Positions 1-49,713 of a stretch of DNA of 49,713 bases are shown in pieces. Within the stretch, counting starts at the first letter, position 1, and each line of letters starts with the position of its first letter. This DNA is from Melioribacter roseus (GTDB lineage Bacteria; Bacteroidota; Ignavibacteria; Ignavibacteriales; Melioribacteraceae), in assembly GCA_020724265.1 (NCBI GenBank), contig DYHH01000029.1:1-49713 (forward strand), read 5' to 3'. The translations under genes and the position numbers were made by a program. The notes beneath the pieces were generated by a model. The model saw only the letters and a list, made by a program, of their open reading frames with translations, did no database searches and was not told the origin of the DNA.

Positions 1-33
1 CTCAGGCTTTTTTGGTAAATTTAATATCCTGAG

Positions 34-57
34 GGGTCATTTGGCACTATTTTATCA
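34..57 (-). repeat. T9SS-gene 3' end motif (variant copy)
   Basis: Read on the minus strand, the stop codon of the PQQ-like gene is embedded in AAATAGTGCCAAATGACC. This differs by two bases from AAATAGTATCAAATGACC, found at the ends of the T9SS genes finishing at 18804 and 49672. Further downstream on the minus strand, CTCAGG (33-28) and CCTGAG (6-1) could pair as the start of a terminator stem that runs off the window. Confidence 0.5.
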
Positions 58-1609
58 GCATCATCTTGCGGCTTAATCTTACTTGTTGAGATTCCAAAAC
101 ATAGATGTATACTCCGGTACTTAAGCTCTTATTCTCAAACACATACTCATAACTTCCCGCTTCTTTTTCGCCTTGGAAGAGTAGCTCTATCTCCTGTCCG
201 AGTAAGTTATAAATAGAAAGTTTTACTTCGCTTCTTACCGGGAGACTGAATTTTATTGTTGTACTCGGGTTAAATGGATTTGGATAATTTTGTTCTAATT
301 TATATTTGCTTGGTAGTTCGTCTTCTTTTATTGAGTTTGGGTTGTCTTTTATTGCGATTAGATTTTTTTGATTATTTGCTGACAAGGATTGGAGGTGTGT
401 CCCAATGTATAGCGTCCCATCTGAACCTATAGCGGGACAAGAATCATATTCATAACCTTCCAAATCAAATCTCCAAAGCAATTCACCATTCTTGTCCAAG
501 CAGTAGAAATATTTACCTCTAGTTGAACCAAAATAAATTTTCCCTTCAGCATCACTAACAAAGCCGTGATCTATTAGGGTCTCTGGCCATGAAAATTCCG
601 GGTCTATTACATATTTCCAAGTAAGGTTGCCATAATAATCTAATGAATATATTACACTAATATCTTTCCCGAGGTCATAATCATATTCCAAAGAATAAAA
701 TATAATATTCCCTTCAAAATCTATTGTTGGTGCTGAAAAGCTAAAATGAGCTCTAACAGGAAAACTCCACCGATGAGAACCATCAGAGTAAAAACTAAAC
801 AATGCATAATTATTAAGAGTATCACGCCCAAAAACATATATATTACCTCCATTATCAACTAAAGGCATTGAGAGCGGTAAATTATTAAACTTATTTTTCC
901 AAATTAAATTTCCAAGTGTATCTATTGCATTTAGATAATTATAAATGTCAGTTTGGTTTATTATTCCTGTATTTACATATAAAACATCACCCGTTGGAGA
1001 AAACGATATTGAATGATCAACTATCCCTTCATAATAATGCTTGGAAATTGTAACCCCATTAGAAGAATTTATTATATGCAGGGTATCTTTTTCGGCATAA
1101 AATATTTTTCCGCTCTTACTAATCGATATATTATGTTGAAATCCTGAAATAATTGGTTTTTTCCATTTTAACGTACCGTCATATCGTAAAGCATATAATG
1201 AGTACCCGGCTGCAGAACCAAAATATACCGTACTATCATAACCAACTGTAGGCCCGAGATTTGTAGGTCCAAAATGTCCGGTACTATATTTCCAATATAT
1301 TTCCCCATTGGGTGTTACTGAATAAAAAGCATTTGAACTATCAAAAGTGGCTGCACGTGTTCCAACATAAAGCATATCATTATATCCAATTACTGGACCA
1401 TACAAAACACCTAACGGTATGTCTTTGCGCCATATAACATTAGCAGTTTTGGGCCCAACAAATTCCGATCTGCCTGTACCTTGTGCATCTCCTCTTAAAA
1501 TCGGCCAGGGCGAATCTGCTAATGAAGGCCAGGGGATTTTTTCTTGGGTTTGGGAGAAGCATGTGTTTATTACGAAGAACATAAAAATCATCATAAATAT
1601 TTTTTTCAT
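47..1609 (-). CDS. Secreted PQQ-like beta-propeller protein with T9SS sorting domain
   Basis: 520 residues. The N-terminus is a signal peptide (MKKIFMMIFMFFVINTCFS, then QTQ). From about residue 35 to 430 there are repeated blades of the PQQ/WD-like type, with recurring patterns such as YVFGRDTLNNYALFSF, IYFGSTRGKYFYCLDKNG and LYIGTHLQSLSA. The last ~85 residues are a type A T9SS C-terminal domain with NYPNPFNPSTTIKFSLP and the ending SRKMMLIK, so the protein is probably exported by T9SS and anchored or released outside the outer membrane. The ligand and role are unknown. It lies 60 bp downstream of the fibronectin-III-like T9SS gene on the same strand. It is a paralogue of the gene at 18888-20438: the first ~50 residues and the sorting domain match closely, while the propeller body has diverged. 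The family call is strong; the function is not known. Confidence 0.9.
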   Translation of the reverse strand: MKKIFMMIFMFFVINTCFSQTQEKIPWPSLADSPWPILRGDAQGTGRSEFVGPKTANVIWRKDIPLGVLYGPVIGYNDMLYVGTRAATFDSSNAFYSVTPNGEIYWKYSTGHFGPTNLGPTVGYDSTVYFGSAAGYSLYALRYDGTLKWKKPIISGFQHNISISKSGKIFYAEKDTLHIINSSNGVTISKHYYEGIVDHSISFSPTGDVLYVNTGIINQTDIYNYLNAIDTLGNLIWKNKFNNLPLSMPLVDNGGNIYVFGRDTLNNYALFSFYSDGSHRWSFPVRAHFSFSAPTIDFEGNIIFYSLEYDYDLGKDISVIYSLDYYGNLTWKYVIDPEFSWPETLIDHGFVSDAEGKIYFGSTRGKYFYCLDKNGELLWRFDLEGYEYDSCPAIGSDGTLYIGTHLQSLSANNQKNLIAIKDNPNSIKEDELPSKYKLEQNYPNPFNPSTTIKFSLPVRSEVKLSIYNLLGQEIELLFQGEKEAGSYEYVFENKSLSTGVYIYVLESQQVRLSRKMMLIK

Positions 1610-1631
1610 TATACAACTCCAATATTTATCT

Positions 1632-1657
1632 GGGCACGCAGTATTACCTGCATGCCC
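1632..1657. terminator. Intercistronic hairpin inside the left T9SS cassette
   Basis: GGGCACGCAG and CTGCATGCCC form a 10-bp stem with one wobble pair around the 6-nt loop TATTAC. It sits in the 60-bp gap between the two left cassette genes. There is no U-run after it on the minus strand, so it may attenuate or stabilise mRNA rather than terminate fully. The right cassette has an unrelated-sequence hairpin at the same place (18838-18869). Confidence 0.6.
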
Positions 1658-1669
1658 ATTACATAAATT

Positions 1670-2796
1670 TTATTTTATTAATAAAAGTTTTCTTGAATCG
1701 GTATATTTACCTGCATTAATTATATAAATATAGATTCCGCTTGGCAGATTTTCAGCATTAAAATCCGTACTGTAAATGCCTGCTGTTTTGATCTCATTTA
1801 CTAACTCTGCAACTTCTTCACCTAAAGTATTAAATACTTTCAGAGTTACATGTTCATCACTTGGTAGCGAATATGATATTGTTGTTGTTGGATTGAATGG
1901 GTTTGGGTAGTTTTGAGATAAAGTATAGTTTAAGTCATTTTTATCTTGACTTCCTTCCTTTGCAGGATTCACTTTCATCGATGCCGTTTGGGTAAACTTG
2001 GATTCACGATTGCCATTAACTGCAACCATTTTATAATATATTGTTAACATATTTCCAGAAGCAAACTCCCAGTCAACCCAACTAGTAGCACCGGCACTTG
2101 TTGTAGCAACTTTTGAAAAAGGTCCAAAATCTGATGTACTTCTATAAATGGCATATCCAGTAACAAAATCATATGGGCTGGCAGAATGACTCCATGTTAC
2201 TTTCGGATGACTATTATATGTACTTAAATTATAATTATCGGGTTGAAGTGGTTCAAGTTCTTGGCTGCTATAACCGGTCCCAGGTTGCAATACCCATATT
2301 TTTGCATCAAGGGGTACTTCATTTTGGGTATATCTTATATAGAATTTATTATCATCAACACTATAGTCCAGTTTTAAATCACCCTGAAAATTTTCTGGTA
2401 ATGTTGATGTTCGATAATCAAGATAAAAATATTTTCTTTCGTTAGCGCCAATTTTTGCAGAAACTTTATACTGTCCCAGCGCGTAAACATGCGCCCCCGA
2501 TGGATTTGCCCAAACCGATGACCAATAAACTCGGAAATTAGTTGTTTGATAAGAACCATTATAGGAAGTAGTTAAATTATGCAAATCAAGATTAGGGTAA
2601 GGATGGGCATCCCAGCAAAGTGTATTTGGGACTAATTCAAGAGAGATGGTGATATCGAAATTCAGTGGATTATCAGTAATATAAAATATTAATTCTCCTG
2701 CTTCCAATGGAATCGATTGAGCTTTTACCGCAGAGAAATTACCCCCCCCCATAAAAGAATAAATAGTAATAATACTAAGTACTTTTTTATCTTGCA
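1670..2796 (-). CDS. Secreted fibronectin-III-like protein with T9SS sorting domain
   Basis: About 375 residues from the chosen start. The body has a ~90-residue fibronectin-type-III-like segment (HPKVTWSHSASPYDFVTGYA through YYKMVAVNGNRES), then a T9SS type A sorting domain with NYPNPFNPTTTISYSLP and the ending SRKLLLIK. The open frame extends upstream to 2851, but that stretch is promoter-like DNA shared with the right cassette. I therefore start at the ATG at 2796, which directly abuts AAGGAG (2802-2797). That spacing is too tight. The position at normal 7-nt spacing (2789-2787) reads ATA, where the right-hand paralogue has ATG. The reading frame crosses a G9 run at the signal-peptide end (complement of C9 at 2742-2750). 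The predicted leader MQDKKVLSIITIYSF is still hydrophobic. The start is uncertain; the family call is good. Confidence 0.8.
2742..2750 (-). repeat. Poly-G (G9) run in a signal-peptide coding region
   Basis: Nine consecutive C on the plus strand, that is G9 in the coding strand. The paralogue has G7 at the equivalent codons. In the leader frame shared by the two copies (KKYLVLLLFILLWGG), the downstream protein is in frame only with 7 or 10 G. With G9 the gene is open only from the out-of-frame ATG at 2796. Confidence 0.85.
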
Positions 2797-2826
2797 TCTC
2801 CTTAATTCTTAATGTTGTAATTGTCT

Positions 2827-2871
2827 GTCTCGAGACAAATGCAAGATGCAATAAAATTAAATTACAGTCAA
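2827..2871 (-). promoter_or_regulatory. Cassette promoter block with palindrome
   Basis: On the minus strand, TTGACT (2871-2866) is followed after 17 nt by CATCTTGCATTTG, then the perfect 10-bp palindrome GTCTCGAGAC (2836-2827), a possible operator. The right cassette has the same layout at 17573-17617 (TTGACA, 17 nt, CATCTTGCGTTTG, GTTTCGAGAC). Conservation of both spacing and sequence upstream of the paralogue supports a regulatory role. Which hexamer is the -10 is not certain. Confidence 0.5.
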
Positions 2872-2999
2872 GTTAATTTCTTTAGTATATCTTATTTTTA
2901 GGTGTTGTTTTTTGGACTTGTTATATGATTTGTTTTTATACACTAAATTTGCTATTAATTTTTGCTCATACACGTATTGAAATCTATGGTTCTTAAATG

Positions 3000-3181
3000 A
3001 AATCCCCGGGATTTTAAGAAACCTTCGAGGTAAGAGATTGTTGCTTAAGTTCTTTTTCCTCGAAGGTTGCTATGGTTGCCGATAACCTTGGAGGTCTAAA
3101 TCATGCGACCTCCAAGGTTTAATTTGTAGCCGCAGACTTCACGTCTGCGGTGGTAACCTTTCGATATTGCTAAAAGAATCT
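3000..3181 (+). repeat. Composite hairpin repeat, left copy
   Basis: In order: a block AAATCCCCGGGATTT; a 49-nt hairpin (3020-3068) with arms AACCTTCGAGG and CCTCGAAGGTT; an extra hairpin (3084-3119) with arms AACCTTGGAGGTC and GACCTCCAAGGTT; a hairpin (3130-3150) with arms CCGCAGAC and GTCTGCGG; and a tail close to TGGTAACCTTTCGATATTGC. Except for the extra hairpin, the same parts occur in the same order on the minus strand at 20708-20549. The 53 nt around the first hairpin differ at only two positions. The whole 2852-3244 gap has no gene. No transposase is associated. Confidence 0.8.
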
Positions 3182-3244
3182 GAGAAATTATAAACTACGA
3201 GCTAAATATGCACACAGACAAATGTTTGCAGTTACGATTGAAAT

Positions 3245-5515
3245 TTAACGGTAGTTACTAATCCACTGATCGATTGTCATTTTGAGGAAGTTGATAGAGA
3301 TTGGTTTTGCTATGTAGTCGTTAAGACCCGCAGCGAGACATTTTTCTCGATCTTTCATACTTGAATGAGCTGTTACTGCAATAACCGGAATTTTCTTCGA
3401 TTCACTTTCCAACTGTCTAATTTTTTGAGTTGCAGTAAGTCCGTCCATACCCGGCATTTCAATATCCATTAAAACAACATCATATCTTCCGGTTGAAACT
3501 GATTTAATAGCTTCTTCACCTGATGACACAGCGTCAACTTCATACCCAACACTTTTAAGAAGTTTTACTTCAACATTTTGGCTTATCGGGTTGTCTTCAA
3601 CTAATAGAATTCGTTTTTTATTACTATCTACATAAGTCGTCGCTTGATCGATAGCTTTTTTGAATTCTTTCTTTTCGTCAATTTCTTCAACAGGTTCTTC
3701 ATCAAAACCGTTTTCTCTTTCGCCGGTTGCAATCTTATCGTAATCTAATTTTTGTTCAACAATACTCGGTTTAGTACCAAGCTTTACGGTAAATTCAAAA
3801 GTTGTTCCTACTCCTAGTTCACTTTGAACATTAATATCACCGCCCATTAAGTTTGAGAACTCTTTACAAATTACGAGTCCCAGACCGGTTCCTTGTTTAT
3901 TAGAACGCAGACTATGTACTTGTGAAAACGGTCTAAACAACATTTTAAGATTATCTTTAGAAATTCCGGGCCCGGTATCTTTAATTGTTGTCTTAATTAC
4001 AACAACATTGTCCTTTTCTTCAATCATCTGAACAATAATATCAATCTGACCCCGTTCGGTATATTTAACTGCATTAGCTAGAAGATTTAACAGAATTTGT
4101 CTGAAACGTGCAGCATCACCGAATAATGTGGGGGGAATGGAATTATCAAATTCTTCACTGACTTTTATGTTCTTATCTTTCGCAGTCTGACTAATTATGG
4201 AAATTGCTTTGTCCATTTCTTTCTTAATGCTGAACTCAACTTCGTCAAGTTCCATCTTTCCGGCTTCAATCTTTGAAAGATCAAGAATATTATTAATTGT
4301 TTCTAACAGCGAATGAGCTGATAGTCTTCCGCTTCTAGCAAAGGTGGTTAATTCTTCTTTGTCTTCATATAAATTGTTTTCGATAAGATCAAGATAACCT
4401 AATATAGAATTCATCGGTGTTCGAATTTCGTGACTCATATTAGCAAGGAAACGGGTCTTAAAATTACTTTCTTCAATTGCTTTAGTTGCTGCTTGATCGG
4501 CTTTTATTTTTTCCATCTTAAGAGCATCAAGAGCTTTTTGTCTTTCGTATTCGGCTTGAACTTGCTGAGTTATGTCCTGCAAACTCCCTTCAAGATAAAG
4601 AGGATTTTCGTCGTCATCGGTAATTAATCTTATATTACCTTTAACTACTATATGTGTTCCGTCTTTTCTTTTAAGAACTAAGCGGTAGTTCTTAACTTTA
4701 CCTTGTTTGCTCAAAAGCTTCAATAATGTTTGCCTATCGGCGGGGCTTTTATAAATGTCTTTTTCAATATCTATTGATTTGGCTTCTTCCAAAGTTTTAA
4801 AGCCGAGCATTTTTACCAAAGCCGGGTTAGCAATTATAAACCTTCCGTCCAAGGAGGCTTGGTAAATTCCTTCTGCCGAGTTTTCAAATATATTTCTGAA
4901 TCTTTTTTCAGATGCAGCAACTTCAAACGTTTTAAATACAGCATCTCTTCTTAAACGATAGTTGATTGAACTTGCCGCAACTGCCATTGCACTTATAAAT
5001 AAAACAAGTAAGACAGACTCGAACATATTCGGCAGTGCATAAACTGCTCTATCGGTCATTAAAATTGAAGAGGCAAAAACAACATTGTAATAGATTGCAA
5101 CAATAATTTGGTTTGTTACTTCCCAACTTAAAAACAAAGCAGCCGTAAAAATTATTAAGCTTATGATGTGAGAATTAAATACAACCGTATCGGGGATTAA
5201 ATAGATTATTATTCCGAATGAAGCAATAATAGTTAAAAGAAGAATATGTACTAAACCAACCGGATGATTTTTCCCGAACTTGCTGTTTGAAATTAACAGC
5301 AAAATGAAAGCGACAAGAATAGCCCCCAGTCGCGATAGATAAACTTCAATCGAATGTTCGGAAAAGTATCTTACTTCGAATATTAGTGCAAAAAGACCGG
5401 CAACAGCGGTAAATTTTGCAAGCGCTCTAAACGGAGCCAACAACATTCGGTTGCTTTCTTCTCGAAAATACCGGTATTTATATGCTTTTTCGGAAGTGAT
5501 TTTTATTTCAGACAA
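3245..5515 (-). CDS. Hybrid sensor histidine kinase/response regulator
   Basis: 756 residues. Several membrane segments occupy residues ~30-190, followed by a PAS domain (~203-315, RFRNIFENSAEGIYQ), a short coiled linker, a HisKA dimerisation domain with the phospho-acceptor in FLANMSHEIRTPMN (His362) and a HATPase domain. The HATPase has the N box LLNLLANAVKYT, the G1 box DTGPGIS, the F box LFRPFSQ and the G2 box GTGLGL. A C-terminal receiver (~633-752) has the phosphorylatable Asp684 in VLMDIEMPGMDG and the conserved Lys in AKPIS. All catalytic residues are present, so an active inner-membrane phosphorelay protein is expected. No DNA-binding partner or Hpt protein is adjacent, and the signal is unknown. 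It is transcribed divergently from the PAP2 gene across a 138-bp gap. Confidence 0.95.
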   Translation of the reverse strand: MSEIKITSEKAYKYRYFREESNRMLLAPFRALAKFTAVAGLFALIFEVRYFSEHSIEVYLSRLGAILVAFILLLISNSKFGKNHPVGLVHILLLTIIASFGIIIYLIPDTVVFNSHIISLIIFTAALFLSWEVTNQIIVAIYYNVVFASSILMTDRAVYALPNMFESVLLVLFISAMAVAASSINYRLRRDAVFKTFEVAASEKRFRNIFENSAEGIYQASLDGRFIIANPALVKMLGFKTLEEAKSIDIEKDIYKSPADRQTLLKLLSKQGKVKNYRLVLKRKDGTHIVVKGNIRLITDDDENPLYLEGSLQDITQQVQAEYERQKALDALKMEKIKADQAATKAIEESNFKTRFLANMSHEIRTPMNSILGYLDLIENNLYEDKEELTTFARSGRLSAHSLLETINNILDLSKIEAGKMELDEVEFSIKKEMDKAISIISQTAKDKNIKVSEEFDNSIPPTLFGDAARFRQILLNLLANAVKYTERGQIDIIVQMIEEKDNVVVIKTTIKDTGPGISKDNLKMLFRPFSQVHSLRSNKQGTGLGLVICKEFSNLMGGDINVQSELGVGTTFEFTVKLGTKPSIVEQKLDYDKIATGERENGFDEEPVEEIDEKKEFKKAIDQATTYVDSNKKRILLVEDNPISQNVEVKLLKSVGYEVDAVSSGEEAIKSVSTGRYDVVLMDIEMPGMDGLTATQKIRQLESESKKIPVIAVTAHSSMKDREKCLAAGLNDYIAKPISINFLKMTIDQWISNYR

Positions 5516-5653
5516 TTTTGAACCACACAGTTTTAATCGAAAAGTAAATTAACAAATTTTATTGTTATTAATAAAGTGTTTCGTTAAATATATTGGAATA
5601 AGTAATTCGTATAGCGTAACTTAATAATAATTAAATTAATTTTTGTGATATAT

Positions 5654-6211
5654 ATGATTGACTTTTTGTATCAAATAGATATTGCCGTTTTTTATTTCTT
5701 TAATCACACTTTATCAAACACACTTTTTGATAAATTTTTTCCTTTTATAACAGATGTTAAACACTGGTATATAACTTATGTCATTTTAATTCTGTTACTG
5801 ATTATTAAAGGAAAGAAATTAGAACGTATTTCCGCCGGATTTGTAATTTTATTAATTACAGCAACGGATCAATTCAGTTCGTTCTTTGTAAAGAATTTAG
5901 TGGGAAGAATAAGACCTTGTAATGAACTACCCGATGTAAATATATTAGCAGGATGTACAGGCTCGTTTTCTTTCCCGTCATCGCATGCAGTTAATAATTT
6001 TGCGGTTGCGGTTTTCTTTTCGATTTTATTCCCGAAATATAAATGGGCATTTTACATAATTGCTGTGTTACTTGCCTTATCGCGTGTTTATGTTGGTGTT
6101 CATTATCCGTCGGATATCATCGGCGGAGCATTAATCGGCTCAGTATTCGGATTTATATTTGCTAAAGCTGTTTTGTTTATTAATAATTTTTTCACATTAA
6201 AAAAACAATAA
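5654..6211 (+). CDS. PAP2-family membrane phosphatase
   Basis: About 185 residues with five to six hydrophobic segments. All three phosphatase signature motifs are visible: KNLVGRIRP, PSSHAVN and SRVYVGVHYPSDIIGG, with the catalytic histidines in the last two. Members dephosphorylate lipid phosphates such as phosphatidic acid or undecaprenyl pyrophosphate at the outer face of the inner membrane; the substrate cannot be told from sequence. I prefer the ATG at 5654 to the GTG at 5645; neither has a clear Shine-Dalgarno. The next gene starts 1 bp after the stop, so the two are probably co-transcribed. Confidence 0.9.
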   Translation: MIDFLYQIDIAVFYFFNHTLSNTLFDKFFPFITDVKHWYITYVILILLLIIKGKKLERISAGFVILLITATDQFSSFFVKNLVGRIRPCNELPDVNILAGCTGSFSFPSSHAVNNFAVAVFFSILFPKYKWAFYIIAVLLALSRVYVGVHYPSDIIGGALIGSVFGFIFAKAVLFINNFFTLKKQ

Positions 6212-6212
6212 A

Positions 6213-6986
6213 ATGAAAACTAAACTTGATATTGCAAAAAATTGGCTGCCACGATATACCGGAACGGAAATTGACGAGTTCGGTGATTATATGCTACTTA
6301 CTAATTTTCATGATTATGTAACTAAGTTTGCGGAATTATTTAAATGCGAAGTTAATGGTCTTAATAAACCGATGCAGACAGCAACAAACAACAAAGGGCT
6401 TTCAATAATCAATTTTGGAATAGGATCGGCAAATGCAGCAACAATAATGGATTTACTAATTGCAAGAAATCCAAAAGGTGTTCTGTTCTTAGGCAAATGC
6501 GGCGGGTTGAAACGTTCAACAGAACTTGGACATTTTATACTTCCTATTGCTGCAATAAGAGGTGAAGGTACTTCAAACGATTATATGCCGCCGGAAGTTC
6601 CGGCTCTTCCTTCATTTAAGCTGCACAAATTTGTTTCAAATATAATTATTAATAGGAAACTTGAATACAGAACAGGGGTTATATATACAACGAACCGAAG
6701 ACTTTGGGAATGGGATAAAAATTTCAAAAAGTATCTTCGAACTTTAGGGGCTATCGGTATTGATATGGAAACGGCAACTTTGTTTATTGCAGGTTACAAG
6801 AACCAAATAGCACGAGGTGCGCTTCTGCTTGTTTCCGATTTGCCGATGATGGCTGAAGGCATTAAAACCGGTGAATCCGATAAATTAGTTACTAAAAAGT
6901 TTGTTGACCTTCACCTTCAAATCGGTATTGAAGCTATGAGTGATATTGGAAACAAAGGTGAGCAAATTAAACATTTTATGTATTAG
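6213..6986 (+). CDS. amn: AMP nucleosidase (short form)
   Basis: 257 residues, matching the short AMP nucleosidases of Bacteroidota, which belong to the purine nucleoside phosphorylase fold. The family hydrolyses AMP to adenine and ribose 5-phosphate in the cytoplasm. Visible features are the nucleoside-binding core INFGIGSANAATIMDLL, the GVLFLGKCGGLK loop, and the C-terminal IDMETATLFIAG segment whose Met-Glu recognises ribose, followed by LLVSDLPM with the purine-site Asp. The start lies 1 bp after the PAP2 stop. Purine salvage or adenylate-pool control is the expected role. A less specific phosphorylase-family nucleosidase is the alternative. Confidence 0.82.
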   Translation: MKTKLDIAKNWLPRYTGTEIDEFGDYMLLTNFHDYVTKFAELFKCEVNGLNKPMQTATNNKGLSIINFGIGSANAATIMDLLIARNPKGVLFLGKCGGLKRSTELGHFILPIAAIRGEGTSNDYMPPEVPALPSFKLHKFVSNIIINRKLEYRTGVIYTTNRRLWEWDKNFKKYLRTLGAIGIDMETATLFIAGYKNQIARGALLLVSDLPMMAEGIKTGESDKLVTKKFVDLHLQIGIEAMSDIGNKGEQIKHFMY

Positions 6987-7012
6987 GTTGATTAATTGTC
7001 CGGGAGGTTGTT

Positions 7013-7429
7013 ATGAATAAAATTCTTTTAGGGATAATTGTTTTTTCAATTTCAATATTTGCGCAAAGTGTTGACGAAAGACTAACTGAATCTATAGAAA
7101 ATTTATTTTCAGTAAGTAAGCAAAGAGACTTTAATAAGGTATGTGATTTGATTGCCTATACCGGTTCGGATGTAACACGCAATTTATCTACAAAGCTAAA
7201 TGCAAAAATTAATGACGAACTTCAGCAGGCAGAGAGAATTGCTAAGAAAATAAAAGCATATGTAGATATCAGCGATTCTTATGAAATTACTTCAACCGAT
7301 AAAATAGCGGAAGAGGGGAAAGAACTGCTTCATGCAACTATTGAATTTAAAAGCGGGAAGCAAATTCTAGAGGTTGTCTTTAAATTTGTTGAAATTAATG
7401 AAGTTTTACTGCTTGTAGAAATTGATTAA
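7013..7429 (+). CDS. Hypothetical exported protein
   Basis: 138 residues with a signal peptide (MNKILLGIIVFSISIFA, cleavage near AQS) and a good ribosome site, GGGAGG, 7 nt before the ATG. The mature part is a small mixed alpha/beta domain with a charged helical middle (ELQQAERIAKKIKAYVDIS) and a beta-rich end (LLHATIEFKSGKQILEVVF). This layout resembles NTF2-like or DUF4878-type periplasmic domains, but I cannot assign a family. It lies 26 bp after the AMP nucleosidase gene and 5 bp before the next membrane-protein gene, so it is probably the third gene of that operon. Confidence 0.7.
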   Translation: MNKILLGIIVFSISIFAQSVDERLTESIENLFSVSKQRDFNKVCDLIAYTGSDVTRNLSTKLNAKINDELQQAERIAKKIKAYVDISDSYEITSTDKIAEEGKELLHATIEFKSGKQILEVVFKFVEINEVLLLVEID

Positions 7430-7434
7430 GAGAA

Positions 7435-7887
7435 ATGAATAGTATAACAAAAACATTCAAATTACTTGAACTAATATTTATTATTTTGTTCGCATTTCAA
7501 TTATTGCTTGCCCTATTTTTCTATATTCTTCACGATATGCAAATTATTGAGTTTGATTTTTTCGATTACGAATATCTGCCTATTATACTTCTTATTATAA
7601 ACACAACTTGTATTCTTTTCGCTAAATATATTTTCACTGCAAGAAACCAAATCGATATTAAGCTCAGTATTAACCAGAAATTAACTAAGTACAGATATCT
7701 TAGCTTAATAATAATCGTTATACTTGATTTTGCTAATGTTACAAACCTGATATTCTTTTTATTGACAGGTTCGCAAACGTATTTACTTGTTGCCATCCTG
7801 GTATTAATTCTTTATACGGTTTATAGACCGGTAAAAGAAAAGTTTATTAATACAACTCTAACCCCGGAAGAAAAATCTCAATTCTAA
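7435..7887 (+). CDS. Hypothetical four-helix membrane protein
   Basis: 150 residues with four predicted transmembrane helices (LELIFIILFAFQLLLALFFY; YLPIILLIINTTCILFAKY; LSLIIIVILDFANVTNLIFF; YLLVAILVLILYTVY) and a short charged C-terminus. No recognisable catalytic motif. It starts 5 bp after the preceding stop and is likely the last gene of the PAP2/AMP-nucleosidase operon. I do not recognise the family. The 275 bp after it are AT-rich and show no further gene before the small open frame at 8163. Confidence 0.7.
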   Translation: MNSITKTFKLLELIFIILFAFQLLLALFFYILHDMQIIEFDFFDYEYLPIILLIINTTCILFAKYIFTARNQIDIKLSINQKLTKYRYLSLIIIVILDFANVTNLIFFLLTGSQTYLLVAILVLILYTVYRPVKEKFINTTLTPEEKSQF

Positions 7888-8162
7888 AATTATCTAACAA
7901 AAATTATTTTTAATCTCTCTTTAGCCGCCTCGTTTCATTTTTAGAAATATCAAAATAAAGTAGATTGGAACAAATCCATATTCTATGTGGTAATAAATAA
8001 TTGTGGGCTTAGAAAAAAATATTCAAAGAATTTAAGTATCTGCACTGAATATAAAAAGAATTTCAATTCCAATATCCGATTTAATTCATGAAAAATGGTA
8101 TTGACATTAATTGAATAATTGTTTACAAATAATTGAGGCAAATTGAGAAGGGGAGGACAATT

Positions 8163-8348
8163 ATGGAAAATATTAGGCTTAGTTCGATGATAAGTTATGA
8201 GAATTGGGTTAAGAAATTGAATCAAAATACAAGACCTTCAACAGATTCAAAATTAAAACCCCAGGTACCTTCTTCGCAAATTAAAAATCCGAATCAATTT
8301 GTGAAGAGAGAGAAAAAATTAGCTACTAGCGAATTGTGGATTGGTTGA
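8163..8348 (+). CDS. Small basic protein, hypothetical
   Basis: 61 residues from the ATG at 8163, preceded by a strong ribosome site (AGGGGAGG, 8148-8155) at normal spacing. An upstream in-frame TTG at 8133 has no such site. The protein is hydrophilic and Lys/Asn/Gln/Ser-rich (LNQNTRPSTDSKLKPQVPS; FVKREKKLATSELWIG), with no signal peptide and probable disorder. A rho-independent terminator begins 4 nt after the stop. The ribosome site plus terminator argue for a real small gene despite no recognised family. Confidence 0.55.
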   Translation: MENIRLSSMISYENWVKKLNQNTRPSTDSKLKPQVPSSQIKNPNQFVKREKKLATSELWIG

Positions 8349-8351
8349 AAT

Positions 8352-8380
8352 AAAAGGGGAGTTAATTAGCTCCCCTTTTT
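8352..8380. terminator. Bidirectional rho-independent terminator
   Basis: AAAAGGGGAG (8352-8361) pairs perfectly with CTCCCCTTTT (8370-8379) around an 8-nt loop. Both strands give a GC stem followed by a U-run. It ends the small plus-strand gene, and it also contains the last codons and stop of the convergent EamA gene, so that gene's coding end is built into its own terminator. Confidence 0.85.
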
Positions 8381-9258
8381 ACTAATGTAACCCCGATAAA
8401 AATTACTATCATACCGATAATTATTTCTAAATTAATTGTTTCATTCAACACTATCCATCCCAAAGTCAAAGCAATTACCGGATTGATATATGTATAAGTT
8501 GATACAAACGATATCGGGAGTCTAGATATTGCATACATATAAGAACCGTAACCAAAAATTGATGCAACAAATGTTAAATAACCGAATGCATATAAGCTTT
8601 CTGCCGTAAAATTAAAACTTTTCCATTCCCCAAGAGAAAAGCCCAAAGATAATTGCAGAATGCCCGCAATAATCATTTGAACCGCAGCACCCATAATTGG
8701 ATGAACGGTGACCTTGTTGTATTTAGAATAAACAGTTCCGCTGCCCCATGCAAACATTGCAATTAATAAGCTAACCACACCCGGGAAATAATCTGTTTTC
8801 CATATGTCGGTTAAGTTCTCACTGAAAATAATTGCCACACCAATTAAACCGAATAATAATCCTAAAATAATTGTGCTGTTTAATTTGGGTCCTTTAGGCA
8901 CAAAAGACTCAAGTCCGACAATCCAAAACGGGAGAGTAGTTATAAGTAAAGAAGTTAACCCGCTTGGCAGCCATTGTTCGCCAACAACAACTAACCCGTT
9001 TCCGAAACCGAGCAACAAAGTTCCAACAACTGCAAGGTGTTTTATATCGGAAAAAGACGGGAGTTTATATTTACGTAAAACAAGAATTAGAAGAAAAAGT
9101 GGGCCTGCAATTATCCAACGGAAACCGGCAAACAAGAACGGGGGTAAATCGGTTACACCTATTTTAATTGCAAGATAGGTTGTTCCCCAAATAACACAAA
9201 TTGTTATCCATGCAAGATAAGCTTTAAAATTAGATTCACTCTCTGAACGAAAATTCAA
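8362..9258 (-). CDS. EamA-family (DMT) transporter
   Basis: About 298 residues in two EamA repeats with roughly ten transmembrane helices, the usual size for drug/metabolite exporters. Typical family motifs are WGTTYLAIKIGV in helix 1, PPFLFAGFRWIIAGPLFLLI and the repeat-2 match MFAWGSGTVYSKY. No ATG occurs near the beginning. The TTG at 9258 follows GGAG by 6 nt and is preferred over the TTG at 9270. The substrate is unknown; relatives export amino acids or small metabolites across the inner membrane. It is transcribed divergently from the MscS gene at 9380. Confidence 0.88.
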   Translation of the reverse strand: MNFRSESESNFKAYLAWITICVIWGTTYLAIKIGVTDLPPFLFAGFRWIIAGPLFLLILVLRKYKLPSFSDIKHLAVVGTLLLGFGNGLVVVGEQWLPSGLTSLLITTLPFWIVGLESFVPKGPKLNSTIILGLLFGLIGVAIIFSENLTDIWKTDYFPGVVSLLIAMFAWGSGTVYSKYNKVTVHPIMGAAVQMIIAGILQLSLGFSLGEWKSFNFTAESLYAFGYLTFVASIFGYGSYMYAISRLPISFVSTYTYINPVIALTLGWIVLNETINLEIIIGMIVIFIGVTLVKRGAN

Positions 9259-9379
9259 AATATTCTCCAAATGGAAAGCAAAATTAAAAAATATTCTTCA
9301 TTTGTTTATAAAATGAAAGACAGAAAGAGACTATTTTTATAAATTACATCTATGATTTCCATAAATAAATGAGTTTACT

Positions 9380-10606
9380 ATGAAATTTTTTGAAGATATC
9401 CAGAATTGGTTAGATCAGTATCCGTTTCTTAAAGAAAATGTGGCACTATTAGGTGTATTAATTCTTTCCTACATAGTTTACCTAATTACAAAAACAGTTT
9501 TGATGCGCGTTATAAGAGGATTTGTTCAACGTACTAAAACCGAATGGGATGATATACTTTTAAGCAATAAAATGCTTAGAAGAATTTCTTTAATTGCCCC
9601 GTTTCTGGTTATAATGAATTTTTCTTACCTATCACCAACCTTCGCGGGATTTATTGAAAGATTCTCCGCTGTGCTTATCATTATTTTCATTTTACTTACT
9701 CTAAGCGCTTTGCTGAACGGAATTGTAGAAATCTATGAAAAAATTGAGAAATATAAAGAACGCCCGATTAAAGGATACATACAAGTTGTAAAAATAATAA
9801 TGTTTATATTCGGAGGAATTTTAATTATCACCGCATTAACAGGTCAATCACCTTGGGCAATACTCGGTGGTTTAGGAGCTTTAACTGCCGTACTGTTATT
9901 AGTGTTTCGAGATACTATACTTTCATTTGTAGCAAGTGTTCAAATCTCATCTTATGATTTAATGAAAGTTGGTGATTGGATTGAAGTTCCTAAGTTCGGA
10001 GCGGATGGTGACGTAATCGATATTGCACTTCATACAATAAAAGTTCAGAATTGGGATAAAACTATTACGGTAATTCCTACCTACAAACTTATCGAAGACA
10101 GCTTTAAAAACTGGCGCGGTATGCAGTTAAGCGGCGGAAGAAGAATTAAACGATCAATTTATATCGATCAAAATTCTATTGCTTTTTGTAATGATGAAAT
10201 GCTTGAACGTTTCGGTAAATTTCAACTGATTAAGAACTATCTCGAAAAAAAGAAAACCGAAATTGCAAAATTTAACGAAGAGAAAAAAATCGATACTTCA
10301 CAATTAATTAACGGGCGAAGATTAACAAATGTTGGAACGTTTCGTGCTTATCTTAAAGAATATCTTTTACAAAGAGAGGATGTGCATAAGGGATTGACTT
10401 TTTTAGTTCGGCACCTTCCACCTGGACCGGAAGGATTACCAATTGAAATTTATGTGTTTGCCACCACAACAAAATGGGCAGAATATGAAGATATTCAATC
10501 AGATATTTTTGATCATATTTTTGCAGTTGTTCCGCAATTTGATTTAAGGATTTTCCAAAATCCGACCGGCAATGATTTTAAATCACTTGTAGAGAAAACA
10601 AATTGA
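9380..10606 (+). CDS. MscS-family mechanosensitive channel, YbdG type
   Basis: 408 residues. About four N-terminal membrane helices precede the pore-lining helix (~residues 155-185, WAILGGLGALTAVLLLVFRD), then the MscS beta domain (DLMKVGDWIEVPKFGADGDV through NWDKTITVIPTYKL). The insertion and NWRGMQLSGGRRIKRSI are typical of the YbdG/MscM branch, which protects against osmotic downshock at the inner membrane. A different MscS-type channel lies at 25726-26646. The next gene begins 11 bp after the stop, suggesting co-transcription. Confidence 0.92.
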   Translation: MKFFEDIQNWLDQYPFLKENVALLGVLILSYIVYLITKTVLMRVIRGFVQRTKTEWDDILLSNKMLRRISLIAPFLVIMNFSYLSPTFAGFIERFSAVLIIIFILLTLSALLNGIVEIYEKIEKYKERPIKGYIQVVKIIMFIFGGILIITALTGQSPWAILGGLGALTAVLLLVFRDTILSFVASVQISSYDLMKVGDWIEVPKFGADGDVIDIALHTIKVQNWDKTITVIPTYKLIEDSFKNWRGMQLSGGRRIKRSIYIDQNSIAFCNDEMLERFGKFQLIKNYLEKKKTEIAKFNEEKKIDTSQLINGRRLTNVGTFRAYLKEYLLQREDVHKGLTFLVRHLPPGPEGLPIEIYVFATTTKWAEYEDIQSDIFDHIFAVVPQFDLRIFQNPTGNDFKSLVEKTN

Positions 10607-10617
10607 TTGAGAATAAA

Positions 10618-11772
10618 ATGTCAGCTAAAGTATCGGAAATTATATCGCAAGCTTTTATTGATTTGGGAGTTTCGGTTGTAACTAACGTGCCCGGTTTAGG
10701 CGGTAGTCAAGTTTATAGTGAATTTAATGCAATGTCTCTTAAACAACACCCACCTTCATTTCATGAAGAAGTTGCATTTACAATAGCACATTCCGCAGCA
10801 ATTTGCGGAAAGCGTTCAGCCTTTCTCGGCAAATCTCAGGGCATTGCAAAAGCAATGAATTCACTTACCGACGCACTATATACCGACATTACCGCCGGTT
10901 TTGTCTCGATTATTTTTGATGATAAAACAGGCAAGAGTTCCGATAACATTTTAGAAATTGAACCGTTGCTTAAAGGAACCGGGATTCCTCATCGTGTAGC
11001 AAAACCAGAATTAATTTATGAAGATGTTGTAAGTGCTTATCGTGAATCGGAACGTACATTCCTTCCACATGCACTTATTGTCGATGCTGCCTCAATTGAA
11101 GATAATTTCGAATATGAAAGAAGAACAAAACTTGCAAGAAACTTTGTCTTTAAAAGAGATGTGTATCATCATGTTGTTCATCCGTTTTTATCGGATTATC
11201 AATACAAAGTTTTTGCTGCAAAAATATTTGACGGAGACAGAAGTGTAATTAAGAAACCTGTTCTTCCGATGATACCAGACAATTTACCTGATAAGTATAT
11301 TGAATCCGCTGAGAAATACATTCCTTTTTTCGAAATATTCAAATCAGTTAAGCGGGATATAACAACCGGTGATACAAGCATTTCAAGTTCATTTGCCTTT
11401 CCTCCTTATGATGCTATTGATATTGTTACATATATCGGCGGAAGCATTCCATTGGCAATCGGGGCTTATATGGCGGGGAATAAAAATGTTTGGGCACTTA
11501 CAGGTGATTTCGGTTTTCTTTCCGCAGGTCAACTTGGTTTGATGGAAGCTGTTAACAGACAACTGCCGATTAAGATTGTTATCTTTAATAATAAATCAGC
11601 CGCGGCAACCGGCGGACAAAAAATTGATAAAAAACTTTTATTAAGAATTCTTGCCGGTTATGATCAATTTGTAACTCATATTACTTCACCTTCAGACCCT
11701 TTCGAAATTGAGTCTGCAATTAATGAAGTGAACAAGTCAAACGAGTTGAAAATATTGGTCGTTAATTACTGA
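10618..11772 (+). CDS. Thiamine-pyrophosphate-dependent enzyme, IorA/decarboxylase-like
   Basis: About 384 residues starting at MSAKVSEII; an upstream TTG at 10603 would overlap the MscS stop. The N-terminal half is a pyrimidine-binding domain with the conserved activating Glu in PPSFHEEVAFTIAHSAA. The C-terminal half is a pyrophosphate-binding domain with a TGDFGFLSAG ... IVIFNNKSAAATGGQ pattern (the usual GDG-to-NN signature, here GDF). The NNKSAAATGGQ stretch resembles the end of indolepyruvate:ferredoxin oxidoreductase alpha subunits (DNRTTAMTGHQ-like). However, there is no ferredoxin domain and no beta subunit nearby. It is probably a stand-alone 2-oxoacid decarboxylase or oxidoreductase subunit with unknown substrate. 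Confidence 0.7.
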   Translation: MSAKVSEIISQAFIDLGVSVVTNVPGLGGSQVYSEFNAMSLKQHPPSFHEEVAFTIAHSAAICGKRSAFLGKSQGIAKAMNSLTDALYTDITAGFVSIIFDDKTGKSSDNILEIEPLLKGTGIPHRVAKPELIYEDVVSAYRESERTFLPHALIVDAASIEDNFEYERRTKLARNFVFKRDVYHHVVHPFLSDYQYKVFAAKIFDGDRSVIKKPVLPMIPDNLPDKYIESAEKYIPFFEIFKSVKRDITTGDTSISSSFAFPPYDAIDIVTYIGGSIPLAIGAYMAGNKNVWALTGDFGFLSAGQLGLMEAVNRQLPIKIVIFNNKSAAATGGQKIDKKLLLRILAGYDQFVTHITSPSDPFEIESAINEVNKSNELKILVVNY

Positions 11773-11797
11773 TTGATTATCACAATAAATTCAAAAA

Positions 11798-11822
11798 AAA
11801 GCGCTCTACTTTGGAGCGCTTT
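11798..11822. terminator. Bidirectional terminator between convergent genes
   Basis: AAAGCGCTC and GAGCGCTTT form a perfect 9-bp stem with a 7-nt loop. It is flanked by an A-run on one side and TTTC on the other. It lies in the 74-bp gap between the TPP enzyme (plus) and the GT117 gene (minus) and can serve both. Confidence 0.85.
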
Positions 11823-11846
11823 CTTCTTTAAAATAATTAAAAATAA

Positions 11847-14759
11847 TTATTGAACAATTTCGGGAACAGGAACATTTTTATCTATTTCAATATCTTCCAT
11901 CGACTTGCTCAATCGTTCAAATTTTCTTCTTAAAGATTGAACCGACGGATCACCGGGTAAATATGATTCAATTTGATCAACAAGTTCAACAGCCTTACCA
12001 TATTGCCCGGTTCTCTCATAGATATCCAGTAATAATCTATAAGGGTTATAAGAGCTTTGAAAATCAGTTGGATTTTCTTTCAATTTTTGTTCGGTTATTT
12101 CCTGAACTTCTGATGAAATTTCAACATACTTTTCAAAATCTTCGGCTTCGTAATATATATTTGCAACATCAAACAAAATTCTATAATCTATCGGAAGTAC
12201 ATGACGGGGGAGTCTTTCTTCCATCTTGTCTAATGTTCGAATAACCATTTCGTTTTCCCGAGTTTCGTATAAATAGTAAAGAGCCAGTTTAATAAACGAG
12301 TTGCGGTAATTCTGCATCATTCGTATTTCACCATCATTCAAGAATACCGAGGGGTCATCCATTCCGCGGAATTTAAAACCCGGTTGATATGTTTTACTAT
12401 AACCTTCGGGGATATTGAATAATTGCTGCTCAATTATTTCCGGGTTGACGTTTGTTATTGAGGTCTCCTTTTTATCAGGTATTAATCTATAAGCCATTCC
12501 CTCCATCTGAAGATAATCGAGTATTCCGATTTTACTATCATCACTAACCGTTGCCGCAAAATAAATTGGTCTATCCCAAACATTAGAACGAATAATATCC
12601 AAGGCAATTAAATCTTGAATTCTTACTGCAGTAATATCACCATATTGAGCTGCGTGACTCATTCGCCATGTAAGTTTACCCGAATTTATTATGGAAGTGT
12701 CGGTAACATTGAACTGCTCAATTACTTCCGGCGGGACATCAATAGACATTGTTCTTGTTTCCCATCTTGCCGGACCTATTCTATTTATTTGCTCATCGGA
12801 ATAGCTCATTTTAATTTTTTGAGCTCCGTGCGGCTCGGTATTTTTCATTTGTAAAATATACCAAGGTGTATTAAGCAGACTTAAATTTACAACTCTAACA
12901 TCCTGTCTAACTCCTTCAACATCCTGTAAATACCAAAGCGGGAAGGTATCATTATCACCGTTAGTAAAAAGTATTCCGTTAGGGGCAACACTTTGTAGCA
13001 AGTTGTATGCATAATCCCACGGCAGATAATTTTTTGAACGGTCATTTGAAAAATAATTCTTAGACAACATATTAACCGGAACAGCAACAAACGCTATTAT
13101 CATAACCAAACTAAGAACTGGTTTGAGAAACTTTGTGTTTACAAACTTTTCATTAATAAAATCGAGAGTACCTCTCACTCCTAAACCAATCCAAATAGAA
13201 AAGACAAATAATGCACCGGCATAAAAATAATCCCTTTCGCGCGGTTGAGGTTGCTGCATATTAAAATAGATAGACATTATATAACCCAGCATAAGAAACA
13301 AGACTAAAAATACGCTAGCCATTTTCCAATCTCTTCTGAAATGATAGAATATACCAAACAGACCTAAGAAAAACGGAATTCCTAGTAATTTCGACCAATC
13401 AACACCGTCATCCTGAATTGTCGATGAGCGTCCGGCATAGTTCCAGAGCAAATACCTGTTGAACATATGATCCATTTGATAATTCCAGAAGAAGTCTAGG
13501 TCGGAGTTGTAATTCCTGTAAATTGCTTGATGCTGAGGTTCCATTGAATATCTTCTTTGGAATAACGGTGCATCTCCGTATTGTTCACGATTTAAGTATG
13601 ACACTAATTCGGAAAAAGTTTTCGGGCTATTTAAATTAATCGGCGTGTCTTGATTTGATCGTATAATAATCATTGAGTAACTTGAAAATCCGATGAATGC
13701 GAACAGAAAACACTTTGCTAATAAATTTAATGTATGTTTATTATTTTTTCTTGAATAGTAGATTATATAACCAGTAATTCCGAAAATCGAAATTATGATT
13801 GCAATATCTAATACCAAATTATTCTTACCAATAGTAGCTATGAGGTTCGGAATATATTTTACAATGCCGGGATAGATTGATAATAAAACAACACTGCCTA
13901 TAAGCATCGGAAGGTAAAAAGAATTTTTTGAGAAGATTTTCTTTCTAAAAAATAATACAAAAACCAAGCTGACAGTCCCGGCAATCATCAAAACACGCCA
14001 ATCAAAATCAGCAGCTTCTTCATAACCAACCGGCGATGAGTGGGTCTGCCCAGCCCAAAGTGCCATCAAAAGTAATAATATTATACCACCGTGAATTGCA
14101 AGCAAAATACCGGTCTTCTTTAGGTTTTCAAAATCATCCACAAACTTGCGGAAAATAACCACCATAACTATTGAGACACTAGCCAGAACAGCAAGTAAGT
14201 GTACACCGCTTGAAAGACCAATTAGGTAAGCTATCAGAATAAGATACTTACTGTTATCTTCTTCATCGGCTTTTTCATTCCATACCATTATCAACCAGGT
14301 AACTATTCCGATAAAAAATGTTGATAAAGCATAAACTTCAGCTTCAACAGCGTTGAACCAGAAAGTATCTGCAAAGGCAAGCGAAAGTGCACCGGTTGCA
14401 GCGGCAAGGTATGTTCCTAATTTGTCTAATAGTCCTTTTTCTTCATTCTTTTTAAAGATATGTATTAATTTAACTATAATTAGGTAAGCAAATAGAACAG
14501 TAAATGCTGAGGATACGACAGAGAGCATATTTACCCTGAATGCTAAATCTTCCGCAAATGGAATCACGGAAAATAGTCTTCCAAGAATTAAAAAGAATGG
14601 TGTACCGGGAGGATGGGGTACCTGTAATAAAACTGCGGAAGCAATGAACTCACCGCAATCCCAAAATGAAACCGAAACCTGTGCAGTTGAAATAAATACG
14701 ATCAATGCAATAAAAAAAACAACTGTTGCAATTATTTTGTGTAGTTTGTTAAAATCCAT
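11847..14759 (-). CDS. DUF2723 membrane protein, GT117/TMEM260-like glycosyltransferase
   Basis: 970 residues. The N-terminal third is the DUF2723 domain, with the signature FWDCGEFIASAVLLQVPHPP and GTPFFLILGRLFS; the acidic pair after WDCG is typical of GT-C O-mannosyltransferases. About twelve membrane helices extend to residue ~560, followed by a ~400-residue soluble part with TPR-like helices near the C-terminus (YNPYRLLLDIYERTGQYGKAVELVDQ). Characterised relatives (human TMEM260) are protein O-mannosyltransferases. In Bacteroidota the family probably glycosylates exported proteins from lipid-linked sugars, which is inference here. It is the last gene of a three-gene run with a methyltransferase (30 bp upstream) and a small protein. 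Confidence 0.9.
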   Translation of the reverse strand: MDFNKLHKIIATVVFFIALIVFISTAQVSVSFWDCGEFIASAVLLQVPHPPGTPFFLILGRLFSVIPFAEDLAFRVNMLSVVSSAFTVLFAYLIIVKLIHIFKKNEEKGLLDKLGTYLAAATGALSLAFADTFWFNAVEAEVYALSTFFIGIVTWLIMVWNEKADEEDNSKYLILIAYLIGLSSGVHLLAVLASVSIVMVVIFRKFVDDFENLKKTGILLAIHGGIILLLLMALWAGQTHSSPVGYEEAADFDWRVLMIAGTVSLVFVLFFRKKIFSKNSFYLPMLIGSVVLLSIYPGIVKYIPNLIATIGKNNLVLDIAIIISIFGITGYIIYYSRKNNKHTLNLLAKCFLFAFIGFSSYSMIIIRSNQDTPINLNSPKTFSELVSYLNREQYGDAPLFQRRYSMEPQHQAIYRNYNSDLDFFWNYQMDHMFNRYLLWNYAGRSSTIQDDGVDWSKLLGIPFFLGLFGIFYHFRRDWKMASVFLVLFLMLGYIMSIYFNMQQPQPRERDYFYAGALFVFSIWIGLGVRGTLDFINEKFVNTKFLKPVLSLVMIIAFVAVPVNMLSKNYFSNDRSKNYLPWDYAYNLLQSVAPNGILFTNGDNDTFPLWYLQDVEGVRQDVRVVNLSLLNTPWYILQMKNTEPHGAQKIKMSYSDEQINRIGPARWETRTMSIDVPPEVIEQFNVTDTSIINSGKLTWRMSHAAQYGDITAVRIQDLIALDIIRSNVWDRPIYFAATVSDDSKIGILDYLQMEGMAYRLIPDKKETSITNVNPEIIEQQLFNIPEGYSKTYQPGFKFRGMDDPSVFLNDGEIRMMQNYRNSFIKLALYYLYETRENEMVIRTLDKMEERLPRHVLPIDYRILFDVANIYYEAEDFEKYVEISSEVQEITEQKLKENPTDFQSSYNPYRLLLDIYERTGQYGKAVELVDQIESYLPGDPSVQSLRRKFERLSKSMEDIEIDKNVPVPEIVQ

Positions 14760-14789
14760 TAATCCCTCAATTAAATATCATAACAAAAT

Positions 14790-15461
14790 TTATTTTTGAG
14801 TAACTATGCTAAGCTCGGTATAACCGCTTTTGACAAAAGACCTTTTAAACAACGGGTCAAATGATTTGTTCAATAATTTCATTAAGAATCCGTTGATGCT
14901 AAAAGGGTCTATACCGGATATCTCATTAATTTTAAATTTATTCTCTTCGAATAATTTTTTTAGACCGGAATAAGAGTAAGCTTTTTCATATCCATGCTGC
15001 CAATTACCGAAATGCAGAAATTGGTATAATTGCCAAAGAGAAATTTTTGCCGGAACAAATGTAACTAAATACCCCGGTGTATTTACAATACGTTTCATTT
15101 CATTTATAAAAGGGATTTCGTCTTCAAAATGTTCCATCAAACCGGCGCTGTAAACTAAATCGAATTGATTATCTTCAAAAGGAGTTTCCCTGCAATCGCC
15201 CAAATACGAATTTGGAATTGTCTCTTTAATTTTCTCGATTGCTGTTTCGCTGTTGTCTAATGTGTAAACTTCAACATCGCTTCGCTTTGATTTCAGTAAT
15301 TTTATATTAGATCCGAAACCGCAGCCGACTTCCAATACTTTTTTTACAGGTTTATCTATAAGATCGAGGTATTTATTTAATACAACATCCCTTTCGCCTA
15401 TCATCCATAATTCAGCTTTTGAAGTAGAGTAAGATGCCCAGTAATCGTTCCATTCTATCAT
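14790..15461 (-). CDS. Class I SAM-dependent methyltransferase
   Basis: 223 residues of the Methyltransf_11/25 type. Motif I is VLEVGCGFGSNIKLL, motif II contains VYTLDNSE, and motif IV is FDLVYSAGLMEHFED. Its setting beside membrane and GT4 glycosyltransferases suggests action on a glycan, lipid or polyketide-like acceptor, but the substrate cannot be read from sequence. It lies 30 bp upstream of the GT117 gene and 34 bp downstream of the small charged protein gene, probably in one transcript. Confidence 0.9.
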   Translation of the reverse strand: MIEWNDYWASYSTSKAELWMIGERDVVLNKYLDLIDKPVKKVLEVGCGFGSNIKLLKSKRSDVEVYTLDNSETAIEKIKETIPNSYLGDCRETPFEDNQFDLVYSAGLMEHFEDEIPFINEMKRIVNTPGYLVTFVPAKISLWQLYQFLHFGNWQHGYEKAYSYSGLKKLFEENKFKINEISGIDPFSINGFLMKLLNKSFDPLFKRSFVKSGYTELSIVTQK

Positions 15462-15495
15462 TTATTACCCGTAGTAAACATTTATAACAGATAAG

Positions 15496-15720
15496 TTAAG
15501 AATCAGTTTTTTTGAAAAGATCATCAATATTTGGTTTTGGTCTGTTGGCGTGATACTTTTCAATCAATTCTTTTAAAAATTCCATAGAAGCTTTATCAAG
15601 GTCTTCATCATCTTTATGACGCTTTAACAACATATCGTAACTTTGTTTTTCCTTCGAATCGAACTTACGTTCATATCTTTTCAAAGTTTCAAAATATTTT
15701 TTTTGATCTCTGTAACTCAT
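15496..15720 (-). CDS. Small charged helical protein, hypothetical
   Basis: 74 residues, very rich in Lys, Asp and Glu and almost entirely helical by composition (MSYRDQKKYFETLKRYERKF; DDEDLDKASMEFLKELIEKY), with a Pro-rich tail. No signal peptide or membrane segment. It is first in the run leading to the methyltransferase and GT117 genes. I do not recognise a family. Codon usage matches its neighbours and the spacing fits an operon, which supports a real gene. Confidence 0.6.
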   Translation of the reverse strand: MSYRDQKKYFETLKRYERKFDSKEKQSYDMLLKRHKDDEDLDKASMEFLKELIEKYHANRPKPNIDDLFKKTDS

Positions 15721-16083
15721 TGCAAAATCTATAATTTAGAGTTGGACAATATATAAAAAATAACCGGTAAAAATTATCCGAATTAGATAGGAGTTACTCC
15801 CAAATTCTAAGAACAGTTAAATCGACATTTTATAATTCGCATATCCACGGCAAAAAAACGTAAGCCGCTAATTAGCGTATTCGCGGCTAAAAAAGGGACT
15901 CGTTTTATGTGCTGTGTTTTTATTCGTTCCATCCAAAGGCAAAAGTGTATGCCGATAATGCGCGAATAAATAAAATATTGTTAAACTACATGTAGTTAAT
16001 TTTACCATTTGCTAATTGCTAAATTTGAATAAACTAAACAACTTAGTAGAGTACTCATTTAAATTTCGGGGAAACTCCAGGAA
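15721..16083. other. Gene-free stretch with short palindromes
   Basis: 363 bp without a credible gene. It holds the nested palindrome at 15863-15888 (listed separately) and a perfect 14-bp palindrome AACTACATGTAGTT near 15985. The region upstream of 15720 should contain the promoter for the small-protein/methyltransferase/GT117 run, but no clear hexamers stand out. Confidence 0.5.
15863..15888. repeat. Nested palindrome (CGCTAATTAGCG family)
   Basis: The perfect 12-bp palindrome CGCTAATTAGCG (15866-15877) sits inside a wider stem AGCCGC ... GCGGCT. A related string, CCGCGAATGACGCTAATT, occurs at 21586-21603. Its counterpart here, in reverse complement, is CCGCGAATACGCTAATT, which lacks one base, so this is a dispersed motif. 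Confidence 0.55.
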
Positions 16084-17202
16084 TTAGACCTGTTCTAAAG
16101 CAGGGTACCATTGAAAAACTTTTTTAAGGAAATGATCTGCAGAATTATCCCATGTAAAATTAGAAGCCCATTTTTTTGCTTCGAGTGACATTTCTTGAAG
16201 TTTCTCTTTGTTGTCTATTAATTCAATCAGGACATTTTGAAGCTGCTGTGTATTATCTAATTCAACAAGTTTGCCGGTAACATTATCTTTAATTGAATCA
16301 CGCAGTCCCGGAACATCCGAACCAATAACCGGGGTACCGGCGGCGTTGGCTTCAATTACCGTAATTCCCCAACCTTCTTTTAATGCCATCGTTACGAACA
16401 ACCATGATTTTGCCATTTCTTCGGCTTTTTCTTTTTCCTTTAAGTAGCCGAGAAAATCTACATTAGCCGATAATCCTTTTGCTTCGACATATTTTTGCAA
16501 TTTTGGAAGATGATCACCCGAACCACCGATTTTAAATTTTAAATTGGGAATATTTCCAATCACACCCGGTAGAGCATCAATAACGGCTTCCAAGTTTTTA
16601 TACTTTTTTATTCTGCCGATATAACAGATAGTCGGTTCTTCATATTTGTTAATCTTAATGTTGTCAAACAAATCATGATTTATAGCGTTGTAAAGAATAT
16701 CTATTTTATTTTCCGGTTGTCCAAGTTCAATTAATTCTTTCTTCGTGCTTTCGGAAACAGTAAATATTGGAGTGTTTCTATAAACTTTCGGTATCATTTT
16801 TTCTGCACGGATTATATAGTTTGCCATCAGTTTCGGAAGCTCTTTATAAAGGGATTTCCCGTGTATGTGATGGATGATGCCGACAACCGGTTTATTAATA
16901 TATGCTGGAATTCCAAGAGGAATTTTCGAAATATCGTCAACTATTAAATCATATTTTTCTTTTATTAAATTTCTTCTATAAAATCTTTTAAACTGGTGAT
17001 TGAATAAAAACTTATTTCCGGTTCGTATTATTTCAACACCTTCAAGTATCTCTCTTTTCTCGGCTCCCTGAAAATTATGTGCAACAATGGTTACATTATG
17101 TCCTTTTGCAGCCACTCTCTTAAAAATTTCGTGCATGTGAACTTCGGCTCCGCCCATCTCCGGGTTTTTAGGACAGCGCCAGTTTACAACTAATATTTTC
17201 AT
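16084..17202 (-). CDS. Glycosyltransferase family 4
   Basis: 372 residues with the GT-B fold. The N-terminal acceptor domain starts with a glycine-rich loop (EMGGAEVHMHEIFKRV). The C-terminal donor domain has IGRIKKYKNLEAVIDALPG, FKIGGSGDHLPKLQ and the EX7E-type motif EGWGITVIEANAAGTPVIGS, whose two Glu residues contact the nucleotide-sugar. It acts at the cytoplasmic face in LPS, exopolysaccharide or glycoprotein glycan assembly; donor and acceptor are unknown. Its 5' end faces the truncated GT2 start at 17446, so the GT4 and GT2 genes were probably once direct divergent neighbours. Confidence 0.92.
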   Translation of the reverse strand: MKILVVNWRCPKNPEMGGAEVHMHEIFKRVAAKGHNVTIVAHNFQGAEKREILEGVEIIRTGNKFLFNHQFKRFYRRNLIKEKYDLIVDDISKIPLGIPAYINKPVVGIIHHIHGKSLYKELPKLMANYIIRAEKMIPKVYRNTPIFTVSESTKKELIELGQPENKIDILYNAINHDLFDNIKINKYEEPTICYIGRIKKYKNLEAVIDALPGVIGNIPNLKFKIGGSGDHLPKLQKYVEAKGLSANVDFLGYLKEKEKAEEMAKSWLFVTMALKEGWGITVIEANAAGTPVIGSDVPGLRDSIKDNVTGKLVELDNTQQLQNVLIELIDNKEKLQEMSLEAKKWASNFTWDNSADHFLKKVFQWYPALEQV

Positions 17203-17255
17203 CTAATATTTCTTCTCATTTATTTTAGAACTCGATAAAACCTTGTGAAAATTCG

Positions 17256-17394
17256 AAATCCTAATCCCTAAATTCTAAACAAATTATAATACCTAAAATT
17301 CAAAATCGGAAACGGGGGAGAATTTACCGTTTTGAAAATTCCAATTTAGGATTTTGATATTGTTTAGAAATTAGCATTTAGATGTTAGGATTTT
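17256..17394. repeat. Long imperfect inverted repeat (~139 nt)
   Basis: The left arm (17256-17313) contains AAATCCTAATCCCTAAATTC, TAAACAA and CCTAAAATTCAAAATCGG. The right arm (17334-17394) returns GTTTTGAAAATTCCAATTTA, GG, TTTAGAAATTAGC and GTTAGGATTT. With bulges they fold into one long stem around a G-rich loop (GGGGGAGAATTTA). It lies just upstream of the GT4 gene and the truncated GT2 start. It is MITE-like in shape, but no target duplication was confirmed. Confidence 0.6.
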
Positions 17395-17445
17395 CTTTCC
17401 CGCTGTTTTTGTATATTAAAAATAATCAAATTAGGACAAACAACG

Positions 17446-17487
17446 ATGCAGTTATACAAAAACTTTACTTTTGTACAGCCAAATTAA
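17446..17487 (+). pseudogene. Truncated 5' end of a GT2 glycosyltransferase gene
   Basis: The 14-codon frame MQLYKNFTFVQPN followed by a stop. Its first 23 nt match the start of the intact GT2 gene at 20840 with two differences, giving MQLYKNFT in both. The match continues upstream as TTTTTGTATATT at a similar distance, with some indels. After the codon for Thr8 the homology ends and the T9SS cassette begins. It looks like a leftover or duplicated start bracketing the cassette, not a functional peptide gene. Confidence 0.7.
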
Positions 17488-17572
17488 TTTTTTGGAAAGT
17501 CCACCACCTAACCTCAATAGTGGAAATTAGCAAACTATGATAAGCAGACAGTTAATCCTTTAACGAATTAGC

Positions 17573-17617
17573 TTGACAATAAAATCACATTCTCGCATCT
17601 TGCGTTTGTTTCGAGAC
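17573..17617 (+). promoter_or_regulatory. Cassette promoter block, right copy
   Basis: TTGACA (17573-17578), a 17-nt spacer, CATCTTGCGTTTG from 17596, then GTTTCGAGAC (17608-17617). The same elements at the same spacing precede the left cassette at 2871-2827, where the last element is a perfect palindrome. The start codon lies 36 nt further on, with TAGGAG 7 nt before it. Confidence 0.5.
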
Positions 17618-17653
17618 TAACAATTACAATAATAATAATTTAGGAGACAGAAG

Positions 17654-18804
17654 ATGAAAAAGTACTTAGTATTATTACTATTTATTCTTTTATGGGGGGG
17701 TATGCACAAACAACATTAACTAATTATGAAGAGTTCTTTATCTGGGTAATTAATAATACAAATAGACATGAAATAAAATTATATGCTGAACTAATTAGTG
17801 AACCTTATGTGGAGTGTTGGGATGTTGTAAGCAGAGATTGGGGACCTGGATGGGAAGATCATCATCCATTAACAGCAAAATATCCTGGAGGTTTAAGTGA
17901 AGGGTCAACTAATAAAGCAGATGGTTATTTTGGCGTTGACTATGCTTACGATGACCAAGGGAACTCACCACTTTTAGGTCTTGGTAAATATAGAATTACA
18001 ATCTATGAAAATGGTACACCAACAGACGCAGTTATGTTTTTTGATTTGAGAACTGGCCATTTAGGTGAGCAGATTAGTACTCCAGATGTAACGTTTTATT
18101 ATGATGCTACAGATAAAAAAATTTATTATGATCGATATAACAAAGAAATTGTTACAAGCGAAACTATATGGAATATGCGTGATAATGTTTATTTAATCCC
18201 CACAGAGTTAGAACCATTCCCTCCAGAATCCTTCAATGTAGGTTCAGCTAATAATCACCCAATGCTTACTTGGAGTCATACACCGATGGAGGATACATAT
18301 AGAACAGGATATGCTCTCTACAGGGCTTATGGTCCTATTGGTAATCCAACTACTTCTTTTCACAAGTTTGCTACTGTTGGAAAATATACGACGTCCTACG
18401 TTGATTATAGTTTTGACTTAGGCTCAATGTGGACTGTATATTATAAAATGACAGCGATAAACGGAAGTAGAGAATCAGTTTTTACCCCTACAAAAAGTAT
18501 TAATATAGCTATTCCGAAAACCGGGGAAGATTCAAAAGAGATTGTTTTTTCGCTTAATCAAAACTATCCAAACCCATTTAATCCAACAACAACAATTTCA
18601 TATTCAATTCCAAGTGATGAACATGTTACATTAAAAGTGTATAACACATTAGGTGAAGAGGTTGCCGAGCTAGTAAACGAGGTAAAAATAGCAGGTGTCT
18701 ATAGCACAGATTTTAATGCTGAAAATCTGCCAAGCGGTATTTATTTTTATACTATCGCTGCTGGTAAATATACCAACACTAAAAAGTTATTGTTAATCAA
18801 ATAG
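17654..18804 (+). CDS. Secreted fibronectin-III-like T9SS protein, leader out of frame
   Basis: The natural start at 17654 (ribosome site GGAG, 7 nt spacing) gives a classic signal peptide, MKKYLVLLLFILLWGG. A G7 run at 17694-17700 then throws the frame off, and translation would stop 22 codons in. One extra G would continue as YAQTTLTNYEEFF into the mature protein, which is open to 18804. As it stands, only a leaderless product from the ATG at 17692 is in frame. The body has an fn3-like part (HPMLTWSHTPMEDTYRTGYA; VYYKMTAINGSRES) and a type A sorting domain (NYPNPFNPTTTISYSIP, ending KKLLLIK). It is the paralogue of 1670-2796. Either a phase-off allele or a one-base sequencing error. Confidence 0.8.
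17694..17700 (+). repeat. Poly-G (G7) run in a signal-peptide coding region
   Basis: Seven G at the end of the leader codons. In frame with the mature protein this tract would need 8 (or 5) G. The equivalent tract of the left paralogue is G9, so the length differs between copies while the flanking DNA (AAAAGTACTTAGTATTATTA and beyond) is almost identical. Confidence 0.85.
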
Positions 18805-18816
18805 TATCAAATGACC
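18793..18816 (+). repeat. T9SS-gene 3' end motif
   Basis: A 24-nt string covering the last codons, the stop and 12 nt beyond (it includes AATCAAATAGTATCAAATGA followed by CC) is repeated exactly at 49661-49684 at the end of another T9SS gene. A two-mismatch version covers the stop of the left PQQ gene. The extension past the stop codon means it is not just a conserved protein end. Confidence 0.65.
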
Positions 18817-18837
18817 TAATCATGAAATAATTCTAAG

Positions 18838-18871
18838 AACACGGCATATCTTTTTCGAAATGCCGTGTTTT
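18838..18871 (+). terminator. Intercistronic hairpin inside the right T9SS cassette
   Basis: AACACGGCAT and ATGCCGTGTT form a perfect 10-bp stem with a 12-nt loop, followed by TTTTAG. It has the form of a weak rho-independent terminator placed between the two cassette genes, 16 nt before the next ATG. It could uncouple expression of the second gene from the first. Confidence 0.7.
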
Positions 18872-18887
18872 AGCGAGGAATTAAACT

Positions 18888-20438
18888 ATGAAAAATATTA
18901 AATCATTTTTACTACTTATAATGTTATTAAATATTGTATCCTTTTCACAAACACAAGAAAAAATACCGTGGTCATCACTAGCAGATTCACCATGGCCTGT
19001 ATTGCGAGGAGATGTGCAAGGAACAAAGCGTTCTATAAATGTAGGCCCAAAAACTCCGAATATCATTTGGAAAAAAACCTATCCAACAGGTATCGTAAAT
19101 GGTCCAGTGCTAGATGAAAACGGAAGATTATACTTTGGTTCAAGAACAGCTCCTTTTTCAGCTACTGAGAATAACTTTTATTGTATCGATTCAGAAGGTG
19201 AAGAATTTTGGAGATACCCAACTCCAACTTTCCTTGCAACTGATACAGCACCATTGATATCAAAAGATGGGACAATTTATTTTGCTTCTCAAAATACGCA
19301 CTTCTATGCTCTTAATCCTGACGGGACATTAAAATGGAATTATAATTCGGAAAATAGATTTTTTTCCCGAAATTTAATCTCGGATAAAGAAGGTAATATT
19401 TATGCAGGTAACATTGACTCACTTTTTTGTTTTACACCGGAAGGAACTGTAAAATTCAAAAAATTTATTGAGCCTTATTTTAGTTCACCTACTGTTTTTT
19501 CACCTTCAGGGGATAGATTTTATTTGTTCAACAATTTTTATAAAGATGATATTTATACTGATTACTTACTAGCAATTGACCTTGAAGGAGAAACAATTTG
19601 GAAAAAGAAGTTTGCCGATTTAGTAGGAGATTCCTTCCTTGTAGATAACAGTGGTAAGATTTACGTTATGGGTAAAGAGTTAGAGGATTCAACCAAATAT
19701 CGTGGTATAATCTGTTTAGATGAAGATGGTAGTACAATTTGGAAATCTAATTTTTATGAAAGTGACAACCAAGGAAGTCCCACTATGGATAAATATGGAA
19801 ATATTATATACCCAATTTATAACGGACTAGCATCAATTGATTATGATGGAAATCCTCGCTGGGTTTTCGAAGTTGAGATTGATAGTAGTTATATTCATCC
19901 GATTGAAGGATTTATTCATTCATTAATTTGTGATGACGAAGGGACAGTATTTGCTGGTTCTACACTTGGAAATTTTTTCTATGCAATAAGTAGCGAAGGT
20001 GAATTGCTATGGAAAATTCCATTATTCGGACAATTTTCTGATGCACCTGCTGTGATAACTGAGGATGGAACACTTTACATAGGTCTTTCTTATGGCTTTG
20101 GTGGTATCCCAGTTGTTGATAATCTAATCGCAATAAAAGACAATCCAAACTCAATAAAAGAAGAAGAGCTGCCAAGTGAATATAAATTAGAACAAAACTA
20201 TCCAAATCCATTTAACCCAAGTACAACAATAAAATTCAGTCTGCCGGAAAGAAGTGAAGTAAAACTTTCTATTTATAACTTACTCGGGCAAGAAATAGAG
20301 GTACTCTTCCAAGGCGAAAAAGAAGCTGGAAGTTATGAGTATGTATTTGAGAATAAGAGCTTAAGTACGGGAGTGTACTTTTACGTTTTGGAATCTAAGC
20401 AAGTAAGATTAAGTCGCAAGATGTTGCTGATAAAATAG
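18888..20438 (+). CDS. Secreted PQQ-like beta-propeller protein with T9SS sorting domain
   Basis: 516 residues, with a GAGG ribosome site 8 nt before the ATG. A signal peptide (MKNIKSFLLLIMLLNIVSFS) is followed by QTQEKIPWSSLADSPWP, nearly identical to the left paralogue. PQQ-type blades fill residues ~45-420 (IYFASQNTHFYALNPDGTLK; VFAGSTLGNFFYAISSEGEL; LYIGLSYGFGG). The type A T9SS domain at the end (NYPNPFNPSTTIKFSLP, ending SRKMLLIK) is ~90% identical to that of the 47-1609 protein, while the blades are much more diverged. An extracellular or surface location is expected; the ligand is unknown. It is the second gene of the right cassette. Confidence 0.9.
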   Translation: MKNIKSFLLLIMLLNIVSFSQTQEKIPWSSLADSPWPVLRGDVQGTKRSINVGPKTPNIIWKKTYPTGIVNGPVLDENGRLYFGSRTAPFSATENNFYCIDSEGEEFWRYPTPTFLATDTAPLISKDGTIYFASQNTHFYALNPDGTLKWNYNSENRFFSRNLISDKEGNIYAGNIDSLFCFTPEGTVKFKKFIEPYFSSPTVFSPSGDRFYLFNNFYKDDIYTDYLLAIDLEGETIWKKKFADLVGDSFLVDNSGKIYVMGKELEDSTKYRGIICLDEDGSTIWKSNFYESDNQGSPTMDKYGNIIYPIYNGLASIDYDGNPRWVFEVEIDSSYIHPIEGFIHSLICDDEGTVFAGSTLGNFFYAISSEGELLWKIPLFGQFSDAPAVITEDGTLYIGLSYGFGGIPVVDNLIAIKDNPNSIKEEELPSEYKLEQNYPNPFNPSTTIKFSLPERSEVKLSIYNLLGQEIEVLFQGEKEAGSYEYVFENKSLSTGVYFYVLESKQVRLSRKMLLIK

Positions 20439-20445
20439 TATCTCC

Positions 20446-20473
20446 GTAGAGTCTTCATTAATGAAGACTCTAC
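20446..20473. repeat. Perfect 28-bp palindrome
   Basis: Arms GTAGAGTCTTCATT and AATGAAGACTCTAC, each 14 nt, with no spacer. It begins 7 bp after the stop of the PQQ gene. There is no U-run, so it may be a cruciform or REP-like element; it could still slow transcription. Confidence 0.8.
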
Positions 20474-20499
20474 ACCAACTAATCTGATAAAAAAGTAAC

Positions 20500-20517
20500 C
20501 GCAGACATTTGTCTGCG
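20500..20517. repeat. CGCAGAC hairpin
   Basis: CGCAGAC and GTCTGCG with a 4-nt loop. Same arm sequence as the hairpins at 20580-20600 and 3130-3150, making a three-member family in this window. Confidence 0.7.
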
Positions 20518-20548
20518 TGAATACATAACGCGTAATCTATAAACCACA

Positions 20549-20708
20549 AGATTCTTTTTGCTATATCGAGGGGTTATCACCGCAGACGTGAAGTCTGCGG
20601 TTACAAATATTCAACGTTGCTTGTTAACCAAAGCAACCTTCGAGGAAAAAGAACTTAAGCAGCAAACTCTTACCTCGAAGGTTTCTGAAGTAAAAATCCC
20701 CGGGATTT
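20549..20708 (-). repeat. Composite hairpin repeat, right copy (inverted)
   Basis: Read on the minus strand it has the same order as 3000-3181: AAATCCCGGGGATTT, a 49-nt hairpin (20635-20683) with AACCTTCGAGG/CCTCGAAGGTT arms, a spacer, the CCGCAGAC/GTCTGCGG hairpin (20580-20600), and a tail close to TGATAACCCCTCGATATAGC followed by AAAAAGAATCT. It lacks the extra hairpin of the left copy. A second CCCGGGG block in opposite orientation lies at 20760-20772. The entire 20439-20839 gap is repeat material plus the GT2 upstream region. Confidence 0.8.
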
Positions 20709-20839
20709 GTCAGATAAAAAATTATTAACCAAGATTTTTGTTTTCTTATTTATTTAAGAAAATCCCGGGGATGTCTTTCCAAAAATTACATTCTCCCTTT
20801 TTGTATATTGCCACAGTATAAAAATATTTAGTTAATCTT

Positions 20840-21478
20840 ATGCAGCTTTACAAAAACTTTACACCATCAGTTTCTGTAATTGTACCGACATACAACCGGG
20901 AGAAACTTCTTCCCCGTGCATTGGATTCTATTTTAAAACAAACTTTGCACAATTGGGAATGTATTGTTGTTGATGACGGAAGCTCGGACAATACTTTTCA
21001 AGTAGTTAATGAATATCTGGAAACGGATCTTCGTTTTAGATACATGAAACACTCCAACAAAAAACCGCCGCTTACTTTTAATACGGGGATACAAGCATCA
21101 ATCGGCAGGTTTATAACTTTTCTCGGAAGTGATGATGAATACAAACCGGAGCATCTGCAATTGCGTTATGATTTTATGATTAACAATCCTCAAATAGATT
21201 TAATACAAGGCGGATTAGAAATTATCGGTCACCCGTATGTAAAAGATAAAAATGATTTATCAAAAGAAATTCATATCTCAGAATGTAAAGTGGGCGGAAC
21301 CTTTTTCGGCAAGCGTGAAGTCTTTTTTGAATTAGAAGGTTTCCGTGATTTGAAATATGCCGATGATACAGATTTTTGGGAGAGAGCGAATAAAAAATTT
21401 AATATTACCGATGTAGATTTTCCGACTTATATTTATTACCGGGACACACCGGATAGTATTTGCAGTAATATTAAGTAG
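20840..21478 (+). CDS. Glycosyltransferase family 2
   Basis: 212 residues, short for the family but covering the whole GT-A catalytic core. The nucleotide-binding start is VSVIVPTYNREKLLPRALDS; ECIVVDDGSSDNT follows, and the metal-binding acidic motif is FLGSDDEY. An RGG-like acceptor loop (LIQGGLEIIG) and YADDTDFWERA provide the likely catalytic Asp. No membrane segments, so it is cytoplasmic and probably adds one sugar to a surface glycan. A truncated copy of its start lies at 17446, on the far side of the T9SS cassette. A hairpin directly follows the stop. Confidence 0.92.
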   Translation: MQLYKNFTPSVSVIVPTYNREKLLPRALDSILKQTLHNWECIVVDDGSSDNTFQVVNEYLETDLRFRYMKHSNKKPPLTFNTGIQASIGRFITFLGSDDEYKPEHLQLRYDFMINNPQIDLIQGGLEIIGHPYVKDKNDLSKEIHISECKVGGTFFGKREVFFELEGFRDLKYADDTDFWERANKKFNITDVDFPTYIYYRDTPDSICSNIK

Positions 21479-21518
21479 AGATTTGATCACGCGAGAGGCG
21501 GACGAGTTAATCAAATCT
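21479..21518 (+). terminator. Hairpin directly after the GT2 stop
   Basis: AGATTTGAT (21479-21487) pairs with ATCAAATCT (21510-21518) around a 22-nt GC-richer loop. The stem is AT-rich and lacks a clean U-run, so termination is only probable. Confidence 0.5.
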
Positions 21519-21557
21519 TCCTTGATAAGTAAAACGAATTTGCTTCAGAAAGCGTGA

Positions 21558-21638
21558 CCAAAAAGTAATGTTTTATTTATATTATCCGCGAATGACGCTA
21601 ATTTTTAAAAATAATTTTATTGAATAATTACTTTTTGG
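21558..21638. repeat. Inverted repeat enclosing a dispersed motif
   Basis: CCAAAAAGTAAT (21558-21569) and ATTACTTTTTGG (21627-21638) are exact inverted copies. They enclose CCGCGAATGACGCTAATT, a motif related to the palindrome at 15863. It lies between convergent GT2 and thioesterase genes. Confidence 0.55.
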
Positions 21639-21647
21639 ACACACTAT

Positions 21648-22064
21648 CTACACAGTGTATTTGGCGATGTAATCTTCCGGGATTTTGGCTGGTCTGCCGG
21701 TTTCAATGTTAATCATAGTATAAATAAACTGTCCTTCGGCAGCGACTTTACCGTTTTCTTTTTTTACAATTTCAAAATTGACAATACTTTGTGAACGGTT
21801 AAAATCTTCAACTTGAGTTCTAACAATTATTTTATCGGTAAGAATTAATGCGCGTTTATAATTTATTTTAACCTGTGAAACAACCCATGTAAATCCGCGT
21901 TCTAAAAAATCTTCCATTGTAACTTTATAATCTTTCCGCATTTGATCATATCTTGCAGCAAGAACATAATCCAAGTACTTTGAATTATGCACATGATTAT
22001 TCATATCGATATCATCAGGTCTTATTGTTAATTCGGTTTCGAAAATTGAGTATTTATTGTTCAT
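21648..22064 (-). CDS. Acyl-CoA thioesterase, hotdog fold
   Basis: 138 residues of the 4-hydroxybenzoyl-CoA thioesterase/YbgC/FadM group. The hallmark is DMNNHVHNSKYLDYVLAARY, with the catalytic-region Asp and the HVHN segment at the start of the central helix, followed by the beta-sheet KINYKRALILTDKIIVRTQV. The family hydrolyses acyl-CoA thioesters in the cytoplasm; chain length is not predictable. It is separated from DUF1028 by three hairpins, so it may be independently transcribed. Confidence 0.88.
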   Translation of the reverse strand: MNNKYSIFETELTIRPDDIDMNNHVHNSKYLDYVLAARYDQMRKDYKVTMEDFLERGFTWVVSQVKINYKRALILTDKIIVRTQVEDFNRSQSIVNFEIVKKENGKVAAEGQFIYTMINIETGRPAKIPEDYIAKYTV

Positions 22065-22079
22065 TCTATTAGCCTTGGC

Positions 22080-22240
22080 AACCTCGAAGGAAAATGCAAG
22101 TTACCTTCGAGGTTTTTCTATACTTTCAAACCTTGAAGGTAAGATCAGTTCTTAAGAGTTCTATATCCTTCAAGGCTGCTTAATTTTGTAATACCCAGTA
22201 ACCTCGAAGGGAAAAGCAAGTTACCTTCGAGGTTTTTTTT
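22080..22240. repeat. Cluster of three CCTTCGAGG-type hairpins
   Basis: Hairpins 1 (22080-22114) and 3 (22200-22234) have AACCTCGAAGG/CCTTCGAGGTT arms and nearly identical loops ending GCAAGTTA, and are followed by T5 and T8 runs. Hairpin 2 (22129-22175) has CCTTGAAGG/CCTTCAAGG arms. Hairpins 1 and 3 read as rho-independent terminators on the plus strand. They fill the gap between the thioesterase and DUF1028 genes. Confidence 0.8.
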
Positions 22241-22276
22241 GTGCCTATTATAATGAGTAGAGTTTCAATATTAACT

Positions 22277-23257
22277 CTAATCACCAAAAGATAAAATTCG
22301 TTGAAGTTCTTCTTCGCTTACATTCAGCAATTCGTTAACCAGTAATCTTGGAGTAAGGATTTTCCAGTTATTGTCTTTACTGAAAACTTCTATAAATATA
22401 GGCAGAGCCGATTCAAGTTCACCGATATTTGTTAATGTAACGGCACGCCAAAATTTCATTTCAAGATTTTCGGGAAATAATTCTTCTGCTTTAGAATATT
22501 CTTTCATTGCTAATTCCATATCACCGTGCTCAATTGCCAAATCGCCCTTGTTCATATGTTCATAAGCTTGATGTACGTTGTATAATCTTCTTAATTCTAT
22601 TAAAGGTTCGGGATGGTCTTCAACATGCAAATCAACTAACCTGTCTTCCCAAACTTTTCCTGTGGATTCGGCTTTAACAACCAATAATGATGCGGATTGT
22701 TTGCCTCTAATATCGCCACCGGCTTCTTCCGCAGCTTCGAGAGTTAATAATAATCTTTCGGCTAAACTGCCTTTTGAATTTTCGAATGCCTCTTTCATTA
22801 CTTTCCATACCGTATCATACTTCATCATATTTGCTTGAACAGAAAATTGATTTCCCTGAAGATGGCCGGCTTCGGGAGTACATTTTTTACCCGAATATGT
22901 TGCTACATTTCCTTCGGCATCAATAATTGCTAATTGCCGGTAATCCCTTCCTTCATCTTCTTCAATCAATTTATCCAAAACTTGTTGTGCATTATATCCA
23001 TCTCTAAGTAGAGCCAAACCGTTTGGTCCGAAAGAAACATTAACAAATGATTGAGTAGCAATAGCCCCAACTCCTGCTTCAGCCCATGATACAATAGTTC
23101 CAACCGAGAACCAATGAGATTGAACTGCCACTCCCATCTCCCCGGTAATTGTATCCCTTGCAACAATACTGTAAGTATGAGCAAGAGGATTTTCTCCATA
23201 AAATGTTTGGGCATTTAATGTTAACAGCAATACTAATAATGTAAAAAGAGCTTTCAT
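22277..23257 (-). CDS. DUF1028 protein with TPR tail, exported
   Basis: 326 residues. A signal peptide (MKALFTLLVLLLTLNAQ) precedes a DUF1028 domain (~residues 25-235), an Ntn-hydrolase-like fold. Family-typical segments are HTYSIVARDTITGEMGVAVQ, AGVGAIATQSFVNVSFGPNG and EDEGRDYRQLAIIDAEGN. The last ~85 residues contain TPR-like helices (DLAIEHGDMELAMKEYSKAE; AVTLTNIGELESALPIFIEV). DUF1028 proteins have been proposed to be amidohydrolases or peptidoglycan-related, but the reaction is unproven. The gene lies 19 bp after arginine deiminase, at the end of a tightly packed minus-strand series. Confidence 0.88.
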   Translation of the reverse strand: MKALFTLLVLLLTLNAQTFYGENPLAHTYSIVARDTITGEMGVAVQSHWFSVGTIVSWAEAGVGAIATQSFVNVSFGPNGLALLRDGYNAQQVLDKLIEEDEGRDYRQLAIIDAEGNVATYSGKKCTPEAGHLQGNQFSVQANMMKYDTVWKVMKEAFENSKGSLAERLLLTLEAAEEAGGDIRGKQSASLLVVKAESTGKVWEDRLVDLHVEDHPEPLIELRRLYNVHQAYEHMNKGDLAIEHGDMELAMKEYSKAEELFPENLEMKFWRAVTLTNIGELESALPIFIEVFSKDNNWKILTPRLLVNELLNVSEEELQRILSFGD

Positions 23258-23276
23258 ATAGAATCCTAATTTTATT

Positions 23277-24521
23277 TTACCACTTAATTTCTTTTCTACT
23301 TAAGGGCATTGTCATACAACGGCATCCACCGCCTCCGCGCGCCAATTCGGCTCCTTCAATTGTAATGACACATTTTTTCAGTTTATTTATATCATATTTA
23401 GAAAGATCATCTGATTTAACAACTTCGTAACCGTAATTGTTCAACGCTTCTATTGTATAATTATTTCTTCCGTAACCTAATACTTTGCCGGGGGATAAAG
23501 CGAAAAAGTTAGCACCGCTGTGCCATTGTTCCCGTTCTTGAATCCAATCATCGGAATTACCGCCGCATGAAATTGAATTTAGGTCGATTTTTAATTTTCT
23601 TAATGCGTCCGGTATGTTCTTTTCTTCTTTTATCCAAACAACTTTTCCGTTATCAACTTTTATGTGAACCGTAACAAAATTATGCTGATTGAAAACAACG
23701 GGATCATAACTTAGGCAAGTATCTTTGTCAAGCATTGTAAATACCATATCAAGGTGAATAAAAGATTCTAAAGTTGAAGGAAGTTCTTGAACAATAATGT
23801 GTTTTGGTTTTTTCAACTTTTTGAATTCGTCAATTAAAAAATCAATTCCATGTGAAGTTGTACGTGTACTTAAGCCAATACAAATAACTTCTTCATTTAT
23901 ATTTAGAATATCACCGCCTTCATAAGAAATTAAAGGTGAATAATTATGCTGTTTAACAGGGTTAATTGTTTCTGTATTAAAATCAGGATGATAATTAAAA
24001 AGTGCTTCCATAATAATGGCTTCTCGTTCGCGAACCGGGCTGCTCATTTTTGCAATAAAAACTTTTTCTCCAATTGAAATAGATGCATCACGTGTAAAGA
24101 AAAAATTATGTAGAGGAGGCAATGCATATCTTTCTTTGCTTAGAAATTTTGTAAGCGTATCTTTTGTAATCGGAACACCTTCTATTAATTGTCTGGATAA
24201 TTCTTTCGGGCTTAGAGTTAAAAGATAATCATGCAGACAATCAACGTTTTCATTGGAGCAAATTTTATCGAGAATGTAATCTTTAGCTTCTTCAATCTTC
24301 AAAATACTTTTCAGCAGGTCGGAAATTTCGTAAACTTTTGTAAATCGATTCAAAACAGATTTGAATTGTTTGTATTCTTTTTTGGCAACTGCAAGATTAA
24401 GAATATCGCTGTAAAGTGCTCGTTCAGCGTTAAGGGGAGTCATGTTCTCAACTTCCTGTCCCGGTGTATGAATAATCACACCTTGAAGTTCGCCTATTTC
24501 AGATGAGACATTTATTTTCAT
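23277..24521 (-). CDS. arcA: Arginine deiminase
   Basis: 414 residues, the full family length, with a GGAG ribosome site before the ATG. The enzyme hydrolyses arginine to citrulline and ammonia. Seen in sequence: the N-terminal ELQGVIIHTPGQEVENMTP, the guanidinium-site FTRDASI, EGGDIL, HLDMVFTMLD with the catalytic His/Asp, and the C-terminal nucleophile in GGGGCRCMTMPLSR (Cys402; an extra Cys at 400 is unusual). No ornithine carbamoyltransferase, carbamate kinase or arginine/ornithine antiporter is in the window, so the full ATP-yielding pathway is not encoded here. It starts 11 bp after the M29 aminopeptidase, so the two are probably co-expressed. Confidence 0.95.
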   Translation of the reverse strand: MKINVSSEIGELQGVIIHTPGQEVENMTPLNAERALYSDILNLAVAKKEYKQFKSVLNRFTKVYEISDLLKSILKIEEAKDYILDKICSNENVDCLHDYLLTLSPKELSRQLIEGVPITKDTLTKFLSKERYALPPLHNFFFTRDASISIGEKVFIAKMSSPVREREAIIMEALFNYHPDFNTETINPVKQHNYSPLISYEGGDILNINEEVICIGLSTRTTSHGIDFLIDEFKKLKKPKHIIVQELPSTLESFIHLDMVFTMLDKDTCLSYDPVVFNQHNFVTVHIKVDNGKVVWIKEEKNIPDALRKLKIDLNSISCGGNSDDWIQEREQWHSGANFFALSPGKVLGYGRNNYTIEALNNYGYEVVKSDDLSKYDINKLKKCVITIEGAELARGGGGCRCMTMPLSRKEIKW

Positions 24522-24532
24522 AAAACTCCGTA

Positions 24533-25723
24533 TTAACTTATTACCCAGATATCATTTTGAATACTTAATTGAGTATTATCAAGAAAAACGGCACGTCCAA
24601 CTCCACCAGGTCTGAAGTCAGTTACAATATCAACATGCTGTGCTGATTTATTCATAATTCCTTTTTTTAGAAATTCATCAATTTCGTTTTTCCCTTCAAT
24701 TGAATTCGGTTCATCGGTAAAACATTCGGGATAACTTGCACCGATTGCAATGTGAAGTGTTCCACCGACTTTCTCTACAAACAAGGGATGTTTAAGAACT
24801 TTTTTAATTCCGTTATTCATACCTAATGCAACTTCACCCAGCCGATGAGAACCTTCATCTGTTTCAATTATTTTGGCTAATGCATCGTGTCCTTTATCAG
24901 CAGAATATTCAACAATATTTCCACTCTGAAATTTCAGATAAATACCTTGAATAGTTGTACCCCCTTGAAAAACAGGTAAGTCAACAAAAATTTCTCCTTC
25001 AACACTGTTGGCATTTGGACTTGTAAAAACCTCTCCATCGGGAAAGTTTCTTTTACCGGTACATTTAACAATATTTCTTTTTGAGATATTCATTTTTAAT
25101 ACTAATTCATTGCCATTATGCGGATGCTCGGTAATAATAGTAATCTCTTTACTCGACTTCATTTTTTGATAGATATCTTCTTCGACTTCCTCCAACATTC
25201 TCGGGTCAACAGTTGAAGCGGAAACAATTACATTGGCATAATCATCTAAAGTCATTCCCTCTAAATCCGCAAAGCCTTGAGTAGGGAATAGTGTCAGAAC
25301 CCAGGGTTTGCCGAGCCGAATATTTTTATATGGTTCATCAGCTCGCATTATTGCTTTAGCATTTAATTCCGGTAAACCTTCAAAAAGTTTTGGATTCTCA
25401 GCACCAAGAATTTCAATATACTTAGTCATATTATTGTATCGTTCGGTCAACCAATCCGGCACACGTTCAATTTGTTTAACCGTTCCGTGCTTGGCAATAG
25501 ATGCACCCCAAACTCTACCTCTATCATTATCAGGTGTAACTAAGTTAACATCGGCAATTGCGCCGGCTCTAAAAATTTTATCCTGTAAAACCGAAATAAG
25601 AGGCCAGCAGATATGTTCGCCCTTAATCATTACAACATCGTCAGGGGATATTCCGTCAAGCGAATAGTTGAGAAGGTAGTCTGCCCAAATATTCAGATCT
25701 TCTTGAGAAATATTAACTTGCAT
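24533..25723 (-). CDS. M29 family metallo-aminopeptidase
   Basis: 396 residues, the standard length for the AmpS/AmpT/PepS family, which removes N-terminal residues using two metal ions. Visible metal-site segments are NFPDGEVFTSPN, RLGEVALGMN, LHIAIGASYPE and QHVDIVTDF, supplying the usual Glu, Glu, His, His and Asp ligands. The product is cytoplasmic, with no signal peptide. It overlaps nothing but sits 2 bp from the MscS gene and 11 bp from arginine deiminase. Release of arginine from peptides for the deiminase is a plausible but unproven link. Confidence 0.93.
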   Translation of the reverse strand: MQVNISQEDLNIWADYLLNYSLDGISPDDVVMIKGEHICWPLISVLQDKIFRAGAIADVNLVTPDNDRGRVWGASIAKHGTVKQIERVPDWLTERYNNMTKYIEILGAENPKLFEGLPELNAKAIMRADEPYKNIRLGKPWVLTLFPTQGFADLEGMTLDDYANVIVSASTVDPRMLEEVEEDIYQKMKSSKEITIITEHPHNGNELVLKMNISKRNIVKCTGKRNFPDGEVFTSPNANSVEGEIFVDLPVFQGGTTIQGIYLKFQSGNIVEYSADKGHDALAKIIETDEGSHRLGEVALGMNNGIKKVLKHPLFVEKVGGTLHIAIGASYPECFTDEPNSIEGKNEIDEFLKKGIMNKSAQHVDIVTDFRPGGVGRAVFLDNTQLSIQNDIWVIS

Positions 25724-25725
25724 AA

Positions 25726-26646
25726 TTATCCTTTAGTTTTAGTTGCTTGTTTGCTTTCTGTTGTATTATCATAAAACCGTGTAGTCGGGTAAGCGTATTG
25801 AATGTCGTTATGTTTTGCGATTTCTGTTAAAACATCTTCCCAAATATTTTGTTCGGTTGTTCTTCTTTTCCTAACATCACATAAATATCTCATTGTTAAC
25901 TTCACACCGTTTTCTTTCATTGATGTATATACAGTGGGAGTTAATACACTATAAAACACCATGAACTTACGGGAAGTTTCTTTTATTTGATTCCGGACTT
26001 CGGTTGTGAGATTTTCAGTACGTTTGTTAACAATATCCAGCAGAATTTCTTTTGCTTTCTTCCAATTACTTTCGAATGTAACCATAACTGCAATTTCATT
26101 CCAGATATAATTAAACCCGGTACTGTAATTTGCTTGATATTCCGTAAAGACTTTCCCATTAGGGATGTGAATCATTCTACCTGTGCTTTGGTCGGAATCA
26201 ACCCAGTTGCCGATTTCCATTAATGTGAATTGAAAAATTCTGATATCAATAACATCACCGGCAACGTTATTGATTTCAATACGATCACCTACTTCAAAGG
26301 GTTTGCGAAGAAGAATAAATCCCCAACCGACAAAATTTAATATCGGGTCTTTTAGAGCAATTACAAATCCGGCAGAGAGAAGACCAAAGAATGTTGCGAA
26401 GGAATCGAAGCCGTGAAACCAGATTCTTATTATTATTAAAAGAGAAATGAATGATACAAGATAGGTTAATGTTTTTCTCCACTTATATTGGAGTTTTATA
26501 TCCTCAACATTTTTTGAAACAAAGTGTAAAATTATCTTGCGTGTAATAATTAATATAAGAACAGCAACAACAGTAAGCAGAAGTTTTTCTTGAACTTCGA
26601 CTGTAATTCCAAAATGATCGGTTAACCATTCCGAGATGTAGTTCAT
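25726..26646 (-). CDS. MscS-family mechanosensitive channel
   Basis: 306 residues. Three N-terminal membrane segments end in the pore-like helix (FATFFGLLSAGFVIALKDP). The MscS beta domain follows (RKPFEVGDRIEINNVAGDVI; RMIHIPNGKVF), then a C-terminal alpha/beta domain. It belongs to a different subgroup from the YbdG-type protein at 9380. It is located 2 bp after the lipoprotein gene and 2 bp before the aminopeptidase gene, clearly within an operon. Confidence 0.92.
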   Translation of the reverse strand: MNYISEWLTDHFGITVEVQEKLLLTVVAVLILIITRKIILHFVSKNVEDIKLQYKWRKTLTYLVSFISLLIIIRIWFHGFDSFATFFGLLSAGFVIALKDPILNFVGWGFILLRKPFEVGDRIEINNVAGDVIDIRIFQFTLMEIGNWVDSDQSTGRMIHIPNGKVFTEYQANYSTGFNYIWNEIAVMVTFESNWKKAKEILLDIVNKRTENLTTEVRNQIKETSRKFMVFYSVLTPTVYTSMKENGVKLTMRYLCDVRKRRTTEQNIWEDVLTEIAKHNDIQYAYPTTRFYDNTTESKQATKTKG

Positions 26647-26648
26647 AT

Positions 26649-27203
26649 TTATTTAAAATGTATTGATGTAGAAATCTTTTCAAAAGTTCTTCTGAATTTC
26701 ATAAAATCTTCTGGCATTGAGGTAGAGTTAATTACAAAACCCATCCCGTCCCTATAAAATATATATCCCATAGAAGCTAAATCCTTTAACCTGCTGGTAT
26801 AACCGAAAATTATCCATCTGGATTCGACACCGTTGATTACTTGCTTACCTTCCTCCTTTATATTCATATTAGCCAACTGAGTCGGCAGATAACTTTTTGA
26901 ATATTGTAAATAAGCATCAACGTTATCAACGGAATCCGGTAAAGTTTCAAGAAAGATATTTACATTTTCTCTAAACAGGTCCATTTTACCCTCACTTGGT
27001 GATTGGAATACAACAATAGAACCGGTTATTTGTTCGCTGTCTTTGCCAAAACCTTCTCTATAACTCCAATCTTCCGGGTAATAAATTGAAAAACCATATT
27101 CATCATTTTCATATAACTCATATCCATCCCATTTATCTTTTCCGCAGCTTAATAAAAAGATGAGTGTAAATAACAAGAGAAATATTGAAGATAATTTTTT
27201 CAT
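26649..27203 (-). CDS. Lipoprotein, PsbP-like
   Basis: 184 residues with a type II signal peptide and lipobox (FLLSCGKD, Cys20). The mature domain starts YENDEYGFSIYYPEDWSYRE, the pattern of PsbP/DUF1795-like proteins, and continues with beta-rich segments. Membrane-anchored; no enzymatic residues visible. A good ribosome site, AGGAG, lies 5 nt before the ATG. It sits 30 bp after metH and 2 bp before the MscS gene. Confidence 0.82.
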   Translation of the reverse strand: MKKLSSIFLLLFTLIFLLSCGKDKWDGYELYENDEYGFSIYYPEDWSYREGFGKDSEQITGSIVVFQSPSEGKMDLFRENVNIFLETLPDSVDNVDAYLQYSKSYLPTQLANMNIKEEGKQVINGVESRWIIFGYTSRLKDLASMGYIFYRDGMGFVINSTSMPEDFMKFRRTFEKISTSIHFK

Positions 27204-27233
27204 GTAACTCCTTTGCTGATAAAAATGAATTCA

Positions 27234-30200
27234 TTATTGGTAATTTAATATAGAACTTAACCATTTTTCAACTTCTTTGGTACTCATACCTTTCCGTTTT
27301 GCATAATCTCTAACTTGGTCTTCAGCTAATTTCCCGACATTAAAATATTTTGATTCGGGGTGAGCAAAATATAAACCGCAAACAGAAGCAGCCGGATGCA
27401 TTGCCAAGCTTTCTGTAAGATTTATTCCTGTTGATTTTTTCACATTTAATAACTTGAACAAGGTGAGTTTTTCTGTGTGATCCGGTTGAGCCGGGTAACC
27501 CGGTGCCGGACGAATACCAGCATATTTTTCTGCTATTAATTCCTCATTAGATAATTTTTCTTCGACAGAGTAACCCCAAATTTCTGTTCTAACTTTTTTG
27601 TGAAGTAATTCTGCGAAAGCTTCGGCAAGTCTATCGGCAATTGCTTTTACTAGAATACTATTATAATCATCATGACTTGATTCATAACTTTTTACCAGTT
27701 CATCTGCGCCAATTCCGGCAGTTACGGCAAACGCACCAATGTAATCATTTATCCCAGATTCCTTTGGGGCAATAAAATCAGATAGTGCAACGTTTGGTAA
27801 GTTTGTAGTTTTTAACAACTGTTGTCTAAGTGTGTGAAATGAGGCAAGCAATCCTTTCCTTGATTCATCAACATAAACCTCTATATCATCGTCAACAGAA
27901 TTTGCGGGGAAGATTCCGCAAACTGCGTTTGCTTTCAATAATTTTTGCTCGATGATTTTATAAAGTAATGTGTTTGCATCATCAAAAAGTTTTTTAGCTT
28001 CGATTCCGTAATTTTTATTATCGAATATTGCAGGGTACCTTCCTTTTAATTCCCAAGTTAGGAAGAAAGGTGTCCAATCTATATAATTTCTAATCTCTGA
28101 AAGTGAGTAGTCATGTAAAACTTTAACACCAAGTTGATTTGGTTTTGAAATCGATTCAAAAGTATAAGTTGGTTTATTCTTACGCGCTTCTTCGATTGAG
28201 ATTAATTTTTTCTCACTTTGTTTGCGTTTATGATTTTCTCTCAATTCGACATATTCATTACGGATAGCGGTTATAAATTCATCGGCAACTTTTTCGTTTA
28301 GAAGATTTCCAACTACACTAACACTTCTTGAAGCATCAAGTACATGAATTGTTGGTCCGCTATAACTAGGTTCAACTTTTACAGCGGTATGAATTCTTGA
28401 TGTTGTTGCTCCTCCGATTAACAATGGTAATTTTATGTTCATTCTTTCCATTTCTTTTGCCACGTGAACCATTTCATCAAGTGATGGAGTAATCAATCCA
28501 CTTAAGCCGATTATATCAACATTTTTTTCAACTGCTGTTGAAAGAATTTTATCCGATGGAACCATTACTCCGAGATCAATCACATCATAATTATTGCATC
28601 CGAGTACGACACCGACAATATTTTTCCCGATATCGTGAACATCGCCTTTTACTGTTGCAAGAAGAACGGTTCCGTTATTTCTGATGTTGCCGGATTTCTT
28701 TTTCTCTGCTTCGATAAATGGAATTAAGAAAGCGACAGATTTTTTCATAACCCGAGCACTTTTTACAACCTGTGGTAAAAACATTTTTCCCGAACCAAAA
28801 AGATCACCGACTATATTCATTCCGTCCATCAATGGTCCTTCAATTACTTGAAGTGCTGATGGATATTTTTGTCTAGCTTCTTCTGTGTCTGCTTCTATAA
28901 AATCTGTAATGCCTTTTACTAAAGAATGCTTAAGTCTTTCTTCAACCGAAGTATTTCGCCATTCGGCAGACTGAATTTCTGATTTATCTTTTTGTTTTAC
29001 ATTTTCTGCAAATTCAGTCAATCGTTCGGTTGCATCAGTTCTTCTATTAAGTAAAACATCTTCAACTCTTTCTAAAAGCTCTTTTGGAATTTCTTCATAT
29101 ACTTCAAGTTGACCGGCATTGACGATGCCCATATCCATACCGGCTTCAATGGCATGGTATAAGAATGCTGAATGAATAGCTTCTCTTACCGTATCATTTC
29201 CTCTGAAAGAAAAAGATACGTTGCTGACACCGCCGGATACTTTGGCGAGAGGAAGATTTTTCTTTATCCATCTTGTCGCTTCTATATAATTTATTGCATA
29301 TTCGTTGTGTTCTTCTATTCCCGTTGCAATAGCAAATATGTTTGGATCAAAGATTATATCCTGAGGAGGAAACCCAACTTGCTCGGTCAAAATTTTATAA
29401 GCTCGTTTGCATATATTAATTTTACGCTCAAAAGTATCCGCTTGTCCGTCTTCATCAAATGCCATAACTATCACAGCCGCACCATAATGCATCACCTTTT
29501 TAGCATGATTTATAAATTCTTCTTCACCTTCTTTCAAACTGATTGAATTAACTATACCTTTACCTTGTAAACATTTTAATCCTGCTTCAATAACAGACCA
29601 CTTTGAAGAATCCAGCATTATAGGAAGTTTAGCAATTTCGGGTTCGGATGAAAGTAAATTTAAAAATTTGACCATGGCTTTTTCTGAATCGATCATTCCT
29701 TCATCCATGTTTATATCTAATACTTGAGCACCTCCTTCAACTTGGTGACGCGCAACGGATAACGCCTCTTCATAATTATCTTCTTTTATTAAACGCGCAA
29801 ACTTTTTTGAACCTGTTACATTTGTTCTTTCGCCGATGTTAATGAAATTTGAATCTGGTCTCAAAACTAATGGTTCTAATCCGCTTAATCTTAAATATGG
29901 TTCGACTTTTGGAATTTGACGAGGTTTATGTTGAACAGCCATTTCTGCGAATACTTTAATATGATCGGGTGTTGTTCCGCAGCATCCGCCGACAATATTA
30001 TAAAAACCGGCTTCTGCAAATTCATCCAACACTTTTTTCATCGCTTCGGGTGATTCGTCATACTCACCAAATTCATTTGGTAAACCGGCATTCGGATAAA
30101 TTGAAATATAACAATTGGCAATTTTGGATAACTCTTGTATAAAAGGGCGCATTTGTTTCGGACCGAGTGAACAATTGAGTCCGACACTTAACAAATTTTT

Positions 30201-30908
30201 TACATGTGAAATTGAAATCCAAAAGGCTTCGGTTGTTTGTCCCGATAAAGTTCTTCCGCTTTGGTCAACAATTGTACCTGAAATCATAATGGGTATTTCT
30301 TGATTTCTTTCTTCCAGCAAATCTTGAATTGCAACAAGTGCGGCTTTAGCATTTAACGTATCGAATATTGTTTCGACTAACAATATATCCGCACCACCAT
30401 CAAGCAGACCTTTAACAGCTTCTTTATATGATTCATAAACTTCATCAAAAGTTACTGCCCGGAAACCGGGATCATTAACATCCGGAGAAAGCGATAGTGC
30501 TTTATTCATTGGACCGATTGCACCGGCAACAAATCGAGGTTTACTCGGATCTTTTTTCATTACTTCATCAACAGCAGATTTAGCAATTTCAGCAGCAGCT
30601 TTATTTATTTCATAAGCAATATGTTCAGTTTTATAATCTGCTTGAGAAATTGAAGTGCCGTTAAATGTATTAGTCTCAATTATATCGGCACCGGCTTCAA
30701 GATATTGTTTATGGATTTCTTTAATTACTTGTGGTTGAGTTAATGAAAGAATATCATTATTGCCCTTTAACTCATTTGAGTGATCTTTAAATTTTTCACC
30801 TCGGTAATCGGAATCGGTTAATTTATATCTTTGAATCATGGTTCCCATTGCTCCGTCAATTACCATGATTCTTTCATTAAGTATATTTATTAATTGATCA
30901 ATTAGCAT
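27234..30908 (-). CDS. metH: Cobalamin-dependent methionine synthase
   Basis: 1224 residues, full length with all four modules. The homocysteine domain (~1-325) has zinc-ligand cysteines in GLNCSLGP and [11 protein letters not shown]. The methyltetrahydrofolate domain (~350-610) contains [18 protein letters not shown] and [10 protein letters not shown]. The cobalamin domain (~640-880) has the axial-ligand motif [14 protein letters not shown]. The reactivation domain (~890-1220) has the AdoMet motif [12 protein letters not shown]. It methylates homocysteine to methionine in the cytoplasm. Only 85 bp separate it from the divergent hldD start, and I see no SAM or cobalamin riboswitch there. It heads a run of at least six closely spaced minus-strand genes. 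Confidence 0.98.
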
Positions 30909-30993
30909 ATCTATAGTATAACCTTTCTTTGAAGATGAAGCCCAATATAGTTAAATTAGCTTTCAATATAAATTGATAGGAGTGAGCATAACT

Positions 30994-31968
30994 ATGATAA
31001 TTGTAACAGGCGGTGCCGGTTTTATAGGAAGTGCAACTGTATGGAAACTTAATCAAGTTGGTAGACATGATATTGTAATAGTTGATGAATTGGGAGACGG
31101 CGAAAAGTGGAAAAACTTGAACGGACTTTCATTTGCGGACATATATCACAAAGCTGATTTTCTTGATATGGTTTTAGACAATGAAGTTCCTTTTGAACCG
31201 GAAGCAATTATTCATCTCGGTGCATGTTCTTCTACAACTGAAAAAGATGCAGATTATCTATTACATAATAATTTTGTTTATACAGTCGAACTTGCGAAGT
31301 ATGCCCTTGAAAGAGATATACGATTTATTTATGCATCTTCCGCAGCCACTTACGGAAGCGGTGAATTCGGTTATGACGATAATGAAGATGAGTTGGAAAA
31401 ATTAAGACCGCTGAACATGTACGGCTATTCAAAACAAATGTTTGATCTTTGGGCTAAACAGAATAAAGTTTTAGACAGAATTGTCGGACTAAAATATTTT
31501 AACGTATACGGACCGAACGAATTTCATAAAGGTGATATGCGAAGTGTTGTTCATAAATCATTTGAACAAATTAGTGATACGGGAAAAGTAAAGTTATTTA
31601 AATCAACCGATCCCAAATATACTGACGGCGGTCAGATGCGTGATTTTATTTATGTGAAGGATGCTGTGGATATGACATTATTCTTTCTCGAAAATAATGA
31701 AGCAAACGGAATTTATAATATTGGTACAGGCAAAGCCAGAACATGGAATGATTTGGTGACCTCAGTATTTAATTCAATCGGTAAACCGGTAAACATCGAG
31801 TACATTGACATGCCTCAGCATTTACTCGGCAAGTATCAAAATTTTACCGAAGCTGAAAATGATAAGTTGGAAAAAGTTGGTTACTCAAAACAGATCACGT
31901 CACTTGAAAAAGGTGTTGAAGACTATGTGAAAAATTACCTTTTGAAAAACGAGTACCTGGCTTGGTAA
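30994..31968 (+). CDS. hldD: ADP-L-glycero-D-manno-heptose 6-epimerase
   Basis: About 324 residues from MIIVTGGAGFIGSATVWKLN, the NADP-binding Rossmann start seen in E. coli HldD/RfaD. An upstream in-frame TTG (30973) is less likely. Family-specific stretches are DELGDGEKWKNL, HLGACSSTTEKDADYL, the catalytic YGYSKQMFDLW (YxxxK) and KYFNVYGPNEFHKGDM. The enzyme epimerises ADP-D-glycero-D-manno-heptose for the LPS inner core, evidence of a Gram-negative outer membrane. No other heptose genes are near. A hairpin follows 10 bp after the stop. Confidence 0.95.
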   Translation: MIIVTGGAGFIGSATVWKLNQVGRHDIVIVDELGDGEKWKNLNGLSFADIYHKADFLDMVLDNEVPFEPEAIIHLGACSSTTEKDADYLLHNNFVYTVELAKYALERDIRFIYASSAATYGSGEFGYDDNEDELEKLRPLNMYGYSKQMFDLWAKQNKVLDRIVGLKYFNVYGPNEFHKGDMRSVVHKSFEQISDTGKVKLFKSTDPKYTDGGQMRDFIYVKDAVDMTLFFLENNEANGIYNIGTGKARTWNDLVTSVFNSIGKPVNIEYIDMPQHLLGKYQNFTEAENDKLEKVGYSKQITSLEKGVEDYVKNYLLKNEYLAW

Positions 31969-31978
31969 TAACTGCCGT

Positions 31979-32015
31979 AACCTTCGAGGTCAAATGCATT
32001 GTGACCTCGAAGGTT
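31979..32015 (+). terminator. CCTTCGAGG-family hairpin after hldD
   Basis: AACCTTCGAGGTC and GACCTCGAAGGTT form a perfect 13-bp stem with an 11-nt loop. There is no long U-run. Same family as the hairpins at 3020, 20635, 22080 and 22200. It may end hldD transcription or be a dispersed palindromic element. Confidence 0.65.
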
Positions 32016-32052
32016 GCCGGTTTGTCAAATAATTTATGATGATGGAGAATGA

Positions 32053-32511
32053 ATGAAGTTAGCAACATTATGTTACGTACAAAAAGATAAAAGAACATTA
32101 ATGCTCTACCGTAATAAAAAAGAAAACGATTATCACGAAGGGAAGTGGAATGGTTTAGGCGGTAAATTTGAAATTGGTGAATCTCCCGAAGATTGTGCAA
32201 TAAGAGAAATAAAAGAAGAAGCCGGACTGACTGTAAAGAATCTTTACATGAAAGGATTTATAACTTTTCCTTTATTTGACGGGAAAGATGATTGGCATGT
32301 GTTTCTATTTGTAATTGATGAATTTGATGGTAAATTAATTAATTCACCAGAAGGTGAACTTGAATGGATTGATAACGATAAATTATCGGAGATAAATCTT
32401 TGGGAAGGTGATAAAATATTTATCCCATGGCTTTTCCAAGATAAATTTTTCAGTGCTAAGTTTAATTATGTGGATGGTAAGTTTGTTGATTATCAAGTGA
32501 GATTTTATTGA
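32053..32511 (+). CDS. Nudix hydrolase, MutT-like
   Basis: 152 residues with a complete Nudix box (GGKFEIGESPEDCAIREIKEEAG, that is G-x5-E-x7-REUxEExGU, at about residues 36-58) preceded by KWNGLGG. The relatives most like it hydrolyse 8-oxo-dGTP or other nucleoside triphosphates, but Nudix specificity is hard to read from sequence. GGAG lies 7 nt before the ATG. The 3' end overlaps the convergent DUF5615 gene by 7 bp. Confidence 0.92.
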   Translation: MKLATLCYVQKDKRTLMLYRNKKENDYHEGKWNGLGGKFEIGESPEDCAIREIKEEAGLTVKNLYMKGFITFPLFDGKDDWHVFLFVIDEFDGKLINSPEGELEWIDNDKLSEINLWEGDKIFIPWLFQDKFFSAKFNYVDGKFVDYQVRFY

Positions 32512-32873
32512 TAGAATGGAAGCGATCTTATTCTAACTTTGTCCGGCTGAATCACAATTAAAGAACCAGTAATTAGCTCTTCCTCAAAATCTTGTAATAT
32601 TCTTTCCAAGTATTTAATAAAAATTTCTGGGGTTAATGAAATATATCTGGCTAAAATTATAGATGGCTTGGTTGAATTCCATTCTGATAAAATATAACCA
32701 AAATCAGTATCAGCCGAAATTATAATCATACTGTTTTCTTTAGCGTATTGGAAAATCTCTTTATCGCTTGCCCTTGAAAGACCAAGATCATAAACATGAG
32801 TTGCTTGATGATTAAATTCAGAAAGTAATTCTATTAATTTCGGAGAGAGATTATTATCTAATAAAAAATGCAT
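32505..32873 (-). CDS. DUF5615 PIN-like toxin
   Basis: 122 residues of the DUF5615/Mut7-C-like PIN superfamily. The N-terminal MHFLLDNNLSPKLIELL carries the first acidic residue, and ISADTDFGYIL carries the second acidic cluster, both expected for metal-dependent RNase activity. The gene starts on the last base of the DUF433 stop (TAATG overlap), the normal arrangement for this toxin-antitoxin type. Cellular target unknown. Confidence 0.88.
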   Translation of the reverse strand: MHFLLDNNLSPKLIELLSEFNHQATHVYDLGLSRASDKEIFQYAKENSMIIISADTDFGYILSEWNSTKPSIILARYISLTPEIFIKYLERILQDFEEELITGSLIVIQPDKVRIRSLPFYQ

Positions 32874-33100
32874 TATAGTGAAAGTGGAATTTCACGTGTT
32901 TTAGTAATGTAACTCGCATATTCCAAACATGCTTGTATATCTTCCTTCTGCATGTCAGGATAAATTGCAAGAATTTCCTTCTCTGTTTTTCCTTCGGCTA
33001 GATGTTGTAAAATAGTAGCAACCGGAATACGGAGATCTCTAATAATCGGTACTCCACCCATTTTCTTCGGATCGGATTTTATTCTATTTAGATGAGTCAT
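32873..33100 (-). CDS. DUF433 antitoxin
   Basis: About 75 residues from MTHLNRIKSDPKK. The frame extends to an ATG at 33136, but AAGGA lies 10 nt before the ATG at 33100, and DUF433 proteins are usually this short. The core GVPIIRDLRIPVATILQHLA through YPDMQKEDIQACLEYA is the family's helix-turn-helix-like fold. It is predicted to neutralise the DUF5615 protein translated immediately downstream and probably represses their shared promoter. Confidence 0.87.
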   Translation of the reverse strand: MTHLNRIKSDPKKMGGVPIIRDLRIPVATILQHLAEGKTEKEILAIYPDMQKEDIQACLEYASYITKTREIPLSL

Positions 33101-33160
33101 GTCAAATTTTTCCTTCAAACTAATAAACAATTCCATAAAAGATAATATAATATTTCATTC

Positions 33161-33973
33161 TTACTTCTTTCCAACAATCCTTCTTTTTAAAAATCCGCAA
33201 ATCATATCATTAACATAAGATGGATTTTCGATCGGGGATAAATGTCCGGCTCTTGGAACAATTGCATATTCGGAATCTTTAATCTTATCAGCCATTTCAC
33301 GCATTACAGGTGGTGGTGTTAGTTTATCAAACGAACCACCCATAACGAGTGTTGGTATTTCAATCTTCTTTAAAAATTTTGTAGTACTAGTTCTTGCAGC
33401 CATTGCAAGCAATGATCCTTTTACTCCAATAGGATTGTTGCTTTTGCAAATGTTTGAAATATATTCAACAGTTGCTTTCATGTTTTCAAGAGATTCATCG
33501 GCAAATAAATTTGGAATCAAGTCATCTACAAACTTATCCAATCCATCGGTATTTATTTTATTTATTCCTTCTGAACGCTTTAGTTTTCCCGCATCATCAT
33601 CAGCATCAGATTTTGTATCAAGAAGAATCAATCCATTAAATCTTGATTGATCCCTTTCGGCAGCACGTAAAGCAATGTAGCCGCCCATTGAAAGTCCGCA
33701 AAGAACCGGCTTCCCGAGTTTACCTAAATCAAGTTCATGCATTAACCAAAATAAATCATCGACAAAAAATTCAATAGTGTATTGACCATCGCCTACATAA
33801 CTTTTACCTAATCCTCTTATATCGTATGTAATGATATTATAATCATTTTGAAGCGCACGGACTTGACTGTTCCACATTGTGTAGTCAAAAGGGAATCCGT
33901 GAATTAATATCACAGTTTGTTTTTCGCTATTGCCAAGGTCGTGAACTGATAAACCGTTTATCGTAATGTGCAT
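33161..33973 (-). CDS. Alpha/beta hydrolase
   Basis: About 270 residues. The ATG at 33973 has GGAG 5 nt upstream; the frame itself opens at a TTG at 34000. Features of the fold are the oxyanion segment LIHGFPFDYTMWNSQV, the nucleophile elbow GLSMGGYIAL, the acid in GGSFDKLTPP and the catalytic His in RAGHLSPIENP. The substrate is unknown; sequence style resembles 3-oxoadipate enol-lactonase-like hydrolases. Soluble, no signal peptide. Confidence 0.9.
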   Translation of the reverse strand: MHITINGLSVHDLGNSEKQTVILIHGFPFDYTMWNSQVRALQNDYNIITYDIRGLGKSYVGDGQYTIEFFVDDLFWLMHELDLGKLGKPVLCGLSMGGYIALRAAERDQSRFNGLILLDTKSDADDDAGKLKRSEGINKINTDGLDKFVDDLIPNLFADESLENMKATVEYISNICKSNNPIGVKGSLLAMAARTSTTKFLKKIEIPTLVMGGSFDKLTPPPVMREMADKIKDSEYAIVPRAGHLSPIENPSYVNDMICGFLKRRIVGKK

Positions 33974-34128
33974 AACATCTCCAAGAATTTGAGTGAACAA
34001 AATAATAAAAACTTTGTGAATGTTGAACTAAGAAAGGAATAAAAGAACTGTCACAAATTTATTACAGACAAAATATCCTTTGATTATTAATAAAGATGGA
34101 ATCTTTCCGAGGGATGTAATATTTAAAG

Positions 34129-35583
34129 TTAACCTTTGATAACACCCACCGGTTTTATCTTCGCAACTTTATTGCTTATACCTGAATTATGCATAATATC
34201 AACAACATCAAAAACATCTTTATAAGCATGCGGCATTTCTTCGGCAATTGTTCCGTAACCTTTAGCTTGAATCGAAATTCCTTTATCATGTAATTCTTTA
34301 ATTAAGTCTCTTCCTTTAGCGGCTTTTTTTGCTTGTGTTCTGCTTTGAACTCTACCGGCACCATGACATGAACTTCCGAAAGTTTTTTCCATTGCTTTCT
34401 CGGTTCCCGAAAGTATAAATGAATATCGCCCCATATCTCCCGGGACTAAAACGGGTTGACCTACATCTTTATATCTGTTTGGAATGAACTCACTTCCGGG
34501 TGGAAAAGCTCTTGTTGCACCTTTTCTGTGAACACAAACTTTTTTTTCTTCTTCATCTATTTTGTGTTTTTCAATTTTAGCAATGTTGTGACAAACATCG
34601 TAGATAAGTTTGAAGTCGAGTTCACTTTCGGAAATGTTAAGTGTTTTTAATAAACTTTTCTTCGCGAGATGCATTATGATTTGTCTATTGTTCCAAGCAA
34701 AGTTTGCTGCACATCTCATTGCGTGAAGATAATCTTGTCCTTCTTTCGATTTAATCGGTGCGCATGCAAGCTGTTTATCGGGTAAATTGAAATTGAATTT
34801 CTTCTCTGCTTTAACAAGTACTTTTAAGTAATCATCACAAACTTGATAGCCCAATCCGCGAGAACCTGTATGAATTAATATTAAAATCTGTCCCTTGAAA
34901 ATTCCGAAAACTTCTGCAGCTTTTTCATCGTAAATTTCATCAACCACATCAATTTCAAGAAAGTGATTACCCGAACCGAGAGTTCCGGCTTGATCTTGTC
35001 CGCGTTCAATTGCTCTTTCAGAAACTGCATCCGGATCTGCATCAATAAGTTTTCCTTTTTCTTCCGTGTATTCGATATCATTCGAATCACCAAAACCATG
35101 TTCAACTGCCCATTGGCTTCCGTTTATTAAAATATTTTTGATTTCCTTCGATGGTAATTTTTTAATTGCACCGCTTGCACCGACACCGGTTGGTACATCT
35201 CTAAAAAACTGTTTAACAAGATCATCAATTTTTGATTTAACTTTATCATACTCAAGAGAGGTTCTTGCTAAGCGAACACCGCAGTTAATATCATAACCGA
35301 CACCGCCGGGAGAAATAACACCATCGTTGATATCGGTTGCAGCGACACCTCCGATCGGAAAACCGTAACCCCAATGAATATCAGGCATAGCAAGACTATA
35401 TTTTTGAATTCCCGGAAGATGAGCGACATTAACAACTTGCTTGAGCGCTTCATCGTTTTGCAATGTTCCTTCAAGCATATTTTTTGAAGTATAAATCCTT
35501 CCGGGCACAAGCATCTTTCCTTGTCTTGGTATTTCCCAAAGATAGTCGGTGATCTTTTTTATTTCGTATCCGCTTATTAGCAT
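34129..35583 (-). CDS. rtcB: RtcB RNA ligase
   Basis: 484 residues, full length. RtcB joins 2',3'-cyclic phosphate and 5'-OH RNA ends using GTP and Mn2+. Metal and active-site segments visible are MPDIHWGYGFPIGGVAA, GGVGYDINCGVR, GSGNHFLEI and HTGSRGLGYQV. The guanylylated His lies in CHGAGRVQSRTQAKK. It is 44 bp downstream of the archease gene on the same strand. Archease is the known activator that gives RtcB multiple turnover, so the two make a self-contained RNA repair or tRNA maintenance unit. Confidence 0.97.
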   Translation of the reverse strand: MLISGYEIKKITDYLWEIPRQGKMLVPGRIYTSKNMLEGTLQNDEALKQVVNVAHLPGIQKYSLAMPDIHWGYGFPIGGVAATDINDGVISPGGVGYDINCGVRLARTSLEYDKVKSKIDDLVKQFFRDVPTGVGASGAIKKLPSKEIKNILINGSQWAVEHGFGDSNDIEYTEEKGKLIDADPDAVSERAIERGQDQAGTLGSGNHFLEIDVVDEIYDEKAAEVFGIFKGQILILIHTGSRGLGYQVCDDYLKVLVKAEKKFNFNLPDKQLACAPIKSKEGQDYLHAMRCAANFAWNNRQIIMHLAKKSLLKTLNISESELDFKLIYDVCHNIAKIEKHKIDEEEKKVCVHRKGATRAFPPGSEFIPNRYKDVGQPVLVPGDMGRYSFILSGTEKAMEKTFGSSCHGAGRVQSRTQAKKAAKGRDLIKELHDKGISIQAKGYGTIAEEMPHAYKDVFDVVDIMHNSGISNKVAKIKPVGVIKG

Positions 35584-35627
35584 AATTACACCTTTTACTT
35601 GTACAGCTTAATTATAAGAGGAAAGTA

Positions 35628-36053
35628 TTAAATGTCAAAGACAATTCGAGTGGTATATATGTTGTTTACTTTTTTGATCTCCAATTGATGATAAGTGATA
35701 GCTTTTATTTCTTCTTTAAAATCGATTTTTGAATTGTCTACAGTTAATCCGGCGAGACGAGCAGTTAATTTGTATTTATCGGTATGAACAAGTTTTATAT
35801 CTTCAGCAGAAGTACAAAACCATTTTTTTGAAAGGAAGAGATAATTTATTTCGCTTAAAAAATTTACAAGTAATTCTTCGAGTGATTCAGCTTCAAAATC
35901 TAATTTAATTTTTTCGTCATCGTATAAAATTTCGGCGTCAAGCATTGCTTTATTCCATGCATCAACCGCGCAGAGAAATAATTCTTCAATTGTAGATGCG
36001 GTTAGTTCAACCGCAATATCGGCAGTGTGCTCTATGAATTTATAGTTATACAT
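35628..36053 (-). CDS. Archease
   Basis: 141 residues, the standard size. The start YKFIEHTADIAVELTASTIE and the segments FEAESLEELLVNFLSEINYL and AITYHQLEIKK are family hallmarks, with the metal-binding acidic residues in HTADIA and the C-terminal region. It promotes guanylylation of RtcB. Placed directly upstream of rtcB. Confidence 0.95.
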   Translation of the reverse strand: MYNYKFIEHTADIAVELTASTIEELFLCAVDAWNKAMLDAEILYDDEKIKLDFEAESLEELLVNFLSEINYLFLSKKWFCTSAEDIKLVHTDKYKLTARLAGLTVDNSKIDFKEEIKAITYHQLEIKKVNNIYTTRIVFDI

Positions 36054-36108
36054 ACTGAAATGTGATGAATTCCGGAATCAAAAGAAATAGTAAAAGTAGT
36101 TTTTTAAA

Positions 36109-38286
36109 TTAAAAATAATAAAGATAACTTACCTTTAATACTCCGGCTCGGTTAACGGTATGCATTCTGTTGGGAAGAATTGTTCCAGTTAAATCAAATT
36201 CAGGACTTCTATCTTGAACTTCGTTATACGCAAAATGAATCCAACTTTTGGGTGAGAAATTGTAGGATAAAAGAAAACCGATAATAAACTGTTCGAATTT
36301 ATCTGTTGAACGGACAAACACATTGTCAAAGTAGATTCTTATTTTGAGATCATTCACTGGTTTTATATTCAAGTATGGGCGAGTGTTAAATGTGATATCC
36401 TCAACATTACCGTCCGGATTTCCTTCAACAAACATATTATAAGATGTTCCGATAGTTAATTGGCTCATGAGTTTGTAACTAAATGAAGTTCCAATCCAAG
36501 AATAAAATGCAAGCCAATCTCTGCTGAAGTTATATGTATGAGAATATCCTCCCCACAAATTTCCGTTCCATTTAGGTGATATATTAAACCAAGAACTTAA
36601 GTTTGCACTATATGAAGAATATTCAACATTATTATCTTTGGATTTACCGGCGTCTAAATTAATTTCGAATCCCCAATTATCTCTGAATTGCATATTATAA
36701 CCCAAGATCGCAATATAATCAGTATATTCGTCAGCTTTTTCCCAATTGATACCACCACCGCCATAAATCATAATGGATTTTAGATATCCGGTATCCCACC
36801 ACCATCGTGGACCTGTTAGCCCTACAGTTTCCATGGTTCCTTGCCAAGGTACAAATCCAATTTCCTGTACATCAAAATCATTACCGATGTATCTACTTCT
36901 AAACATATTAATCCAAGAGTCAGCAAAGTTTGTGAAGCCAACAGAAAATGCATAATCGCCTTCGCTGCCTTTAATAGATCTTGCTAATTGATAGGAAAGC
37001 TGCCAGTTGCTTCCTCTAAATGCACCGTCAATATCAAGTACGCCGTAGTTATTGTATTCGTTAAACTTTCCAACGTACAAGACACCGATCGAAGAGTTAT
37101 CTAAAATTTGTTTTTTCAATCTGACTGAAGCAAAGTATGAAGTCGGTTCAGTTTGTTTTTGGTTTCCTAAAAAATAATCAGTTTGTTCTGTTCGGGCTAC
37201 AAACCCGCCGTACTCCCAATCACCTAATCTCCCGAATGCACGGGTTCCGAATGATAAAGGAACTTCTTTTCCATCGGGTAATTTTTTTCCTATTCGTCTG
37301 GAATAAAATAATTCAATAGGTCTATAGAATCCTGAATTTCTATCTCTTCCGGATGCATTAAAAACCTCACTTCCTTCGGTAAAGAATTGCCGACGTTCGT
37401 CAAAATAAGATTCGTAACGCGAAATATTAAAATCGTATGGATCAGCTTCAATCTGAGCAAAGTCGGGATTTGCCGTAAACTGAAATTTTAATTCGGGCGA
37501 GGGATTATAAGAAATGTCTAATCCCGCATCTGCTGTTATATCATATTCATCGTTTCCTTTATAATTTATTTTACTAATACCGACAGGATAAATTTCCAAA
37601 TTCAATCCATGTTGAGTAGGAGTAAAGTCATTAAAAACTAAGCTGCCCCATTTGGAAATTCTTTGTCCCTCATTTTCTTCATAAGCTATCCAATAAGTAT
37701 CTTCGTTATTTATTGAACGCCATCTGTCAAAATCGAGACCCCACTCGGTTAACTTGTCATTGTATTGAATTGATTTGTAAGGAATTTCCATTTCTGCAAC
37801 CCAGCCCCAATCATAAACTTCGGCATCGCCAAACCAGATTCCGTCCCAACTGTAATCGCGGTTACGTGCATCATCAAGTAACCTTGTATCGCCCCGAACG
37901 CCGGAAGCGTATACAATAAATTTATAAGCGGTTCTTCTATCTCCGAAAGTATCAATCATAAAAGAAACACCGTCGCCGGCAAAATCATCAAGTACTCCTG
38001 TTTCGATTTGAATTTCGTCATAATTATCGTAGCAGATAAACAAACAATACAATGCCTCATCAGTAGTTAAAACTTTTGCAACGGTCTTTTGCGTAGGTTT
38101 CTCGTTGTTGTACGGAGCGTATTGAACAAAATCGGTAACCGAATCAGCTTGAGACCAGACATCATCAATTTTACCGTCAATTATAATTTGTTGATCAGTT
38201 TTTTTTAGTCGTAAAACCTTGTTGGAGTTATTTAACTGAGCAGTTATCGAAACTACAAAAACAACAAAAATTAGAAATGACCGCAT
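36109..38286 (-). CDS. DUF5916 outer-membrane-type protein with CBM9-like domain
   Basis: 725 residues. A signal peptide (MRSFLIFVVFVVSITA) precedes a CBM9-like carbohydrate-binding module (~25-210; IIIDGKIDDVWSQADSVTDF, WGLDFDRW). The DUF5916 region (~230-725) is made of alternating beta strands consistent with a beta-barrel, starting with the family's FDERRQFFTEGSEVF. Found widely in Bacteroidota; function unknown, possibly glycan binding or uptake at the outer membrane. The ribosome site GGGGAG lies just before the ATG. The gene stands alone between archease and a divergent dehydrogenase-like gene. Confidence 0.9.
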   Translation of the reverse strand: MRSFLIFVVFVVSITAQLNNSNKVLRLKKTDQQIIIDGKIDDVWSQADSVTDFVQYAPYNNEKPTQKTVAKVLTTDEALYCLFICYDNYDEIQIETGVLDDFAGDGVSFMIDTFGDRRTAYKFIVYASGVRGDTRLLDDARNRDYSWDGIWFGDAEVYDWGWVAEMEIPYKSIQYNDKLTEWGLDFDRWRSINNEDTYWIAYEENEGQRISKWGSLVFNDFTPTQHGLNLEIYPVGISKINYKGNDEYDITADAGLDISYNPSPELKFQFTANPDFAQIEADPYDFNISRYESYFDERRQFFTEGSEVFNASGRDRNSGFYRPIELFYSRRIGKKLPDGKEVPLSFGTRAFGRLGDWEYGGFVARTEQTDYFLGNQKQTEPTSYFASVRLKKQILDNSSIGVLYVGKFNEYNNYGVLDIDGAFRGSNWQLSYQLARSIKGSEGDYAFSVGFTNFADSWINMFRSRYIGNDFDVQEIGFVPWQGTMETVGLTGPRWWWDTGYLKSIMIYGGGGINWEKADEYTDYIAILGYNMQFRDNWGFEINLDAGKSKDNNVEYSSYSANLSSWFNISPKWNGNLWGGYSHTYNFSRDWLAFYSWIGTSFSYKLMSQLTIGTSYNMFVEGNPDGNVEDITFNTRPYLNIKPVNDLKIRIYFDNVFVRSTDKFEQFIIGFLLSYNFSPKSWIHFAYNEVQDRSPEFDLTGTILPNRMHTVNRAGVLKVSYLYYF

Positions 38287-38424
38287 TTGCTCCCCATCAT
38301 TTTGAAAATCAACATTTTAGACGAAACTCTTTCTGCAAAGTTCAAAAGAATTATTTGTGTTTCTTATTTCAGCACTATGTAAATTAAAACGCATAAATAT
38401 ATTGTTTTCTCAAGAGATAGAGTA

Positions 38425-39540
38425 ATGAAAATCCTTTTACTTGGCGGTTATGGTAATGTCGGCAAATTTCTTTGTGATTTAATTTTATCAAATACTAATT
38501 CATCAATTATTATTGCCGGAAGAGATGAATTAAAAGCAAGAAATTCTAAAGATAAACTTTCGATTAAGTATAATGCGTCGAGGATTGAAACTGCAATTGT
38601 TGATGCATCAAAAACCGATTCGCTGATAAACGCTTTTTATAAATCCGATTTTATCATTAACTCCGCAAGTACAATTCAATTCACAAAAAATATTGTTGAA
38701 GCATTGCTTTACACAAAGAAAGATTATTTGGATGTATTAATGTCATCTCCGCAAAAGTTAAATCCTTTAAAAGCAGCTTCAAAACAATTTTTTGAAAATA
38801 ATCAATGTATAATAACTGACGGCGGTTTTCATCCCGGTTTACCGGCTGCTTTAATTCGATACGCCGCCGAACAATTTGATAAAATTCACTCGGCAAATGT
38901 AGGCAGTCTGCTGAATATGGATTGGAAGTTTGAACTTTCTTCACCGGATACAATTAAGGAATTCATTTATGAATTTAAGGAATATGATTCAACCGCCTAT
39001 GTAAATAATGAGTGGAAAAAACTTAGTTATAAAGACTACAAATACTTTGATTTCGGTAAACCATTCGGAAAAAGACCTTGTATTTCTATGATGATGGAAG
39101 AATTAAAAGAATTGCCTAATAAATATCCTTCGCTTATCGAGATGGGATTTTATGTTTCCGGATTTAATTGGTTTACTGATTATATTGTGACTCCAATAAT
39201 GATGATAGCAGTTAAAAATTTTTCTATGCAAAGGTTAAATTCGATTGCAAAGCTTTTTAAGTGGAGTATCCGGAAATTTTCTAAACCACCTTACAAAGTT
39301 ATACTTCAATTAATTGCAGAGGGAAGTAGAGATGGTAAAAATCAGAAAATGAAAATTGAAGTATCTCATGAAGACGGATATTTCTTAACTGCTGTTCCCG
39401 CATTTGCATTTTTACTGCAATACTTAGAAGGATCAAACACTAAGCCAGGACTTCACTTTCAAGCCAATTATGTCGAACCGCAAAAATTCTTAAGTGATAT
39501 CTCCACGCTGGGATGTGAAATTAATATTGATTTGGAATAA
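38425..39540 (+). CDS. Saccharopine dehydrogenase-like NAD(P)-binding protein
   Basis: 371 residues. The N-terminal Rossmann domain (MKILLLGGYGNVGKFLCDLI; GRDELKARN; VDASKTDSLINAF) is of the saccharopine-dehydrogenase type, followed by DGGFHPGLPAALIRYAA and a substrate domain. The C-terminal part includes a hydrophobic stretch (FTDYIVTPIMMIAV). Relatives act on amino acids, polyamines or lipids; here the substrate is not known and it is unlikely to be a true lysine-pathway enzyme. Divergent from DUF5916 across 138 bp. Confidence 0.82.
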   Translation: MKILLLGGYGNVGKFLCDLILSNTNSSIIIAGRDELKARNSKDKLSIKYNASRIETAIVDASKTDSLINAFYKSDFIINSASTIQFTKNIVEALLYTKKDYLDVLMSSPQKLNPLKAASKQFFENNQCIITDGGFHPGLPAALIRYAAEQFDKIHSANVGSLLNMDWKFELSSPDTIKEFIYEFKEYDSTAYVNNEWKKLSYKDYKYFDFGKPFGKRPCISMMMEELKELPNKYPSLIEMGFYVSGFNWFTDYIVTPIMMIAVKNFSMQRLNSIAKLFKWSIRKFSKPPYKVILQLIAEGSRDGKNQKMKIEVSHEDGYFLTAVPAFAFLLQYLEGSNTKPGLHFQANYVEPQKFLSDISTLGCEINIDLE

Positions 39541-39608
39541 GAGTTTCTATAAACTTTCCTAAAATTCATTCGATTATAGCATATACAATAAATAATTTGG
39601 AGTAATTT

Positions 39609-40004
39609 ATGGCTTTCATTGAATGGAGTGATGACCTTTCTGTAAAAAACTTAACAATCGATTCTGAACATAAAAAACTTGTTGAAACCACGAATAAACT
39701 ACATGCAGCAATGCGGGAAGGCAAGGGTTCTGCAGTTCTTGGAAATATTCTAAATGAATTGATTACATATACCAAAACACATTTCAAGAATGAAGAAAAC
39801 ATCATGCGTAAGCATAATTACGCACATCTCGAAACACACATTGCCGAACACAATAGTTTTGTGAAAGAGGTTGAAACATTTTATGAAAAATATAAATCCG
39901 GATCGGTTGCCGTTACAATTTCACTTATAAGTTTTCTAAAAGATTGGCTTGTTAAACACATTCAAGGTAGTGATAAAAAATTCGGATTATCGATTTCGAA
40001 ATAA
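39609..40004 (+). CDS. Bacteriohemerythrin
   Basis: 131 residues, a single hemerythrin domain. The di-iron ligands appear in DSEHKKLVE, THFKNEENIM, HIAEHNSF and the C-terminal WLVKHIQGSDKKF. It binds O2 reversibly in the cytoplasm and may store, sense or deliver oxygen in a microaerobic or facultative organism. GGAG lies before the ATG. The convergent meaB gene ends 1 bp away, so no terminator separates them. Confidence 0.95.
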   Translation: MAFIEWSDDLSVKNLTIDSEHKKLVETTNKLHAAMREGKGSAVLGNILNELITYTKTHFKNEENIMRKHNYAHLETHIAEHNSFVKEVETFYEKYKSGSVAVTISLISFLKDWLVKHIQGSDKKFGLSISK

Positions 40005-40005
40005 T

Positions 40006-41121
40006 CTAATTATTATCTCGAAAAATTTTTAATAATTTTTCCGCGGCTGTTGTCGGCGGTAATTCGGAATTCAATACTTGCTCCTTAATGTACTTGAATT
40101 CTCTTTTAATTTTTGTGTTATTGAAAAAAGAATCACGCAGTCCATCTTCAATTAATCTCAAAACCCATTCTAAGGATTGCTCTTTTCTCCTTTGAATAAA
40201 AACACCTGATGATTTTGTAACTTTTTCAAACTCCTTAATCATTTCCCAAATTTCCGGGATGCCTTTACCAGTTAATGCAGAACAAGTTAAAGCTTTTGTC
40301 TGCCAGCCTTTTGTTGCATGTTGAATGTAATGAAGTGCATTTGCGTATTCTGATTTTGATAGTTTTGCTAATTGCTCATTTTTACCATCAGCTTTGTTAA
40401 TCAATACGGCATCTGTTAATTCAATTACTCCCTTTTTAATTCCTTGCAGTTCATCTCCGCCGCCGGGAATTAAAACAAGTAAGAAGAAGTCAACCATTGA
40501 GCGGACTGTTATTTCACTTTGTCCAACACCAACAGTTTCGATCAAAATAACATCGTAACCGGCAGCTTCACAAAGTGTAATTGTTTCACGAGTTTTGCGG
40601 GCAACACCACCCAATGTTCCACCGGAAGGAGAAGGACGGATGAAACAGTTTTCTTCTTTTGCCAATTTTTCCATTCGTGTTTTATCACCAAGTATACTAC
40701 CCTTTGATATACTGCTTGAAGGATCTACGGTTAATACAGCAACTTTATGTCCTTCTTTTAATAAATACATTCCGAGTGATTCTATTAAAGTACTTTTACC
40801 CGCACCGGGAGTTCCTGTTATTCCAATTCTTAACGAGTTACCGGAATTGGGTAAAAGTTTTTGTAATACTTCTTGAGAAAGTTGATGATGTTTAGGTGAG
40901 TTGCTTTCAACTAATGTAATTGCCCGGGCAAGTTTTATTCGATCACCTTTTAAGACTCCGTCAACGTATTCCTCAACTGAAAGAAAGTTATTCATTTTCA
41001 AATTCGTTGATTCGGATTTTTTACCGCTTGACTGAATTCCTTTAACAATTCTAACAGCAAATTCATCTCCGGCATTTTCGGGTGTCCAATCGGGTTTATA
41101 TGTATTGTTTTTTTTGCTCAT
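40006..41121 (-). CDS. meaB: Methylmalonyl-CoA mutase-associated GTPase
   Basis: About 371 residues from MSKKNNTYKPDWTPENAG; the frame opens further up at a TTG (41160). G-protein motifs seen are GITGTPGAGKSTLIESLG (Walker A), VLTVDPSSSIS, IETVGVGQSE and NKADG. MeaB gates adenosylcobalamin delivery to, and protects, methylmalonyl-CoA mutase. Consistent with that, mutB and mutA lie just upstream on the same strand, with only the broken GNAT gene and a palindrome cluster between. Confidence 0.95.
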   Translation of the reverse strand: MSKKNNTYKPDWTPENAGDEFAVRIVKGIQSSGKKSESTNLKMNNFLSVEEYVDGVLKGDRIKLARAITLVESNSPKHHQLSQEVLQKLLPNSGNSLRIGITGTPGAGKSTLIESLGMYLLKEGHKVAVLTVDPSSSISKGSILGDKTRMEKLAKEENCFIRPSPSGGTLGGVARKTRETITLCEAAGYDVILIETVGVGQSEITVRSMVDFFLLVLIPGGGDELQGIKKGVIELTDAVLINKADGKNEQLAKLSKSEYANALHYIQHATKGWQTKALTCSALTGKGIPEIWEMIKEFEKVTKSSGVFIQRRKEQSLEWVLRLIEDGLRDSFFNNTKIKREFKYIKEQVLNSELPPTTAAEKLLKIFRDNN

Positions 41122-41177
41122 AGAAATATATTTTACATCTTTCTTGCCCGAGTTAGGCAAGGATTATTGGCAACAAT

Positions 41178-41731
41178 TTATTTCTTCAATTTCTCATACT
41201 CACTTCTTAATATACTATAAATTTTCACATCAATATACTCACCATTTTTAACAATATCCTCTCTAAGATATCCTTCTTCTATTAATCCGTTTTTCATCAT
41301 AACATTTCCGGATGCCGGATTGGTTATCATATGATGAGCAAAAATTTTATTCAGTTTTAATTCCTCGAAACCGAATTTCAAAATAACCGATAGAGCCTCA
41401 CTTGCATAACCTTTATTCCAGAAAGGAACACCGATCCAGAATCCGAATTCAGATTTGTTAAATTCCGGCCGAAGCTTAAAATCAATCGCTCCGACAAGTT
41501 CACCCGAATCTTTTATAGTAATTGCCAAATTATACTTTTATTTTCTTCGTATTCTTTTAGATGAGTTGAAATCCAATTTTCCGCTGCACCATCCGGGTAT
41601 GGATGAGGTATATCTAATGTTGTTTCAGCAATTTTTTTATCACCTGCAAGTCTTTGAACATCTTTGGTATCATTCAAATTGAACGGGCGCAAAGTTAATC
41701 TATCTGATAATAATGTAGGTATTGTTTTCAT
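41178..41731 (-). pseudogene. GNAT acetyltransferase (RimJ/RimL type), frameshifted
   Basis: Two overlapping frames make one protein. The first (41731-41513) reads LLSDRLTLRPFNLNDTKDVQ ... NKSIIWQLL and stops. The second continues from ~41526 as AITIKDSGELVGAIDFKLRP ... FWNKGYASEAL (acetyl-CoA site) ... EEGYLREDIVKNGEYIDV. A single missing base in the coding strand, most simply GGG reading as GG at 41525-41526, explains the break. Joined, it has the length of a ribosomal-protein-acetyltransferase-like enzyme (~184 residues). Either a recent pseudogene or a sequencing deletion. Confidence 0.85.
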
Positions 41732-41800
41732 CTCTTTCTACTAATAGGCAAATTATTGTGCTATTTATCTTATTATAGGTTGGCTAGATTAAAGTATTAA

Positions 41801-41960
41801 AACCGATAAATCGGTTATGGTGTACTTTTGATTTTGCTAAGTCCCACAGATGAATCTGTGGGTTAATAATATAACAATCCATCCCATTAACCAACGGATT
41901 TATCCGTTGGAAGAGAGCAAGAAAACGAAAGTAAAAAGTCGCTTAACGGTTTCAGCCGTT
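41801..41960. repeat. Cluster of four short-loop palindromes
   Basis: AACCGAT/ATCGGTT (41801-41816), CCCACAGAT/ATCTGTGGG (41843-41862) and CCAACGGAT/ATCCGTTGG (41891-41910) each have a 2-nt spacer. AACGG/CCGTT (41945-41960) has a 6-nt spacer. They fill the 234-bp gap between mutB and the GNAT remnant. No U-runs suit a classical terminator. Confidence 0.75.
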
Positions 41961-41965
41961 TTAAA

Positions 41966-44143
41966 TCACCCAAACCGCCTATTTATCTCTTCCATAATTT
42001 TTATTCCTGCTTCGGGAATTTGTGTGCCCGGACCGAAGATCAAAGCAGCTCCCGCTTCATACAAGAAATCATAGTCTTGTGAAGGAATTACGCCACCGAC
42101 GATAACAATAATATCTTCACGACCAAGTTTTTTAAGTTCTTCAATTAATTGCGGAACGAGAGTTTTATGTCCCGCCGCAAGTGAACTTACACCAATTGCA
42201 TGCACATCATTTTCAACTGCTTGCTTTGCAGTTTCTGCAGGAGTTTGGAAAAGTGGACCGACGTCAACATCAAATCCCATATCGGCGTACGCGGTTGCGA
42301 CAACTTTTGCACCTCGATCGTGTCCGTCTTGACCCATTTTAGCAACCATAATTCTCGGTCGACGACCTTCGTGTTCGGCAAATTCGTCAGTCATTTTTCT
42401 TACTTTTTCCACTGTTCCACCTTGTTCATCGCTGTACTCACTTCTGTAAACACCGGAAATTGTCCGTGTAACTGCCTGGTATCTTCCGCTTACTTTTTCA
42501 ATTGCATCGGAGATTTCTCCAAGTGTTGCTCTAACTCTTGCTGCTTTAACTGATAAATCTAATAAATTTCCGTCACCTGTTTCAGAACATTTTGTAATTG
42601 CTTCAAGTGCAATTCGCACATCGGATTCGTTTCTTTGCGATTTAATTTTTTCCAGTCTTCTAATTTGTGAGTTTCTAACAGCTGTATTATCGACTTCTAA
42701 AATTTCAATCGGATCTTCTTTTTCTAATCTATATTTATTAACTCCGACAATAGTTTCTCTTCCGGAATCAATTCTTGCTTGTCTTCTTGCCGCAGCTTCT
42801 TCGATTCGCATTTTGGGAATTCCTGCTTCGATTGCTTTAGTCATTCCACCGTAAGATTCAACTTCGTGAATGTGTTCCCAACCTTTTTTGAGAAGTGCAT
42901 CTGTCAATGCTTCAACATAATAAGAACCTGCCCAAGGATCGATTACTTTTGTGATGTTTGTTTCATCTTGTAAATAAAGTTGTGTGTTACGTGCAATTCT
43001 CGCCGAGAAATCTGTCGGCAGTGCAATCGCTTCATCGAGTGAATTTGTGTGCAATGATTGAGTATGTCCAAGTGCCGCAGCCATGGCTTCCATACAAGTT
43101 CTAACCACATTGTTAAACGGATCTTGTTCAGCTAAACTCCAGCCGGAAGTTTGAGAATGTGTTCTAAGCGACATTGATTTAGGATTTTTTGGATTGAACT
43201 GCTTAACAAGTTTTGCCCAAATTAGACGTGCCGCACGCATCTTTGCAATTTCCATAAAGTAGTTCATTCCTTGTGCCCAGAAGAATGAAAGTCGCGGTGC
43301 AAATTCATCTATATCCAATCCGGCTTTAACACCTGTACGCATGTATTCTAATCCGTCAGCTAAAGTGTAAGCCATTTCCAAATCAGCCGTAGCGCCGGCT
43401 TCCTGCATATGATAACCGGAAATTGAAATACTGTTAAACTTCGGCATTTCTTTAGAAGCATACTTAAAAATATCCGCAATAATTTTCATCGACATTTCAG
43501 GCGGGTATATATATGTGTTGCGAACCATGTACTCTTTTAAAATATCATTTTGAATTGTTCCGGTAAGTTCTTCGTGTTTGACACCTTGCTCTTCAGCTGC
43601 AACAATAAAGAATGCAAGTACAGGGAGAACCGCTCCGTTCATCGTCATCGAAACCGACATTTTATCGAGCGGAATTTGATCGAATAAAATTTTCATATCT
43701 TCAACAGAATCGATTGCAACACCTGCTTTGCCTACATCGCCGGTTACTCGCTCATGGTCGGAATCGTAGCCTCGGTGAGTTGCTAAATCAAATGCTACTG
43801 AAAGTCCGCGTTGACCTTGAGCTAAATTTCTTCTGTAGAATGCATTACTTTCTTCTGCAGTTGAAAAACCGGCATACTGTCGAACCGTCCATGGACGCAT
43901 AACATACATGGAAGCGTAAGGTCCTCGAAGAAACGGAGGGATACCCGACATGTAATCAATATGTTCACAATTTTTAATATCATCTTTTGTGTAAAGAGGT
44001 TTTACGTTGATCTTCTCCATTGTTTCCCAAATGAAATCATCAACTTCTTTACCGGTTTCGGTTTTAAATTTTTCTTTCCACTCTTCGTAAGAAGTTTTTT
44101 TACTCTTCAAGTCTAATTTTATTTCTGCAAAATTAGGTTTCAT
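41966..44143 (-). CDS. mutB: Methylmalonyl-CoA mutase, large (catalytic) subunit
   Basis: About 725 residues from [13 protein letters not shown] lies 8 nt upstream of this ATG. The frame extends to 44197, but the extra 18 codons come from a dispersed repeat. The catalytic TIM barrel has [38 protein letters not shown] and [16 protein letters not shown]. The C-terminal B12 domain has DGHDRGAKV, with His as lower cobalt ligand, and [17 protein letters not shown]. It interconverts methylmalonyl-CoA and succinyl-CoA with adenosylcobalamin. The partner subunit mutA lies upstream and meaB downstream. Confidence 0.97.
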
Positions 44144-44163
44144 TTTCAAATCCTCTGTATTTC

Positions 44164-44228
44164 TTAGCGTCTCTGCGTCTTTGCGGTTGCTTTTCATTGA
44201 TTCGCCGCTAAGTCGCCAAGGCGCAAAG
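44164..44228. repeat. CGCAAAGACGC-type dispersed repeat pair
   Basis: Two facing strings between mutA and mutB: TTAGCGTCTCTGCGTCTTTG (from 44164, then CGG) and GATTCGCCGCTAAGTCGCCA (from 44199, then AGGCGCAAAG). Both belong to one style of GC-rich, periodic sequence that I recall as widespread in environmental genomes. The first extends the mutB open frame upstream ([14 protein letters not shown]), which should not be taken as real protein. Confidence 0.65.
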
Positions 44229-44231
44229 TGT

Positions 44232-46388
44232 TTACTTAATTTTATTCAAAAGTTTATTTAATAATTCAAACGCATCACAACCGAGATAGATAAATTCATC
44301 CACTCCCGATTTTTTATGTTCTTCAATTTGTTCTTTTGGATAACCGGCAAGAACAACAGTTACTTCTTTTTTATTTTCTTTAATTCCTTTAACTATCTGT
44401 GGAACAAGCGCGGGATAAGTTTCATCAGTAGAGCAGACAACAACAACATCAGCATTTGATTTATTTGCAGCATTTACACCATCGTCTGTTGAATTAAAAC
44501 CTTTTGGATATTCAATTTCAAATCCAGCTATTTCAAAAAATCCTTGTGAGAAATCAGCACGACCTTTGTATTGTTTAAGCGGTCCCATTGTAGCAAGAAA
44601 TACTTTTGGTCTGCTTCCTCGTTTGTCTTTTATTTCATCGGATTTATCTCGGAGTGATTCAAAAAACTCTGAAGCTCTGCGCTTCTCAAGTTTTTGAATA
44701 ATTATTCCTTCCCCTGCATTTGCTCTGCTTGCCTTAGAAATTTCACCGATTGTAGCTCCTTCTAAAATTGCTTCGGCACCTGTATCAATCGCATTCTCGG
44801 AAGATTCATCTACGAGATTTTGTAGTTTTTCCAAAATGCTTGTGTGTTTGTTTGAATCAACCGAAGTTCTGAGTTTTTGCAAATACTCCGAACGTTTTTT
44901 ATGAATTGCTTTATAATCAGGTTCATTCTTTCTTTTAATTTCTTCCTTTAAGTTGGCGTACATGTTAGTACCGACAATTACAGATTTACGTTTCGAAATA
45001 TCTTTCTTCCTTGATGCCCATACTTTTTCAATTTCGTCTTGAACATAGTTTTCTTCAAGTGCTTTTATAAGTCCGCCTTTTTCATCAATCTTTTGGAATT
45101 CTTTCCATGCAGCTTTTGCGATTTCGTCTGTTAATTTTTCGACAAAGAATGAACCTCCTGCCGGATCAATCAAGTTAGTTAAGTGTGATTCTTCATCTAA
45201 AATTGTTTGTGTATTGCGAGCGATTCTTCTTGAGAACTGATCAGGCATACCGAACAATTCATCAAATGTATTTGAATGAAGCGAATCAATTCCGCCTACT
45301 ACCGCAGAGAAAGCTTCGGTTGTAGTTCGAAGCATATTTACATACGGATCAAACTTTGTCTGAGTGAATAAACCAGTTCTAGCGTGTATAGTCATCTTTC
45401 GATTTTCTTCATTAACGCCGAATGCTTCGGTAATTTTAGACCACAGAATTTTAGCAGCTCTAAATTTTGCAACTTCCATAAAAAAGAAAGAGCCGACACC
45501 AAATGCAAATCTCATTTGTTTTGCAATTAGGTTTACATCCATGCCTTTATCGGAAAGGTTTTTCATGTATTCTGCTGCAGCGGCAAGTGTGTATGCGAGT
45601 TCTTGGACTGCACTTGCACCCGCATTGTGATAAACTAATCCACTTACACCGATAGTTTTGAAGTTCGGTATTTTTTCATTTGCCCATTCGGTTGTTAGTT
45701 TCATTTCATCAATTAAAAAATCGAAGGAGACCGGAAGAGAACCGTTCTCTACTAAATATGAAATCGGATCAGAAGTTATGCTTCCGTTGATATGTTTTGT
45801 GTCAATTTTTTGTTCGTTAAGATAAGCTGCAAAGATTGAAATAAACGGTAAAGAAGAAAATCCGGTATTGATGTGAATAGGATATTTAGTGATATCAATT
45901 TCGTTAAATGATTTTCTAAAACTATTAAGTGCTGAAATTGAGACACCGTTTTTACCGACTTGTCCAACTTCTGCATAGTCAGCGTCAAGTCCTAATTTTG
46001 TTGCTTCATCAAGAGGAAGAGAAATAGAATTTTGTCCGCGTGACAAATCATTCTTAAGTGCTTTGTTAAATTCTTCTGCAAGTGGATAAGGAATATCTTG
46101 ACAAATTTCCCAACCGTTTTTACTATAACCCGATACAGATTTACCTCGTACAAAATTTCCTTCTCCGGGTAATTCATTAACAAATTCCAAATCTTCTAAA
46201 TCTTTTCTTGTATAAATTGGTTGAAGATCAATTCCTTCGTAAGTTTTTGTTATTAACTTTTTATCAAAAGGAACACCTTTCAAATCTTTTTCAACAACAT
46301 CACGCCACTGTTCATAGGAAGTCGATTCAAAATCCTTTTTCAAATCTAATTCTTTTGGAAGTTCCGGTTTCAATTTTTCTTCAGACAT
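44232..46388 (-). CDS. mutA: Methylmalonyl-CoA mutase, small subunit
   Basis: 718 residues. Homologous to mutB along its length ([40 protein letters not shown]-like segment; [16 protein letters not shown]). Its C-terminal domain has [12 protein letters not shown] where the B12-binding subunit has DGHDRG. It therefore cannot coordinate cobalamin and is the structural alpha-type partner of the heterodimer. GGAG before the ATG. First gene of the mutA-mutB-(GNAT)-meaB run. Confidence 0.95.
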
Positions 46389-46712
46389 TATAAAGCTCCG
46401 TTATAAACTTTTCTTTTTGTTAATCTAATAAACTTATCAATAATCAGCGATAATATCTCATTTTACAAAAAGAGAAATGAAGAAAAAATCGAGCCAAATT
46501 TGGAAGGTATTTAGTGAAAATAGGGCAATTATGGACTGAATTCTTAACTTAAATTGAGAAAATTTTCTCGGTTTTGAAAATTCTGATAATTGTGGAGTAA
46601 AAGCAGACAAGCCAATTTTCTGAAAAACTTTAATTATTTTTCTTTATATTCAAAATAGGATACGACAACCGAAATTCGATTGTCACTAAAAATACAAATA
46701 AAGGAAACCAAC
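46389..46712. other. Divergent intergenic region
   Basis: 324 bp between mutA (minus) and the metalloprotease gene (plus). Very AT-rich and expected to hold both promoters. The only structure I see is a small hairpin, GACAACCG aaatt CGATTGTC-like with one mismatch (46664-46684), near the plus-strand start. No gene. Confidence 0.5.
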
Positions 46713-48485
46713 ATGCCTATGAAATTGGAAATACTAAATTATCTTTTATTGATATATCTCCTCTCTGCTGAAATCATATCTCACCCAAATTACTTGCAGG
46801 ATTTTCCCCAGTCCCAAATTACAAACAATGTAATCTCGCAGGTTTCTAAAGATTATGAGAGTGGAGTTATTGGAATCGATGAGTGGGCACGAAATATTGC
46901 ATACTCTCTCTTTGAAACATCCAAAATGAAAAATGAATACAAATCTTTATCATCAGCAATACTCTCAACCTCGTTACTCAAAGAGATAGCTATCAAGTGG
47001 GAAGATTTGAACGAGGACACAAAGAATATATTCCAAAATTATGGATTTAATGAAAGAGGAAATTTTAAGTCACCTGCGTTTCTCCATGCAATAACCGAAA
47101 GTGAACATTTTCAATTTCACTACTCTGTGGCAGCAGGTGATACAAACGCCGTCAATCCTATTGACAATAATGTAAATGGAATCCCCGATTATATAGATAA
47201 CATGATGACTATATTTGAATTTGTTTATCAAACTGAGATAGGTATAATTGGGTTCAATGAACCACCATCCGATAGCGGCAGAGTTGGCACTAACGCAAAA
47301 TTTGATATTTACGTTTTCAAGCTTCAGACAGGAACCTATGGATATTGCGCTGGAGATTCCATAGTTGGCGATAATCCGAACTCGCCAGAAATTGAAAAGC
47401 ATGCAGCCTCAAGTTACATGGCTATGAGGAATGACTATAGTATGTTTAACAATTTACCAGAATTAGATAATATTCGGGTTACTGCTGCGCATGAATTTAA
47501 CCATGCCATTACAAATGGATATGATTATTATGAAAAAACTTGGTTGTCTGAAGCAACTGCAACATGGATTGAAGACGAAGTATATGATTACATAAATCAG
47601 AATTATATCTATTTACCAAATTGGTTTGCCTTTCCTCATTATCCATTGGATGCAACAGAAGCCGAGTTTAAAAATCGCTGGTACGGCAGTTTTATTTTTT
47701 TGAAATACATTTCCGAACATCTGGATGGTTGGTCAACCATTAGAAAAATTTGGGAAAAGAGTATTGATTACGATAGTCAAAAAGCTGATAGAAGTTTTGA
47801 TGCAATTAATGATGTATTAGTTGAAGAGGGTTCTAATTTTAAAGACGAATTTATAAATTTTTCTATTAGCAATTTATATAAAACTTTCCCACCCTATGAT
47901 TACGAAGAAGGAAGTGACTATCCTAATATAAGAGCTAATAGAACAATTTTTACCACCACTAAAAATATAAGAGAGAGAAGCTTAAGACACGGTACGTACT
48001 ATTATAAACTCCAGCCCGTAGCATTTTCAAGTAGTTTTAATGAAATAGAAATAGACCTAACGATTGACAAACCTGAGGTAAATGTAAATTTAGTTATTGC
48101 AACAAAATCCGGGAATACTATTGAAAAATTCGTTCCTGCAAAACAGGGAAACAAAATTTCATTTTCAATTAACGAAAGTGCAAAAAATGATTCAATCTTC
48201 ATTCTAGTCGTTAATACCGATACAACAGAAACTGAATTTACATTAGATATTAATTATAAAGGTGAACTAGTTAAACTATCGGATAGCGGGGAATTTAATT
48301 ACGGGCAATTTAAAGACGGATATTATTTGTACAGGACGAGGAAAGAAGTATCTGATAATGAAGGAAATTTTAAAACTGAGTTTACTCTTCAAAGGTTGGA
48401 TATCTCGGTAGGAATATCACTTACTAAAAATACTATCATAGTTTGTCAATTTACTTGGCAAGGAATTTTGGAAATTTTTTCTTGA
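46713..48485 (+). CDS. Secreted gluzincin-type metalloprotease, N-terminal part of a frameshifted gene
   Basis: 591 residues to the premature stop. AAGGAAA at 46701 supports the ATG at 46713. The leader (MPMKLEILNYLLLIYLLSAE) is signal-like. The protease core has HEFNH (His260, His264) with a likely third ligand Glu280 in WLSEATATWIEDE, the HExxH-plus-Glu layout of the putative metalloproteases annotated as MXAN_6640-like. Downstream is a beta-rich domain (KPEVNVNLVIATKSGNTIEK). The reading frame ends in an artificial tail after NTIIVCQFTWQG. One missing base near 48464 (AA for AAA) would join it to the next frame, giving one protein of about 985 residues. Confidence 0.8.
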   Translation: MPMKLEILNYLLLIYLLSAEIISHPNYLQDFPQSQITNNVISQVSKDYESGVIGIDEWARNIAYSLFETSKMKNEYKSLSSAILSTSLLKEIAIKWEDLNEDTKNIFQNYGFNERGNFKSPAFLHAITESEHFQFHYSVAAGDTNAVNPIDNNVNGIPDYIDNMMTIFEFVYQTEIGIIGFNEPPSDSGRVGTNAKFDIYVFKLQTGTYGYCAGDSIVGDNPNSPEIEKHAASSYMAMRNDYSMFNNLPELDNIRVTAAHEFNHAITNGYDYYEKTWLSEATATWIEDEVYDYINQNYIYLPNWFAFPHYPLDATEAEFKNRWYGSFIFLKYISEHLDGWSTIRKIWEKSIDYDSQKADRSFDAINDVLVEEGSNFKDEFINFSISNLYKTFPPYDYEEGSDYPNIRANRTIFTTTKNIRERSLRHGTYYYKLQPVAFSSSFNEIEIDLTIDKPEVNVNLVIATKSGNTIEKFVPAKQGNKISFSINESAKNDSIFILVVNTDTTETEFTLDINYKGELVKLSDSGEFNYGQFKDGYYLYRTRKEVSDNEGNFKTEFTLQRLDISVGISLTKNTIIVCQFTWQGILEIFS

Positions 48486-49672
48486 TAACAGAAGATGATA
48501 ATGGATTTATCAAACAATATGCCTACAGTTTTGGTTTTGCTGAAATACCAAGTGATATTGTTATAAATGGCTATCCTGCCATTGAACACGATCAAATATT
48601 CTTCGCGGGTTATATTAATGATGATAATTTTACTGAAGGTATTTGGACGATCGACTATGATGGTCAAAATCTTACAAACATATTAAATCTTACAAATACT
48701 GATACAAGAGTTGAATTAATTAAATCTGCTACAAGTAGTTTTGTAGCATTAACTACTAGTAATATTACCGGCGATCATTTAGAACTTTACAGACACAAGG
48801 ATAATACATTAAATTCATTTTACTCAGTACCTTCTGGTTATAGAGTCCAGAATCTTAAATGTTCCGATGATAAGGTGATTTGGTCTGAAGTTGATGATGG
48901 TTTTGTTATGAGAAGAATTCAAATGTATGATTTTACCAAAAATGAATTAAAAACTATTGGAGAAAACGGCGGTCTGGATCCATATTCTATTGGGCTAATG
49001 CATAACCAAGTCGTATGGTGGGAGAATACAGTCGGAGTCACAAAAATAATGTTATGGAAAGACGATTCGACCAAAACAATTCGCAATACATTGAATGGTT
49101 TGTATCTCAACGATAACGGATTTAATCCAAGTTCTACGGAGTTTGCAGTAGATGATAATGGTTTTGCATGGATGGAGGATGATTTTACCGTTCATTATTA
49201 CCAATTCTCCGATAACCAATTATACAGTTTTGATTTAAGCGAATATTTTAATGATACTTTCTTAACATACTACCTCGTCAAGCAATCAAAAAAGTATATA
49301 ATTATTGAGGCACTTTCAGATATTACACAAGAAAAAGTTGGAACCTACCTGTTTAATTTAAATGATATCATTACCGGAATTGAAAATGGTACTAGAAGTG
49401 AAATTCCTCTTCAATTTGTTTTGGAGCAAAATTTTCCAAATCCATTTAATCCTGCTACAAAAATAATTTTTTCAATTCCGGCAAGGATTAATGTGAAACT
49501 TGATATATACGATATACTTGGTAGAAGGGTCACTTCTCTGGTAAACAAAGAACTATCAGCCGGAAAGCACTCAATTTCCTTCAATGCAAGTGAATTTGCT
49601 AGTGGAGTATACTTTTATAAACTGGAAGCTGGTTCATTTTTACAAACGAAAAAGATGGTTTTAATCAAATAG
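48443..49672 (+). CDS. C-terminal part of the same frameshifted gene, with T9SS sorting domain
   Basis: This frame has no ribosome site or credible start; its beginning overlaps the upstream frame and is best read as the continuation QGNFGNFFLITEDDNGF. It contains beta-propeller-like repeats (WTIDYDGQNLTNILNL; VIWSEVDDGFVMRRIQMYDF; VVWWENTVGVTKIMLWKDDS), the kind seen after secreted peptidases. It finishes with a type A T9SS domain (QNFPNPFNPATKIIFSIP, ending TKKMVLIK). The intact product would be an extracellular protease with a propeller and sorting signal. Confidence 0.8.
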   Translation: MSIYLARNFGNFFLITEDDNGFIKQYAYSFGFAEIPSDIVINGYPAIEHDQIFFAGYINDDNFTEGIWTIDYDGQNLTNILNLTNTDTRVELIKSATSSFVALTTSNITGDHLELYRHKDNTLNSFYSVPSGYRVQNLKCSDDKVIWSEVDDGFVMRRIQMYDFTKNELKTIGENGGLDPYSIGLMHNQVVWWENTVGVTKIMLWKDDSTKTIRNTLNGLYLNDNGFNPSSTEFAVDDNGFAWMEDDFTVHYYQFSDNQLYSFDLSEYFNDTFLTYYLVKQSKKYIIIEALSDITQEKVGTYLFNLNDIITGIENGTRSEIPLQFVLEQNFPNPFNPATKIIFSIPARINVKLDIYDILGRRVTSLVNKELSAGKHSISFNASEFASGVYFYKLEAGSFLQTKKMVLIK

Positions 49673-49684
49673 TATCAAATGACC
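49661..49684 (+). repeat. T9SS-gene 3' end motif
   Basis: Exact 24-nt copy of 18793-18816, spanning the stop codon of this T9SS gene and 12 nt beyond, although the two proteins are otherwise unrelated. Confidence 0.65.
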
Positions 49685-49713
49685 ACAGGAAGGTCTAACT
49701 TATTGTAAAGAAA

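Follow-up and report, generated by a model that had tools for sequence, protein, structure and literature searches.

The window analysed here, a stretch of 49,713 nucleotides from an assembly assigned to Melioribacter roseus, carries a left and a right copy of a gene whose leader ends in a run of guanines. On balance, the data favour a small family of type IX-secreted proteins with a phase-variable poly-G leader, the left copy being silenced or attenuated by an ATA codon in the place of its start. As far as sequence comparison can tell, it is very likely that the poly-G tract in the export signal switches the secreted protein on and off, and the ATA of the left copy looks more like loss of the normal start than like repair. 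In this model, the Sec leader of the family would end in the poly-G tract (Leu-Trp-Gly-Gly) and replication slippage at the tract would alter its length and so decide whether the mature protein is read in register with the start codon or not. The result would be a contingency switch, for which we infer reversible phase variation within populations. In the left copy, the change of the normal start to ATA would have left the gene silenced or strongly attenuated at present.

The left gene (1670-2797, minus strand) encodes Fn3/Ig-like domains and a type IX C-terminal sorting domain, in a frame joined by the G9 tract. Read in its own direction, it opens with a ribosome-binding-site-like AAGGAG, identified by eye (2803-2798), which directly adjoins an ATG (2797-2795); then come CAAG, the ATA (2790-2788), the leader and the G9 tract (2750-2742), which is G11 and G8 in the orthologues. 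The ATA lies 7 nt from the AAGGAG, and the distance from the upstream ATG to the ATA is likewise 7 nt. A 5' region conserved among paralogues (2820-2878, minus strand), with TTGAC at 2871-2867, resembles a promoter and may act as one. A preliminary description of the locus had reported the ATA, which is real although it had been placed one nucleotide off, at 2789-2787, and had contrasted it with the ATG of the right paralogue, which was found at 17654-17656 (plus strand) in front of the same leader. It had also proposed that G9 returns the frame of the upstream ATG to the mature protein, and this holds: the frame, MQDKKVLSIITIYSFMGGGNFSAVKAQSIP..., is open throughout, through G9 to the stop at 1670, and its product starts MQDKKVLSIITIYSFMGGGNFSAVKAQSIPLE..., with MQDKKVLSIITIYSFMGGGNFSAVKA as the shifted-frame leader. 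The ATA frame closes shortly past G9 (...LLWGGVISLR, then a stop). The role of the G tract in setting the frame is now backed by tract lengths across the family leaders and by the orthologue comparison, both of which go beyond the data of that description. Two other starts were rejected. An ATG within the tract (2752-2750) is in frame at G9 but would have neither a ribosome-binding site nor a remaining signal peptide, and TTG 2851, the choice of the ORF finder, lies inside the promoter-like region and was discarded by inference only.

A 38-nt leader piece, made up of 34 nt and the first four G of the tract, is present in three copies in the own genome with zero mismatches, at the left gene, at the right gene and at positions 76542-76579 of a further contig (G000:C50), where the tracts are G9, G7 and G7, respectively. 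The right paralogue, with its G7 at 17694-17700 (plus strand) out of register with its own start, reads MKKYLVLLLFILLWGGMHKQH and a stop in the start frame, and the third copy (ATG and G7) reads MKKYLVLLLFILLWGGNC and two consecutive stops. A search of 58 relatives with this leader piece, at up to three mismatches, matched three genomes (the own genome, G002 and G003), all from one genus. G002, a single 3.74-Mb contig, carries three family copies, the first (G11) and the third (G7) being out of register and the second (G9) in register, and G003 carries one (G8, out of register); the leader of the copy in G001 falls past a contig end, and the sequence of this copy holds a TAA. The genus total is eight copies with seven visible leaders, all with tracts of G7 to G11. 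A single one of the seven shares the register of the normal start, and the six others meet stops soon after the tract. The motif TTATGGGGGGG (TTATG7) gave seven matches across the four genomes of the genus (3, 3, 1 and 0), all of them at family leaders. Separate tracts of at least seven G, counted after merging overlapping matches by hand, number 21 in the 3.77 Mb of the own genome and 10 each in G002 and G003, and GGG accounts for 63 of the 840 glycine codons (7.5%) in the 32 ORFs of the window. Judged from these sequences, the poly-G leaders are neither a product of chance nor generic homopolymer noise. In automatic annotation, six of the seven copies would appear broken or be given a late start, which makes the family easy to miss.

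Direct evidence on the behavior of the tract came from G002 and G003, as assemblies compared and not as reads. Their orthologues of the left gene differ by one substitution in the 1068 nt of the mature gene, with tracts of G11 and G8. An alignment of 15.9 kb around them showed 260 mismatches and three gap blocks, namely the poly-G tract itself and gaps of 1 nt and 23 nt, the latter two 6 kb from the tract. Among 13 other homopolymers of G002, 11 had the same length in G003, one of them a G7 within the beta-propeller gene; the two lacking a G003 counterpart were changed by substitution, since no gap occurs there. It is thus the poly-G tract itself that appears unstable. A comparison of the mature part of the left gene with that of its orthologue in G002 (dN 0.090, dS 0.769, 356 codons) indicates that the mature gene is under purifying selection, though in both assembled leaders the family start is out of register with the mature frame. 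Pseudogene decay is ruled out for the mature part by this dN/dS, a value which covers the left/G002 pair and not the ATA lineage alone. Taken together, four attributes of poly-G contingency loci were found: at least seven G near the coding 5' end, length variation with stable flanks, truncation and selection.

The prevalence of out-of-register tracts (six of seven) counts against a replication switch and would also be allowed if polymerase or ribosome slipped at the G tract during expression, giving some in-register product at any DNA length and low-level expression of all copies. Purifying selection on the mature gene of the tested copy, with one tract in seven in register, is likewise in keeping with this explanation. 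However, if a third of the tracts were expected in register, the chance of finding at most one in seven would be about 0.26 (hand arithmetic), and the excess of out-of-register copies is therefore not significant. Moreover, the second copy of G002 is simply in register, and tract length differs between near-identical genomes. Expression-time slippage as the main explanation is thereby considered very improbable.

Concerning the start of the left gene, the preliminary description had proposed two linked changes, a new ATG and a tract length that keep the product open after loss of the old start, as either compensatory evolution or coincidence plus base error. The ATG does lie 7 nt 5' of the ATA, but it is not new. 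The aligned leaders read GGAG ATG TAA G ATG in the two sister orthologues, GGAG TTG CAA G ATG in the third copy of the own genome and GGAG ATG CAA G ATA in the left copy. The ATG abutting the Shine-Dalgarno motif is therefore found in the G002 and G003 orthologues too, where TAA closes it immediately, and the third own-genome copy has TTG CAA at its position. Because ATG is common to the orthologues and CAA to the third copy, only the change from ATG to ATA is private to the left copy; and as ATG and CAA each occur separately in relatives, neither arose as a response to the loss of the start. No replacement ATG arising together with this loss was seen in the leader alignment, and compensation by two linked changes appears weakly supported. 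ATA is a poor start codon. The upstream ATG is at best a weak start, an old triplet embedded beside the ribosome-binding site, and that its frame fits G9 is no more than the chance of one in three that holds for any tract length. The most probable outcome for now is a left copy that is silent or strongly attenuated.

The family-start ATG is present in the six other family leaders seen, the left one alone having ATA, and one may ask whether the start is really ATG, the tract miscounted, or both, which would make the left copy an ordinary phase-variable copy. Homopolymers are error-prone and the own assembly consists of 56 contigs. On the other hand, a single-base A/G error is atypical of homopolymer errors, and neighbouring homopolymers agree between G002 and G003, an agreement that tests these two assemblies and not the own one. 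A sequencing or assembly error seems distinctly improbable.

Alternatively, the switch may have been re-phased: the left copy would start at the upstream ATG, its shifted-frame leader would be a working signal peptide and the 'on' register would have moved to the present tract length. From 2797 onwards the frame indeed passes G9 and meets no stop before the one at 1670, helped by the CAA after the ATG, which an open frame requires. The shifted leader also keeps two lysines (KK), a hydrophobic stretch and an A-x-A cleavage site followed by Q (SAVKA before Q); its export is therefore possible, which counts against our preferred explanation. The position of the ATG is less favourable. Its spacer to AAGGAG is 0, or 2 by a looser leftmost-motif rule that gives 9 for the ATA, as against 3 to 13 nt in the 15 of 32 window ORFs with a ribosome-binding-site-like motif (14 of the 15 within 3 to 9), a survey that is rough as ORF starts were set mechanically; the upstream ATG is thus closer than the distances found in the window. 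Spacing rules may be loose here, given that half or more of the window ORFs are without a clear ribosome-binding site. The hydrophobicity of the shifted leader, which the preliminary description had noted, is retained but modest. Its best 11-residue Kyte-Doolittle hydropathy (2.05) is the lowest among 29 compared leader rows, the other 28, from leaders of sorting-domain proteins, ranging from 2.38 to 3.57 (four rows are repeats); these values are biased upwards by a script that chose the most hydrophobic candidate start per ORF. The canonical leader reaches 3.0, and in the own genome it is either out of register or without ATG. When the same +2 shift was applied to the 29 leaders, 14 stayed open for 16 codons and three, from two distinct genes, reached 2.0: a shifted frame is often open, and one that is also hydrophobic is less usual, though not exceptional. 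With the separate occurrence of ATG and CAA in relatives also speaking against it, a re-phased switch is regarded as rather unlikely.

Loss of the normal start in a phase-variable family remains our preferred reading. Downstream of the left gene lies a PQQ_2/BamB-like beta-propeller gene with its own type IX sorting domain (47-1609, minus strand), and the right cassette has a beta-propeller gene in the same place (18888-20438, plus strand). Hairpins separate the paired genes in the left cassette (1631-1658, minus strand; -22.4 kcal/mol for the stretch, z -4.19), in the right one (18836-18871, plus strand; -23.1 kcal/mol, z -4.33) and in the third own-genome cassette (-26.2 kcal/mol, z -4.0). 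In all six copies listed with their surroundings, a beta-propeller gene carrying a sorting domain of its own comes next downstream, and behind the third copy there are two. These two (3103-4698 and 4782-6377 of locus L024) are tandem and near-identical, differing mainly in a central stretch. The two beta-propeller genes of the window share matching N-terminal motifs (WPSLADSPWP/WSSLADSPWP..RGD.QGT) and have ordinary leaders, free of poly-G tracts, that end in S before QTQEK.

The left cassette matches the first one of G002 at 83.9% over a stretch that includes 137 nt ahead of the leader core and runs as far as the end of the beta-propeller gene, 46 nt short of the window end. Their upstream neighbours differ, a histidine kinase gene in one case and an esterase-like gene in the other, and the left cassette has therefore moved or been exchanged. 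The right cassette and the third of G002 are flanked by the same glycosyltransferase genes, but their proteins have diverged strongly (dN 0.72). Copies within one genome resemble each other more in the promoter-leader piece than in the genes that follow it: the left and third copies are 92.6% identical in this piece over 338 nt, and the second and third G002 copies 91.0% over 212 nt, as against 30-38% identity of the paralogue N-domains to the left one. From this we infer that the switch module may have been exchanged between copies.

The sorting domains of the left and right proteins score above curated cut-offs (PF18962 at 3.3e-10 and 2.1e-11, TIGR04183 at 4.5e-10 and 1.6e-11, respectively) and are of type A (TIGR04183/PF18962); the mature frame of the right paralogue, with its sorting domain, covers 17701-18804 (plus strand). 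The search for type IX machinery addressed one component, SprA, whose SprA_N profile matched the own genome (G000, 1.3e-48) and G002, and none of 14 control genomes. The structure model of the left protein is all-beta (pLDDT 70.6, pTM 0.52). Foldseek returned 334 PDB matches at E<=0.001, with Fn3/Ig-domain chains at the top; the query TM was at most 0.26 in the best 50 of 334, and therefore only a general beta-sandwich reading was kept. An A-x-A site followed by Q, or A followed by Q, was recognised by eye past the tract in five of the seven mature frames (left, right, the two orthologues of left and the third of G002). According to a published survey, Gln follows signal-peptidase cleavage at a rate of 77% in Ignavibacterium album (PMC5837995), a rate which, with these sites, supports the in-register reading as the real one. 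An Rfam scan of the window gave no match.

Beyond the genus, poly-G leaders were scarce. A motif search for at least eight G matched six of 79 genomes of the taxonomic family, those in G002 and G003 at the poly-G leader genes; the matches in G010, G080, G090 and G097, judged from the matched letters, are not leaders: G090 has an open reading that is not hydrophobic, and the other three have stops in frame. TATG7 matched nine of 391 genomes of the class, with eight matches outside the genus. Six of these eight are not leaders (in-frame stops or non-hydrophobic readings, four being judged from matched letters only) and two are leader-like, in register in G294 and out of register in G174. The former (L157) has G8 and reads MKKISLLLFVALIWGG... 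in register, ahead of a protein that looks LysM-like; the latter (L155) has G9 in a leader-like reading that is out of register and whose hydrophobic continuation has A/S-Q. They are perhaps independent poly-G leaders. Among 11 distant-homologue loci scanned by script, the right ORF was picked in five (L123, L124, L126, L128 and L143), and these have no run of at least six G in their first 250 nt. A search of a genome-contig database returned two loci, one from the Ignavibacteriales bacterium SURF_28 MAG and a weak partial match. A broader hypothesis would treat promoter, leader and poly-G tract as a shared module copied between cassettes, with a leader exportable in two frames, so that start loss re-phases the switch and copies are 'on' at different lengths, poly-G leaders having perhaps more than one origin in the class (G174, G294); as a whole, this is thought quite unlikely.

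Other poly-G tracts were encountered in the own genome. A G9 lies inside a methyltransferase-like gene (G000:C12:62708-62716; L083:1809-1817), the Methyltransf_11 match continuing in another frame (4.3e-11, from profile position 12 on), and this is possibly a second phase-variable gene. A G13 (G000:C5:279239-279251; L080:2440-2452) is located just downstream of a promoter-like stretch containing TTGACA, 72 nt before an open frame of 793 codons and about 40 nt from the contig end, and may represent a promoter-located tract. Additionally, an intergenic repeat of about 130 nt with a central poly-G (9, 12, 8, 9 and 9 in L081, L085, L086, L091 and L093) occurs in the own genome, G002 and G003.

Most known examples of repeat-driven phase variation come from host-associated bacteria. 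If our reading is correct, surface bet-hedging by a leader poly-G tract also occurs without an animal host, in environmental Ignavibacteriales and with type IX cargo paired to a beta-propeller, where it might serve against phages or for attachment. Among the full-text papers searched, none joined 'ignavibacteri' and 'phase variation', and of four papers on slippage in Bacteroidetes none had a title on poly-G leader switching. The mechanism is ordinary and its location new; the poly-G leader family is the stronger part of the results, the compensatory start and frame change the weaker one.

A poly-G tract in the signal-peptide region is known from pilC of Neisseria, a different protein family from the Ignavibacteriales leaders. 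The opa genes of Neisseria (PMC3960869) offer a likeness of mechanism and not of protein-family membership: a CTCTT repeat in the leader-peptide region of a surface or secreted protein gene acts as an on/off frameshift switch, and several paralogues per genome each have their own repeat number. Unlike the opa genes, the present family has a tract of the single base G as its repeat and a cargo that bears a type IX sorting domain in place of an outer-membrane barrel, and it belongs to an environmental, uncultured bacterium of the Ignavibacteriales. Contingency genes of Campylobacter and Helicobacter (PMC4965091, PMC2823697) similarly have intragenic G or C tracts of at least seven bases with frameshift consequences; they belong to another phylum and gene family, whereas here the tract forms the end of the signal peptide and the switching is deduced. 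Finally, the proteins resemble usual type IX cargo with a type A sorting domain (TIGR04183/PF18962) in their C-terminal domain and in the presence of SprA in the genome, and would differ from it by a phase-variable leader and a paired beta-propeller gene.
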